From a virus: a stretch of DNA of 46,130 bases. Of this stretch, positions 1-46,130 are shown piece after piece. A program made the translations under genes and the position numbers. The DNA is taken from positions 1 through 46,130 of IMG/VR virus record IMGVR_UViG_3300037882_002792. The stretch is one strand, 5' to 3'. Each line of letters begins with the position of its first letter. The stretch's first letter is position 1. The notes below the pieces were generated by a model. The model did not search any database, had not been told where the DNA came from, and worked only from the letters and a program-made list of their open reading frames with translations.

Positions 1-248
1 AGTCCCGGCCCACGGTCGTTGACGAAAAGCTCAACCCACTGGCTGAAGGCGATAACAAGCCCTACGCCGGTTGCTACGTCAACTGCACTGTGCGCCTCTG
101 GGCCCAGGATGACCCCAAGTGGGGCAAACGCGTCAACGCCCAGCTCAAGGCGGTCCAATTCTGCGCTGATGGGACTCCCTTTGGGGAAGCTCCTGTTGCT
201 GCGGAGGAGGAGTTTGACGAGGTTGACGGTGCCGATGATTGCCTGTAA
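1..248 (+). CDS. DUF2815 protein, C-terminal fragment (partial, 5' end outside the window)
   Basis: The reading frame that starts at base 3 is open from the window edge and stops with TAA at 246-248. It encodes the typical C-terminal half of DUF2815, a phage family thought to bind single-stranded DNA. The visible core reads RPTVVDEKLNPL, then PYAGCYVNCTVRLWAQ, then GKRVNAQLKAVQF, with an acidic tail. The matching N-terminal half is at the other end of the window (45684-46070), so this is one gene cut by the window ends. It sits between the DUF2800 nuclease and the DNA polymerase, the usual place in this replication module. I see the homology by motif only. The ssDNA-binding role is a family inference. 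Confidence 0.85.
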   Translation, partial: SRPTVVDEKLNPLAEGDNKPYAGCYVNCTVRLWAQDDPKWGKRVNAQLKAVQFCADGTPFGEAPVAAEEEFDEVDGADDCL

Positions 249-351
249 CCAATTCCTGCACCGCTGCAAGGCGGTGTGGGTCTCAGGAGCGGAGCTGGGC
301 GCGTGTGTGCGCCAAGGGTGAAAACAGCTCCGCTCCCTAGACCTACATCGA
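249..351 (+). other. Structured intergenic RNA: nested hairpins before the HNH gene
   Basis: This 103-bp gap holds two strong potential structures. The first is caccgc (259-264) pairing with gcggtg (271-276). The second is a perfect 12-bp inverted repeat, ggagcggagctg (286-297) with cagctccgctcc (325-336), whose loop contains a further GGCGC/GCGCC stem (298-302 with 309-313). No T-run follows, so it does not look like a classic terminator. It could be a processing site, an attenuator or part of a larger RNA element linked to the HNH gene. Confidence 0.5.
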
Positions 352-804
352 ATGAAGCTCAACCAACTGCAACGTGACATTGTCCTGGAGACGCTCCAGG
401 GAACAACACGCAATTGTCGGCATTGCGGCCGGGTTATCCTGGGGAGACGTGGATACCAGTGTGGTTCTTGCGTTGACAAAGCGTGCCGCAACAAGGAGCC
501 AGGGCTGATCACGCGAGCTTACGCCAACCTCAAGGCCAGCGCCAAAAGACGCCGCAAGGAGTTTCTGCTGACCAAGGAGGAGTTTGCCGCGTTCTGCGAG
601 CGGACCCAATACCACGTCCTCCGTGGGAGGTCTCCCAACTCCCTGACCGTGGACCGGATTGACACCAACGGTCCTTACGCAATCAACAACATACGTGTTC
701 TCAACCACGCCGCCAACTCGACTCGCGACAGCGTCCCTTACGCAGAGTTCATGGTTGATGGAAAGTTTGACGCCAGCGCCTACTTTGGCTGGGACATGAC
801 ATGA
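352..804 (+). CDS. HNH endonuclease-like protein with two CxxC knuckles
   Basis: The product has 150 aa. Residues 22-40 hold two zinc-knuckle pairs (CRHC and CGSC). About residues 99-117 carry the HNH-type pattern TVDRIDTNGPYAINNIRVL followed by an N. Such proteins cut or nick DNA and are often free-standing homing endonucleases or packaging nucleases in phages. The gene stops inside the start of the DNA polymerase gene (ATGA-type overlap at 801-804), so the two are translationally coupled. The start has no Shine-Dalgarno. It lies just after the structured spacer and after the DUF2815 gene that is interrupted at the window ends, a typical setting for a homing endonuclease. That role is inference. 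Confidence 0.75.
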   Translation: MKLNQLQRDIVLETLQGTTRNCRHCGRVILGRRGYQCGSCVDKACRNKEPGLITRAYANLKASAKRRRKEFLLTKEEFAAFCERTQYHVLRGRSPNSLTVDRIDTNGPYAINNIRVLNHAANSTRDSVPYAEFMVDGKFDASAYFGWDMT

Positions 805-2867
805 ACATACTTCACCTTGACTACGAGTCCTTCAGCGCTGCCAACCTCAAGAAGGTTGGCGCGTATCGTTACGCAGCTGATCCAAGCACCAGGATTCTGA
901 TGATGGCGATTGCCCTCAACGATGAGGAGCCGCGCATGCTGTTCCCTCAGGAGGTCCTGGACGCCTTTGGCTGGGAGCAGGACCCAGTTGCCTTAGACTG
1001 GTTCGCCCTCGCCCAGGACCCAGAGACGCTTGTTTACGCACACAACGCTGGGTTTGAGGTGGCGGTCAGCTCCTACCGCCTTGAAGAGGACCTGGGCCTG
1101 ACTCCCCCTCCCCTGAGATCGTGGCGCTGCACCGCTGCGATGGCGCGGATGGCCGCGTTGCCCTACGGCCTTGAGGACGTGGCCGCGCTGTTGGGCCTGG
1201 AGGAGCAGAAGGACAAGGCTGGCTCCGCCCTCATCAAGCTGTTCTGCACGCCCCAGAAGGTGGGGAAAAACAAGGGAGTGCGGATACTGCCGTGGAACGC
1301 AGTCGAAAAGTTCAACGCCTTCATCGGTTACTGCAAACAGGACGTGCGCACTGAGAGGTCCGTCCACAAGAAGCTCAGGCACTTTGACTTCCGTGGCGCA
1401 GCCGCCAGGACCTTCATGACCGACACGGTCATCAACCAACGCGGCATCCCGGTCAACGTCCCTGCCCTCCGCAAGGCCAAGGTCCTGATTGACATGGCTC
1501 AAGGCCGTGAAGGTCAGGAGTTCAGGGACATCACCGGCCTGGGCGCGTCTCAGGTCATCGCCGTCAAGAAGTGGTTCGCCCAACGAGGCTACACAGGAGC
1601 GGACATGACCGCCGTCAGCGTGGAGCGTGCGCTCACCGACACGTCCTGGGCTGACTCGCCTGAGACGCTCCAGGCCATGAAGCTCAAGCAAAGCCTCTCC
1701 TACTCCGCCACCGCAAAGGTCGCCACGATGTTGAACTGCGACTGCGGAGACGGCGTGGTGCGAGGGACGCTCATGTTTTACGGTGCCGGTCCTGGGCGCT
1801 GGTCTGGGAAGCTGATCCAGCCCCAGAACTTCAAACGACCCACCCTCAAGGACACCCAGGAAGCTTACCGGGACCTGTGCAACGGAGCGTCCTTTGACCA
1901 CATTGAGCTGCTCTACGGTCCGGTCCTTGAGGTGATTGCCTCCTGCATACGCCACTTCATGCAACGCCCCAAGGGCAACATGTATGACGTGGACTACTCC
2001 TCCATTGAAGCGCGAGGCGTCTGCTGGCTGGCTGGTCAGGAGGACGCCTTGGAGCGCTACCGCAACGATGAGGACGCTTACATTGACATGGCCGCCTACA
2101 TCTTCAACCGCAGGATTGAGGACGTGACCAAGGAGGAGCGCTGGTTGGGCAAACAGACCGTCCTGGGCTGTGGATACCAGATGGGCTGGCAGAAGTTTCT
2201 GGACCAGTGTCTGTTGAACGCTGAAAAATACAAGATCAAGGGGATTGTCGTCACCAAGGAAATGGCCCAAAGCGGAGTCACCGCCTACCGGGAAAAATAC
2301 AACATGGTGAAGCAGCTCTGGGATGACACCAGGAGAGCGGCCACAAACGCCATCATCCACCCAGGCAAACCGTTCAAGGCAGGGAAGCTCCTGACCTTCA
2401 CCGTGCTGACCCTCAACGGGATACCTTATCTGGCCATGCAGCTGCCGTCTAGGCGCAGCATCGTTTACCCCTGGCCCAAGATTGAGAAGGTGATGCGGAC
2501 CTATGAGCGCGAGGAAATGCGCAACGGAGTCCTTGTCAAGGTCAAGGAGCGCAAGCTGGAGAACACCATCACCTACTACGGCAAGATCAAGGACAAGCTC
2601 TGGGGGAGAGTCCAGACCTACGGCGGCAGTCTCGTGGAGAACGCAACACAGGGACTGGCCGCAGACGTAATGAGCAACGGAGCGGCCAACGCCCTGGAGC
2701 GTGGACACGACGTCATAACCCTCATTCATGACCAGGCACTCGCTGCGGAGAACACCAAGCTTGGGCTCCAGAGCTTTATTGATGCCCTCACGGACCTCCC
2801 GCCCTGGGCCGCAGGTCTCCCCATCAAGGCCGATGGCAAGGTTGTCCCCTTTTACCTCAAACTATGA
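801..2867 (+). CDS. Family A DNA polymerase with 3'-5' exonuclease domain (phage type)
   Basis: The product has 688 aa and should replicate the phage genome. The N-terminal DnaQ-like exonuclease starts with LDYES (D7, E9) and continues with HNAGFEVA. Polymerase motifs follow: GAGPGRWSGKLIQPQN, motif A DVDYSSIEAR with D398, motif B starting at K451 and running into GYQMG, and motif C near residue 643. Motif C reads HDQ rather than the common HDE. There is no 5'-3' exonuclease domain, as expected for this phage class. The ATG overlaps the HNH stop codon, and the next small gene starts inside the polymerase stop. The order DUF2800, DUF2815, PolA, VRR-NUC, SNF2 helicase is a well-known phage replication module. 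Confidence 0.95.
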   Translation: MNILHLDYESFSAANLKKVGAYRYAADPSTRILMMAIALNDEEPRMLFPQEVLDAFGWEQDPVALDWFALAQDPETLVYAHNAGFEVAVSSYRLEEDLGLTPPPLRSWRCTAAMARMAALPYGLEDVAALLGLEEQKDKAGSALIKLFCTPQKVGKNKGVRILPWNAVEKFNAFIGYCKQDVRTERSVHKKLRHFDFRGAAARTFMTDTVINQRGIPVNVPALRKAKVLIDMAQGREGQEFRDITGLGASQVIAVKKWFAQRGYTGADMTAVSVERALTDTSWADSPETLQAMKLKQSLSYSATAKVATMLNCDCGDGVVRGTLMFYGAGPGRWSGKLIQPQNFKRPTLKDTQEAYRDLCNGASFDHIELLYGPVLEVIASCIRHFMQRPKGNMYDVDYSSIEARGVCWLAGQEDALERYRNDEDAYIDMAAYIFNRRIEDVTKEERWLGKQTVLGCGYQMGWQKFLDQCLLNAEKYKIKGIVVTKEMAQSGVTAYREKYNMVKQLWDDTRRAATNAIIHPGKPFKAGKLLTFTVLTLNGIPYLAMQLPSRRSIVYPWPKIEKVMRTYEREEMRNGVLVKVKERKLENTITYYGKIKDKLWGRVQTYGGSLVENATQGLAADVMSNGAANALERGHDVITLIHDQALAAENTKLGLQSFIDALTDLPPWAAGLPIKADGKVVPFYLKL

Positions 2868-3031
2868 CCACTGAAAAACTCAAAAAGAAGCTCAAGGGAC
2901 TTGCCTCAAGAGGCGACAACCTGGCCGTGGAAACGCTCAAATACATTGAGCATCTGGAGCAGCAGAACACGCAAGCAGTTGCCCGCATCATTCAACTTGA
3001 CCCGTCTGCGCTTGACCCTGACAAGGGTTGA
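2864..3031 (+). CDS. Small hypothetical protein, 55 aa, helical
   Basis: An ATG that overlaps the polymerase stop codon (ATGA at 2864-2867) opens a 55-aa frame. The protein is Lys/Leu rich at the N-terminus (MTTEKLKKKLKGLASRG) and looks like a single amphipathic helix followed by a short tail ending LDPDKG. I recognise no family. The coupling to the polymerase gene is the main evidence that it is real. The position suggests a replication accessory role, but this is inference. Confidence 0.6.
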   Translation: MTTEKLKKKLKGLASRGDNLAVETLKYIEHLEQQNTQAVARIIQLDPSALDPDKG

Positions 3032-3047
3032 CCTTTTCTTCCCTAAA

Positions 3048-3293
3048 ATGAAAACACTTTTCCCCAAGGAAGAAAAACTCACCCCCAAGATCGTTGAGGA
3101 ACTGTCCCCAATGATACGCAGTTGGACCACGCTCAACGAGGTCCTGCGTGAGGACACTGTCCCGGTCTCCACGCTGCGGCACCTCCTCACGATTGAGGCG
3201 AGAGGACGCAAACGCCCAGGCATACTTGAGCCATTGATTGGCCGCATCTGCTCCAGGGAGCGCAAGCGGCTGTGGAAACTGTGCAATGGCTAA
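3048..3293 (+). CDS. Small basic hypothetical protein, 81 aa
   Basis: The ATG at 3048 is preceded by a T/C-rich stretch and no Shine-Dalgarno. The 81-aa product is rich in Arg/Lys toward the C-terminus (RGRKRPGILEPLIGR, then CSRERKRLWKLCNG), so nucleic-acid contact is possible. The middle has helix-turn-helix-like spacing, but I do not recognise a family. The stop overlaps the start of the VRR-NUC gene, so it belongs to the polymerase operon. A longer upstream reading is possible in the same frame but would overlap the preceding gene. Confidence 0.6.
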   Translation: MKTLFPKEEKLTPKIVEELSPMIRSWTTLNEVLREDTVPVSTLRHLLTIEARGRKRPGILEPLIGRICSRERKRLWKLCNG

Positions 3294-3597
3294 GTCCCGC
3301 CAGCGCGAGGCGTCAGTGGAGGGTGCGGTTGTTCAATACGCGTTGAAGCGAAAGGTCCTGACGTGCAAGTTCACGAGCCCAGGCAACAAGGGAGTCCCGG
3401 ACCGCATGTTTATATTTGAGGGCAGGACTATGTTCTTGGAGTTCAAACGGTTAGGAGAGCGTCCCACCAAGCTCCAGGGGCATTGGCTCTCCAAGCTTGG
3501 CGGCCACGGCGCGATGGCGTCCTGGGTGGACAACGTCCCAGACGGCAAGCGCATGGTGGACTCCCTCGTAGCCGGCAGGGACGAAACATTGTTGTGA
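3286..3597 (+). CDS. VRR-NUC domain nuclease
   Basis: This 103-aa protein is a minimal VRR-NUC (PD-(D/E)XK superfamily) nuclease. The key residues are visible: E12 in the first helix, GVPDR with D39, and the LEFKR core with E52 and K54. Stand-alone phage VRR-NUC proteins of about 100 aa are believed to act as structure-specific nucleases in replication and recombination. It starts within the end of the preceding small gene, and its TGA overlaps the GTG of the helicase gene. This VRR-NUC/SNF2 helicase pair next to PolA is common in phages and implies joint work at replication intermediates. Confidence 0.9.
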   Translation: MAKSRQREASVEGAVVQYALKRKVLTCKFTSPGNKGVPDRMFIFEGRTMFLEFKRLGERPTKLQGHWLSKLGGHGAMASWVDNVPDGKRMVDSLVAGRDETLL

Positions 3598-5015
3598 AAA
3601 CCTGGATACCATCTGAGCCTCAGACGCTCGCCCTGAAGCACCTCCGCAACGACCGCGCTGCCCTGTTCATGGGCTGCGGCCTGGGCAAGACCTCCGTGGT
3701 GCTCCACCGCCTCGCAGAGCTGTTCTCAGACGGTGCCACGGATGGTGCCCTGGTGGTGGCCCCGTTGCGCGTCTGCAACCTCACCTGGCCGTCTGAGATC
3801 GCAAAGTGGGCTGGGCTCAGAGGTCTCACCGTGACCAACCTCCGCACGCCACAGGGCCAGGCGCAGCTGGCACGCCGCAAGGGCGATATCTACCTGTGCA
3901 ACTACGAGGCGTTGCCCAAGCTCCGTGACTCCGCCTTCCGCAACAAGCGGGTGGGCTTTCTTGGCTTTGACACGGTGATCTGGGATGAGAGCACCAAGGC
4001 CAAGAACCACAAGAGCATGCGGGTGAACTCCGTCAAGCCTCTGTTCCACAAGCACTGCAAACGCCACTGGGGAATGACCGGCACTCCCTCGCCCAACGGG
4101 CTGCTTGACCTGTTCGCCCAGGTCCGGTTGTTGGATGGGGGAGACCGCCTGGGGAAGTCCTACCAGACCTACAAGGAAGCGTATTTCAAGCCACTGGATT
4201 ACAACGGCTACAACTGGGTCCCCAAGGACGGCGCACGTGAGCGCATCTACCAGAAGCTCAAAGGCTTTGCGCTCACGCTCAAGAGCAGCGATTGGCTTGA
4301 CATCCCGGACACCGTGGAGGAGGATGTTGAGCTGAACCTCAGCAAAGGCACCAAGGACCGGTATGAGGAGCTGGAGCGCGAGCTGCTGCTGGAGATGGAG
4401 CTGGGGACCATAGTTGCGAACAACGCCGCAGTGCTTGTCAACAAGCTCCTCCAGCTCTCCTCTGGTGCGATCTACTCCCAGGAGGAGGTCCCAGGTGAGG
4501 AGAAGCTTCAGACCGTCGTGCACCACATCCACGACTCCAAGGTGATGCGCCTCGCGCAAATGTGCGCGTCCCTCGCGAAAAGCCGCAAGCCCGTCCTGAT
4601 TGGCGTCCAGTTCAGACACGAGCAGGAGCGGATTATGAAGGCGGTCCCTGGCGCGGTCCGCTTTGACCAGGCCACCACGGAGAGGGCGCAACAGGTCCTG
4701 ATTGACAAGTGGAACAGGCGCCAGATTCCAGCCCTAATCGCCAACCCAGCGTCCATGGCCCACGGGCTCAACCTCCAGGAGGGCGGCAGCAACATCATCT
4801 GGTTCACAATGCCTTGGAGCCGTGAGCTTTACGACCAGTTCAACGCCCGCCTAGCCCGCACCGGTCAGGAGGAGATCACGACCGTCCAGCGGCTCGTGAT
4901 GGCCGGGACGATGGATGAGGTTGTTTTGGAGGCGTTGCGGGGCAAGGAGGAGGAGCAGACCGCACTCCTAGACGCCCTGCGCGTGTGGAGGGAACACAAA
5001 CTTGTGATTGGATGA
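3594..5015 (+). CDS. SNF2-type DEAD/DEAH helicase
   Basis: The 473-aa product is a superfamily 2 helicase/translocase. Walker A is GCGLGKT at residues 27-33. Motif II is DEST at D131-E132. The GMTGTPSPNG motif III region follows, and RLARTGQ near the C-terminus is motif VI. The start is a GTG that overlaps the VRR-NUC stop (GTGA at 3594-3597). A longer in-frame reading exists upstream but would run through the nuclease gene. The last five codons and the stop lie inside a 50-bp sequence that is repeated downstream at 7827. The helicase probably remodels replication forks together with the nuclease and polymerase. Confidence 0.92.
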   Translation: MKTWIPSEPQTLALKHLRNDRAALFMGCGLGKTSVVLHRLAELFSDGATDGALVVAPLRVCNLTWPSEIAKWAGLRGLTVTNLRTPQGQAQLARRKGDIYLCNYEALPKLRDSAFRNKRVGFLGFDTVIWDESTKAKNHKSMRVNSVKPLFHKHCKRHWGMTGTPSPNGLLDLFAQVRLLDGGDRLGKSYQTYKEAYFKPLDYNGYNWVPKDGARERIYQKLKGFALTLKSSDWLDIPDTVEEDVELNLSKGTKDRYEELERELLLEMELGTIVANNAAVLVNKLLQLSSGAIYSQEEVPGEEKLQTVVHHIHDSKVMRLAQMCASLAKSRKPVLIGVQFRHEQERIMKAVPGAVRFDQATTERAQQVLIDKWNRRQIPALIANPASMAHGLNLQEGGSNIIWFTMPWSRELYDQFNARLARTGQEEITTVQRLVMAGTMDEVVLEALRGKEEEQTALLDALRVWREHKLVIG

Positions 5016-5080
5016 AGATTTATCTTGAAGCTCGCGAGGTTTTCCCTTTTGCTGATGACCGAACCACTAACCACTGAATC
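5001..5080 (+). promoter_or_regulatory. Recurrent CTCGCGAG leader element, copy A
   Basis: TTGAAG (5025-5030) is followed directly by the 8-bp palindrome CTCGCGAG (5031-5038) and then GTTTTCCCTTTT. The leader ends in gaaccactaaccactgaatc directly before the ATG at 5081. Bases 5001-5050 match copy B (7827-7876) at 46 of 50 positions, and this copy includes the helicase stop codon. The site likely controls the genes that follow, as a promoter or an operator. No standard -10 box is obvious. Confidence 0.6.
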
Positions 5081-5302
5081 ATGAAAACCATCACTGCCTT
5101 TCGCGCTCTCCGCAAAAACAGACTTGCTTCCTCCAGCGAGTCGAAACCATACAAAGTCCGCTCCGTGAACAAGGACGGGACTATAAGCAAAGCTCAAGTC
5201 ACCTCCTTTTGCGAGTTTGCCACCAAAGGACAAGCGGAGGTCGCAATGGACCAAATGTCTAAGCTCAACCCAGGCAGACAGTTCGCTGTCACCTTCAACT
5301 GA
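5081..5302 (+). CDS. Hypothetical protein, 73 aa
   Basis: The ATG follows the ACCACT-type leader of element A. The 73-aa product is basic at the N-terminus (MKTITAFRALRKNRLASS) and has a KVRSVNKDGTISKA segment that could form a small beta-rich fold. It resembles in layout the small gene at 7903, which also follows a copy of this leader, but the sequences are not clearly homologous. I recognise no family. It is the first gene of a run of small early genes leading to the modification cluster. Confidence 0.6.
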   Translation: MKTITAFRALRKNRLASSSESKPYKVRSVNKDGTISKAQVTSFCEFATKGQAEVAMDQMSKLNPGRQFAVTFN

Positions 5303-5308
5303 ATTGCC

Positions 5309-5617
5309 ATGAAACTCAAAGCCACCCCAACCTCTCAATCCCTCCCGGAACATCTCTGGGACGCTCTCGCTGACAGCCAGATCACCCTCACCGCCCACGA
5401 TGAGTGCCCACTCCCCTGGGACGCCTCATTTGAGGTCCAGGGTGAGACGATTGTTGTCTCAGGCGGTGCCGGCCCATCCGGGTTTGGCGACTGCGTTGTC
5501 AAGGTCCCTCGCGACTCCTTCAACCTCTGCTACGACGTTGAGCTGACCTACCCGGAAAACCTCCCGCACGGAGCGGTGGAGGAGCTTCAAACCCTTGGCT
5601 GGGAGGTCGTGCTGTGA
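5309..5617 (+). CDS. Hypothetical protein, 102 aa
   Basis: This 102-aa acidic protein starts six bases after the preceding gene. It has a beta-rich middle part (DASFEVQGETIVVSGGAG) and ends with ELQTLGWEVVL. I do not recognise the family. Its stop overlaps the GTG of the next gene (GTGA), so it is part of a coupled string of small genes from 5081 to 6288 ahead of the DNA-modification genes. Confidence 0.6.
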   Translation: MKLKATPTSQSLPEHLWDALADSQITLTAHDECPLPWDASFEVQGETIVVSGGAGPSGFGDCVVKVPRDSFNLCYDVELTYPENLPHGAVEELQTLGWEVVL

Positions 5618-5847
5618 GCCTTCCTGAACGTCTCCTGGAGTTTCTTTCCACCGGTCCCGCCTGCTCCAGGGACCTCACTGAGGCCATCTATGGCATTCAG
5701 TTCACCCACGACCAGCACGCAGCCGTCTGCACCGCCTTGCGCCGTCTCCACGACCAGGACCGGATAAAGCGGAGAGACTTTGACGGCACGCTCCTCCACC
5801 GCCTTGACGACGGGCACCACCTTTACCACTATGAAGCTAAACCCTGA
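5614..5847 (+). CDS. Small winged-helix-like protein, 77 aa
   Basis: A GTG start overlaps the previous stop codon. The 77-aa product has the spacing of a winged helix-turn-helix: a first helix (LPERLLEFLSTGP), a turn, a second helix (SRDLTEAIYG), a recognition-like helix (AAVCTALRRLHDQDRIKRRD) and a wing (GTLLHRLDDGHHLYHYE). It may be a small DNA-binding regulator. This is a fold guess from pattern, with no family match. The next gene starts inside its 3' end at 5831. Confidence 0.5.
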   Translation: MSLPERLLEFLSTGPACSRDLTEAIYGIQFTHDQHAAVCTALRRLHDQDRIKRRDFDGTLLHRLDDGHHLYHYEAKP

Positions 5848-6064
5848 ACAGTTCCCAGGAGCCTGCGAGCTTTTGACCTGGAGCAAACCAGGCGGTCCAT
5901 CCCTGATTGACCGTGCCGCAGACGACATCAGAAAGCTCGCTGGGCTCATCCCAGAGCCACATGCGCCGCCGTCTATCACCTCCAAGGTCATCCCCCTCAC
6001 GCCCTGGGTCCCGGAGGTTGCCCCCAAGAAGGTCGTTTCAAACATTGACGAGTCCCTTCTATGA
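5831..6064 (+). CDS. Hypothetical protein, 77 aa, proline-rich
   Basis: The ATG at 5831 lies inside the end of the winged-helix gene (17-bp overlap). The 77-aa product begins MKLNPEQFPGACELLTW, then has a short helix (LIDRAADDIRKLAGL) and a Pro-rich tail. I recognise no family. The stop overlaps the ATG of the next gene (ATGA at 6061-6064), which supports translation of this frame. Confidence 0.5.
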   Translation: MKLNPEQFPGACELLTWSKPGGPSLIDRAADDIRKLAGLIPEPHAPPSITSKVIPLTPWVPEVAPKKVVSNIDESLL

Positions 6065-6288
6065 CCTCCTTCACCGCACATTACTCCCTGGCCGACAGCG
6101 GCCTAGTTGAGGTCGTCACCGTGGCCGGGATGTCCAAAGGCGTCAGCCTCCACTGTTCCGGCGCAATCGTTGTTGACGGTCAACCGCACGTCGCACTGTT
6201 GATGACCTACAGCGCTCTCAAGGACCTTGGGTTCACTGGGACTGAGGCTATTCACATAATGAACCTCTTCAACAGCAGCTTCACATGA
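6061..6288 (+). CDS. Hypothetical protein, 75 aa
   Basis: The 75-aa product starts in an ATGA overlap with the upstream gene and itself ends in an ATGA overlap with the transferase gene at 6285. It looks like a small alpha/beta protein (VEVVTVAGMSKGVSLH, then GQPHVALLMTYSALKDLGF). I recognise no family. The tight coupling to the DNA base modification gene hints at a role in, or co-expression with, that pathway. Confidence 0.55.
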   Translation: MTSFTAHYSLADSGLVEVVTVAGMSKGVSLHCSGAIVVDGQPHVALLMTYSALKDLGFTGTEAIHIMNLFNSSFT

Positions 6289-7259
6289 ACCGCAAACAAG
6301 ATTTCATCCGCTTCTGGGCCCAGACCGTCCTGATGGCCGACTGCGACACGCACATCTACCTCCCCCTCTGGTGCGCTCAACGATCTGGCCAGGACTCCAC
6401 GGAGGAGCTGGCCTGGCTCGCCTGGCTCACTGCGATCACCTACAATGGTCCCACGGCCTTGGCGGTGTTTGACCATTTCCCCCGGACTCCTGTTGACTCC
6501 ACGGAGCTGGGGAAGCTCAACGCCTGGAACAAGGCCAACAAGACTCTCCTCCCCCACGGAGCAGACCAGAAGTGGTTCCGTGGACGCCTTGCGGACGCAA
6601 CAGCCGGTCTCCTGGCAGTGACGGGCGTCAATATCGGTGCGTTCTTCCAACAGCGGAGCTTCAAGGAAGCCTGGGACGCAGTCACGGCGATAAACGGCGT
6701 GGGACGCTACACCGCGTGGCTGTTCCTCCAGGCCATCTCACGCATGCTCGATCTCAACTACCACCCCAACTCCCTTGACCTGGGCGACAGCTCCAGTGAC
6801 ATGAACCGCAGGGGAGTCTGCATGGCAATGGGACAGGACGAAAAAGCCGTGAAGGGCTACAAGTTTAGCCGTCAGGAGATTGTGGAGCTTGAGACGTTCG
6901 CCAGCGAGTGCTACTGGACCGTGAGCGGCAGGACCAAGGAGCCAATGCCCCTGGACTACTTCACAATGGAGACCGCATTCTGCACCTTTGCCAAGCTGTT
7001 TCGCCCCAAGAATGGTCGTTACCTGGGATACGTCTGCGACCGCGTGATGGGCCAGATCGCAGAGGCACGCGTCAACGGTCTCGCGCCCATCACCACAATG
7101 GACCTTTTCGTCAAGTCCTGTTTCCATCCAGCGTTCCACAACAGCAAAGGTCCTGACGCCTCTCAATACGCAATCTACGCCAACGAGGGTGTTTTCACCA
7201 CCAAGCGTGAGGTTGCTCATGAAGCCAAGTCCAAACTCCACCTCCTCTCCTACTTATGA
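6285..7259 (+). CDS. Predicted amino acid/polyamine:DNA transferase (alpha-glutamyl/putrescinyl-thymine pyrophosphorylase family, ADDT-like)
   Basis: This 324-aa protein has a DNA-glycosylase-like helical core. A helix-hairpin-helix reads INGVGRYTAWLFLQ at residues 136-149. The N-terminal part has the aromatic pattern of this family (EELAWLAWLTAITYNGPTA), followed by WNKANKTLLPHGADQKWF. In phages with hypermodified thymine, such enzymes displace pyrophosphate from a 5-pyrophosphoryloxymethyl-uracil in DNA and attach an amine or amino acid. The neighbour at 7256 is the DNA kinase that makes that activated base, and a second, divergent transferase is at 8421. Starts and stops overlap (ATGA) on both sides. 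The family call is from pattern recognition; the donor amine is unknown. Confidence 0.75.
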   Translation: MNRKQDFIRFWAQTVLMADCDTHIYLPLWCAQRSGQDSTEELAWLAWLTAITYNGPTALAVFDHFPRTPVDSTELGKLNAWNKANKTLLPHGADQKWFRGRLADATAGLLAVTGVNIGAFFQQRSFKEAWDAVTAINGVGRYTAWLFLQAISRMLDLNYHPNSLDLGDSSSDMNRRGVCMAMGQDEKAVKGYKFSRQEIVELETFASECYWTVSGRTKEPMPLDYFTMETAFCTFAKLFRPKNGRYLGYVCDRVMGQIAEARVNGLAPITTMDLFVKSCFHPAFHNSKGPDASQYAIYANEGVFTTKREVAHEAKSKLHLLSYL

Positions 7260-7822
7260 TCTTCAACATACGTGGCTCCAATGGAGCCGGCAAATCAACG
7301 CTGGTCCGCAACGTCATGGCCCAGTTCAAGACACGCGAGCCAGTGTTCACTCCTGGGCGCAAGCAGCCTCTCTACTACCGCCTGTGGGTTGGGGAGAGGA
7401 GCGGCAGGCCGGACCTCATCGTGCTGGGCCACTACGAGTCTGAGTGCGGAGGTTGTGACACGATTCATTCCATGGATGAGACTTACGATCTTGTCCACAA
7501 GGCGGTCGCTGAGGCGGAGCACGTCATGTTTGAGGGGATATTGATCAGCCTCACATTCGGCCGCAACCAGGAGCTTCACGACCGCTACGGCCACGACGGT
7601 TTTATGGCCATCACGCTGGACCGGACCGCACAGGAATGCGTTGACGCGGTGGACGTTAGGCGTGCCGCCAAGGGCAAGGACAAGGGACGCCCTGACGGCG
7701 TGATCTCAAAGCACAAGGCGGTCGTCAGGACGCTCCAGCGGATGGATGAATTGGGCATGAACACGCGGCTCCTGACGAGAGAAAAGGCGTTCACCGCTGT
7801 GATGGAGAGTATGTTCCTCTGA
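7256..7822 (+). CDS. Predicted 5-hydroxymethyl-dU DNA kinase (P-loop kinase)
   Basis: The 188-aa product is a P-loop nucleoside/nucleic-acid kinase with Walker A GSNGAGKST at residues 7-15. A central segment has the acidic/aromatic pattern of this family (GHYESECGGCDTIHSMDE), and the LTFGRNQEL and DVRRAAKGKDKGRPDG segments contribute the lid. In hypermodified-thymine phages this kinase phosphorylates 5-hydroxymethyl-dU within DNA so that a transferase can install an amine. It lies directly between the two candidate transferases and overlaps the first by ATGA. Gene context raises confidence; without it the protein could be called only a phage P-loop kinase. Confidence 0.8.
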   Translation: MIFNIRGSNGAGKSTLVRNVMAQFKTREPVFTPGRKQPLYYRLWVGERSGRPDLIVLGHYESECGGCDTIHSMDETYDLVHKAVAEAEHVMFEGILISLTFGRNQELHDRYGHDGFMAITLDRTAQECVDAVDVRRAAKGKDKGRPDGVISKHKAVVRTLQRMDELGMNTRLLTREKAFTAVMESMFL

Positions 7823-7826
7823 CAAT

Positions 7827-7902
7827 CTTGTGATTGGATGAACTTTGTTCTTGAAGCTCGCGAGGTTTTCCCTTTTGTTTCTTTCCGAACCACAGAACCA
7901 AA
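7827..7902 (+). promoter_or_regulatory. Recurrent CTCGCGAG leader element, copy B
   Basis: This copy starts four bases after the kinase stop. TTGAAG is at 7851-7856 and the palindrome CTCGCGAG at 7857-7864, then GTTTTCCCTTTTGTTTC and the ACCACAGAACC leader before the ATG at 7903. Bases 7827-7841 repeat the end of the helicase gene, including its TGA, although no helicase is here. This copy therefore looks derived from the copy-A locus. It matches copy C (41561-41618) at 57 of 58 positions. Confidence 0.65.
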
Positions 7903-8124
7903 ATGCCCGTCTCAATCTCCACTGAACAATACTACTTCTCCACCGGAAAACAGCCCAAAGGAACAGGTCCTTGGGCGTTCTGCCCCTCAGAGAAGTTTCA
8001 CAGCAAAAACTACCTGGACTTTATCATCTGGACTCCCAGCCTCACTTACTCCGCTGCCAAGAAGTTTGCCTTGGCTGAAGCCAAAAAGCGCGGCATCACG
8101 ACCTCCCTTCAAGTTTGCCCCTGA
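7903..8124 (+). CDS. Hypothetical protein, 73 aa
   Basis: The ATG follows leader copy B. The 73-aa product is aromatic-rich at the start (STEQYYFSTGKQPKGTGPWA) and has an amphipathic helix near the end (YSAAKKFALAEAKKRG). It resembles small phage proteins of unknown role. It lies between the DNA kinase and the second transferase, so it may be co-expressed with the modification genes. Confidence 0.6.
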   Translation: MPVSISTEQYYFSTGKQPKGTGPWAFCPSEKFHSKNYLDFIIWTPSLTYSAAKKFALAEAKKRGITTSLQVCP

Positions 8125-8127
8125 GCC

Positions 8128-8415
8128 ATGATCTTTCCAAATCTGAACATTGACGCCAAAGCGTCCCCATGTGTCATGAGCTGCGCAGTTGGTTTTGAGC
8201 AGGCTTGCGGCGTCCACGCTCTCGCTGAAGCTTACAAGCTCCAGGAGACCTTTTTGAGGTGGCTCCCAACAGTGGTTGGACCGCTCCCTGACGGGACGCA
8301 ATGCCTTGCGAGAGATTCAGGCATAGGGTTTATTTACATGAACTTGACCTCGCCTGACGATGGCGAAGCAACCTTGTGTCTTGTCACAGAAACTGGCCGC
8401 GTAACCCTTGCTTAA
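8128..8415 (+). CDS. Hypothetical protein, 95 aa
   Basis: The ATG is four bases after the preceding stop. The 95-aa product carries four cysteines in its first half (for example CVMSCAVGFEQACG) and a beta-rich C-terminal half ending TLCLVTETGRVTLA. I do not recognise the family. It lies immediately before the second predicted transferase. Confidence 0.55.
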   Translation: MIFPNLNIDAKASPCVMSCAVGFEQACGVHALAEAYKLQETFLRWLPTVVGPLPDGTQCLARDSGIGFIYMNLTSPDDGEATLCLVTETGRVTLA

Positions 8416-8420
8416 CTCAC

Positions 8421-9284
8421 ATGATTCCTGAAATACGTAAACTCAGCCCATTCAACCGTCTGGTGCGCTTCATCCGCCTCAGGGAGGATGCGCGCCACGT
8501 CAAAAGAATGGTTGGAGGTCCCGGACCTCACAGTGATGACCCCATCCTGGCCCACTCGCGCTTCTGCAACATCAACCGGGAACACGACGCGGTCACCCAG
8601 TGGGTGAAGGCCAACGTGCGGGACCTCCCGCTAAACCCAACCCAGATGGTCGTCAACGTCCTTGTGGCCCGCATATTCAATGAGCCTGAGACGCTGAGGC
8701 ACATTGTCCCCTTTTCGACTTCCAAGCACGTGATGGATCAACTGGCCAAGCTCAGAGCCAAAGGGCAACGCATCATGCGTGGTGCCTACATGATGCCCAC
8801 CCACGGTCCCGGATGGACTGGGAAGCTCGTTGAGGAATACCACCTGATGACGGTTGCGCAGGCTCGCGCTGTGGACTGGCGCGTGTATGAGCAGGCGTCC
8901 CTAGCCTCTGTGGCGGACCGGCTCCTGAGCCTCCACGGCGTGGGTCCTTTCGTGGCCAACCAGATCGTCACGGACCTCCGCTACACCAGGTGGTGGGACA
9001 AGGCAGAGGATTGGAAGTCATTTGTGCTCTGCGGTCCCGGCTCCAGGAGAGGTCTTGACCGTCTGGACGGCTGCTTCAAGGGAACAGGCTCAGGGTGCCG
9101 CAGGGAGAAGGTTTACACAGCCCGCATCCACGAGGTGCACCAGGAGCTGGCCCCGCTTGTCCCACCAGAGGTCGTGGCAGCTTACCGTGACCCCAACAAC
9201 GTCTCCAATACCTTCTGCGAGTGGGACAAATACGAGAGAGCGCTGTGGAGTGACAACCCCAGACTGCGGAGGAGCTACAAGTGA
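8421..9284 (+). CDS. Predicted alpha-glutamyl/putrescinyl-thymine pyrophosphorylase (second DNA amine transferase)
   Basis: The 287-aa product matches the other branch of the thymine-modification transferases. It shows DDPILAHSRFCNINREHD followed by a W-V, an HhH segment LHGVGPFVANQIVTDL from residue 171, CGPGSRRGLDR from C204, and FCEWDKYERA near the C-terminus. These are the signature blocks of the aGPT-PPlase group described in phages with 5-substituted thymines. The start is the ATG at 8421; upstream in-frame codons lie inside the previous gene. With the kinase at 7256 and the hydroxymethylase at 10246 it completes a plausible pathway. Two transferases could act on different amines or in succession, which the sequence does not decide. 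Confidence 0.8.
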   Translation: MIPEIRKLSPFNRLVRFIRLREDARHVKRMVGGPGPHSDDPILAHSRFCNINREHDAVTQWVKANVRDLPLNPTQMVVNVLVARIFNEPETLRHIVPFSTSKHVMDQLAKLRAKGQRIMRGAYMMPTHGPGWTGKLVEEYHLMTVAQARAVDWRVYEQASLASVADRLLSLHGVGPFVANQIVTDLRYTRWWDKAEDWKSFVLCGPGSRRGLDRLDGCFKGTGSGCRREKVYTARIHEVHQELAPLVPPEVVAAYRDPNNVSNTFCEWDKYERALWSDNPRLRRSYK

Positions 9285-9499
9285 GCCTTACACGCGGTCA
9301 AAGGCTCATCCTTTGGGTGCTTCAACGACACACGTTGTGCAACTGGGGGCACCTGCGTGACTGTCATTCGCTCCGCAACGTGTTGGAGGACTTTGACGCC
9401 AACCTTTACTTTCTGAGGGAGCAAGGTTTTGTGGGCCAAGAACATCACTTGTTTTTCGCAACGTCCGCAGCGCCTTTAATCCCCAAAGATGCATTTTAA
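9281..9499 (+). CDS. Small hypothetical protein, 72 aa, possible DNA-binding fold
   Basis: A GTG start overlaps the transferase stop codon (GTGA). The 72-aa product has helices (RGQRLILWVLQRH, then SLRNVLEDFDANLYFLREQG) and a short beta segment, which fits a small winged-helix protein but also other small folds. I recognise no family. The overlap with the upstream gene is the main evidence for translation. Confidence 0.5.
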   Translation: MSLTRGQRLILWVLQRHTLCNWGHLRDCHSLRNVLEDFDANLYFLREQGFVGQEHHLFFATSAAPLIPKDAF

Positions 9500-9511
9500 C
9501 TTTTCACTCCA

Positions 9512-9850
9512 ATGGCAAAATCAAGAACAATCAAAGTAAACCGGGACATAGACAAGCCAAACAGCTCCATCCCCAAGTCCTTCACTGTCAATGTGACGGT
9601 CCGGCCAGCTCCAGTTGAGAAAACATTCACAATGTCAACCCAGACGGCAGCCGCCATAGCGTTCACCCTCATACATTCGCTCCTGGACGGAACACCTGAC
9701 GCCTTGGGCAATCTTGAGCTGCGGGACGGAGAGCTGGGACGCGAGCACGACCGCCACCCAAGGGACTACTGGGAACGCGTGCGCAAAGCCACTCCTCAGG
9801 ACCTCGCCCACATTGCTTTGTTGACCAAGCTTGAAAAGCTATCCAAGTAA
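9512..9850 (+). CDS. Hypothetical protein, 112 aa
   Basis: The start is ATG, without a Shine-Dalgarno. The 112-aa product has a beta-rich N-terminal half (SFTVNVTVRPAPVEKTFTM) and a helical, charged C-terminal half with EHDRHPRDYWERVRKA. I recognise no family. It is followed by a short TAACTCTTTCC leader that recurs before the gene at 10106. Confidence 0.55.
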   Translation: MAKSRTIKVNRDIDKPNSSIPKSFTVNVTVRPAPVEKTFTMSTQTAAAIAFTLIHSLLDGTPDALGNLELRDGELGREHDRHPRDYWERVRKATPQDLAHIALLTKLEKLSK

Positions 9851-9862
9851 CTCTTTCCGCCC

Positions 9863-10093
9863 ATGAACAAACTAATCATCCTCCTCAGCCTGCTTGCAGC
9901 TTCCTGCGGCAAGCCCGTTCCACCGGCTCCAGTCGTTTCGCCTTCTGCCCCGCGCTTCAAGGTTGAGATTGAACGCTCAAGTGGAATAGCCACCGTGTAT
10001 CTTGTGACCGATACCACAACCGGCGCACAATTTATTAGCTTGCACAATGGCTCAAGCTCGTTGGCGCTTACTCACATCTATATCAAAAAGTAA
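9863..10093 (+). CDS. Small predicted lipoprotein, 76 aa
   Basis: The N-terminus MNKLIILLSLLAASC is a signal peptide with a lipobox LAASC, so the mature protein would begin at Cys15 and be lipid-anchored. A Pro-rich linker (GKPVPPAPVV) leads to a small beta-rich domain. Secreted phage lipoproteins can act in superinfection exclusion or as outer spanins. Its place among early genes rather than by the lysis genes favours exclusion, but this is inference. Leader TAACTCTTTCCGCCC directly precedes the ATG, and a near-identical leader precedes 10106. Confidence 0.65.
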   Translation: MNKLIILLSLLAASCGKPVPPAPVVSPSAPRFKVEIERSSGIATVYLVTDTTTGAQFISLHNGSSSLALTHIYIKK

Positions 10094-10105
10094 CTCTTTC
10101 CCGTC

Positions 10106-10240
10106 ATGAACAAAACAACCCAAAACCGTGCCACGCACAACATCACACGCGGTATGCGCAAGAAACAACAGCGCCGCCGTCGCCGCAACCACAAGATCGC
10201 AACTCAAAGCATCTACCAAGCCATCAACCGTAAATCCTGA
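10106..10240 (+). CDS. Very basic 44-aa peptide with arginine-rich motif
   Basis: A 44-aa frame begins with ATG after the TAACTCTTTCCCGTC leader, which nearly repeats the leader of 9863. The product is strongly basic, with GMRKKQQRRRRRNHK in its centre. Arginine-rich motifs of this kind bind RNA in phage antiterminators such as lambda N, or DNA in small accessory proteins. I recognise no family. The gene is six bases upstream of the hydroxymethylase gene. The leader repeat and clean start/stop support it. Confidence 0.6.
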   Translation: MNKTTQNRATHNITRGMRKKQQRRRRRNHKIATQSIYQAINRKS

Positions 10241-10245
10241 CCATC

Positions 10246-11289
10246 ATGGAACTAAGAGACAGAAACTACGCCCGCCTGGCCCCGCTCGTTTATGAGCGTC
10301 TCAGGGACCAGGGGATATACGGACAGAGCCGCAACGGCCCAGTCCTGCGCCTTCCTGGCGTCACTACCCTCATCGTGGACAGGCCTTGTGAGCGTGTGTG
10401 CTTCCTCCCTCAACGGGACGCCAACCCGTTCTTCCACCTCATGGAAGCTCTCGCGATGCTTACTGGCTTCAACTCCGCTCCCTTCCTGAGCTTCTTTGCT
10501 GGGAACATGATGAACTACAGTGACAACGGCAGGACCTACAACGCCTTTTATGGCGAGCGCCTGGTCAACGGCAAGTGGGGCAACCAGCTCCACGCCGTCA
10601 TTCGTCTCCTCTCCAAGGACCCAGACAGCCGGCAGGCCGTCGCCCAGATGTGGGACCCAGCGGACCTGGAGAAGATGACCAAGGACAAGGCGTGCAACAT
10701 GTCCCTGATCTTTGAGGTTGACCAACACGGCAGGCTTTGCATGACCTCCTTCAACCGCAGCAACGATGCGATCTGGGGCATTGTGACGGGAGCCAACGTG
10801 GTTCACCTCAGTATGTTCCAGGAATACGTCGCCTGCGCGCTGGGACGCGAGATTGGCTCTTGGACCCACGTCAGCAACAACCTCCACATCTATACGGAGC
10901 AACCCAAGTGGCAGGACCTCAAGGACCTCTCAATTGCGGACTCCGTGAAGCACCACGGCTACCCGTTTATCACTTGCACACCGCTGTTTGCCAACGTTGA
11001 CAACCACACGAGCCGCGCCACATTCGACTTAGTGCTATCAGACTTCATCCACCGCGCTTCTCAGGCCGTTGAGTGCGGGACTTACATGTTGTTTGACGGC
11101 ATCCTGGCGGAGCGCATCCCGTTTATCCACAAGACTGCCTACCCGGTGTTCATGGCCTGGCACGAGCGCAAGAAAAAGACCGGAAACGTCAACTATTGGC
11201 TGGACCGGATTGAGAGCGCTGACTGGCACGTGGCCTGCAAGGAGTGGGTTGAACGTCGCAACAAATCATCCGATGAAAACCCCATTTGA
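10246..11289 (+). CDS. Thymidylate-synthase-like dUMP/dCMP hydroxymethylase
   Basis: The 347-aa product belongs to the thymidylate synthase superfamily. The catalytic Cys is C150 in KACNMSLIF, where an Asn follows instead of the His of thymidylate synthases, as in phage hydroxymethylases. The nucleotide-binding part follows: NRSNDAIWGI, N184 in TGANVV, then HLSMFQEYVACALG and WTHVSNNLHIYTEQP. An Asn at the position of N184 is the residue linked to uridine rather than cytidine substrates in this family, by eye alignment. The expected product is 5-hydroxymethyl-dUMP, the precursor of hydroxymethyl-dU in DNA, which the kinase and transferases would then elaborate. The HD gene overlaps its 3' end. 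Confidence 0.88.
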   Translation: MELRDRNYARLAPLVYERLRDQGIYGQSRNGPVLRLPGVTTLIVDRPCERVCFLPQRDANPFFHLMEALAMLTGFNSAPFLSFFAGNMMNYSDNGRTYNAFYGERLVNGKWGNQLHAVIRLLSKDPDSRQAVAQMWDPADLEKMTKDKACNMSLIFEVDQHGRLCMTSFNRSNDAIWGIVTGANVVHLSMFQEYVACALGREIGSWTHVSNNLHIYTEQPKWQDLKDLSIADSVKHHGYPFITCTPLFANVDNHTSRATFDLVLSDFIHRASQAVECGTYMLFDGILAERIPFIHKTAYPVFMAWHERKKKTGNVNYWLDRIESADWHVACKEWVERRNKSSDENPI

Positions 11290-11797
11290 ACGAGCCCTTG
11301 CCGCCCACCAGGCCGGCAGCGTCCTGCGCTACCACGCAGCCCCAACGGTCCGGCCGCAAACAGTCGGGCATCACAGCTTTGGCGTAGCCGTCATCGTGAT
11401 CTACCTCACGAGCGGAGATGCTTCTGCCAACCTCCTCAAGGCAGCGGTCCTGCACGACACGGCGGAGCTGTTCACTGGAGACATCCCGTTCACCGTGAAG
11501 CGCGACAACGCAGACATCAAAACAACCTTTGACGAGCTTGAGAACCGGGCTTACGCAGAGAGGCTGTTGGAGATGCCTGAGCTCACCAAGGAGGAGCGCT
11601 GCGTGCTGAAGCTCGCTGACACACTGGAGGGATACCTGTGGTGCGTCAAACATGAGTCCTCTGGTCCCGTGAGGAGTCGCTGGAAGAACGCACTGACAAA
11701 CGCCCTTGTGAAGTTTGCTGACCTCGTTTCGCCCTCCGTCTTCTCAAACGCAAAGGCTTTTCTCACTCAACTCCATCCAAGAAACTTACACCCGTGA
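11273..11797 (+). CDS. HD-domain 5'-deoxynucleotidase (YfbR-like)
   Basis: The 174-aa product is an HD-superfamily phosphohydrolase. HH at residues 33-34, H61-D62 in VLHDTAE and GDIPFTVKR correspond to the metal-binding and substrate parts of YfbR-type 5'-deoxynucleotidases. A later conserved D falls in LKLADTLEG. Such enzymes release phosphate from dNMPs. Next to a hydroxymethylase, the likely purpose is to remove dTMP or other canonical nucleotides so that the modified one is used. The ATG at 11273 overlaps the end of the hydroxymethylase gene by 17 bp. The substrate is inferred. Confidence 0.8.
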   Translation: MKTPFERALAAHQAGSVLRYHAAPTVRPQTVGHHSFGVAVIVIYLTSGDASANLLKAAVLHDTAELFTGDIPFTVKRDNADIKTTFDELENRAYAERLLEMPELTKEERCVLKLADTLEGYLWCVKHESSGPVRSRWKNALTNALVKFADLVSPSVFSNAKAFLTQLHPRNLHP

Positions 11798-12750
11798 AAA
11801 TATTCACATTAAAAACCTTAGCCGCTGAGCTGTGCGCATTGCTGTCCAGAGACGGCTCATTCACACACTCCAACAAAATGGAGGATGTCTTGCACGACGT
11901 GTTCGGCGGCATCAAGACCATCGTTGACGGAGAGGTTGAGGGAGGGAGCGTTGAAGTCAGCGCGCCTTGGCGGTGGGAGCGATGGGCCGTCAACCTCTAT
12001 GGCAAAGGCATTGAAATGCTGGACTCAGACGGGAAAATGGCAGCTATACAGCGAGACGTTGAACAGCTGCGATCTGCCGTTGGAGAAGGGCCAACCCCAG
12101 AGTTTCCCGTGTTCCGCTTCTCCTACACAGCTCAGGACAACGAGATTTGGTTCCATGTGAAGATGGCGGAGGACGGCAGCGGGTGCAGCTACAACCTGGG
12201 GAAACACTCCAACCACATTGCCGGCAGGACCGCCATGAAGTTGGTTGAGCTTTTCCCCAAGGAGACCTCCCCCAAGCCCGTCCCGCCCCAATCCATCGGC
12301 AAGCTCACCGTCTCCGTTGAGACCACAGAAAAGCCGGCATTTTGGTTCAGCAAAGGCACAGGTGGGATTGTGTATCTGTGCTCTCGCACCGCGTGCGGCA
12401 AAGACACAAGAACATCGCTTGGGAATGGTGCTGAACAAATAAGCACTTTGCCAAACTTGTTCTCCGTTGGTGCTCCCGTGTTGCTTGAACCTGCCTCCGT
12501 TGAGACAACATCACTTGGTCTGGGGAAACAGGTTGGTGGTGACCACTACCAGATGCCGATTCAGCACTTTGAGTTTGTGGCTGCCAACAACATTCCTTAC
12601 GCAGAGGCTACAGCCATGAAGTATCTCTGCCGCCACCGCAAGAAGAACAAGCACCAGGACCTGGACAAGGCCATCCACTACATCCTCATGTTGCGGGCTC
12701 AGGCCTACCCGGACGCACCGCCCTGGGTCAACCCAATGGAGGCGACATGA
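11794..12750 (+). CDS. DUF3310 protein with long unknown N-terminal region
   Basis: The 318-aa product has a C-terminal DUF3310 domain (about residues 245-305): VGGDHYQMPIQHFEFV, then YAEATAMKYLCRHRKKN and DLDKAIHYILML. Usual DUF3310 proteins are much shorter. Here about 240 residues of unrecognised sequence precede the domain, including an acidic helical start and a central beta-rich part. The start is GTG at 11794, overlapping the HD gene stop (GTGA). DUF3310 is found near phage nucleotide metabolism genes and is sometimes called nucleotide kinase, but the activity is uncertain. Confidence 0.75.
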   Translation: MKIFTLKTLAAELCALLSRDGSFTHSNKMEDVLHDVFGGIKTIVDGEVEGGSVEVSAPWRWERWAVNLYGKGIEMLDSDGKMAAIQRDVEQLRSAVGEGPTPEFPVFRFSYTAQDNEIWFHVKMAEDGSGCSYNLGKHSNHIAGRTAMKLVELFPKETSPKPVPPQSIGKLTVSVETTEKPAFWFSKGTGGIVYLCSRTACGKDTRTSLGNGAEQISTLPNLFSVGAPVLLEPASVETTSLGLGKQVGGDHYQMPIQHFEFVAANNIPYAEATAMKYLCRHRKKNKHQDLDKAIHYILMLRAQAYPDAPPWVNPMEAT

Positions 12751-13031
12751 TACGACCAGGCTACAGACGCAACACAACGGTGGCTCCCTCAGACTTTGAA
12801 GTGGGCTACAAGATTCTGCGCGTTGACTACAGCCAAAGGAGCATGCCGGGACCGGGCAACAGAGTCGGGACGCTTTACCCGGTCAGACCAACGCACAAGC
12901 AGCTCCTGGCTGCGCAACACATGTTTGGCTCCTGCACGACCTACTACCAAGGGACCGCCAAGGGCTTGTCCCCTGAGGAGCTAGACGCGTGGTTTATGTT
13001 GTTTTCCTGCTACCCTCCGCTACCCTGTTGA
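12747..13031 (+). CDS. Hypothetical protein, 94 aa, last early gene
   Basis: The ATG overlaps the DUF3310 stop (ATGA). The 94-aa product is basic at the N-terminus (MIRPGYRRNTTVAPSDFEVG) and aromatic-rich later (SCTTYYQGTAKGLSPEELDAWF). I recognise no family. It is the last gene of the rightward arm, followed 16 bp later by a strong terminator. Confidence 0.6.
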   Translation: MIRPGYRRNTTVAPSDFEVGYKILRVDYSQRSMPGPGNRVGTLYPVRPTHKQLLAAQHMFGSCTTYYQGTAKGLSPEELDAWFMLFSCYPPLPC

Positions 13032-13047
13032 AACCGTCCCACCTCAA

Positions 13048-13077
13048 GCCTCGCCCCGTCACAGGGCGAGGCTTTTT
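13048..13077 (+). terminator. Rho-independent terminator of the rightward arm
   Basis: A 9-bp perfect stem gcctcgccc (13048-13056) with gggcgaggc (13064-13072), loop cgtcaca, is followed by five T (13073-13077). The T-run touches the stop codon of the convergent leftward gene. On the minus strand no U-run follows, so it works mainly for + strand transcripts. It separates the convergent early and late arms. Confidence 0.9.
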
Positions 13078-16000
13078 CATGCGTGCGGGGCAATCGTCTG
13101 CTCAGCGCACGGGTTAACCTCAGGGCCCCACACGTCCTGGGCCGCAGCCCGCCAGTAGAAGGCAGCGTGTGCGCCAGGAGCTGGGATGATGATGGTGTAG
13201 TTGGGGGAGGTCCCGGAATACAACAGGGTTGAGCCGTCTGGTGTGAAGCCAGATGTGTGTGATCCCCAGACCTGGTAGCGCCGCAGGTCCGCATCGGTGT
13301 TTGGGTCCCAGCTTGCGGCGTAGGTGTAGTGCCCTCCGTCCAGGACCGCCGCACCAGTCGTCATACCGGTCACGGCGGCAGGAGCCGGGTTGTTGACGGT
13401 CAAGGTCTCAGGGTTGTCAGAATCACCCGCTGCGTTTGTCCCCACAAGTTCAAACACGAGGTCTCGCGCCACGGTCCCGTCCAAACCGGCCATCTCCCTG
13501 GTGTATGTGTAGTTGTTGTTCGCAACCACGGCGGTCCGCATGACCGTTGCGCCCTGGAGGACGGTCACCGTGTAGGAGTCTGCCGCAGGGCTGTCAAACC
13601 ATTGAATGCTCACAGACGTTCCAACGAATGGGGCCACCAGCTCAAGATCGTCCACATCAGGAGGAGGCATCACGACCTCTCCCACGTCGCCATCCCACGT
13701 CGCCCAGGGCCCAGCGCCAAGGTTGATTCCAGCCACCCGAACGTAGAGGTGGACCGGGTTGACTGATATGGCAAAACTGGTGTTTGTGATTCGTCCAATT
13801 GTCTGCCAGTCTGTCCCGTTGCTTGAGGTTTGAATCACGTAAGTAATTGCGCCCAACGCAGGCTCCCAGGAAGCTAGAACAACCGTGCGCGAGTCTGGCA
13901 GCGGCTCCACCTTGAGTCCATAAACGACAGGAAGCGCAGGGACCTCTGGAGGCAGGGTTGGGTTGTTGAGCGGAGGTGCCTCAAGCTCGTCAAACGAGTA
14001 AACCTGTGACTTGTAGACATGGCACTTAATCTCCACCTTGTCTTCAGACGGGACGATGCCAGTGACGGTGCAGTGTTCTCCCCAGTTGCCGCTTGTCCCG
14101 AACAAATACAGGTATTTCTCGTGAATGTTGTCCAGTGGATAGGCGTCAGGGAGCGTTGCGCCCAGGACCACTTTGTTGGGCGTTGAACCTGCGGTCGCGA
14201 CTATGGGCCCAACCCTTGTCCCATCCCGTTTCCGCAGGAGGATGTAGTGGACCGGCTCAGGGACCTCCACAGTTGGCGCGGTGAACTGGACCGGCATAGA
14301 GAGCGTCAACGTGGCAAGCTCCGTCTGGATGTTGCCGTCAATCTTCAGCACCTGACCTCCCTGGCCCCAGCGTGGCAGATCGTGGCTGACGGCTATGAGG
14401 TCTCCAAACGAGGGCAGGTGCCCTTCAAGCCCGGTTGAGAACACAATGCTCTCACGGTGGAGTTTCCGTCTGGCGTTGATGCGCATACCCTCTGTGTAGG
14501 CGTGCTGCCGACTGGTGCAGCCGGTGAGCGTCACCTTGTCCGGGTTGACAGGCTCAAAGTCCTCTGGGTCATAACACAACACCGTCTCGCGTCTCCAGGT
14601 TGACCCGTCAATATACTCAACCTCCACGCCGTCATACTCCTCCTGTGTGGGCAATTTGATCTGCCATGAAAACGAGTCAGCCAGTATGTTGTCCTGGTTG
14701 AACACGGCGCTGGGAAGGGTTTTAGGCTCATCCACAATCATTGTGACTCGCGAGCCGTTGACCATCGGGACGGCGCTGGCGAGTCGCGCAATTGTTGTCG
14801 CTGCGACCCAGGCGGTCATCTTCTGGTCCACAACCCAGTCGCAAAACTTCCCTGCTGCCGTGAGCTCAGCGTCAAGGGCCAACAAAGCCTCCAAGTCCAA
14901 TTGGCTGTTGCTGAATCGTCCACCGTAGGCGGAGCGGAAAACGTCGCAGAAGGCCCACACAATGGACCGCGTTGCCTCAGGTTCAGTCCACTCCGTCCCG
15001 GTCCAGCGCGGCAACATGCGCGTGGCAATCACGTTGATCGTGTTGCTGGCCCTGTCGTTGAGGTTGTTCGTGGCGCGAGCTTTTATGGCCAACAGGGTGA
15101 CGCCTCCATACTCTTTCGTGGATGGGAGGAAAGCCCGCATAGCTTCCCAGCGCAGGGTGTCGCTGCCCCGGCTGCCTCCGCTCTTGGCGTTGGTCCTGGC
15201 TCCACGCACCTCGTATCGCCCTGGTGCCACGGCTGCCTCAAGGGTGAAGCGCTGCGGCGTCGTAGTCGCGAGAGTCTTGGAAAAGACAAACAGGTCATCC
15301 CAGGCCGCCAGCGGTGTGCCGTCATCGTCCACAGGGCGATACTCAAACAGGGCGGTGACCGTGAGTGGGCCAAGACCTCCCTTGTTACCGGTGTAGTAGA
15401 GACCAACTGGCAGCGTCACGTCTATCTCCAGTATGCTCGCGAGAGTCCCTGGTGGATTGGCGATGAAACCTCCCACCGGCCCATCGTAGCTCCCTTCATC
15501 AGTTCCAAACAACTCGATACTGGAGACCTCCGTTGAGGTCACGACGTTGTCGGGAAAAAGCGTGACCTGCTCGCCTGGCTCGTAGAAGGCGTATTCAACA
15601 TCCTGAAATGAGCTGATTGGCGTGTCCTCAATCTGGAGCACGCGGTCAGCAAACTTCCCCTGTCCCAGGGACAACAGCATGTATTGATACTGCTCGTTGC
15701 CGACATACTTGTTGTAAGCTCTGGCCGCCACGGAGGGGAACAGCTGGTTGCGGCCGTAAGGGACCTCAATGGGCTGGCCTAGACGGTTTTGGTTGCGTTG
15801 GCCTTTGAGATCGAACACCGGGTCAGGCGCAGGGACCTCGCCTGGCTTTGAAGGCTTTGGGATCATTGAGGCAATGAGCACAGACGCAATTATCGTGACA
15901 GCGAGGAACGCGAAAAAGCCCTCATGGACCACCGCAAACTCAATTATGTCGTTTTCCTTCAACACGTAAACGTCCCACTCAGCCCGCATAGCTTCCCTGC

Positions 16001-16151
16001 CGTTTATCCTGCAGATCGTTGGGTTGCTGAACTCTTTGAAGCCTGCGTATCGCTGAAGCAGCCAGGCGCGCACAGTTATGCCACCAGGATGAAAGTGAGT
16101 CAGGTTGTCCTCAGGTTTGAATGGGTTGAACAGTTCTTTGATTTGAGCCAT
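13077..16151 (-). CDS. Tail tip / host specificity protein (gpJ-like)
   Basis: The 1024-aa product is the large central tail-tip protein that contacts the host. The N-terminal region includes a hydrophobic segment (FFAFLAVTIIASVLIASM) typical for gpJ relatives in this kind of tail cluster. The body follows with LGQPIEVPYGRNQLFPSV and RVLQIEDTPI. The C-terminal third has fibronectin-III-like repeats, for example YGLKVEPLPDSRTVVLASW and VRVAGINLGAGPW. The ATG at 16151 is preferred over upstream codons that lie deep in the NlpC/P60 gene; a 41-bp overlap remains. It is the last late gene and probably decides receptor choice. Confidence 0.85.
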   Translation of the reverse strand: MAQIKELFNPFKPEDNLTHFHPGGITVRAWLLQRYAGFKEFSNPTICRINGREAMRAEWDVYVLKENDIIEFAVVHEGFFAFLAVTIIASVLIASMIPKPSKPGEVPAPDPVFDLKGQRNQNRLGQPIEVPYGRNQLFPSVAARAYNKYVGNEQYQYMLLSLGQGKFADRVLQIEDTPISSFQDVEYAFYEPGEQVTLFPDNVVTSTEVSSIELFGTDEGSYDGPVGGFIANPPGTLASILEIDVTLPVGLYYTGNKGGLGPLTVTALFEYRPVDDDGTPLAAWDDLFVFSKTLATTTPQRFTLEAAVAPGRYEVRGARTNAKSGGSRGSDTLRWEAMRAFLPSTKEYGGVTLLAIKARATNNLNDRASNTINVIATRMLPRWTGTEWTEPEATRSIVWAFCDVFRSAYGGRFSNSQLDLEALLALDAELTAAGKFCDWVVDQKMTAWVAATTIARLASAVPMVNGSRVTMIVDEPKTLPSAVFNQDNILADSFSWQIKLPTQEEYDGVEVEYIDGSTWRRETVLCYDPEDFEPVNPDKVTLTGCTSRQHAYTEGMRINARRKLHRESIVFSTGLEGHLPSFGDLIAVSHDLPRWGQGGQVLKIDGNIQTELATLTLSMPVQFTAPTVEVPEPVHYILLRKRDGTRVGPIVATAGSTPNKVVLGATLPDAYPLDNIHEKYLYLFGTSGNWGEHCTVTGIVPSEDKVEIKCHVYKSQVYSFDELEAPPLNNPTLPPEVPALPVVYGLKVEPLPDSRTVVLASWEPALGAITYVIQTSSNGTDWQTIGRITNTSFAISVNPVHLYVRVAGINLGAGPWATWDGDVGEVVMPPPDVDDLELVAPFVGTSVSIQWFDSPAADSYTVTVLQGATVMRTAVVANNNYTYTREMAGLDGTVARDLVFELVGTNAAGDSDNPETLTVNNPAPAAVTGMTTGAAVLDGGHYTYAASWDPNTDADLRRYQVWGSHTSGFTPDGSTLLYSGTSPNYTIIIPAPGAHAAFYWRAAAQDVWGPEVNPCAEQTIAPHA

Positions 16152-16563
16152 GGCGGTAAAAAGCGTAGTGAGATATGCCGCACCGGCGCACGGCGGACAA
16201 GCTCTGAGCCACCACCTGTGTGCGGAACGCGTGAACCACAAGACCGCCGTCAACCTCCGCCCAAATTCCCACGTGGTGATACCGTTTCGTCCTTCCCATC
16301 AGCACTGCGTCCCCATCCCTGGGCTGTTCCACCCGCTCCCAGGTCTGTCTCTCACAGTCAATTGTCGTGGACACCAGGGTTGTGTCGTAGGCCGGCACGC
16401 ATGAAAACAGCGGCAGCTCCAGGTTGAACCGTGTCTTGTAAACCCACCAGAGGAGTCCCCAGCAGTCAAACTTTCCCGGCCCACGCGCCTGGCTCTCAAA
16501 AGGCTTTCCAATCAACGGGACCGCCCAGTGCTCAGCCGTCTGCAATTGAGGGGAAGCGGTCAT
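16111..16563 (-). CDS. NlpC/P60-family tail peptidase (gpK-like)
   Basis: The 150-aa protein has the NlpC/P60 signature: FDCWGLLWWVY with catalytic C34, the GDAVLM strand, and HVGIW with H97. In long-tailed phages such enzymes sit at the tail tip and cleave peptidoglycan stem peptides during DNA entry. The gene lies between DUF1833 and gpJ, with overlaps on both sides, as in lambda-like tail modules. I see no second domain. Confidence 0.88.
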   Translation of the reverse strand: MTASPQLQTAEHWAVPLIGKPFESQARGPGKFDCWGLLWWVYKTRFNLELPLFSCVPAYDTTLVSTTIDCERQTWERVEQPRDGDAVLMGRTKRYHHVGIWAEVDGGLVVHAFRTQVVAQSLSAVRRCGISHYAFYRHGSNQRTVQPIQT

Positions 16564-17062
16564 TTGTGTAGTAGTCGTTGGGGAATGGCATGTTGACGAT
16601 ATCCGAAAAGGTCGCCTTGGCCGTCACCTCAAACATGTTTATGTTCACGTCCTTCAGAAACAGGCGCAGCGGTGGGTCCATCTGTGGCTGGCTGAGGTCC
16701 GTGGAGAGGTAGGGACGGTAAGTCACCAGTATCGGGACCTCTCCATATGCGGCGTAGCGCAGGAAGTCGCTCAGCTCCTGGTTCACATTGTCAATCCGCA
16801 GACGTATCTCCTGCAGGCCGCTCTCTCCGCTTTCAGGCAGGGAAATGTCAAACGCGCAGGCCTTGAAGAGTTGTTCAACAACCGCATCACTGTAGTCCTC
16901 TTCAAGCGTGGCTGTGATGTCCTCCCTGTTGCGCACCAACCACAGATCGTCAACTATAGAGGGGTTGTCGCAATGGATTTGAAGCGTCTCCAACACGACC
17001 TTGTTGGTGGGCGCTGACGCGTAAGCCTCAGCCAGGGCAGGTCTTATGGTTGGATTTGGCAT
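16532..17062 (-). CDS. DUF1833 minor tail protein
   Basis: The 176-aa product resembles DUF1833 tail proteins: an N-terminal PALAEAYASAP, a beta-rich part with LETLQIHCDN, and the PILVTYRPYLSTDL block. It should be part of the baseplate-like tail tip. The start is ATG at 17062, just past the stop of the holin-like gene; an upstream TTG-type reading is less likely. The 3' end overlaps the NlpC/P60 gene by about 30 bp. Confidence 0.75.
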   Translation of the reverse strand: MPNPTIRPALAEAYASAPTNKVVLETLQIHCDNPSIVDDLWLVRNREDITATLEEDYSDAVVEQLFKACAFDISLPESGESGLQEIRLRIDNVNQELSDFLRYAAYGEVPILVTYRPYLSTDLSQPQMDPPLRLFLKDVNINMFEVTAKATFSDIVNMPFPNDYYTNDRFPSIADG

Positions 17063-17063
17063 G

Positions 17064-17339
17064 TCACTTCTTGAAGTATTGTTGAACAATGAACCACGCG
17101 ATACTCAACAGCATGCTGACCGTCGCAGCGACTGTGAACACCTTCAGTTCAATCGTGTTCAGACGTTTAGCGTGGTCTGCCTGAGTCGGGACCAGGCCGT
17201 TGTTGCCAAGGCTGTTGCCGGTGAGAGCGTCCATTATTCGCGTTTGCCCGCCAGAGAGGTCAAGCAACTCCTGCTTCAGCTCGCGCCACATGCCTCGCGT
17301 GATCACAATGGGCTCGTTGTCATCGTCTTTGTTGCTCAT
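17064..17339 (-). CDS. Small C-tail-anchored membrane protein, holin-like
   Basis: The 91-aa product has a charged soluble N-terminal part (MSNKDDDNEPIVITRGMW), a short helical region and one C-terminal membrane segment (VAATVSMLLSIAWFIV) ending QQYFKK. This is the layout of XhlA-type hemolysin/holin accessory proteins. It overlaps the stop of the lipoprotein gene (ATGA). A lysis role fits the layout and neighbours but is unproven. Confidence 0.55.
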   Translation of the reverse strand: MSNKDDDNEPIVITRGMWRELKQELLDLSGGQTRIMDALTGNSLGNNGLVPTQADHAKRLNTIELKVFTVAATVSMLLSIAWFIVQQYFKK

Positions 17340-18169
17340 GGCAGTTTGTCTTTGATGGTGTCAATGAGGTCTTTCTCAACCCGGTCCATGCTTCCATTCA
17401 GGGCAACTTTGAGCGGGTCAGTCTTGGGCAGCTTCTGCTCCTCCACGACCTTCACGACCTGGGTGAGCGTGGCCTTGTGAAGTTCAAGATCGTTGGAGAG
17501 CTTCCTGTGCTTCAGAGCGTCCTGGAGGAACATCCAGCCGGCAACTATCAGCCCAAGCCCGGCCAGGGAGACAAGGACCCAGAACACAGGAGTGCCCCAC
17601 ACGAAAATGAACGACCCAACCGCCAGCCCTATACAAAGAAGCACGAGACCGGGCTTAGGCCCAAACCCAGCCCAGGCTCCAACAGCTGCCGCCACGCCAC
17701 CGACCAGGGTCATACCTGCCCCGGCTATCCCGAACCAGCGGAACAGCTCAGCCTGTTGTGCATCCTTGGCCTTCTGGAGTCCCGCAGCCTCTGCGGCCGC
17801 AAGGTCTGATTTGGCCTTCACGAGCTGGTCCCGGAGGTCCTGAAGCTCGCGATTGTGGTCACCAGCCATCTTGGTGTATTTGTCCTTGTCACCGGCCACC
17901 CCTGCGTCCACCCGCTCCCGAACGGTCTTGCGCCTGGACTCGCTGAGTATGGGCGTCCCTGCCAGATTAAGCTCGTTTGACACTGTATCGGTGACGGGGC
18001 CAGGAGGTTGGAGGGAATTTGCGTAGCTAGCGCCGTAAATGGCCTCAAATTGCTTCCTGTAAACCTCGTCACCAAGGTTTGTAACCTGTTTCCCTCCCTG
18101 GGCTGGGACCTGAGGAGCGCGGCAGCCCAAAAGGAGGAGCGTGAGACAGAAGGCGGGTGAGGTTTTCAT
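17336..18169 (-). CDS. Predicted lipoprotein with coiled coil and three membrane segments
   Basis: The 277-aa product begins MKTSPAFCLTLLLLGC, a signal peptide with lipobox ending at Cys16. A charged helical region follows (RELQDLRDQLVKAKSDLAAAEA, about residues 105-127), probably a coiled coil. Then come three hydrophobic spans (GAGMTLVGGVAAAVGAWAG, LVLLCIGLAVGSFIFVW, VLVSLAGLGLIVAGWMF) and a charged helical tail. I recognise no family. Between tail fibre and holin-like gene, a role in lysis or in anchoring is possible. The ATG at 18169 is chosen over a TTG at 18181 that overlaps the fibre stop. Confidence 0.6.
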   Translation of the reverse strand: MKTSPAFCLTLLLLGCRAPQVPAQGGKQVTNLGDEVYRKQFEAIYGASYANSLQPPGPVTDTVSNELNLAGTPILSESRRKTVRERVDAGVAGDKDKYTKMAGDHNRELQDLRDQLVKAKSDLAAAEAAGLQKAKDAQQAELFRWFGIAGAGMTLVGGVAAAVGAWAGFGPKPGLVLLCIGLAVGSFIFVWGTPVFWVLVSLAGLGLIVAGWMFLQDALKHRKLSNDLELHKATLTQVVKVVEEQKLPKTDPLKVALNGSMDRVEKDLIDTIKDKLP

Positions 18170-18177
18170 GCGTGTAA

Positions 18178-20343
18178 TCAAGCGGAGCCAAAGGCGAACA
18201 TCCCGTAACTTTGACCATCGTGCGTCGCACGGAACTGAACAGCAGCCTTGCAGTCCAGTTCAAAGCTTGCACAAACGTAGGCGTTAGCGGCCAAAGTCAA
18301 GTTGGTTGATGGACCACCAGATAGTGTGGCAACTTTCACTCCATTTAGGATGAGCGCAAAGTTGCCTGCGCCATCCCACGCAAACCGGAAACGCATCACG
18401 GCAGACCAAGACGATACGGAGGCTGCTGTGGTGCTGACCGTCCCATACGATGCGACGTTGGTGGCCGTCACCGTCGCATTCGCAGACATTGTGACGGTTG
18501 TTCCTACTATGTTGGTGACGGTTGTTCCTACTGGGACTCCAGTGCAAGTTATCAGCTGCCCAATTGCGATTGTTCCAGCGGCGGCAGTTGTTGCCACGTT
18601 ATTTCCTGATACCGTTGTAAGGTTTGTCATATACCCGTTATGGACACCAAACACAATAGTTGTGGCACCTCCAGAAGCATGCGTGAGTTTTACCTGAACT
18701 CCTGGACGCAACAAGTCCCCAACCCCATCAACTGTTGAGGACTGGTTTGCGGCCAACCCGCCAAACGGGACTTTCCCAATTGATACATAATAGTCCGCCA
18801 CAGCAGTAGAACCTCCTGATGCTGATGCATTTATGCTGAAATCATAGAATCCCGGTTTGTCCCACGCGAAAGACCGCCGTGTTGTCTGCCCTGGGATGTA
18901 AGGCATATCGCCGCCTATGTTCCAACGGAGTGCTGTCTGCCCTGTCGCTGACGAGGAAAAGGTGTCCCAGTGTGTAGAATAAGCCTCATTCGATAGGGTG
19001 GACCCTGCGTTGTATTGAGATGGTGTGCCTGCCGCCATCTTTCTTGACCAACGTCCATTCTCTAACGCACCCAACGGAAACCAATACTCTGGTTCCATGT
19101 GAGGGGTTTTCCCGGTTCCCGCTTGGATACACTGGAAAGTGACTCCGTGGTATCGCACAAATTGTCCAACGGTGTAAGCTGTCCCCGCATTGAAGGCGTC
19201 CGTGGACAAACCCAGATTGGTTCTTGCCTGCGGAACTGTGGTTGCTCCTGTGCCCCCTAAGGAGGTGGGGGTCACGCCACCTCCTCCTGAAACAACTATG
19301 TTCCAAGAGCTTGGGCTGCCTGAACCGTTTGTTGTGTCTGCGTTTATTGTAACTGACCCGTTGTCAAGTGTCGTGACAGGTCCCTCAACAAACGCGGTTA
19401 CGTCTGCCGTGGATACAAACCTCAATCTGGTCCCTACAGCCCAACCTGAGTTCGTAAACTCTGTGGTGAACGCCAGTGTTTTTGTTCCCGTGCCTATTGT
19501 AAGGCTGTTTGTGCTGCTCCTTGTCATCTCAGCGTTCAAGCCATTAGCTCCATCAGCTCCATCAGCTCCGTTAGCTCCATCAGCTCCGTTAGCTCCATCA
19601 GCTCCGTTAGCTCCATCAGTCCCTTTTTCACCCGTAAGCGCAATGGTCCAATTGTTGTAAGGCGCATCCTCCCCCGAATATTCATCCACTAAAAACGAGA
19701 CCCCAGATGCATCCTTTGAACTAACAACCCCTTCCATCCAGACAGGCGGTGATGCGCTGGCAAATGCACGAATGCGGTTGCCAACAGCCCAAGGGACAAG
19801 CCCATCAGGGTCTGCAACCGCGTAAACCATAGTAATGTAGTCATATCCAAGCGCGGTTGGATCAACATTTGTATTGCTGACCTTTGTCATTGTGGGGTTA
19901 GATGCGTTGGCACCATTTTTTCCGCCAATGACAATCACCCAGTCACTTTGCTCTGTTCCACCCCACACGTCTGCCGTAATGGTGATCTCTGTTGAGGACG
20001 CGGCTGTGACGTAACCTTGGAAATATGAAAACGGGTCAGATGCTGAATAAACTTGGACACGCGTGTTTGTGCTCCAAGGGACAAATTGGTTTGTGCCTAC
20101 GAGGGGGAAAGTGACGCTACCTTCAGCAGGAGTCCGTGTGGCTGTGCTCGTGCGGACAAGTCCGGCCGCAACCCCATCGCCAACATCTTTCGCAGTCTTG
20201 GCACGCGTAGGCACATTCCCTCCCTCCGTCACGACCGTGCTGCCCTCGCCTGTTGCGGGACCGTGCGTTATGTTGTGGTTGATAAGCGCGTCAGCCTCAA
20301 GGGTTGTGACAGCTGTAAGAGTGCGTTCAGATAGTGTGGGCAT
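18178..20343 (-). CDS. Tail fibre with collagen-like repeat and three repeated beta domains
   Basis: The 721-aa product is a tail-fibre type adhesin. Three related blocks of about 60-75 aa occur in its N-terminal half, each with a core such as WSTNTRVQVYSASD, WAVGNRIRAFASAS or WAVGTRLRFVSTAD and ending in a W-containing strand plus GG. A collagen-like Gly-X-Y stretch (about residues 235-267) separates the second and third. A GGTGATTVPQARTNLGL linker, common in fibres, leads to a C-terminal receptor-binding half with Thr/Ala-rich beta repeats. It lies downstream of the minor tail gene. Receptor binding is inferred from the type. Confidence 0.8.
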   Translation of the reverse strand: MPTLSERTLTAVTTLEADALINHNITHGPATGEGSTVVTEGGNVPTRAKTAKDVGDGVAAGLVRTSTATRTPAEGSVTFPLVGTNQFVPWSTNTRVQVYSASDPFSYFQGYVTAASSTEITITADVWGGTEQSDWVIVIGGKNGANASNPTMTKVSNTNVDPTALGYDYITMVYAVADPDGLVPWAVGNRIRAFASASPPVWMEGVVSSKDASGVSFLVDEYSGEDAPYNNWTIALTGEKGTDGANGADGANGADGANGADGADGANGLNAEMTRSSTNSLTIGTGTKTLAFTTEFTNSGWAVGTRLRFVSTADVTAFVEGPVTTLDNGSVTINADTTNGSGSPSSWNIVVSGGGGVTPTSLGGTGATTVPQARTNLGLSTDAFNAGTAYTVGQFVRYHGVTFQCIQAGTGKTPHMEPEYWFPLGALENGRWSRKMAAGTPSQYNAGSTLSNEAYSTHWDTFSSSATGQTALRWNIGGDMPYIPGQTTRRSFAWDKPGFYDFSINASASGGSTAVADYYVSIGKVPFGGLAANQSSTVDGVGDLLRPGVQVKLTHASGGATTIVFGVHNGYMTNLTTVSGNNVATTAAAGTIAIGQLITCTGVPVGTTVTNIVGTTVTMSANATVTATNVASYGTVSTTAASVSSWSAVMRFRFAWDGAGNFALILNGVKVATLSGGPSTNLTLAANAYVCASFELDCKAAVQFRATHDGQSYGMFAFGSA
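19541..19638 (-). repeat. Collagen-like tandem repeat inside the tail fibre gene
   Basis: Repeated units of ggagctgatggagctaac type (seen as gttagctccatcagctcc on the + strand) encode GANGAD repeats in a Gly-X-Y array. Such low-complexity DNA can change length by slippage, altering the reach of the fibre. Confidence 0.85.
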
Positions 20344-20347
20344 TGGA

Positions 20348-20824
20348 TTAAACTAGTTCGGGTTCAAGCTCGTGGACATACTCGTGGAGAGTCGCAACGG
20401 CAGCTTCAAAGTCCTCCAGGGAGCCAGCTTCAAGCAACAGGTCAACTTCCTCCTCAGAGTAGGGTGCGATCTGGTCCTCAGTCTCCAGCTTGGCCTTGAC
20501 AGTCCAGTGCATAACCGCGTTGTATTTTTGCGAGTAACTGTCTGCTTGAAAGCGGACCACGTAAGACTTGACCCCATCACCAAGCGGCAACGTCATGTTG
20601 AACCACGCCGTGCCGCCGTTGAGCTTGTTCTGGTAGAGGCTGCAAAAGAAAGAGAACTGGGAGTCAGTCAACGTCCATGACACTGAGATCGTCCGCATCT
20701 CGCGCTGAAACCTGGGCTGTTGCCGCACCCTCCCGGACTCCATCCTGGTCCGCTTAGCGGATGACTTCACATCAACGTCCAGGGACGCTTCAGGCAACGG
20801 CAGGAATGTGGGCCAGGTTATCAT
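20348..20824 (-). CDS. Minor tail protein, 158 aa
   Basis: The product starts ITWPTFLPLPEASLDVDV and has a beta-rich core with ISVSWTLTDSQFSFF and TAWFNMTLPLGDGV, a layout common in small tail proteins that follow the tape measure in siphophages. A helical acidic tail ends HELEPELV. Its ATG overlaps the tape measure stop (ATGA). The family is recognised loosely. Confidence 0.7.
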   Translation of the reverse strand: MITWPTFLPLPEASLDVDVKSSAKRTRMESGRVRQQPRFQREMRTISVSWTLTDSQFSFFCSLYQNKLNGGTAWFNMTLPLGDGVKSYVVRFQADSYSQKYNAVMHWTVKAKLETEDQIAPYSEEEVDLLLEAGSLEDFEAAVATLHEYVHELEPELV

Positions 20825-23472
20825 AGTGCTCTGCGGAGAGTTTTATACGTTCCCTCCAGCGCCTGAGTAAAGGGCGTTCCACCGGTCTTGACATCGCCTA
20901 TGAGTGACTTTTTTGTCTCATTTATCAACACAGCGAGCACCCTGCCGTCTGAGGTCTGACGCTCCTCCACCTCAACGCTTGCGGCTGCAACGTTGTTGTT
21001 GATTATCACAGTCATTTTTTGTCCCTGCGCGGCTCCTCCATCAAATGAGTCGGCGGTAGTCCTGGCGGAGGTCACGAAAGCAGGACCACGCACCAGCTCT
21101 GGCCCCGCCTCGCCAACAAGTCCCTCGCGCCCAGCACCAATCATGCCGCCGTGTTCAAACTTGCCCTGATACTCCTGTATGGCCGTGGCGCCCATGAGAG
21201 CCACAGACGCGTAGCCAAGCCCACGGATGATTGAAGCCATCGGTATACCTGCGTAAAAACCACCTTCTGCCAACGCACGCGTGGCGGCCAGCTCAGTGTT
21301 CACAACAGCTTGAGCCATGGCAATCCCTTTGGCGGCAACAAACATAGCTTTAGCAGCTGCGTTGTTACCTTGCACCAGTTGGCTCATCTGGTTGGACACG
21401 TTGCCTGCAAGCTGAAGGACCTGACTGTGCATCTCCAATTGCTTCACCGTAACCATCCTCGCGCCAGTGACCGATATGGCGCCAAGTTTGTCCATGTAGT
21501 TTTGCCAATTCTCACGGGAGCGGTCCTGAAAGTCCTCCTCCTGAATGAGCCGGTTGTCGTATTGGTCCTGGAGTATCTGCTGCTCCGCCACGTATTGCTC
21601 CTGGAGGCGGGACGCTTTTGCCTCGCTGGCCTGAATCTGTTCAACAGCCATGCGGTCGTTCAGCTCGCGCTCCAGCTCAATTTGAATATCGCTACCTTCC
21701 TGGGTGTTCTTGCGAATGAGCTCAAGTCTGCGGTTGTAGGACTCCTGCAGACGCACCTCCTCATCAAGCAGATCGTTGCGCCCTGCGTTGTTCAGGCGGT
21801 CCTCTGCGAGCTTCTTGACCTCCTCCTGGTAGCGTTTGTCCAGTCTGCGCACGAGGTCCAGTTGCTCGTCGCTGCCATCCTTTGTCCCGTCAAGTATCAT
21901 CTTCTTGCGCTTTTCGTAGGACTCCTGCAGCGCAAGCTCCTCCTCAATCAGCGAGTTGCGTAGCGCTTCAAACGCATTGCGCTGCGCCTCTGAGGAGACC
22001 TTCTCAGTGGTCCCTTTGCCAAACTTGGCCAGTGTGTCCTCTCCAAAAAACTCCTGCAGCGCCTTTCGGGCACGCGCCTCTGCCTCGTATGAGGCACGTT
22101 TTTCGTCCGCAGCGGCCTTGGCGTCAGCATACTCCCTCAGCCGCTTGTCGCGCTTCTCAAGGTTGGCAATGGTGTTGTCTGTCAGCTGTTTATCCAGCTC
22201 ATCCGCTATCCCCATTGCGCGTCTCCCGGCTTCCTCAACGAGCCCAACCTGCGTCATCAGGACCTCCTTTTGCTTCTCCGTGAGTTTGCCTGAGTCAACG
22301 GCGGCATACATCTCGTCAGGGTTGAACCTGTTGAAGTGCATTCCAACGCTCTCAGGGGTTACTCCAGCGCCAAGCAGCGCGCCTCTTGCGCGTCCAATGG
22401 AATCCAGTATGCCCTGCTGAAGCTCCGCTTGATTGACCATTGCGGCAATCTCTATTCCCACCTGCTCCATGGCCCAGGCGATGTTCTCAGGCATCTGCGT
22501 GAACGCATCGGAAATGGTGTCAGCGGCAGACTTGCCTTCCTTGCCCCAGTATTGAGCCTCCACGGCGATGAGGTCAGATATGCCTCTGAGACCTATTCCA
22601 ACGTCATCGAACAGAGACCCAAACCTGTTTTTGAGCGCCACTAAATGCCCCTCAAGTTGACCGCTCGCTATGGCAGCAGTCAAGTTGCCCAGCTCATCTG
22701 TCGCGAGTCGAATTGCCTGCGTTATCAGGTCCGCTGGGCCCTGCTTCGCTATGGTATCAAACAGCTGGTCCCAGGCATCGCCAAGGTTTGAGATCGCACC
22801 ATCCAACGTCTTCATCCGCTCAGCCATAGAGCCGGCAAAGTTGACCTCCCCAAGGCGTATGAAGTAGTCCTCAATGTCCTTGGTGTTGTTCTTCACCCGC
22901 TCCGTCATCCCTCTGAACGTGAACACCACCTCATCCGCCTCGCGTCTCGCCTTGATGCCAAATCCCTTCAGCGGCTCAAACTCCCCTGTGGTGGCCTTGG
23001 CAACAGCGTTGGCCATTTCCGCCAGCTCCCTGTTCAGGGCAGACGCGGTGTTGCCGTAGCTGCGCATGGCCCGTTCGCTGGGGTTTAGGCCCAAGTTGAC
23101 AAGCATTATGAAGGCGCCAGTAGCCTGCGCAAGATCGTAGGGTGTCTCAGTGGCAAACTGCTTGATGGCGTTGAACGCTATCACCGCGTCCTCAGCGGAG
23201 CCAGTGGCTGTTTTGAGCTGTGCCTCCAACACCTCAAAGGTCCGGGCAGTCGTAACGAGCTTGTTGACAAACGCCAGCGCTGTGCCCACCGACACAACTG
23301 ACGCAACCAACCCCAGGAGCATGCGTGAAAGGCCATCAGACGCCCTGGACACGCCGCCCATAGATGACTCTACGCGTTTCGCCTCCAGGCCCAGTTTGTC
23401 AAGCTGGCGTTGGGCGTTGCCCACCTGGTCCGTGCTGACTGTTATCACCAAGTGTGCTATTTGCTCTTGCAT
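20821..23472 (-). CDS. Tail tape measure protein
   Basis: The 883-aa product sets tail length and is ejected with the DNA. It begins with a helical region (QVGNAQRQLDKLGLEAKRVE), then a hydrophobic segment (MLLGLVASVVSVGTALAFV), then the conserved tape measure block with TARTFEVLEAQLKTATGS and AIKQFATETPYDLAQATGAF. A long charged coiled-coil region (about residues 480-660) and a Gly-rich hydrophobic segment near residue 760 follow. The C-terminus contains GREGLVGEAGPELV. The start overlaps the frameshifted chaperone, as in lambda-type tails. An 883-residue helix would suggest a tail of roughly 130 nm by the usual rule. Confidence 0.92.
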   Translation of the reverse strand: MQEQIAHLVITVSTDQVGNAQRQLDKLGLEAKRVESSMGGVSRASDGLSRMLLGLVASVVSVGTALAFVNKLVTTARTFEVLEAQLKTATGSAEDAVIAFNAIKQFATETPYDLAQATGAFIMLVNLGLNPSERAMRSYGNTASALNRELAEMANAVAKATTGEFEPLKGFGIKARREADEVVFTFRGMTERVKNNTKDIEDYFIRLGEVNFAGSMAERMKTLDGAISNLGDAWDQLFDTIAKQGPADLITQAIRLATDELGNLTAAIASGQLEGHLVALKNRFGSLFDDVGIGLRGISDLIAVEAQYWGKEGKSAADTISDAFTQMPENIAWAMEQVGIEIAAMVNQAELQQGILDSIGRARGALLGAGVTPESVGMHFNRFNPDEMYAAVDSGKLTEKQKEVLMTQVGLVEEAGRRAMGIADELDKQLTDNTIANLEKRDKRLREYADAKAAADEKRASYEAEARARKALQEFFGEDTLAKFGKGTTEKVSSEAQRNAFEALRNSLIEEELALQESYEKRKKMILDGTKDGSDEQLDLVRRLDKRYQEEVKKLAEDRLNNAGRNDLLDEEVRLQESYNRRLELIRKNTQEGSDIQIELERELNDRMAVEQIQASEAKASRLQEQYVAEQQILQDQYDNRLIQEEDFQDRSRENWQNYMDKLGAISVTGARMVTVKQLEMHSQVLQLAGNVSNQMSQLVQGNNAAAKAMFVAAKGIAMAQAVVNTELAATRALAEGGFYAGIPMASIIRGLGYASVALMGATAIQEYQGKFEHGGMIGAGREGLVGEAGPELVRGPAFVTSARTTADSFDGGAAQGQKMTVIINNNVAAASVEVEERQTSDGRVLAVLINETKKSLIGDVKTGGTPFTQALEGTYKTLRRAL

Positions 23473-24168
23473 TGTAGGTTTCCTCGCGTTGGATGTTGTT
23501 TAGCGTCTTGAGAGCACCCACCTCAAAAGCCGTAACGCTTCTGCAAGTGAGTTGCGACCAATGGTGAATCTCTGTGTAGGAAAGAAGCTCTGGTGCCTGA
23601 AGTTCAAGATACCACGTCCAAATGTGCGCCACCGACTGGGGAAGGGGTGGGACCTCCTCCAACTCCTTGGGAGTCTTGCCGGTTGCTCTTTGGACAGCTT
23701 CAAGGGTTTTTCGCCTGGATGTTTTTGTGCCCTCTACTGGCTGACTCAGCTTGAACTCTGCCCTGGCGTGGGCGTAGAGGAGGTCAAGCTGTCCTTGAAA
23801 AAACGTGTGCGATTGGCAGCCAGGCGGTCAATGGCGTCTGCGATCTGCGGTGCCTCCCTGAAGAAGTTGATCACGTTCTCCTGGGTGCACGGCATGTCAA
23901 AGGTCCACGAGACCACGAGGGAGGAGAGCAGCAGGTATTTCTCGTTGCGGATGAGAAGCTCAGTGGCTTTTTCGTCCTTTTTAAGCATAGCCTCCATGGT
24001 CTTACGGCGGGACTCAGCGTCAGCCGCACGGAAGGCGTCAGAGTCCACGCCGCGCACACGGATGGAGTGCTTTGTGGGTGTTCCGTCAGGGAGGGACAGG
24101 GGAACATCCACGCCCTCGTTTGCGCGAGAGCGGGTGAAGAAAGCCTCCATTGTTTCTTTGGGACTCAT
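23399..24168 (-). CDS. Tail assembly chaperone fusion made by -1 frameshift (gpGT-like)
   Basis: A -1 shift at the heptamer TTTTTTC (23797-23803) joins the 5' frame (24168 to 23797) to a second open frame (23797 to 23399), giving about 256 aa. The downstream part has no good start of its own. It reads QGQLDLLYAHARAEFKLSQ, RRKTLEAVQRATGK and VAHIWTWYLELQAPELLSYTEI, which is characteristic of the T part of G/GT tail chaperones. In the zero frame the slip site is read as CGT TTT TTC, the canonical X XXY YYZ arrangement. The fusion and the short form should coexist and coat the tape measure during tail assembly. Confidence 0.85.
23746..24168 (-). CDS. Tail assembly chaperone, short form (gpG-like)
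   Basis: The 140-aa unshifted product starts MSPKETMEAFFTRSR and ends SSTPTPGQSSS. It has a beta-rich N-terminal part (HSIRVRGVDSDAF) and a helical part (MEAMLKKDEKATELLI), as usual for gpG-like chaperones. The ATG at 24168 is chosen; a TTG at 24180 overlaps the tail tube stop. It lies between tail tube and tape measure, the standard position. Confidence 0.88.
   Translation of the reverse strand: MSPKETMEAFFTRSRANEGVDVPLSLPDGTPTKHSIRVRGVDSDAFRAADAESRRKTMEAMLKKDEKATELLIRNEKYLLLSSLVVSWTFDMPCTQENVINFFREAPQIADAIDRLAANRTRFFKDSLTSSTPTPGQSSS
23797..23803 (-). other. -1 programmed frameshift slippery heptamer
   Basis: On the minus strand the sequence is TTTTTTC, in frame as T TTT TTC relative to the short chaperone (23803 is the third base of its codon). 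The frame entered by the shift is open to 23399 and encodes a conserved-looking T domain. Confidence 0.85.
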
Positions 24169-24172
24169 GGCC

Positions 24173-25333
24173 TTAAACAAGTTTGGGAGAGCGGGTGATG
24201 ATGATGTTTGTGCCAGTCACAGGGTCGTAAATGGCTTGGAAGGGCAGGGTGGTCATAACCTCACCAGCTCCCTTCACATCAGGCTGACCGCCGTTGTAAA
24301 CGACCTTGGGAAACTTGATGCGGTAGGCGTTGAGGTCCCGGTCAATGAAGCGGGTTTTGAGGCTGGACTGGGACTCATCAATGAACTTCCGCAGCAGGTC
24401 AGCGTCCTCAAAGTAGGTCACAATCTGGCCAGAGGCGTTGCTGCGACCAATCGTGCCAGGACCAATGACCTCGTCACTGCCGACAGCGAAACGAGGTGTG
24501 ATGCCGTTCTCCAGTGTGAAGCTGAACTCAGTGACGGTCGCCAGAACGTCGTTGCCGTCCTGAAGCACACCAGTGAAGGAGTCGAACACGCGGTTGTCGT
24601 TGGACTCGACAAGAGTGTTGGGCGGGACGCTGTCGGTGATGGAGAGGGACTTGCCGACATAGGACATGGAGCCGGTCACGATGCCATCCAGCGGGACCTT
24701 CAAGGAGAGGTTGTTGATCTCAAGGCCAAAGAGGAAGTGGAGTGGCTCAGCGGTCTGGTCAGTGAACTCGCGCATGGCGGTGAAGCTGCGGCGTTCAACA
24801 CCAGCCTTCAGCTCCTGCGTGAGGCAGGTCACGGTGACGTTGGTGGCCGTTTCGCTCACAAGGGTGTTGAGCCCAACAACGCTCAGTTGACCTGTTCCAG
24901 CTGCGGTCACGCGCAACATGCCGGCATTGGCTGAATCAAGGTCTCCTCCACTGAGTTGAATCACGTCGCCAACCTCCAGGCTTTCAACAAAGGAGCTTGC
25001 GGCCGTAAGGGTGCCGGCATTGGAAATGACGAGGCTGGCAATAACGTAGGGCGCAAACTTGGCCGCCCAGGTGCCCCCAAGCGCAGCTTCAAATTGCTCA
25101 TCCAAGGAGCCGTAGGACAGCTCAAAGTCCACGGTGCCACCAATCTGCTTTTGGCCATGGCGAAAGTCCTGGATTTGACGATTGGATTTGATTTCTTCAG
25201 AGACGTGGGTTGTCTTACCCAGGGCGAGTGTAGTGCCTGTGTGGCGGACTTTCTTCAGGTCTCCGCTCCCGGTCAGGGCACCGTAGGTGTCCTCCTTGGC
25301 GAAGTAGAGGTTGTGGCGGGCAGATGTGCTCAT
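24173..25333 (-). CDS. Major tail (tube) protein
   Basis: The 386-aa product starts MSTSARHNLYFAKEDTYGAL, typical of phage tail tube proteins, followed by HVSEEIKSNRQIQDFRHGQ and a GTVDFELSYGSLDEQFEAAL block. The middle carries beta strands with an inserted domain (SSFVESLEVGDVIQLSGG). It polymerises into the non-contractile tail tube. The ATG at 25333 overlaps the stop of the upstream gene (ATGA) and is preferred over an earlier in-frame codon at 25405. Confidence 0.85.
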   Translation of the reverse strand: MSTSARHNLYFAKEDTYGALTGSGDLKKVRHTGTTLALGKTTHVSEEIKSNRQIQDFRHGQKQIGGTVDFELSYGSLDEQFEAALGGTWAAKFAPYVIASLVISNAGTLTAASSFVESLEVGDVIQLSGGDLDSANAGMLRVTAAGTGQLSVVGLNTLVSETATNVTVTCLTQELKAGVERRSFTAMREFTDQTAEPLHFLFGLEINNLSLKVPLDGIVTGSMSYVGKSLSITDSVPPNTLVESNDNRVFDSFTGVLQDGNDVLATVTEFSFTLENGITPRFAVGSDEVIGPGTIGRSNASGQIVTYFEDADLLRKFIDESQSSLKTRFIDRDLNAYRIKFPKVVYNGGQPDVKGAGEVMTTLPFQAIYDPVTGTNIIITRSPKLV

Positions 25334-25788
25334 GGTGATGTAGTTGGTGAGGATGGACGCTTGATGCGTGATGTGTAGTAGATGGTCACGTAGGTCGTCA
25401 GGCAAGACTCTTTAGGGAGCGGCTGCGCCACGTGCGCACGGGTTATTTTGACCTCCGTGATGTCGTGTTTGAATGAGGACCCAGTGGAGAAGAAGTTGCG
25501 CAGTTTGTCCCCAGCTGCCCAGGCTGCACCGGTGCCCTTGTCCTTGGGGTGATTGAGGGTGAACTGGAGGAAGCCTGTGGCTGAATCGTCCCCACCCAGC
25601 CCTACGGTAGCAGGTGTTGTGTCAGCCGGGACAAGATCAACCTGGACCCAGAAGGTGCCGTTGGGTGGAGTGACCCGCACGCCAGGCCACTTCACAGGCG
25701 GGTTGGCAAGACCTCCGTCAACAGCTGCGCGCTCCAAGATCGTCTTGGCTCCAGCCATCAAGGCCGAATAAATGTTTGCTGTTGACAT
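25330..25788 (-). CDS. Tail terminator-like protein (DUF4128-type)
   Basis: The 152-aa product begins with a helix (NIYSALMAGAKTILERAA), then NGTFWVQVDLVPADTTP and FLQFTLNHPKDKGTGA, a pattern of tail completion/terminator proteins. It caps the tail tube at the head end. Location between the HK97-gp10-like gene and tail tube gene fits. Family assignment is by pattern only. Confidence 0.7.
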   Translation of the reverse strand: MSTANIYSALMAGAKTILERAAVDGGLANPPVKWPGVRVTPPNGTFWVQVDLVPADTTPATVGLGGDDSATGFLQFTLNHPKDKGTGAAWAAGDKLRNFFSTGSSFKHDITEVKITRAHVAQPLPKESCLTTYVTIYYTSRIKRPSSPTTSP

Positions 25789-25791
25789 ATG

Positions 25792-26193
25792 TTAAAGGGT
25801 TTTGCCGTTTTGCTTCAGGATGAAGGCGATGCGTGCCACGTTCCTCCGCACCATACCGTGTGGAGCTTTGATCTTGGACCAGCCTTCAAACTCAATGCGG
25901 TAGGCATATGGGAGACTGTTGCTGAAATACACGGAGATGTCTTTGCCTGTTCCGTCTCCGCTGTTGTTCTTGACCTCGTTGATTGCGCCAACACCCGTTG
26001 GGTCCTTGGCGTCAGAGGTCGTCAGGTTGGGGGAAGCCACGTTGGTCCTCCAGTTGGCCCGCAGGCGTCCCGTGTCCACTGGTGTGTCCAGTATAACGCT
26101 GCTGAAAAGCTTCAACACCACGCCGCGTCTGAACTGCTCGACTGCCTTGAGGCTGCCAACCTTGAATGTAGCCACTTGACCTGAGAAGCTCAT
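25792..26193 (-). CDS. HK97 gp10-like / minor head-tail joining protein
   Basis: The 133-aa product has the core LDTPVDTGRLRANWR, a hallmark of HK97 gp10-type and related tail completion proteins, with NSLPYAYRIEFEG and a C-terminal helix. It acts at the head-tail joint. The ATG at 26193 overlaps the stop of the upstream gene; an earlier codon at 26256 would run far into that gene. Confidence 0.8.
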   Translation of the reverse strand: MSFSGQVATFKVGSLKAVEQFRRGVVLKLFSSVILDTPVDTGRLRANWRTNVASPNLTTSDAKDPTGVGAINEVKNNSGDGTGKDISVYFSNSLPYAYRIEFEGWSKIKAPHGMVRRNVARIAFILKQNGKTL

Positions 26194-26606
26194 TTTTTCC
26201 TGATTGTCAGATCGTAAATGATGTTGGTGACGCCGTCTGGGCACAACGGGTTGCACCCCAGGACCTCCCAGGAGGAGCTTTCAAGGTTTGCCACTGTGTC
26301 GCCTGAGTCTGGCTCAAACGGTGCACCCAGGGCGGCAACTAGGAGCTTCCTCATGCGCCCGCGCACACCCTCGCGTTGATCTGCGTTGTCTCCGCTCACG
26401 GAGGCAGAGAGCTGCTGGACACCGGCCTGGTTATAGGGCAGAATCACACAGGCGATAGGTCCCGTCAAAGGCGTCCCAGCTGCGGTCTCAGTGCCTGCGA
26501 CCGGGTTGAACACCGCATCGGTCCCTGGGCGGGATATCGTGACGCCTTTGGCACCTTTTCGTTTGATCAGGGCAAGAGCGGACTTGGCGTTGCCGATGTA
26601 GCTCAT
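26190..26606 (-). CDS. Head closure-like protein, 138 aa
   Basis: The product has a small beta-rich fold (VTISRPGTDAVFNPVAG, then PIACVILPYN, and a C-terminal NIIYDLTIRKK) and lies between the connector (26603) and the gp10-like gene, where head-closure proteins normally sit. Both neighbours overlap by ATGA. The call rests on position and general pattern. Confidence 0.65.
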   Translation of the reverse strand: MSYIGNAKSALALIKRKGAKGVTISRPGTDAVFNPVAGTETAAGTPLTGPIACVILPYNQAGVQQLSASVSGDNADQREGVRGRMRKLLVAALGAPFEPDSGDTVANLESSSWEVLGCNPLCPDGVTNIIYDLTIRKK

Positions 26607-27103
26607 ACGCGCACGGTCCTCAGCGTGAATGTTCCTCCACCGTTGAACAGTGGCTCAAGCAAAGCCATGGCCGCGTTGAATTGCGGCCGGACCGTCCCAG
26701 TGCCTTGCTTCACGTAGGAGGTTGAAAGTGGGCCCACCGTTTCGCTGGCAACCTCGCGTCCTTCACCGGTGGGCTGTAGGTCCGTGTCAACTGCGTCCAC
26801 GGCCAGGCGTATCTGTGCTTGTTTCAGCACATTGGGTATCTCATCCTCAGCGAGGTCGGAACCATCAATGGTGGCGCCTTTTCGGGGCCACTGAAGCGCC
26901 TGTGTTGCAGAGGTCTTGATGCCTCTGAACCGGGTGCGGTGTGTCTCAATGAAGTCGCTGGCTTTGCGCAGCAACTGTTCCACAGTGGTATCATCCGCAG
27001 GCAACGTCAGCCCGCGCAAATCTGCCCACGCCCTGGCCTCAGCCACCGTTACGTAGCTATCCGCATCATCCAACCCAGTGCCGGTTTCAACAGTGAGGCT
27101 CAT
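26603..27103 (-). CDS. Head-tail connector / DnaT-like domain protein
   Basis: The 166-aa product begins VETGTGLDDADSYVTVAEAR, the conserved start of a phage head-tail adaptor family (also annotated DnaT-like). A helical centre (TVEQLLRKASDFIETHRT) and a ALQWPRKGA loop follow. It attaches below the portal. It is separated by 18 bp from the signal-peptide protein and overlaps the downstream closure gene (ATGA). Confidence 0.8.
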   Translation of the reverse strand: MSLTVETGTGLDDADSYVTVAEARAWADLRGLTLPADDTTVEQLLRKASDFIETHRTRFRGIKTSATQALQWPRKGATIDGSDLAEDEIPNVLKQAQIRLAVDAVDTDLQPTGEGREVASETVGPLSTSYVKQGTGTVRPQFNAAMALLEPLFNGGGTFTLRTVRV

Positions 27104-27121
27104 AGACGTGGGCAGAAGGAG

Positions 27122-28042
27122 TTACGCAACGAGGGTGAATGTCTGACGATACCAGTTGTCGGTGGCGGTCCCTTTGGCAGTGTCGCTCGCGTTGATGTAG
27201 AGCGAACCAGAATGCCAGCGCTGCTCCCAGGGCTCACCAGCGGTGCCGTTGGTTCCAGCGGAGAGGGCGGTGGCGGTGAGGGCGATGACGACACCCGCAC
27301 CGGTGTCGCTGCCGGAGTGCGTTACAGTCACGAGGGCTGAGGCAGCCGTGGACGCCTCAATGGCGGCCTTGATCTGGGCAGACGTGGAGGTGATGGCGGG
27401 AGCAACGCCAGCGGTCGTATCGGCGGAGCTGGCCGCAGCGGAGACACCCAACCCAGCCGCAATGGCGACGTTGAACGTGGCATCATTGGCGGCCACGTAA
27501 GCAACCTTCACCGTGAGGATGACCGTGGCAGCGGAGCTGGTGGCGGTGAACTTGGCCGCAATCGCAGGAGTGGCGTTGAGAGCGTCCTTGATGGCGGTGG
27601 CGATGAGGGTGGCGGTGGTGTGCGTGCCGGTGACGAGGGCAACAAGGACCGTGGTAGGAGACGCCAGGAGGGTGCTGACCACGGTCACGGACAGGTTTCC
27701 TGAGCTGGTGGCCCCAGAGGCTGCGGTTACGGTGGCCGTTTCGACTTGGGCGGTGCCGGCACCAGTGGCGAGGTTGACGGTGATGGCGGTCCCGGTCACG
27801 GAGACGCTGAGGGCAGCGCTGGGGGTGCCGGGGTTGACATAGGCAACGGTCGTGGCGTTCCCAACGGTCCCTTTCGTGGCCGCAGTGAACACCAGATCGT
27901 TGTTTGCCCCGGTCAGGGACGTGGTGAGAGAGGCAGCAACCGCATTCACGGGTGCCGCCAGGGCGAGGGAGGGGCAAAGGATGGCCAGGAGGGCATTGAT
28001 GCCTCTGAAGCCTGCGCTTTGCCGGGAGAGATATTGGCGCAT
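27122..28042 (-). CDS. Ala/Thr-rich repeat protein with apparent signal peptide, candidate capsid decoration
   Basis: The 306-aa product starts MRQYLSRQSAGFRGINALLA, then a hydrophobic stretch ending in ALAAPVNA, which looks like a signal peptide with an Ala-X-Ala cleavage site. The rest is Ala, Thr, Val and Ser rich and made of repeated modules (TGANNDLVFTAATKGTVGN, later ATAIKDALNATPAIAAKFTA and AQIKAAIEASTAASALVTV). Such repeats occur in phage surface proteins. Its position between capsid and connector genes suggests a decoration or head fibre protein. A secretion signal would be odd for a capsid protein; the N-terminus may instead be a virion anchor. Confidence 0.65.
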   Translation of the reverse strand: MRQYLSRQSAGFRGINALLAILCPSLALAAPVNAVAASLTTSLTGANNDLVFTAATKGTVGNATTVAYVNPGTPSAALSVSVTGTAITVNLATGAGTAQVETATVTAASGATSSGNLSVTVVSTLLASPTTVLVALVTGTHTTATLIATAIKDALNATPAIAAKFTATSSAATVILTVKVAYVAANDATFNVAIAAGLGVSAAASSADTTAGVAPAITSTSAQIKAAIEASTAASALVTVTHSGSDTGAGVVIALTATALSAGTNGTAGEPWEQRWHSGSLYINASDTAKGTATDNWYRQTFTLVA

Positions 28043-28056
28043 GATGTTTTGGTGGG

Positions 28057-28293
28057 TTAAAGGAGGTCTTTGTCAGTGGCAGCGGCACCCTTGGCTTTCT
28101 GGAGCGCCTTCAGTTCCTTGGCGGACAAGGGCTTGGCAGGAGCTTCAGGAGCAGCCTTGGGGGCGGCAGGAGCAGGAGGAGCAGGAGGAGCAGGAGGAGC
28201 GGCCTTGGCAGCCGTTTCAGCCAGTTTGGCTTTGGCTTCTTCCATGCTGTAGCCTCTGTTGATGAGGTTGATGAGTTTGAGGGATGCTTGCAT
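28057..28293 (-). CDS. Small Ala/Pro-rich protein, 78 aa
   Basis: The product has a helical start (MQASLKLINLINRGYSMEEA), a Pro/Ala-rich centre encoded by an imperfect ggagcaggag-type repeat at 28166-28199, and a Lys/Ala-rich end closing in DKDLL. It lies just after the terminator behind the capsid gene. Low-complexity linkers like this join domains or bind partners. I recognise no family. Confidence 0.55.
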   Translation of the reverse strand: MQASLKLINLINRGYSMEEAKAKLAETAAKAAPPAPPAPPAPAAPKAAPEAPAKPLSAKELKALQKAKGAAATDKDLL

Positions 28294-28314
28294 CGGATTG
28301 GGTTGGTTGAAAGT

Positions 28315-28345
28315 AAAAAGGGCGGCAGCCCGGAGACTGCCGCCC
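28315..28345 (-). terminator. Terminator downstream of the major capsid gene
   Basis: On the minus strand gggcggcag (28345-28337) and ctgccgccc (28328-28320) form a perfect 9-bp stem with an 8-nt loop, followed by five U (28319-28315). It lies 20 bp after the capsid stop codon and before the next late gene. It should end most capsid transcripts and let fewer continue to the tail genes. Confidence 0.85.
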
Positions 28346-28364
28346 CGGAGGGAGCTTTGTGGCC

Positions 28365-29369
28365 TTAGTCGTTGACCCGGATGAAGGCCATGGGGATGTT
28401 CTTACGCTGCCACTTGCGTGCCCAGTTGGCGGCCAGCTTGAGGTTGGCGTAGGTGGGGAATTTGCCGGTGACGGTCGTGCTGGTGAAGTCGAAACCATAG
28501 GGGTGCCAGACGTTGTTGACGCGGCTCCAGATCGTCTCCTGGCCGCCACCGTTGCCCTTCTCAGGGTCGCGCTTCATCTCGCTGGGGACCAGGACCTTGC
28601 CGGGGGCATAACCCACGACGGCGCCACCGAACATGATGCAGGTGTATTTGATACGGTTGGTGCCGGCAACGGCAGGGAGGGAGTCGTCAATGATGAGACG
28701 CTTGCTCATGTAGGACTCAAACAGGACGTTGTTGTCAGCGTCACGGATGGTTTGAATCAAGCCCTGCTTCATGAGGCGGGCATGGATGTTGGAGTGGATG
28801 GCCAGGGTGGTAATCTTGGACTTGTGGTCGCCAAGAGTCTGAAGGCCATCGATGACGCGTTCACCGCCAATGCGCTCGTCATCGGTGACGGCAGAGGCGT
28901 CATCATTGGAGACGTCAACGACCATGTCACCGTCATCGTTGGTGATGTTGGACTCCATCACGCCAATGAGGGTGTTGATGAGGCGCTGTTCATCGTCCGT
29001 GGCCCAGTAACTGCCAATGGAGCCGGTGATGGCGGCCACAGGGTCAATCAGGGCGAGTTCACGTGCGAGGTCCATGTTGGACCAGGACTTGTTGCGCGAG
29101 GCAGAGCGGAAACGCTGGAGCAGGGAGTCAATCTTGTCCGGCGTGGAACTTTCGGCGGGATTGTCGTTGGAGTAGTTGGGCTCATCCTGGGTGAGAGCGC
29201 GGAAACCGCTGACTTCACCCTGACTGCCGCCAGCGGCAATTTGGGTAGCAATATCACCGTCAAGGACGGCGATACCGCTGGAGAGAAAGCGGTTGAGGCG
29301 GGTTTGGGCTTCCTGGGCGCGACGGCCAAAGGTAAGCGGCTCGTAGATGTCTTCTAGGCGCGTGGGCAT
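28365..29369 (-). CDS. Major capsid protein
   Basis: The 334-aa product has the features of an HK97-fold capsid protein: an N-terminal arm (PTRLEDIYEPLTFGRRAQEA), a long helix region (INTLIGVMESNIT), a spine/P-domain part (TLAIHSNIHARLMKQGLIQ) and an A-domain/end part with YTCIMFGGAVVGYAPGKV and WHPYGFDFT. It follows the scaffold gene and is itself followed by a terminator, as expected for a highly expressed structural gene. The ATG is in a CACACCACC context without Shine-Dalgarno. Confidence 0.9.
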   Translation of the reverse strand: MPTRLEDIYEPLTFGRRAQEAQTRLNRFLSSGIAVLDGDIATQIAAGGSQGEVSGFRALTQDEPNYSNDNPAESSTPDKIDSLLQRFRSASRNKSWSNMDLARELALIDPVAAITGSIGSYWATDDEQRLINTLIGVMESNITNDDGDMVVDVSNDDASAVTDDERIGGERVIDGLQTLGDHKSKITTLAIHSNIHARLMKQGLIQTIRDADNNVLFESYMSKRLIIDDSLPAVAGTNRIKYTCIMFGGAVVGYAPGKVLVPSEMKRDPEKGNGGGQETIWSRVNNVWHPYGFDFTSTTVTGKFPTYANLKLAANWARKWQRKNIPMAFIRVND

Positions 29370-29401
29370 GGTGGTGTGAGGTTTGGTTGTTGGAAAGGAT
29401 T

Positions 29402-30148
29402 TTATTGACCAGACTCAGCTGCCAGCATTGCCTTGTATTGTTCAGGGTTTTCCCGCGCAAACTTAGCTTCTTCCACGCCGGTCATATCGCTGAGTTTCTT
29501 TTTGGGGGCACCGCCTCCAGGCTTACGTCCACCAGTGCCACCGGCACCTGACGCTTTGCTGCCAATGACTACGGTCGCAAACACAGGGGAAGTCAAGAAC
29601 TCATTTTTGAGCTCATCCAGTGTGAGGGCGGAGACCTCCCCAGTGGTGGGGTCAAGGACCTTGGTGACGGCTTTGCCACCAACAATCTCGCCCACGAGAC
29701 GCTTGGTGAGGTGGGGCATGAGCAGCTCTGCGCCGCTGCCGGCCAGATCTGTGGCGAGCTTCTGGGCGACAGCGTCCACGCAGGAGTTGCGCAGCGCGGC
29801 ATTGGCTTCTTCAACCTTCTTGTTGAGTTCAGTCTCGCGCTTGGTGAACTTGTCTTTCCACAGAGCCTCAGTGTTTTTGACCTTTTCGTCTCCCTTGGAG
29901 TGGTCAGCCCGCAGGGTTTCAAGCTCCAGGTTGAGGTCATCCAGCTCCTTTTGCTTGTCCTTGAGCTTCTGCTTGGTGGAGTTGTGCTGCTCTTTCTCGT
30001 GGTCCTTGGCGCGTTTGAGGGCACCTGTGTCCTCCAGGCCGGTGACATCTAGCGTGTAGCCACCATCATCGCCAAGTTTGTATTCCTTCTGGAGAAGGGC
30101 GTGAAGGGCTGCGAAGGCCGCAGCCGTGATTGTGAATGGGAGTGCCAT
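29402..30148 (-). CDS. Scaffolding protein
   Basis: The 248-aa product has a long charged coiled coil (about residues 42-125, for example KRAKDHEKEQHNSTKQKLKD), then a helical region with TDLAGSGAELLMPHLTKRLV, and a Gly-rich linker (GAGGTGGRKPGGGAPKKK) before a short terminal helix (ARENPEQYKAML). This is the usual form of phage scaffolding proteins that guide capsid assembly. It lies directly before the capsid gene. Confidence 0.85.
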   Translation of the reverse strand: MALPFTITAAAFAALHALLQKEYKLGDDGGYTLDVTGLEDTGALKRAKDHEKEQHNSTKQKLKDKQKELDDLNLELETLRADHSKGDEKVKNTEALWKDKFTKRETELNKKVEEANAALRNSCVDAVAQKLATDLAGSGAELLMPHLTKRLVGEIVGGKAVTKVLDPTTGEVSALTLDELKNEFLTSPVFATVVIGSKASGAGGTGGRKPGGGAPKKKLSDMTGVEEAKFARENPEQYKAMLAAESGQ

Positions 30149-30219
30149 TGTGGTGTTGTCTGGGTTGGTTTCTTTGCCGGCAACTTGCCGACTGGGAAAG
30201 AGTGTGATTGCGCCGCGTC

Positions 30220-31296
30220 TCAGTCAAGCCCAGATCGTCTGAACACCTCTGGCGCCTTGGCCCGCATCTCATCCAGGGTCATTGGCTCAAAGTTGCGCCC
30301 CAGGTTGAGAGAGGCGAACTGGTCCGCATTCAGTCCTCCGTCCCGGAACAGCTTGGCACGGGCTGGGCCCAGCGCCTCATCCTGAAACTCAGCGGGCTGG
30401 CCCTTGAGCCACTGGTAGTAGGACTGATTGGCCTCCACGTAACCATCTTTGCTTGAACGGGTTGCGCCCTCGTCAAGGAAGTCAAACATGGCCGGCAGCT
30501 TGGGGATTGTCGTGCTGCGACAGTTGACGTGGACCGGTGGCTGCGGACCTTTCCCCAGCTCAAACACTCGCCCATCCAGGCTGCGGCAGACCTGCGTTGT
30601 GCGCCCATCCAGTGTCGCAACAAACGTGTAGCCCTCAACAATGTCGCTGTTCTCTCCCCAGGTCGCAGATCGTGCGGCCTGGCTGACGTGCTGAACGGCG
30701 GTCCGGGCAATCGCCTCAGCCTGCCTGCGGGACACGTCCACGAGACCATCCTTGTAGTTGAGCTTGCGGGTGCCACGGATGGCCTGAATGAGCTGTCCCA
30801 CGGTCTGCCCCTGGCCCCAGGCCTTCAGGACCGCCTGCTCAACACCAGCTATGTGTTTCTGGCCCCACGAGCTGATGAACGGGTCCAGAAGCTGACCGTT
30901 GGCGCTGAGAGGCTGCGTCAGAGCGGCCTTGTAGGCTTTGTCTGGCGAGACAGGCGAGAAAATGATGGCCTTGGGCAGCGCCTTGCCGGTTGCGGCCAGC
31001 ACGGAGTGCTCAAAATCAGCCTCGTGCTCTGCGACCTGGGTCAGGTGGTCCCTGAACTTCTCCTCCTGGGCCAGGATGAGGGTTTTCTGTTGGTCCTGGA
31101 GGTCCTTCAGGAGCTTGTTCAGCTCGCGCTTGTTCAGCTCCTGAAGGACATTGGACTCAACCGCAGCCAGGACCTCCACAATGGCTTTCTCCAGCTTGGG
31201 GAGGACCGCTGCAAAGTCATTGGCAGAGGACGTTTTCAACCGCTCCAGAAAAACCTGGTGGCGGGTGATGACGTTGCTGAGGGTGCGCTGGCTCAT
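30220..31296 (-). CDS. Head morphogenesis protein (SPP1 gp7 / Mu gpF-like)
   Basis: The 358-aa product has a helical N-terminal part and the conserved block FVATLDGRTTQVCRSLDGRV followed by PPVHVNCRSTTIP, which is the Mu gpF-like / SPP1 gp7 signature (about residues 230-265). These proteins ride with the portal and are ejected or stabilise DNA. The ATG overlaps the portal stop (ATGA). Confidence 0.9.
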   Translation of the reverse strand: MSQRTLSNVITRHQVFLERLKTSSANDFAAVLPKLEKAIVEVLAAVESNVLQELNKRELNKLLKDLQDQQKTLILAQEEKFRDHLTQVAEHEADFEHSVLAATGKALPKAIIFSPVSPDKAYKAALTQPLSANGQLLDPFISSWGQKHIAGVEQAVLKAWGQGQTVGQLIQAIRGTRKLNYKDGLVDVSRRQAEAIARTAVQHVSQAARSATWGENSDIVEGYTFVATLDGRTTQVCRSLDGRVFELGKGPQPPVHVNCRSTTIPKLPAMFDFLDEGATRSSKDGYVEANQSYYQWLKGQPAEFQDEALGPARAKLFRDGGLNADQFASLNLGRNFEPMTLDEMRAKAPEVFRRSGLD

Positions 31297-32804
31297 GCTT
31301 TAGCGGGAGCAGCCTTACCTGGAGGGACGATTGGTTGAGTGAGTGCCTGGGTCTCGCGCTTGTCCTGCCATTCCTCCACCGTCTCAGTGGCGAGACCGCT
31401 GCGGCGCATCGCCTCGCGCATCTCGTCATCGGTGATGGCCTGAGCCTGCCACTCCGCAATGAGTTGAGCCCGTTCCTGGGCGTTCATCGAGTTGCTGCGG
31501 AAGTTGGTGTTGAGAGCAAACACAACCTTTGCCTCCGTAGGCGAAACAAAAGCATTGGCCCATTCAAGGTGGGCGACGTAGGCAGCGGAGACGTTCTTGG
31601 CAATCTGGCCCAGGATTGACTGCTCAGCAGCACCGTCAAGGGCAGACTCTGTGGCAGTGCGTTGGACTGTCTTCTGCTCCACAAGCTTGGCGCCCAGGGC
31701 AACCATCTGCTTCTCCTTGTGCTCCATGGCCTCAAACGGCATCGTGTTGGGAGACGCCTGGAGGAGACCTGCGGTGCCACCCTCTGGGAGCGGGACGGCT
31801 GCGCGGGCACCCAGCTGAATCGCTCCCTTCAGGACATCGTCCACCCAGCCCTGGGTCAGGCCAGCGAAGTAGGGAGTGGGCTGGCCCACAATGTAGGCCG
31901 CTTCCTCATAGTCAGCGCTGTTGCGGTAGTGGGCAATGTTTAGGTCCGCAAGATCGTAGAGAGGAGGCAGGTCAGGCTCACAGTCGTTGTTCACTGCGCC
32001 CACGAATGTGAATGGGATGTAGCTGAGGCGCTGCCGCTTGGAGTCCGTTGGCTTGAACACGCGGTCCACCCCATCCTTGTCCTTGCGCAGCTGGTAACCA
32101 TCAGCGTTTGTGGCCTGCTCATACTCCTCCACGACATACAGCCCGTCATCGTCAAGGCGGAGGACCTTCCAACACTGCTTATACTCCTCCTCAAACCCAT
32201 CGTCATCAGCGACATACTGTTCATCGATGACCACGAGGGCGAGCTTCACGACACCACCCACACGGATGGTGCGCCAATTGATGAGGTCCCAGGCGTCAAA
32301 GGTGACGATGTTGGGCCGGATGTTGCCGGCTGCGAGCTGGGCCACAGTGGCTCCCTCTCCCTCAACAGTGGGGTAGTCAGTCCACAGGCCGTAACGACCA
32401 TAGGACAGGACGTTGGAGAGAGTCTTGGTTGCCTGCTGCGTGAGGGAGAGACCGGCACCGTCAACGTCAGCCTCCAGCGCCTTCAGCGAGGCGGGCAGGG
32501 TGATGACAGGGTCAACGCTCATCACCTGACCCACGAGACCGGCACGGGTGCGCCCCGTGGCGTTGTAAAACACAGCCCGTTGCTTGTAGGCTTTGTAGCG
32601 TTCCTCGTTCTCTGGGGACTCGTCAGAGGCGTTGGGCCGTGGCAGGTAAACGTCCCCACGCTTCTTCACTTCCTCGCTGCCAGCCAGCACGTCACGGATG
32701 AGGTCCCAGCGAGGTTTGAGAGAGGCAAACTCAGGCCGGACGTAGCCCACGTTGGGCCTTTCCTTGCTAAGCTTCCTCGTTTTGGGTGCGGTTGTGGGGG
32801 TCAT
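31293..32804 (-). CDS. Portal protein (DUF4055 family)
   Basis: The 503-aa product matches the DUF4055 portal type: an N-terminal FASLKPRWDLIRDVLAG, then AVFYNATGRTRAGLVGQVMS, SYGRYGLWTDYPTVEG, FVGAVNNDCEPDLPPLYDLA and a C-terminal AMRRSGLATETVEEW. It forms the ring through which DNA enters and leaves the head. The ATG at 32804, 12 bp after the upstream stop, is chosen over an earlier codon at 32933 that lies within the upstream gene. It is downstream of terminase and overlaps the gp7-like gene. Confidence 0.9.
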   Translation of the reverse strand: MTPTTAPKTRKLSKERPNVGYVRPEFASLKPRWDLIRDVLAGSEEVKKRGDVYLPRPNASDESPENEERYKAYKQRAVFYNATGRTRAGLVGQVMSVDPVITLPASLKALEADVDGAGLSLTQQATKTLSNVLSYGRYGLWTDYPTVEGEGATVAQLAAGNIRPNIVTFDAWDLINWRTIRVGGVVKLALVVIDEQYVADDDGFEEEYKQCWKVLRLDDDGLYVVEEYEQATNADGYQLRKDKDGVDRVFKPTDSKRQRLSYIPFTFVGAVNNDCEPDLPPLYDLADLNIAHYRNSADYEEAAYIVGQPTPYFAGLTQGWVDDVLKGAIQLGARAAVPLPEGGTAGLLQASPNTMPFEAMEHKEKQMVALGAKLVEQKTVQRTATESALDGAAEQSILGQIAKNVSAAYVAHLEWANAFVSPTEAKVVFALNTNFRSNSMNAQERAQLIAEWQAQAITDDEMREAMRRSGLATETVEEWQDKRETQALTQPIVPPGKAAPAKA

Positions 32805-32815
32805 TGAAGCAATGG

Positions 32816-33220
32816 TCAGAATTGCTTGTGGAAGGCGGAGTATGTTGGGCCCTTGAGGTTTGTGTAGGCTTTCATATACCGCTGGTGAGCTTTGGTGTTC
32901 GCAGCCTCCAACGTCTTCAGCTTGGAGTGCCACTCAGCACCGATGGCTCCTGCTTTGCTGGGGTTGGTGCCAAGGAGCCTGCGCTGTTGCACTTGAACTT
33001 GAACGCTGGTTTTCCTGTGTGCTACAACAGCCATGTTTGCTTGTTTCGACTTCTCACTGAACCGATTCATCGCCTTCAGGGAGGTGCTTGTGGACGGTCC
33101 GTGCTTCCCAACGCCGGCAGCCTTCATGGCGGCAAGGTGCGCAGAGGCTTTGGGACCGATGTTGCTTGACGCGCCTGAGGATACAAATTTGCCCGTCTTG
33201 GGGTCGTGTTTTTGAGGCAT
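32816..33220 (-). CDS. Basic hypothetical protein between terminase and portal
   Basis: The 134-aa product is Lys/Ser/Ala-rich and starts MPQKHDPKTGKFVSSGASSN. The centre has TSTSLKAMNRFSEKSKQANM and the end YMKAYTNLKGPTYSAFH. I recognise no family. A TTG start at 33265 that overlaps the terminase stop would give 149 aa and fits the coupling habit of this genome, so the start is uncertain. The position suggests a minor head or packaging role. Confidence 0.55.
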   Translation of the reverse strand: MPQKHDPKTGKFVSSGASSNIGPKASAHLAAMKAAGVGKHGPSTSTSLKAMNRFSEKSKQANMAVVAHRKTSVQVQVQQRRLLGTNPSKAGAIGAEWHSKLKTLEAANTKAHQRYMKAYTNLKGPTYSAFHKQF

Positions 33221-33261
33221 AGGAGTGAAAAACCCGTTTATCCGCCAGCGCTGGTGTCGAG

Positions 33262-34713
33262 TCAAGTCTGATGTTTCACGTTGAGGGAAGTCACAAACTT
33301 CCTGGGGTCATGGAGGCAGCGATACCGGACTTCATCGTAGATGTGGTCCTCAGCCGCGCTGTCCACGTCCTCAATGTTGTTGGGGTCACGCGGGAGGACC
33401 GGCAGGGTTGCGAGCGCAGCCGTGCAGTGGTCCATGAAGTAGATCGCAGCACCCTCCCTCGTTGTGGCAGCCTTGAGGCGGTCACGGAGGAGCTGGAGAC
33501 CCACGATGCGCGAGCCTGGTGACTTGTTTGACTCTGTCCACTTCACGCCTGCGTTCTCCATGATCTTTCCAATGCTGTCACTATCCTCGTTGTCCTTGGT
33601 CCAGATGGAGTTGTCAGCTGGTCCTGGGTTCACCCTGCGCTTGATCCAGCCGCTCAGCGTCAGCGCTGCCTCGCGCTCCTTGATGCCGGCCGCAACGTCC
33701 AACGCTGAGAGCTTCAGCCCCTCGTTGCTCCCAACCTCCTTGCTGCCATACCACTCGTGGCACCTCACGAGGGACCCAGCCTGCGGGCAGAAGCGCGAGC
33801 CGTTAGGCAGCGTTGCCTCCGTCCCATCGGCCACAGCCCACCACCCCACGCTGAATGGCTTGGCACTGCCCCAGTCGTGAGCCCGGTCTAGACGCCACCC
33901 GGAAGGCACAACAAAGCGCGGGACTCGCACCACGTCCAGGTCCCACACATCGTCCAGCGCTCCTCCTGCGACAATGTCCCAGTTTCCGTCCCTCATTGCC
34001 TTCACCAGCTCAGGGCTGCCCAGGCCTTCAAGCCTACTGATGTAGTCTGGGTCGTTGAGGGTGAGCGTGGGGTTGTCCTGGAGCCGCGCTGGGATGTATT
34101 GGCGACGCAGCCCGCCCTCTCCCTTCTTCTGGTCCACTATCGCGAGCGGAGGAGCGTTGTTGATGAACATGCGCCTCACGAATGTGTGCCCCACGCCTCC
34201 AGGGTTGCTCCCGTTCACGATGCGTGGGAACTGGCCGGCATACTTGGGCGGAATGCGGAGACCTCCCAGGCGGCAACGGCCACGCAGGAAGCGGTAAATG
34301 ACCTCTGTGAAGTGCGTCAGCTCATCAATCATCAGCACATGTATCTCCGCTCCCTGATACTTGAAGCGGTCTTTCTCGTGCTGACAGTGACACAGCCAGA
34401 TGTTGCTCCCATTCCAGAAGCGGAGGACGTTCTTGGAGCCGTTGTGAGCAATCTGCCCTGAGGCGAACAGTGGCGCGAGCATCTCAGGAAAGCTCCCTGA
34501 GCCCTCCATGTGATTCTTGTTCAGATCGTCTGAGAGCCTGCGGAACAGATACACCTGGAGACCAGGTATCTCAGCGCACCACAGGAAGGCCGCAGCCCGC
34601 ATCAGGTGGGACTTGCCCCCACCGGCTGCGCCGCCATACAGAATCTCTGTGGCCTTGCTTGTCAGGGCGAGCGTCTGCTTGGGATGCAGCTCAATGTCAA
34701 CAGTGTTACTCAC
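33262..34713 (-). CDS. Terminase large subunit
   Basis: The 483-aa product powers DNA packaging and cuts the DNA. Walker A is GAAGGGKS at residues 28-35, and Walker B is VLMIDE with D130-E131. The motif III region reads IVNGSNPGGVGHTF. The C-terminal RNase H-like nuclease starts with RAHDWGSAKPFSV (first Asp near residue 275) and later shows DHIYDEVRY. The ATG overlaps the upstream metalloprotease-like gene (ATGA). It belongs to the Terminase_6 group by pattern. Confidence 0.95.
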   Translation of the reverse strand: MSNTVDIELHPKQTLALTSKATEILYGGAAGGGKSHLMRAAAFLWCAEIPGLQVYLFRRLSDDLNKNHMEGSGSFPEMLAPLFASGQIAHNGSKNVLRFWNGSNIWLCHCQHEKDRFKYQGAEIHVLMIDELTHFTEVIYRFLRGRCRLGGLRIPPKYAGQFPRIVNGSNPGGVGHTFVRRMFINNAPPLAIVDQKKGEGGLRRQYIPARLQDNPTLTLNDPDYISRLEGLGSPELVKAMRDGNWDIVAGGALDDVWDLDVVRVPRFVVPSGWRLDRAHDWGSAKPFSVGWWAVADGTEATLPNGSRFCPQAGSLVRCHEWYGSKEVGSNEGLKLSALDVAAGIKEREAALTLSGWIKRRVNPGPADNSIWTKDNEDSDSIGKIMENAGVKWTESNKSPGSRIVGLQLLRDRLKAATTREGAAIYFMDHCTAALATLPVLPRDPNNIEDVDSAAEDHIYDEVRYRCLHDPRKFVTSLNVKHQT

Positions 34714-35030
34714 GGAGTCTGGCGCGGGAGGTTCAGCAGAAGCTCGTTGACCAGCTGAGGGTTGTCCCGCAGCGCAGCCATCAGGGAGTTGGACAGCGTC
34801 GCAACCATCTGCTCGTTGCTGCTTTGCTCGTTGAAGCCGTTGGCGGAGAGGCAGAAGTGCACGACCTCATGAAGCAGTGTGCCAGCGCGCACGCTGTCGG
34901 GCATCCCGGCACGCAGCAGTATCTCCCCATCCAGGGTGCTGCTGCGCCCCATCCCTCCCGCGCTCCAGTTGCCCGGCGCAGTGGTCTTGATCTCAACATC
35001 CTGGCCACACAGTTTGATTGTGATGCTCAC
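34710..35030 (-). CDS. Small zincin-like protein with HEVVH motif
   Basis: The 106-aa product has a beta-rich start (SITIKLCGQDVEIKTTAPG) and a helix with LLHEVVHFCLSANGF, the HExxH zinc protease signature. A GTG start overlaps the stop of a 30-aa gene upstream (GTGA). Similar small HExxH proteins occur near packaging genes in some phages, where their function is unknown. A true protease activity is not shown; a third zinc ligand cannot be named with confidence. Confidence 0.65.
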   Translation of the reverse strand: MSITIKLCGQDVEIKTTAPGNWSAGGMGRSSTLDGEILLRAGMPDSVRAGTLLHEVVHFCLSANGFNEQSSNEQMVATLSNSLMAALRDNPQLVNELLLNLPRQTP

Positions 35031-35119
35031 TGTTTGGGGACGTATTTGGGCCAGAAGCGGAGCGTGAAGGCAATGGACTCAAGGAGGTTGAGTGGTTTGG
35101 TGTCAATGGTGGTGTTCAT
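35027..35119 (-). CDS. Coupled 30-aa peptide between terminase small subunit and HEVVH protein
   Basis: The ATG overlaps the stop of the small terminase (ATGA at 35116-35119), and the TGA overlaps the GTG of the next gene (GTGA). The peptide reads MNTTIDTKPLNLLESIAFTL and ends with RFWPKYVPKQ. Double coupling is the only support. It could be a translated linker that carries ribosomes to the next gene. Confidence 0.5.
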   Translation of the reverse strand: MNTTIDTKPLNLLESIAFTLRFWPKYVPKQ

Positions 35120-35544
35120 GTGTGGAGAGTGAGATTGATGATAGGAGCTTTGTTGTCATTCGACTCCTGCGGCGTTTCCATGCCGGTGAGTTTGGCCAGT
35201 GCCTTGTAGGCGTTGATGCGATCTGTTGCGTTCATGGCACCTGTCGCTTCCTTCTTCAGGCCTTGCAGAATCTCCTGTTTGGTGATGACCTTGTCGTGAG
35301 GCATCTGCTCCAGAAGCTCGTGCGTGATCTGGATGAAGAAGCGGTTGCGCTCAGCTTTCCTCGCGAGGTTCCATGCGATGTCGGCACGGGCTGCGGCGTT
35401 GACCAGATTGAAGTCTATGATGTATTCCCGTGCCAGGCGGGTAAGCCTGAACTCCTCCCGCAGGTCTCTGACGCTCCGCTTCTTCAGGAGGGGCATCCTG
35501 CCACTCTTTTTTGTGCCGTGCACCTTCATATTCTTGACACTCAT
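35116..35544 (-). CDS. Terminase small subunit
   Basis: The 142-aa product is mostly helical: a basic N-terminal part (MKVHGTKKSGRMPLLKKRSV), a helix-turn-helix-like region, then IAWNLARKAERNRFFIQITH and a C-terminal NKAPIINLTLHT. It lies directly before the terminase genes, and small terminases recognise the packaging site. The start at 35544 gives an ATGA overlap with the upstream gene; an ATG at 35559 would add five residues. Confidence 0.75.
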   Translation of the reverse strand: MSVKNMKVHGTKKSGRMPLLKKRSVRDLREEFRLTRLAREYIIDFNLVNAAARADIAWNLARKAERNRFFIQITHELLEQMPHDKVITKQEILQGLKKEATGAMNATDRINAYKALAKLTGMETPQESNDNKAPIINLTLHT

Positions 35545-35774
35545 TTCAGGTATCTCCATGCGATCTTGGATTGGCGACGTTTGCGCAGCAGCTCTTTGAA
35601 CCTGATGTCGTGTCGAACAAAGTCCAGTGCGACCTCAATGAAGTCCCGCTGAGACACGTCATGCACAATACACATCTCGTTGATTGTGTTGTGTGTCGCA
35701 GGGTTCATGCGCAACGACATTTGGTGGGTTGCTTTTCGCGGTCCGGGATGACGCCGTTTGGGTGGGTTGCTCAT
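35541..35774 (-). CDS. Ribbon-helix-helix-like protein, first late gene
   Basis: The 77-aa product has a basic start (MSNPPKRRHPGPRKATHQ), one beta strand (HQMSLRMN), then two helices (NTINEMCIVHDVS and RDFIEVALDFVRHDI), which is the Arc/MetJ ribbon-helix-helix plan. It likely binds DNA and could control the adjacent origin and divergent promoters. The ATG at 35774 is preferred over a GTG-type start at 35837. Confidence 0.7.
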   Translation of the reverse strand: MSNPPKRRHPGPRKATHQMSLRMNPATHNTINEMCIVHDVSQRDFIEVALDFVRHDIRFKELLRKRRQSKIAWRYLK

Positions 35775-35880
35775 CAGTTTTCCAGCATTCTGACGACTCC
35801 CGGCTAACTCGTAAAGCTGGAACTGGAGGAACACCACAATTAACTCGTAAACCGCCTCGCAAAACTGTGCGTTTCAGAGC

Positions 35881-36182
35881 AGCGGTAGTAGTTGTAGTTC
35901 GCCACAGCCGTGTAGGAAAAGCACCATTCAATATCAACAACTTACGCGGACCCTACCCCGACTAGCGGTAGGAGTTGGTCCCTTTCACACCCTACCGCTG
36001 ATCCGCTGCTATCGCACCGTTATTCTTATTAGCCTTTTATTTCAGAAAATATTTTCCCCTTACGCAATAAGATAGGGAAAGAAGCGGAGAAGCGGTATTA
36101 GATGGAAATCTCCACAGCCGGTGGTAAATACCGTATCTTTTCGGGGGATAGCAGCGGTAGTAGATGGAGTTCTTCACACCGG
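35881..36182 (+). repeat. Four 30-nt iteron-like direct repeats
   Basis: Copies begin at 35881, 35964, 36091 and 36153. All start AGCGGTA, continue with (G/T)(T/G)AG(T/A)TGG or near, and end in (T/G)CACA(G/C)CC, over 30 nt. Copies 1, 3 and 4 are closest. Copy 2 together with cctaccgct at 35991-35999 also forms a perfect 9-bp inverted repeat with its own agcggtagg start (35964-35972). The array flanks the AT-rich core on both sides, as in iteron origins. Confidence 0.85.
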
Positions 36183-36219
36183 GCGCAGCTTTACGTAGTT
36201 TATATCAACGACTTACGCG
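35931..36219 (+). repeat. Pair of ATATCAAC(A/G)ACTTACGCG boxes
   Basis: Bases 35931-35948 and 36202-36219 are the same 18-nt sequence with one difference (atatcaac, then a or g, then acttacgcg). One copy sits on each side of the AT-rich core, next to the outer iterons. They may be binding sites for an initiator or regulator. Confidence 0.75.
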
Positions 36220-36224
36220 TTTCA

Positions 36225-36262
36225 GTAAACCGCTCTTTGTTCTCGACTCAGTAGCGGTTTAC
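36225..36262 (+). promoter_or_regulatory. 10-bp inverted repeat just upstream of the primase-helicase gene
   Basis: gtaaaccgct (36225-36234) and agcggtttac (36253-36262) form perfect arms with an 18-nt loop, followed by GTTTTTAT and the start codon 20 bp on. It could be an operator, an attenuator hairpin, or part of the origin. TTTG (36236-36239) and TACGTTTT (36260-36267) at 20-bp spacing also resemble the Bacteroidota promoter layout with one mismatch. Confidence 0.6.
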
Positions 36263-36282
36263 GTTTTTATTCCCCTCTGCCT

Positions 36283-38865
36283 ATGGATTCACAATTTAAC
36301 ACGTTTTGGGGCGGTGACGCCTCAGACCTGGGGCATGTGCGACGCCTTGCCCCCACCTCGTTCGCTGAACTGGTTGACCAGGTCCTGAACTGCGCCGTCT
36401 CCCTCAACATTACCCGCGCTCACTACGCCACTCTTCCAAAGGAGAGCCGGCAGAAAGCCAAGCGTGTCCCCTATGTTGTCCCGTGCGGCTTTTCCTCCTC
36501 CCCCTCGCAGCGGCTCGTTGAGCTGGCGCAGACAATCAGCCTCGTTTGCCTGGACATCGATGACCCCCAGCTCGCTGCCCCTTACTTCTCCTCCCCTGCG
36601 ACACTGGCGGAGCAGCTGATGGAGTTCAACTTTGCCCTCCACACGACCGCCTCCAGCACGCCCACCGCACCGCGTCTCCGCCTTCTAGTAGAGGCGCAGG
36701 AGCTGACCCCAGACCGCTACCGGGACGCGGTGCTGGAGGTGGCGCGGCGCATCGGCCTGACCAAGGTGACCAAGGAGTCCTTCACGGTCCACCAGCCCAT
36801 GTATCTGCCGACTCTCTTCAAGGGTGAGACCTCCCACCCGCTCCTTTGGAGTGAGACCGGTGCGAGGGCGTTCACTCAGGACGACATCGGCGATACCGAT
36901 GACGAGCAGCCAGAGCCCAACCCGTTTGAACCCACGGGCAACTTTGACACGACGGCCACGGGTGACGACCTGGACTACCTGCGTCCAACGGTTGAGGGAG
37001 TCACCATCCAGGACGCGGCTGCCGCCCTGACACACATTGACCCAGACTGTGTTTACAACGAGTGGCTTGAGATCGCAGCCGCGCTGCGTCACCAGTTCCC
37101 ACTGGAGCCGCTGGCGTCCAAAGCGTTTGCCTTGTTCGACTCCTGGAGCAGCAAAGGGACCAAGTATGTGGGGGAGGAGGACACTGAGGCCAAGTGGAAG
37201 TCCCTGCGACCCAACCCACGTGGCCGCGTCCCGGTCACCATCCGCACCCTGATGACGAGGGCAGCGCAGGGCGGGTGGGACAGCTCCCTGGTCAAGCAAC
37301 GGTGCTACAAGAACACCCAGCTCTGGATCAGCAGCTACCGTGGCGAGGATGGCAGCAAGCTCATCACAGAGGGACTGGGCCGCATCGCCGCCACGCCGCT
37401 CCTCAGCCAGTCAGAGGAGGACGCACTGCTCAGTGAGATCATCACGGCTGCACGGCGCATCGGGATGAAGATCACCGCCAGCAGCCTGCGCAAGGACCTG
37501 AAGAAGCTGAAGTCAGCCACGCAGGCGGAGAAAAAGAAGAAAGAGAAGATGCCCGACTGGGCCAAAGGCCTGTGCTACGTCGCAGCCATAAACAAATTTA
37601 TCCGGCCACAGACCGGTGAACACTTTAGTCCTGAGGCACTTGACCGCGCTTTTGCGCACAAGTTGTTGCCCAGCGATGAGCAACTAAGATCGTTGGCGAG
37701 CCAGTCCATAGGCACGATGGGCACGCCGGTGATCTCGCCTCAGGACTACCTACTCAACATCATCCAGGTCCCGACAGCCTACGACCTGATTTACGACCCA
37801 GCGCAGCCCAACGACACCTTTGTCCACCGGCACGGCAAGGTCTTTCTCAACACCTACCAGAGGTCGCACCCAGAGCCGGACCCAGACACAGCCTTTGAGG
37901 CGGGCAACCTCCTCCTGGAGCACCTGATCAACCTCATCGCAGAGCCTGCCTACCGCATCACCATCCTGGACTTCATGGCATACCTGGTCCAGCACCCAGG
38001 CTCCAAGATCAGGTGGGCCATCCTCCTCCAGGGAGCGGAGGGCTGCGGCAAGACGTTCCTGGCGGAGGCAATGAAGGCGGTGCTTGGCGATGAGCACGTG
38101 CGGATGGTTGGGGACCAGGCGCTGCGGGGCACGTGGAACGATTGGGCCTATGGCGCCCAGCTCACCGCCCTGGAGGAGGTCCGGGTGGCTGGCCACAACC
38201 GCTACGAGGTCATGAACGCCCTCAAGCCTCTCATCACCAACGATGTCATCAGCATCAACCAACGCTTCAGGGACTCGCGCAACGTCCAGAACATCACCAA
38301 CTACATCCTCTTCACCAATCACCACGACGCCCTGGCCCTGAGCTCAGGCGATAGGCGCTACTTTGTCGTGAAGAGTCCCATCCAGACCAAGGCCCAGGTT
38401 GTGCGCCTCAACCGCAACAACTACTTTGACCGGATGCACTCCATGCTGGAGGACAACGCAAGCGGTCTCAGATCGTTCCTGGAGACCTACGACATCTCAC
38501 CCAGCTTCCCTGTCAACGGTCCCGCGCCAATAACCACATACCTGACCCAGCTCGTCAATGACGCCAGCTCAGACCTCAGCGTGGCCGTCAGCACCGCCCT
38601 GGAGGACGCGGGGCACCCGCTCCTGCGGCGGGACTTCCTCAGCGGCACGACGCTCCTTCAGTCCCTGCTCCAGGATGGCTACAAGGTCACCCCTCAGCAC
38701 CTGGGCTCCATCCTACGGGACATGGGCTACACCACAATGGGCCGGTCCCTCCTCTCTGACGACGTGCGCCACACCCTCTGGGTCAACATTGACGCGGGAC
38801 TCCACATGACCCAGGATAGCGCGAGGGAGCTGGCCAACCAACGCCTGACGGAGGACCTGCTGTGA
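36283..38865 (+). CDS. Primase-helicase, replication initiator (PriCT + SF3 helicase)
   Basis: The 860-aa product combines a possible primase N-terminus with CLDIDD (D91, D93, D94), a PriCT-2-like domain (about residues 250-320: DPDCVYNEWLEIAAALRHQF and AFALFDSWSSKG), a charged linker, and a superfamily 3 helicase with Walker A GAEGCGKT at residues 584-591, then LTALEEVRV and TNYILFTNHHDALALSSGDR. Such proteins melt the origin and prime replication. It lies right beside the iteron block, which is the expected arrangement. The C-terminus ends in TEDLL. The start is ATG after a C/T-rich leader without Shine-Dalgarno. Confidence 0.9.
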   Translation: MDSQFNTFWGGDASDLGHVRRLAPTSFAELVDQVLNCAVSLNITRAHYATLPKESRQKAKRVPYVVPCGFSSSPSQRLVELAQTISLVCLDIDDPQLAAPYFSSPATLAEQLMEFNFALHTTASSTPTAPRLRLLVEAQELTPDRYRDAVLEVARRIGLTKVTKESFTVHQPMYLPTLFKGETSHPLLWSETGARAFTQDDIGDTDDEQPEPNPFEPTGNFDTTATGDDLDYLRPTVEGVTIQDAAAALTHIDPDCVYNEWLEIAAALRHQFPLEPLASKAFALFDSWSSKGTKYVGEEDTEAKWKSLRPNPRGRVPVTIRTLMTRAAQGGWDSSLVKQRCYKNTQLWISSYRGEDGSKLITEGLGRIAATPLLSQSEEDALLSEIITAARRIGMKITASSLRKDLKKLKSATQAEKKKKEKMPDWAKGLCYVAAINKFIRPQTGEHFSPEALDRAFAHKLLPSDEQLRSLASQSIGTMGTPVISPQDYLLNIIQVPTAYDLIYDPAQPNDTFVHRHGKVFLNTYQRSHPEPDPDTAFEAGNLLLEHLINLIAEPAYRITILDFMAYLVQHPGSKIRWAILLQGAEGCGKTFLAEAMKAVLGDEHVRMVGDQALRGTWNDWAYGAQLTALEEVRVAGHNRYEVMNALKPLITNDVISINQRFRDSRNVQNITNYILFTNHHDALALSSGDRRYFVVKSPIQTKAQVVRLNRNNYFDRMHSMLEDNASGLRSFLETYDISPSFPVNGPAPITTYLTQLVNDASSDLSVAVSTALEDAGHPLLRRDFLSGTTLLQSLLQDGYKVTPQHLGSILRDMGYTTMGRSLLSDDVRHTLWVNIDAGLHMTQDSARELANQRLTEDLL

Positions 38866-39260
38866 ACCGTCTCACGTCCCACTTTGAAGGCAAAGAGCTG
38901 AAGGACACGTTTCTTGACGCAATCTCACACATACCAAAAGAGGATATTGACACGGATGTGCTTGAGCAAGTGTTCCTTGACATAACGCTCCCTTCAGGCG
39001 AACACATTTGTTGCGAGAGCGCAGAAAACTTCTTCATACCACCACTTGAACCCATGAGCTTCAGCAGCAACCTCCAGTCCGCTCCCAACCTCTACGATTG
39101 GCTGGACAAGCGTCTCTACTCCACGGGACCGGACCAGTTCAGGACCTGCGCCCACGGCAGGACCGGGTGGAACATCTTTGGGCAGTGGTGCGGCTGTGAA
39201 CACTGCCGCAGGGACAATCCCTACCGCGCTCTCTTCTTTGAAACTCGCCCAAACCAATGA
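38862..39260 (+). CDS. Hypothetical protein, 132 aa, Cys-rich end
   Basis: A GTG start overlaps the primase-helicase stop (GTGA). The 132-aa product has an acidic helical first half (DTFLDAISHIPKEDIDTDVL) and a second half with CAHGRTGWNIFGQWCGCEHC, which may bind zinc. I recognise no family. It is coupled on both sides and so probably works with replication or early regulation. Confidence 0.6.
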   Translation: MNRLTSHFEGKELKDTFLDAISHIPKEDIDTDVLEQVFLDITLPSGEHICCESAENFFIPPLEPMSFSSNLQSAPNLYDWLDKRLYSTGPDQFRTCAHGRTGWNIFGQWCGCEHCRRDNPYRALFFETRPNQ

Positions 39261-39745
39261 AATCTTACAAACAACGCACACACAAGGAGCACACACTGCT
39301 CCGCAAGCAACTCCGTGACCACATCATCGCCAACCCAGGCTCCACCCACGAGCAGCTGACCCAGGCGCTGGGCCAGATCGTCCGGGAATACCTCCTGGAC
39401 CTCCAGCGCAAGCGGCTCGTCAGGTGGACCAAGCCACAACACGAGTCCCATTCCAGGGCACGGTGGTATCCCGTCGCCATGGACCTGCCGGCGCACCAGG
39501 CCCAGCCGGTGGAGCAGGCGCTGGCCTTTGCGGACCGTCGCCAGGCTCTCTCCCTCCAGGTCCCTCCCTGTCCCTTCTGCAAGGAGTCGAAACAGGTCCA
39601 GCTCACGTTCTGGCTGCGTCCTCCTGCGGCGTGGAAGTGCCGCAGCTGCAAGCGGTCCTGGACGGAGGAGCCGTGCTGCAACGCCTGCGAGGGCACGACA
39701 ACCGTCAAGGTTGGAGAGGAGTTCAAGCCATGCCCAAGTTGCTGA
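39257..39745 (+). CDS. Winged-helix protein with zinc ribbons, candidate regulator
   Basis: The 162-aa product has an N-terminal helix-turn-helix-like part (HTLLRKQLRDHIIANPGSTH, EQLTQALGQIVREYLLDLQR) with a wing (LVRWTKPQHESHSRARWYPV). The C-terminal half has four cysteine pairs: CPFC, CRSC, CNAC and CPSC, forming one or two zinc ribbons. This looks like a DNA-binding transcription factor or primase-type zinc protein. It is coupled to the upstream gene (ATGA). It could switch late genes on, but that is inference. Confidence 0.65.
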   Translation: MKSYKQRTHKEHTLLRKQLRDHIIANPGSTHEQLTQALGQIVREYLLDLQRKRLVRWTKPQHESHSRARWYPVAMDLPAHQAQPVEQALAFADRRQALSLQVPPCPFCKESKQVQLTFWLRPPAAWKCRSCKRSWTEEPCCNACEGTTTVKVGEEFKPCPSC

Positions 39746-39984
39746 TTACCAACACCTTTGACCTTGACATGTTGATGGCGTGCCGATACGCCTACTACGT
39801 CAAGTCCATCAACATCGTCCCGGACCAGACCTACGATGAGATGGAAAAGGAGTATGAACTGCTCTACGGGAGACTCCCGGTTGGCTCTGACAAGGCCAAA
39901 GATTATTCAGACGCGCAGCGCGCATTGGCGCTTTATTTCATGCTAAGTGGCAGAGTAACAGCTGTTTCAAACAATCTGTTGTAA
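39730..39984 (+). CDS. Small protein resembling the N-terminal domain of NAD-dependent DNA ligase
   Basis: The 84-aa product carries YAYYVKSINIVPDQTYDEME followed by KEYELLYG. This resembles the Ia region of LigA, where Y and D residues of Y-x-P-x-x-D-x-x-YD-x-L bind NAD. Short phage proteins of this kind are called LigA-related. No adenylation domain is present, so it cannot be a complete ligase. The ATG at 39730 lies inside the end of the zinc-ribbon gene (16-bp overlap). Confidence 0.6.
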   Translation: MPKLLITNTFDLDMLMACRYAYYVKSINIVPDQTYDEMEKEYELLYGRLPVGSDKAKDYSDAQRALALYFMLSGRVTAVSNNLL

Positions 39985-40060
39985 TGCTTGAAAAAGGCAT
40001 TGACTCGCGAGAGGGAAAGCCTTTTGTTTGCTCTCGTTGAACCACTAACCACTGAACCAA
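39985..40060 (+). promoter_or_regulatory. CTCGCGAG leader element, copy D
   Basis: TTGA (40000-40003) directly precedes CTCGCGAG (40004-40011), then a purine stretch and GCCTTTTGTTTG, and the ACCACTAACCACTGAACC leader before the ATG at 40061. A cgagag/ctctcg pair (40008-40013 and 40031-40036) could form a hairpin. This is a divergent copy of the element seen at 5001, 7827 and 41561. Confidence 0.55.
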
Positions 40061-40450
40061 ATGAAAGAATTCATCGAAACACAACTCACCGGCTTCAAGG
40101 CCCAGATCGCAGAGCTGACCGCGCTCCTCAACGCTCCAGTCCTTGACGGCACTCCCTTCCTCCTCATCTGCGAATACAAGGCACCCGGCTATCCCGCCCT
40201 TGAAATGGTCGCCAAAGGCAAAGAGTGGCGCTCACTTGAGATTCAGGACAACCATCTCAGCGGCTGCACCCTCAAGTCTGAGGAGTCAGTTCAGCGAGCC
40301 ATCAAGATGCTCCGCTTTGAGAACACCAACCTGAGACTCTCTGGCTTCACGTCTATCCACGTCAACCACTACCGCCAGATCAGGCTCAACCGTCTCCACG
40401 ACCACGTGATTCACCTTGAGCGCAGCCTGGAGCTTATCGCCTCCAAGTAA
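40061..40450 (+). CDS. Hypothetical protein, 129 aa
   Basis: The product begins with a helix (MKEFIETQLTGFKAQIAELT), has a beta-rich middle (FLLICEYKAPGYPALEMVAK) and a helical end (RLNRLHDHVIHLERSLELIA). The start follows leader copy D. I recognise no family. Confidence 0.6.
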   Translation: MKEFIETQLTGFKAQIAELTALLNAPVLDGTPFLLICEYKAPGYPALEMVAKGKEWRSLEIQDNHLSGCTLKSEESVQRAIKMLRFENTNLRLSGFTSIHVNHYRQIRLNRLHDHVIHLERSLELIASK

Positions 40451-40464
40451 AACCCAACCCAACC

Positions 40465-40485
40465 GGGGCACGTGACAGGTGCCCC
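40465..40485 (+). terminator. Weak hairpin after the 40061 gene
   Basis: ggggcac (40465-40471) and gtgcccc (40479-40485) form a perfect 7-bp stem with a 7-nt loop. Only two T follow (ttcct), so termination would be weak. It may act as an attenuator or protect the 3' end. Confidence 0.45.
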
Positions 40486-40495
40486 TTCCTCCCCC

Positions 40496-40651
40496 ATGAA
40501 ACTCCGTCTCCTTTCCGCCTTCATCTCTGGCTCCGCTGCCGCCGCAGCGCTCATCATAGCAGCCTTTGTTTCCCCTCCCTGGGTTGCGTCCTGTGGCTTT
40601 TTCGTCCTCACCGCCGTTGCGGCCGCGTCTGCCGCCTTTGCCATCCGATGA
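40496..40651 (+). CDS. Small membrane protein, 51 aa, two membrane spans
   Basis: The ATG at 40496 opens a 51-aa frame. MKLRLLSAFISGSAAAAALI begins the first hydrophobic span, a turn SPPWVASC follows, and GFFVLTAVAAASAAFAI forms the second. The stop overlaps the ATG of the next gene (ATGA at 40648-40651). Small hairpin membrane proteins in phages can be holins or exclusion proteins. The early position argues against holin. Confidence 0.6.
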   Translation: MKLRLLSAFISGSAAAAALIIAAFVSPPWVASCGFFVLTAVAAASAAFAIR

Positions 40652-41490
40652 ACCTCTCATCCCAGATCGCAGACTGGCTGACAGCCGGTCCGCTCTCCTT
40701 CACCTCCCTCAAGGTCCTTTGCGTGAACAACCCAAAAGACAACCAAGCTCTCCTCCCCACCCTCAACGCCATGATCAGCTCTGGCCGCATTCGCCTTTCC
40801 AACCACAAGTATTTCCTTCCCATGAAAAACAACCAAGTCCTCAAGTCCGGTAGCATCGTCCAGGTGCTCCACAAAGCCAACGGTAAAGACCGTTTCTACC
40901 TCAAAGAATGTGAGGTAACCATCAACCCCAAGACCTCCCTCGTTGTCGTCAAGGCCACCGGCAAGACCGCCTGCGGCACCCGTGAAGCGGGTGTTGAAGC
41001 GGCTGCCCTCCCCAAGATCGTTGCCGTTTACCTGTCCAAGGAGGACAAGGAGACCGGCGACACCGCCAAGGCCATCAACGTGGCTGCTGAAAATGTGGCC
41101 CTTGAAGGTGGCGCTGAGCCCACCCAGCCCACCGTCCCGGAAAAGCCTGCCAAGGTTGCCCGTGACCCCAGCGAGCCCAAGGTCAAGTCCTACAAGCCGC
41201 TCAACCCGGTGGCGGAGGAACTGTTGAAGTCCATCAAGGCCAAGCTGGCGCGCAAGCCTGGCAAGACCGCTCCGCTGAACACCATCGTGGAGCACGTTGG
41301 CCTCAGCGAACACTGCCACCTCGTCAACCTCGCCAGCCGTGGCCACATCATCCTCACCGGTGAGAAGAAGGACCGCGTGGTGACCCTGCCGGAGACCCAG
41401 CCTGAAATCCGCATCCGTGGGGAAGCCAAACCCAAAGCTCCCAAGGAAGCTCCTGCCCCCAAGTCCGGCACCGGCTCTGACCTCCTCTGA
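40648..41490 (+). CDS. Hypothetical DNA-associated protein, 280 aa, with helix-turn-helix-like ends
   Basis: The product has an N-terminal wHTH-like region (SSQIADWLTAGPLSFTSLKV, LNAMISSGRIRL), a beta-rich centre, an acidic linker, and a second basic helical region (VAEELLKSIKAKLARKPGKT) with a wing-like HIILTGEKKDRVVTL. The tail is Lys/Pro/Ala-rich and ends GTGSDLL. I recognise no family. The long well-used frame and strong hairpin after it suggest a sizeable expressed early protein, possibly DNA-binding. A start at 40823 (MKNNQVLKSG) is possible. Confidence 0.6.
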   Translation: MNLSSQIADWLTAGPLSFTSLKVLCVNNPKDNQALLPTLNAMISSGRIRLSNHKYFLPMKNNQVLKSGSIVQVLHKANGKDRFYLKECEVTINPKTSLVVVKATGKTACGTREAGVEAAALPKIVAVYLSKEDKETGDTAKAINVAAENVALEGGAEPTQPTVPEKPAKVARDPSEPKVKSYKPLNPVAEELLKSIKAKLARKPGKTAPLNTIVEHVGLSEHCHLVNLASRGHIILTGEKKDRVVTLPETQPEIRIRGEAKPKAPKEAPAPKSGTGSDLL

Positions 41491-41503
41491 GCAACAATCG
41501 TGA

Positions 41504-41535
41504 GGCGGGGCCACGCCTGAAAACGTGGTCCCGCC
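41504..41535 (+). terminator. Strong hairpin, terminator-like but without T-run
   Basis: ggcggggccacg (41504-41515) pairs with cgtggtcccgcc (41524-41535) over 12 bp with one G-T pair and an 8-nt loop. It starts 13 bases after a stop codon and is followed by cactctaaatcac, not a T-run. It may be a terminator of a kind the host accepts or a 3'-end stabiliser. The promoter-like element C lies right after it. Confidence 0.65.
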
Positions 41536-41560
41536 CACTCTAAATCACAAAATCATCTTT

Positions 41561-41633
41561 GGATCAACTTTGTTCTTGAAGCTCGCGAGGTTTTCCCTTT
41601 TGTTTCTTTCCGAACCACTAACCACAGAACCAA
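41561..41633 (+). promoter_or_regulatory. CTCGCGAG leader element, copy C
   Basis: TTGAAG (41576-41581) overlaps by no base and abuts CTCGCGAG (41582-41589), followed by GTTTTCCCTTTTGTTTC and ACCACTAACCACAGAACC before the ATG at 41634. Bases 41561-41618 equal copy B (7836-7893) at 57 of 58 positions. The hairpin at 41504 isolates it from the upstream gene, which supports a transcription start. Confidence 0.65.
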
Positions 41634-42008
41634 ATGAACCTCCTCAGCCAGCTCCTCTCTCAGACTCCAGCGCTCCAAGCCTTCATCAACTTTGAAGGCG
41701 AAAGAGTCGGCAAGCTCAACGCAGACTTCCTCCGCAAACCAAGCAAAGAGGAGTCAATACAACGCGCAGAGCTTTCCTTTGAGGTCATCAAAGCCCGCAT
41801 GTCTCAGGAGGACGTAACCAACGCCACAAACTTCCTCCAGATCGTCCGGGAAACTAAGTGCGCAGCAACGAGAGTCGCTTACGCCACAAACCTTTGCGGG
41901 ATGGTTGAAAACTCCTCACTCGACAAAAAGAGCAGGACCGCCGTCATGAACGCAATCTACAAAATTGCCGTCATGAACGCAATCTGCAAAATTGCCGCCA
42001 AAGCCTGA
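41634..42008 (+). CDS. Hypothetical helical protein, 124 aa, with duplicated C-terminus
   Basis: The product is helical throughout (MNLLSQLLSQTPALQAFINF, NATNFLQIVRETKCAATRVA). The C-terminus carries a tandem duplication: AVMNAIYKI is followed by AVMNAICKI. I recognise no family. It follows leader copy C. Confidence 0.6.
   Translation: MNLLSQLLSQTPALQAFINFEGERVGKLNADFLRKPSKEESIQRAELSFEVIKARMSQEDVTNATNFLQIVRETKCAATRVAYATNLCGMVENSSLDKKSRTAVMNAIYKIAVMNAICKIAAKA
41940..41993 (+). repeat. 27-bp in-frame tandem duplication
   Basis: gccgtcatgaacgcaatct starts each of two adjacent 27-bp units (41940-41966 and 41967-41993) that differ at one base (tac against tgc). The length is a multiple of three, so it adds nine residues without changing frame. 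The near identity means it is recent. Confidence 0.95.
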
Positions 42009-42040
42009 ACCACAGAACCACTTCCAACCACTGAATCGCC

Positions 42041-42700
42041 ATGAATCAAGACATCATCGAAAAGCTCAAAAAGATACTCGCCTGCGGAGACCTCTCAAGA
42101 GGCTGCACCCAGGCTGAAGCGGAGGTCGCAATGGCCAAAGCTCAGGCGCTCGCCATCGAGCACAATATTGACCTGTCGAACATTGACAACACGGAGAGGA
42201 AGAAAGCTGGCATTGAGACAGATCGTGCGAACATCACCGTCAAGCCAGGTGTCACCGCCCACAAGTATGTCGGCCACATCCTGAAGGTCTGCTTTGATGT
42301 GGAGTTCATCAGCATCAACGGCGGCCACGGCTACGCAGTCGTTGGCGAAAAGGTTGACACAGCCATCGCCGTGTTCTGTTTCCCCTGGCTCACCGCCACA
42401 TTCATGAAGCTCTGGCGGGAGGAGCGCAAGCGTGGTGTCCTGACGGACCGTCTCAGCTACTTCATCGGTCTGCGCGAGGGCATAATTGCCAACAACCTGC
42501 GGGTCAAGAAACAGGCTCCAACCTCCTCCGCCTACGCCCTTGTGCTCGTGGACAAGGAAGCAGCCGTCAAGGCCAGGACCGCCCTTGAGTTTCCTCGCAT
42601 CGTGGTCAAGCCGGGACGCGCACACAACACCCAGCTCTCAGCATTTCAGGCCGGCAGGGATGCCGGCTCCAAGATTAAACTCACGCACCAGATCGCATGA
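42041..42700 (+). CDS. DUF2786-like protein
   Basis: The 219-aa product begins with the DUF2786 pattern (IIEKLKKILACGDLSRGCTQ, then EAEVAMAKAQALAIEHNIDL) and continues with a DUF7168-like domain (VGHILKVCFDVEFISI, WLTATFMKLWREERK, SYFIGLREGIIANNL). The molecular role of this phage family is unknown. It follows an ACCACT-rich leader and overlaps the next gene by ATGA. Confidence 0.75.
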   Translation: MNQDIIEKLKKILACGDLSRGCTQAEAEVAMAKAQALAIEHNIDLSNIDNTERKKAGIETDRANITVKPGVTAHKYVGHILKVCFDVEFISINGGHGYAVVGEKVDTAIAVFCFPWLTATFMKLWREERKRGVLTDRLSYFIGLREGIIANNLRVKKQAPTSSAYALVLVDKEAAVKARTALEFPRIVVKPGRAHNTQLSAFQAGRDAGSKIKLTHQIA

Positions 42701-42960
42701 GCCTTCACACCGACACCCTCCCAGCCATCCTCGCTGACGCTGCCCAGCGTCCCTCCCTCCGCCTTAGGCGCGAGCGAGGCAAGCTCCTCCTTGAGAACGT
42801 ATCCACAGGAGCCTGCGTGGACGTAACCGGGATAATCCCACGCTCCACCCACCTGATGAGCCAGATGCCGGAGGACCTGATGCCGATCAACCTCCTCTCC
42901 AACAGCTCCATGAAACAGCTGATTGAGCGCATCAACCCACACAACCCCATCGTCCTGTGA
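42697..42960 (+). CDS. Hypothetical protein, 87 aa
   Basis: The ATG overlaps the DUF2786-like gene stop. The product has a beta-rich part (LRLRRERGKLLLENVSTGAC) and a helical end (NSSMKQLIERINPHN). I recognise no family. The stop overlaps a GTG start downstream, so it belongs to a coupled string. Confidence 0.55.
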   Translation: MSLHTDTLPAILADAAQRPSLRLRRERGKLLLENVSTGACVDVTGIIPRSTHLMSQMPEDLMPINLLSNSSMKQLIERINPHNPIVL

Positions 42961-43139
42961 ACTGGTTACTCAACTTCCTTGACCGCTTCCTTGACTTTTG
43001 TGACACCGGTCCCGACAAGGACTTTAGGCCACACTGCTTCAGCAGCTACCCCAAAATCTCTGACGCTGCGAGAGCGGAGAACGACTGTGACAGCTGTCCC
43101 TTCCTGGAGCGGTGCAAGAAAGGAAAACACTACGCATGA
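42957..43139 (+). CDS. Small Cys-rich protein, 60 aa
   Basis: A GTG start overlaps the upstream stop (GTGA). The product ends with CDSCPFLERCKKGKHYA and has two further Cys (C15 and C27), a spacing seen in small zinc or iron-sulfur sites. The function is unknown. The stop overlaps the nucleotidyltransferase gene start (ATGA). Confidence 0.55.
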   Translation: MNWLLNFLDRFLDFCDTGPDKDFRPHCFSSYPKISDAARAENDCDSCPFLERCKKGKHYA

Positions 43140-43501
43140 ACTTCTTCCCCTGCACACTGGAGAACGCAGTCAAGCTTTGCCGCATTGCAGACTTTGAGCT
43201 GCGCGAGAAAAACTGGACTGTTGGCCTTACCGGCTCCACCCTCTTCAAGGGACATTCCGAAAAGGACTACGACATCATCTGTTACCCAATGAAGAGTCTG
43301 CTCAAGGACAAGTGCTGCAAGGAGGACGTGATCAACGGCTTCATCAGCATACTGGAGTCAGACGTGAAAAGCCTTGTCAAGCGTCTCTCAATGTGGGACA
43401 CGATGCTTCACCCGTCCTCCCCAGGCCCAGATGACCTCAAGGATGTTTGGTGCGTCACTTTTGACAACGGTCTCCGCATTGACTTTTTCTTCCTCCAATG
43501 A
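43136..43501 (+). CDS. Minimal nucleotidyltransferase-like protein
   Basis: The 121-aa product shows the nucleotidyltransferase signature: G33-S34, nine residues, then D44-Y-D46 (GSTLFKGHSEKDYDI), and a third acidic D116 in the C-terminal strand RIDFFFLQ. These positions coordinate metal in Pol-beta-type transferases. The protein is small, like MNT-type antitoxin/transferase proteins and some phage proteins. What it modifies is unknown. The ATG at 43136 overlaps the upstream stop. Confidence 0.75.
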   Translation: MNFFPCTLENAVKLCRIADFELREKNWTVGLTGSTLFKGHSEKDYDIICYPMKSLLKDKCCKEDVINGFISILESDVKSLVKRLSMWDTMLHPSSPGPDDLKDVWCVTFDNGLRIDFFFLQ

Positions 43502-43920
43502 AAACCTTAGCCATGCGCCTCATCGTAGGCCACCCACACATTCTCCCTGGCGTCCCTCACGTTGCCCCACGGCTCCTCCGTGTCCGCCTGGACGGTCTGA
43601 ACCGCACCCACCTTGAGCAGGCGCTTCTCAGCGAGCCTGAACAGTGGGAGGAGCTGAGCCCATTCGACTCCCTGTGCGAGCACCTGCTGTTCAACCACCC
43701 AGAGCGCCTGGTGCTCCGCAGCGGTCCCGGTCTCCCCACCTTCCTCCGCTGGCCCACGCACAACGCCCTCCTGCCTGGAGACGTTTACCTGTGCCACGAC
43801 CACATTGAAGCCAAGCGATTCATTGTCAGCAGCTACTACGGCCTGGACGATAACGACACCTACGTTGGGTCTGACCACAAAGTTCATCACCTTGATGACT
43901 TCTTCAGACTTCCGGCTTGA
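43498..43920 (+). CDS. Hypothetical protein, 140 aa
   Basis: The ATG overlaps the nucleotidyltransferase stop (ATGA). The product is His- and Pro-rich (LIVGHPHILPGVPHVAPRLL), with a helical centre and a C-terminal GDVYLCHDHIEAKRF part. I recognise no family. It is coupled to the nucleotidyltransferase, so the two may work as a pair. Its stop codon lies in the TTGA of the next leader element. Confidence 0.6.
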   Translation: MKTLAMRLIVGHPHILPGVPHVAPRLLRVRLDGLNRTHLEQALLSEPEQWEELSPFDSLCEHLLFNHPERLVLRSGPGLPTFLRWPTHNALLPGDVYLCHDHIEAKRFIVSSYYGLDDNDTYVGSDHKVHHLDDFFRLPA

Positions 43921-43996
43921 TTCTCGCGAGGAAAACCCTTTCATCACTTTCTCAGCATTCGCTGGAAAACTACACATCCAACCACACACCCACGAC
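43917..43996 (+). promoter_or_regulatory. CTCGCGAG leader element, copy E
   Basis: TTGA (43917-43920) is followed two bases later by CTCGCGAG (43923-43930), then GAAAACCCTTTC and a long A/C-rich leader (accacacacccacgac) before the ATG at 43997. The CCCTTT tract and the palindrome keep the same order as in copies A to C. Confidence 0.55.
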
Positions 43997-44401
43997 ATGA
44001 AACTATCAGTCACAGTCCACGGCGATACCCTTACGGACCTCGCCAACAACGCACGCGAGCTTGCTGACCAAATCAGCGGCTCCACCGACACGCCAGCCGC
44101 TGCTCCCGCAGCTGCTCCCAAAGCTGCCCCCAAGGCCGCTCCCAAAGCCAGTGAGCCTGCCCCTAAGGCCGCTCCCAAGACCTCCGCCCCCACCATCTCC
44201 CTCACGGACCTGCGCGAGCTTGGCCGCAACCTGATGAGTGCCGGCAAACAGCAGGACCTCCGTGACATCTGCAAGAAGCACGGCAGCGACAACCTCACCG
44301 GCCTGGACGAAAAGCACTACGCCGCCGTCAACAAGCTCCTCCGTGCCGCCCTTGAGGCCAAGGTCCCGGATGAGCCCACCGATGGTGACGACGGACTCTA
44401 A
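43997..44401 (+). CDS. Hypothetical protein, 134 aa, with Ala/Pro/Lys linker
   Basis: The product has an N-terminal beta/helix part (MKLSVTVHGDTLTDLANNAR), a histone-H1-like linker of repeated AAPK units (about residues 35-65), and a C-terminal helical domain (TDLRELGRNLMSAGKQQDLR, then NKLLRAALEA). It ends in an acidic tail. I recognise no family. It precedes the DUF2800 nuclease and may assist it. Confidence 0.6.
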   Translation: MKLSVTVHGDTLTDLANNARELADQISGSTDTPAAAPAAAPKAAPKAAPKASEPAPKAAPKTSAPTISLTDLRELGRNLMSAGKQQDLRDICKKHGSDNLTGLDEKHYAAVNKLLRAALEAKVPDEPTDGDDGL

Positions 44402-44413
44402 AGCGTCACCACC

Positions 44414-45661
44414 GTGAAGCCAAACACACTAGTCGTCAAGACACGTCCCTCAGACGCCCACCGGTGGCTGGTGTGCACGGCTTCACCCGGTTATCTTGCC
44501 AGCGTTCGGGACCAGCTCCCGGACGATGTCAAAGCCTACACAGAAGAAGGCACCCTGGCCCATGAGATCGCATCCAAGCTACTCCTGGGCCAGGCTCTGC
44601 CTTCCAAGGTGTCAAAAGACATTCTGAAACACGTCAAGCAATACGCCGCATTCATCCACTCGCAGCAGCCAGAGACTGGCTCAGACCTCGTTGTGGAACA
44701 GGCGGTCCAGGTGTTCTACAACCCGGAGAAGGATGGCTACGTGGACGCTGCCATCATCCACCACGACGGCTCCTGCGTCCACATCATTGACCTCAAGTTT
44801 GGACGCGGTGTCAGCGTTCAGGCGGACAACAACCCGCAGCTCTCCATTTACGCCAAAGGTCTGATTGACCGGCTCAATGTGATCTACGGGTTCAAACCAG
44901 ACACAATCATAAAGATAACCATCTGGCAGCCTCGCGTGCGTGGGGAGGAAGCGGAGCGCACCTGGGTCACAGATCTGGACACCCTCAACCGCTTCACGCA
45001 GTTCATTGGCTCTGTCGCTGCCGACATTCACGCCAACCCCTTCAAACAGACCTTCTCCCCCAACGACCACGTGTGCCAGTTCTGCGCTGCGGCCGCAATC
45101 TGCCCAGCCCGCGCTGACAACCTCCTGAACGGAGTCGAGTCAGGCACCAAGATCGTCACCGTGCCCCGTTTCGACAAGAAGCAGGCGCTGCCGGCTCCTG
45201 AGACGCTCAGCAGGGAGGTCCTGGGTCAGGTCCTGGCCCACGCCAAGTCCCTCAAGAAATGGCTGGATCAGGTGGAGACCTACGCTGAGCTGAAGATGAT
45301 CCAGCACAACGAGACGATACCCGGCTTCAAGGTCGTTGCCTCGCGTCCTCACAGGCGCTGGAAAGATGAGGCAGACGCAATCAACACACTGGAGTTTGAG
45401 CTTGGCCTCAACCTTGAGGACTTCACAGAGACCAGCATCATCACTCCAGCCAAAGTGGAGGAGCTTCTCAAAACGAGACGCACAGACAAGAAGATGTGGG
45501 ACGCCTTCAACGACCTCGTGTTCAAGCCAGACGGCCAGCCCACCCTCGCCCCAGTCACAGACAAACGTCCATCCCTGCTCACCTCCGCTGAGGATGAGTT
45601 TGAAGTAGTTGAAGAGACCTCTTCAACTAACACTTTTGAAGGTCATTCAGACCTTCTCTAA
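44414..45661 (+). CDS. DUF2800 family RecB-like nuclease
   Basis: The 415-aa product is a PD-(D/E)XK exonuclease. EEGTLAH gives E45 and H50, GYVDAAII gives D111, and IIDLKFG gives D126 and K128, which make up the active site. A HVCQFCAAAAICPA cluster near residue 220 may hold an iron-sulfur site with a distant Cys. Such proteins act in phage recombination together with a DUF2815 partner, which is next. A GTG start is used. The C-terminus ends GHSDLL. Confidence 0.9.
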   Translation: MKPNTLVVKTRPSDAHRWLVCTASPGYLASVRDQLPDDVKAYTEEGTLAHEIASKLLLGQALPSKVSKDILKHVKQYAAFIHSQQPETGSDLVVEQAVQVFYNPEKDGYVDAAIIHHDGSCVHIIDLKFGRGVSVQADNNPQLSIYAKGLIDRLNVIYGFKPDTIIKITIWQPRVRGEEAERTWVTDLDTLNRFTQFIGSVAADIHANPFKQTFSPNDHVCQFCAAAAICPARADNLLNGVESGTKIVTVPRFDKKQALPAPETLSREVLGQVLAHAKSLKKWLDQVETYAELKMIQHNETIPGFKVVASRPHRRWKDEADAINTLEFELGLNLEDFTETSIITPAKVEELLKTRRTDKKMWDAFNDLVFKPDGQPTLAPVTDKRPSLLTSAEDEFEVVEETSSTNTFEGHSDLL

Positions 45662-45683
45662 CCACACAAAACAGAAAGCCACC

Positions 45684-46070
45684 ATGGCCACACCAAAACC
45701 CAGAATCACTGCCAACAACGACGGCAGTCACATCATCCGACTCCGCAAAGTGCGTCTGTCGTTTCCCGCCCTCTTCACGCCGCGTGCGTTTGAAGAAGGC
45801 AAAGAACCAAGCTACCAGGCTTCCTTCATCATGGAAAACCAGGATGACCCCAACGGCAACATCGCTCTCGTCAAAAAGGGCATTGATGGGGTTGTCAAGG
45901 CTGGCCTGAAGGGCAAACACCCTGGCAAGGACCGCATCTGCTTCCGGTCCGGCGAGGAGAAGGGAGACCGTGGAATTGACGGCTACAAACTTACATTTCA
46001 CGTAGGAGCCGGCGGTGGCCAGGAAGTGTTCTATCTTCACCTCCATTTTCTCTCCGAAAAAGCGCTGTAA
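45684..46070 (+). CDS. DUF2815 protein, N-terminal part, disrupted after residue 101
   Basis: The frame starts ATG in an AAAGCCACC context and encodes the family's first half: VRLSFPALFTPRAFEEGKEP, SYQASFIMENQDDPN and CFRSGEEKGDRGIDGY. The expected continuation (towards the RPTVVD block) does not follow. After DGY (45984-45986) the sequence is unrelated and stops at 46070. The missing C-terminal half is at 1-248. The break could be an intron or insertion, a variant junction at a contig end, or an assembly error. The DUF2800 partner lies 22 bp upstream. Confidence 0.75.
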   Translation: MATPKPRITANNDGSHIIRLRKVRLSFPALFTPRAFEEGKEPSYQASFIMENQDDPNGNIALVKKGIDGVVKAGLKGKHPGKDRICFRSGEEKGDRGIDGYKLTFHVGAGGGQEVFYLHLHFLSEKAL

Positions 46071-46130
46071 AGCAGTACAAGAGTTGGCGAAATTTTCTTT
46101 TTTCTGCCATTCCTGCCTTTTCTGCCCTTC
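46071..46130 (+). other. Window end, pyrimidine-rich sequence after the disrupted DUF2815 frame
   Basis: The last 60 bases carry no gene. Bases 46099-46130 are T/C-rich (ttctttttt, then repeated ctgcc). They are unlike the GC-rich coding sequence around them and lie in the interruption of the DUF2815 gene. Confidence 0.5.

Follow-up and report, generated by a model that had tools for sequence, protein, structure and literature searches.

A likely thymidine-hypermodification gene cluster of the PaMx11/M6 kind with an unusual ADDT and no known finishing enzyme

The chemistry with which a phage decorates its DNA is set by the nucleophile that its ADDT (amino acid:DNA transferase) accepts and by later processing of the adduct. 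The locus described here raises the question of whether a virus makes its own modified thymine and, if so, what is attached to it. Our analysis of the window (the whole 46,130-nucleotide stretch of IMG/VR record IMGVR_UViG_3300037882_002792) confirmed that this uncultured phage carries the known gene set for replacing thymine with 5-hydroxymethyluracil and then attaching a small molecule. As anticipated in the original prediction of a pathway based on 5-hmdU, a hydroxymethylase, a DNA kinase, an HhH-fold transferase and an HD phosphohydrolase are all present. What is new is that a known and conserved 5-hmdU core is joined to an unusual version of ADDT, from a branch without an assigned nucleophile, and to no known finishing enzyme. 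An ORF check verified five ORFs at the predicted starts (6285, 7256, 8421, 10246 and 11273), all on the + strand and adjoining or overlapping within 5.5 kb. They are listed here with their neighbors and the evidence for each.

801..2867, +, family A DNA polymerase, member of a wider conserved block (PF00476, 1.4e-13)
6285..7259, +, ADDT-family transferase, 324 aa, HhH glycosylase-like fold (PF18724, 31.1 bits)
7256..7822, +, P-loop 5-hmdU DNA kinase, 188 aa, Walker A GSNGAGKST (orthology to PaMx11 gp49)
7903..8415, +, two small ORFs (73 and 95 aa) in the interval between kinase and HMUDK_hel (ORF list)
8421..9284, +, HMUDK_hel (aGPT-PPlase1) protein, 287 aa, HhH glycosylase-like fold (PF18723, 3.8e-39)
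10246..11289, +, putative dUMP hydroxymethylase of thymidylate synthase (TS) fold, 347 aa, catalytic C150, uracil-type N184 (PF00303, 7.9e-18)
11273..11797, +, HD phosphohydrolase, YfbR 5'-deoxynucleotidase family (PF12917, 3.6e-15)
11794..12750, +, DUF3310-containing protein, conserved cluster neighbor (PF11753, 5e-6)

The order ADDT-(tailoring)-kinase-HMUDK_hel-TS-HD-DUF3310 is repeated in the Pseudomonas phages PaMx11 and M6, where DUF3310 homologues likewise stand after the HD gene, and in many IMG/VR contigs, so the cluster has not arisen by chance. In a Megablast search the cluster matched no phage record; the phage therefore has no cultured near relative. Among IMG/VR contigs, the closest relative having both kinase and ADDT is L008, in which the shared core is 43-58% identical (polymerase 58%, TS 53%, HMUDK_hel 45%, kinase 44%). 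Of the two small ORFs, the one of 95 aa had no Pfam match, and no Pfam family could be attributed to the one of 73 aa in a pooled scan.

The protein at 10246 matches PHROG 5131 (4.6e-80) as well as PF00303, and its best PDB match is CMP 5-hydroxymethylase (2.9e-27). Its C150 and N184 are invariant across seven cluster homologues, and N184 takes the position at which CMP hydroxymethylase has an Asp, in line with a substrate of the uracil type. These features support the prediction of a TS-like hydroxymethylase. A hydroxymethylase and a plain TS are not separable with certainty by sequence, as has been stated for phiW-14 (PMC5977210). Orthology to the M6/YuA-type enzymes (36% identity to YuA gp17) suggests that the enzyme would add CH2OH rather than CH3. 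The predicted HD 5'-deoxynucleotidase at 11273 was also recovered: besides PF12917, it matched PHROG 7076 ('dATP triphosphohydrolase', 6.8e-19) and, in the PDB, YfbR (4e-6).

Profile searches upheld the proposed Pfam families for 6285 (PF18724), 8421 (PF18723) and 10246 (PF00303), whereas 7256 scored 16.9 bits against PF18748 (HMUDK), below the cut-off of 27. The kinases of PaMx11 (gp49, 18.1) and of the Rhodoferax phage P26218 (24.3) also fall under this cut-off, which indicates that the model is narrow. The start of 7256 overlaps the ADDT stop by 4 nt, and the protein is 40-41% identical over its full length to P-loop genes in the same place in PaMx11 (gp49) and Epa5. It is 28% identical to the M6 kinase (gp54) and matches PHROG 800 (1e-17). 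By position and identity, 7256 is thus orthologous to the P-loop 5-hmdU DNA kinases, the type originally proposed for it.

Two HhH transferase-like proteins had been proposed, at 6285 and 8421. A predicted structure outside the glycosylase-like fold had been set beforehand as the result that would refute the prediction, and both proteins are predicted to have an HhH glycosylase-like fold. The AF2 model of 6285 is well formed (pLDDT 89.8); its top PDB match is the gp46/PUGT glycinyltransferase 8z2n (E 2.8e-4, prob 1.00, TM 0.59/0.65), and it gives a TM of 0.86 against the Fortunato ADDT. The 8421 model (pLDDT 92.2) matched HhH DNA glycosylases and PUGT best in Foldseek (E 0.05-0.1). Phmmer searches of either protein against PDB sequences gave nothing useful, and the two are tied to 8z2m/8z2n solely by fold comparison and the PaMx11 orthologue. 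By family, 6285 is an ADDT (31.1 bits against a cut-off of 26.2; PHROG 3271, 4e-28). That 8421 is a clear second transferase was rejected, as it belongs to HMUDK_hel by current family naming (135 bits against a cut-off of 25). HMUDK_hel is linked to the TS gene even at loci where no kinase was found (30 of the 54 with at least 4 kb upstream), and the complete P26218 genome has a kinase and lacks HMUDK_hel.

From these genes we infer each reaction of the pathway and its product. The TS-like enzyme would produce 5-hydroxymethyl-dUMP, the HD enzyme probably clears dTMP/dTTP so that 5-hmdU would enter DNA in place of T, and the family A polymerase presumably copies using 5-hmdUTP. After replication, the kinase would phosphorylate part of the 5-hmdU in DNA, which HMUDK_hel would bind or prepare. 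The HhH-fold ADDT is predicted to flip the base and displace the phosphate of 5-phosphomethyl-dU by a nucleophile. Pyrophosphate had been proposed as the general leaving group, which does not hold for the PaMx11 type, whose substrate is 5-phosphomethyl-dU according to its PDB title; pyrophosphate is documented for phiW-14 (PMC5977210).

The DNA of PaMx11 and M6 contains amino-acid-derived thymines. M6 and the Salmonella phage ViI have bases derived from 5-hmdU in their DNA, which are made via a 5-hmdU DNA kinase (PMC6449724). PaMx11 (Abidjanvirus, gp46-gp52) resembles the window phage in its ADDT, kinase (40.7%), HMUDK_hel (30%), TS (34%), HD (37%) and DUF3310 genes in identical order, but its ADDT and kinase genes are separated by gp47, which is an FAD-dependent enzyme, and gp48, an acetyltransferase. 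M6/YuA (gp51-gp59) likewise has the identical core order (TS 36%, HMUDK_hel 29%, HD 38%), with PLP and radical-SAM genes in that interval. In the window, the ADDT and kinase frames overlap, with no tailoring gene between them. Pfam scans, including 38 further ORFs, matched no FAD, PLP, radical-SAM or GNAT tailoring enzymes. The predicted lack of radical-SAM and PLP genes was thus borne out and extends to FAD-lyase and acetyltransferase genes, which makes direct attachment the simplest reading, as had been proposed. Weak matches to HIT and Methyltransf_28 (0.005 each) were not accepted as real. P26218 (gp14-gp18), a cultured phage with a complete genome, also has ADDT-kinase-TS-HD without tailoring genes and a polymerase of 35% identity; it differs in its podovirus-like 36-kb genome and its glycine-branch ADDT. 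We consider it likely that the cluster encodes a pathway for thymidine hypermodification like that of PaMx11 and M6. Since no known tailoring or nucleophile-making enzymes are encoded, the adduct is probably a small molecule supplied by the host and left as attached. Against this we counted a 280-aa protein at 40648, for which no family assignment was obtained. The record also showed no terminal repeat, which means that it may lack a few genes and that one of these could be for tailoring.

The nucleophile probably differs from that of the glycine branch. PaMx11 and M6 ADDTs belong to this branch, and that of PaMx11 has the conserved Lys; in our tree, 6285 was placed outside it. The ADDT motif E-x3-C-x2-[KR] is retained in 6285 at E229 and C233, but it has Ala at position 236, where 90 of 94 homologues have Lys or Arg. 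This change may impair or alter activity. The terminal branch of the window ADDT is also long (1.4-1.8), which, with its score barely above the Pfam cut-off, was counted against the main reading. A scan of viral contigs with 6285 alone gave zero matches, and because the broad ADDT alignment is too divergent for a pattern search, relatives were collected via TS, kinase, MIPS (inositol-phosphate synthase) and GATase.

Putrescine or glutamate is no likelier as the nucleophile than serine, ammonia or some other metabolite of the host. The side chain in ViI DNA is derived from serine. Salmonella ViI-like phages (Ackermannviridae) contain 5-(2-aminoethoxy)methyl-dU (PMC11721090), and the window ADDT shares a main branch with the ADDTs of Cygsa01 and 160 such phages (tblastn). 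An O-linked serine or similar hydroxy-amino acid, as presumed for the ViI-type enzymes and here left undecarboxylated, would accord with the lack of a PLP decarboxylase in the window. We regard this as a tentative possibility, as the ViI-type ADDTs are distant neighbors (22-24% identity) that keep the conserved Lys, and their phages have another genome organization and no close kinship to ours.

Ammonia, which would give 5-aminomethyl-dU in one step, is suggested by the nearest ADDTs, those of contigs L026/L132 and L028 (57-60% identical to each other, 29-33% to the window). They share the core and the loss of the Lys (Ala/Ser in L026/L028), but differ from the window in that a GATase-like gene runs into the start of their ADDT gene (L132:2304-3020; L028:6859-7572). 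GATase_6 is above the cut-off in the homologues L226 and L227, whose neighboring ADDTs carry the signature FxMETxxCxFxKLFR..GRYLGY of the window ADDT. Where this branch would use a class II glutamine amidotransferase, our phage would take ammonia from the cell. This appears unlikely: a GATase was sought in the window and not found, the matches of L028 and L132 are under the Pfam cut-off, and in L215-L228 the GATase lies 3 kb from the ADDT, beside a Tet_JBP gene and a possible amidoligase, and may serve another step.

Direct formation of putrescinyl- or glutamyl-thymine, the guess first made for this phage, found no specific support and we consider it improbable. The window has no tailoring gene, and the Delftia phage phiW-14, which has putrescinylthymine, possesses an ADDT, a P-loop kinase and HMUDK_hel. 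However, its genes are scattered over 157 kb, it uses a pyrophosphoryl intermediate, its ADDT lies on the opposite main branch of the family, and Pfam scans of the window yielded nothing pointing to polyamine or glutamate metabolism. Decay of the pathway to an inactive ADDT, leaving DNA with 5-hmdU or 5-phosphomethyl-dU only, would fit the long branch and the absence of a basic residue that is otherwise near-invariant, but is very unlikely: the 324-codon frame is intact and overlaps that of the kinase, the invariant G140 and C233 and the HhH motif are retained, the model is well formed, and two other intact relatives lost the same Lys.

Returning to the hypermodification pathway, its core in the relatives (polymerase, HMUDK_hel, TS and HD) is constant, and glycosyltransferases, GATase-linked ADDTs or MIPS take the place of the decoration cassette. 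Such swapping allows new modified bases to be predicted specifically and in a form that can be tested. We speculate that the branch uniting the window ADDT with the GATase-linked ones may have been retooled for a non-amino-acid nucleophile. Ammonia would be the likeliest, and aminomethyl-uracil DNA would then arise in one step; with the MIPS-linked branch, ADDT would be a versatile platform for DNA alkylation, and the neighboring cassette would determine the nucleophile. In the literature searched we came across no account of a phage module joining MIPS and ADDT, although this does not prove that there is none, and a search of the window for MIPS found nothing. In related phages, ADDT is repeatedly paired with MIPS and a phosphatase, a module from which DNA decorated with inositol is predicted. 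An ADDT gene adjoins MIPS in the Caulobacter phage Cr30, and in L008 an ADDT only 24% identical to that of the window is flanked by MIPS and a dual-specificity phosphatase.

The five genes on which the original prediction was built were all confirmed, with starts at window positions 6285, 7256, 8421, 10246 and 11273. They lie on the plus strand in one direction, with frames that overlap or are closely spaced. Pfam searches identified 6285 as an amino acid:DNA transferase (ADDT), 8421 as HMUDK_hel, 10246 as a thymidylate synthase (TS) and 11273 as a YfbR-like HD domain protein, with every score over its curated cut-off. The P-loop protein at 7256 scored under the cut-off of kinase model PF18748 (Pfam), as did its kinase counterparts in PaMx11 and P26218. 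A protein search of phage records revealed 40-41% identity to the P-loop genes of the PaMx11 group across 97-98% of 7256. This 5-hmdU kinase is labelled "terminase small subunit" in RefSeq and PHROG 800 (PaMx11 gp49, M6 gp54, phiW-14 gp36), which is a propagating misannotation.

By tblastn homology, the window shares the order ADDT, kinase, HMUDK_hel, TS, HD with phages PaMx11 and M6. The PaMx11 genes, whose assignments were backed by family checks, run gp46 (ADDT), gp47 (FAD enzyme), gp48 (acetyltransferase), gp49 (kinase), gp50 (HMUDK_hel), gp51 (TS) and gp52 (HD). Those of M6 run gp51 (ADDT), gp52 (PLP enzyme), gp53 (radical-SAM-like enzyme), gp54 (kinase), gp55 (HMUDK_hel), gp58 (TS) and gp59 (HD). 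The slot for tailoring genes, between ADDT and kinase in both phages, is empty in the window, since the kinase frame opens before the ADDT frame has closed. Scans of the window's remaining ORFs found no tailoring family. The sole sizeable unassigned non-structural protein, of 280 aa (40648-41490), has no PHROG, Pfam or PDB sequence match and could hide a tailoring enzyme. The window spans the entire virus record (46,130 bases), in which a search for a terminal repeat found none. It also encodes terminase, portal, head, tail, primase-helicase, polymerase and exonuclease. Given these genes, and a genome size of 40-50 kb in complete siphophages whose capsids are related, the record is probably nearly complete.

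Taken together, gene identities, order and folds uphold the predicted 5-hmdU-based pathway of thymine hypermodification, and the window is a tailoring-free variant of this known pathway with a divergent transferase. The specific chemistry guessed originally, putrescinyl- or glutamyl-thymine, found no support. From the observed identities, order, folds and absences we infer all of the following reactions. 10246 would convert dUMP to 5-hmdUMP, 11273 would deplete dTMP/dTTP, and the phage polymerase would carry out incorporation into DNA. 7256 would then phosphorylate some 5-hmdU within DNA, and 6285 would flip the base and displace the phosphate. By analogy with work on M6, ViI and phiW-14 DNA, the modification may serve to escape restriction (PMC6449724). 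Among solved structures, 10246 is closest to a cytosine enzyme, the CMP 5-hydroxymethylase of mildiomycin synthesis. The seven cluster homologues all keep C150 and N184, and N184 aligns with the Asp of that hydroxymethylase, as would be expected for a uracil substrate. Orthology to the M6-type phage enzymes suggests that 10246 makes 5-hydroxymethyl-dUMP; in those phages all T is reportedly first replaced by 5-hmdU, then modified via 5-hmdU DNA kinase (PMC6449724).

An AlphaFold2 model of 6285, built on a 21-sequence alignment of the window and viral-contig proteins, had a mean pLDDT of 89.8. Its top matches among solved structures were three chains of gp46/PUGT (E 2.8e-4 to 7.4e-4, probability 1.00), the PaMx11 5-phosphomethyl-dU glycinyltransferase (PDB title); 3-methyladenine and 8-oxoguanine DNA glycosylases came next, short of significance. 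Compared with viral models, the 6285 model superposed at a TM of 0.86 on the Mycobacterium phage Fortunato ADDT. The 8421 model (pLDDT 92.2) matched HhH glycosylases and PUGT at E-values of 0.05-0.1. The models thus place both proteins within the glycosylase-like fold, as the original prediction required, with strong support for 6285 and weak support for 8421. Pyrophosphate had been proposed as the leaving group; however, the PaMx11 enzyme has a phosphate intermediate, 5-phosphomethyl-dU, according to its PDB title. A pyrophosphoryl intermediate is known from phiW-14 (PMC5977210).

A maximum-likelihood tree of 43 ADDTs has two main branches: one holds M6, PaMx11, P26218 and phiW-14, and the other holds the window protein together with ViI-like, Cr30, Magpie and Montesquieu types. 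The closest relatives of the window protein in this tree were the ADDTs of viral contigs L026 and L028 (support 97/95). With larger sampling, the long window branch was unsettled within a group holding Cr30-like proteins and proteins linked to glutamine amidotransferases (GATases). In L028, and in L132, which has the same ADDT as L026, a gene for a 237-238 aa Ntn GATase-like protein overlaps the ADDT start. These genes score below the Pfam cut-off, which their homologues in L226 and L227 exceed; a search of the window found no such gene. Class II GATase-like genes beside ADDT lie at L028:6859-7572, L132:2304-3020 and near 6001 in L215-L228, accompanied in L220/L226 by Tet_JBP and a possible amidoligase. 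A 94-ADDT alignment shows G140 and C233 as essentially invariant; three positions past C233, 90 proteins have Lys/Arg. The window and L026 have Ala at this site, L028 has Ser and L131 has Phe. The affinity to GATase-linked relatives and the loss of Lys/Arg argue that the window ADDT differs from the characterized glycine enzyme, and do not indicate which nucleophile it would use.

Sister contig L008 has a core 43-58% identical to the window, but its ADDT is merely 24% identical, with myo-inositol-1-phosphate synthase (MIPS) before it and a dual-specificity phosphatase (DSP) after. We surveyed the 80 viral-contig loci closest to the L008 MIPS, picked without reference to ADDT. ADDT lay within 5 kb of MIPS in 43, and 26 had the order MIPS-ADDT-DSP-kinase. 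Occurrences of the module were as follows:

L008:5612-8166, sister contig
L134-L170, MIPS near 8001 in most
L136:8920-10797, ADDT and phosphatase fused in a single frame
L017 (Caulobacter phage Cr30):11884-15331, consecutive genes for ADDT, a weakly TAGT-like protein and MIPS

The simplest reading is that the module would yield inositol-decorated (inositol-linked) thymine in phage DNA. A search of the accessible papers found no description of such DNA or of a phage MIPS-ADDT module, which we consider worth more than the window cluster itself.

8421 had been taken for a second transferase; it belongs instead to a family now named "5-hmdU DNA kinase, helical domain". A role as a pure kinase subunit fits poorly. 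Of 54 viral-contig loci that carry both HMUDK_hel and TS and extend at least 4 kb upstream, 30 have neither kinase nor ADDT; in eight whole records of this kind no kinase was found, and the positive control was detected. Conversely, the complete P26218 genome has ADDT, kinase, TS and HD with HMUDK_hel absent. A pelagiphage study similarly reports TS-aG/PT-PPlase1 pairs close to genes for a 5'-deoxynucleotidase and a putative glucosyltransferase (PMC9599517). These patterns suggest that HMUDK_hel serves 5-hmdU DNA in a broader capacity. In some of the loci without a kinase (L029, L031 and L045) the cassette is a TAGT- or GT1-type glycosyltransferase in place of kinase/ADDT, pointing to glycosylated 5-hmdU and to a function of HMUDK_hel that does not depend on the kinase. 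Such replacements, with HMUDK_hel-TS-HD kept, lie at L029:8359-9156, L031:6273-9093, L045:7812-9059 and L044:7687-9109; L031 additionally carries a radical SAM/SPASM gene. The window HMUDK_hel (8421-9284) keeps an HhH-like LHGVGPF motif. Fifteen residues are invariant in 46 homologues, including D56, D185, D197, C266, E267 and K270; together with the motif, they look catalytic rather than merely DNA-binding.
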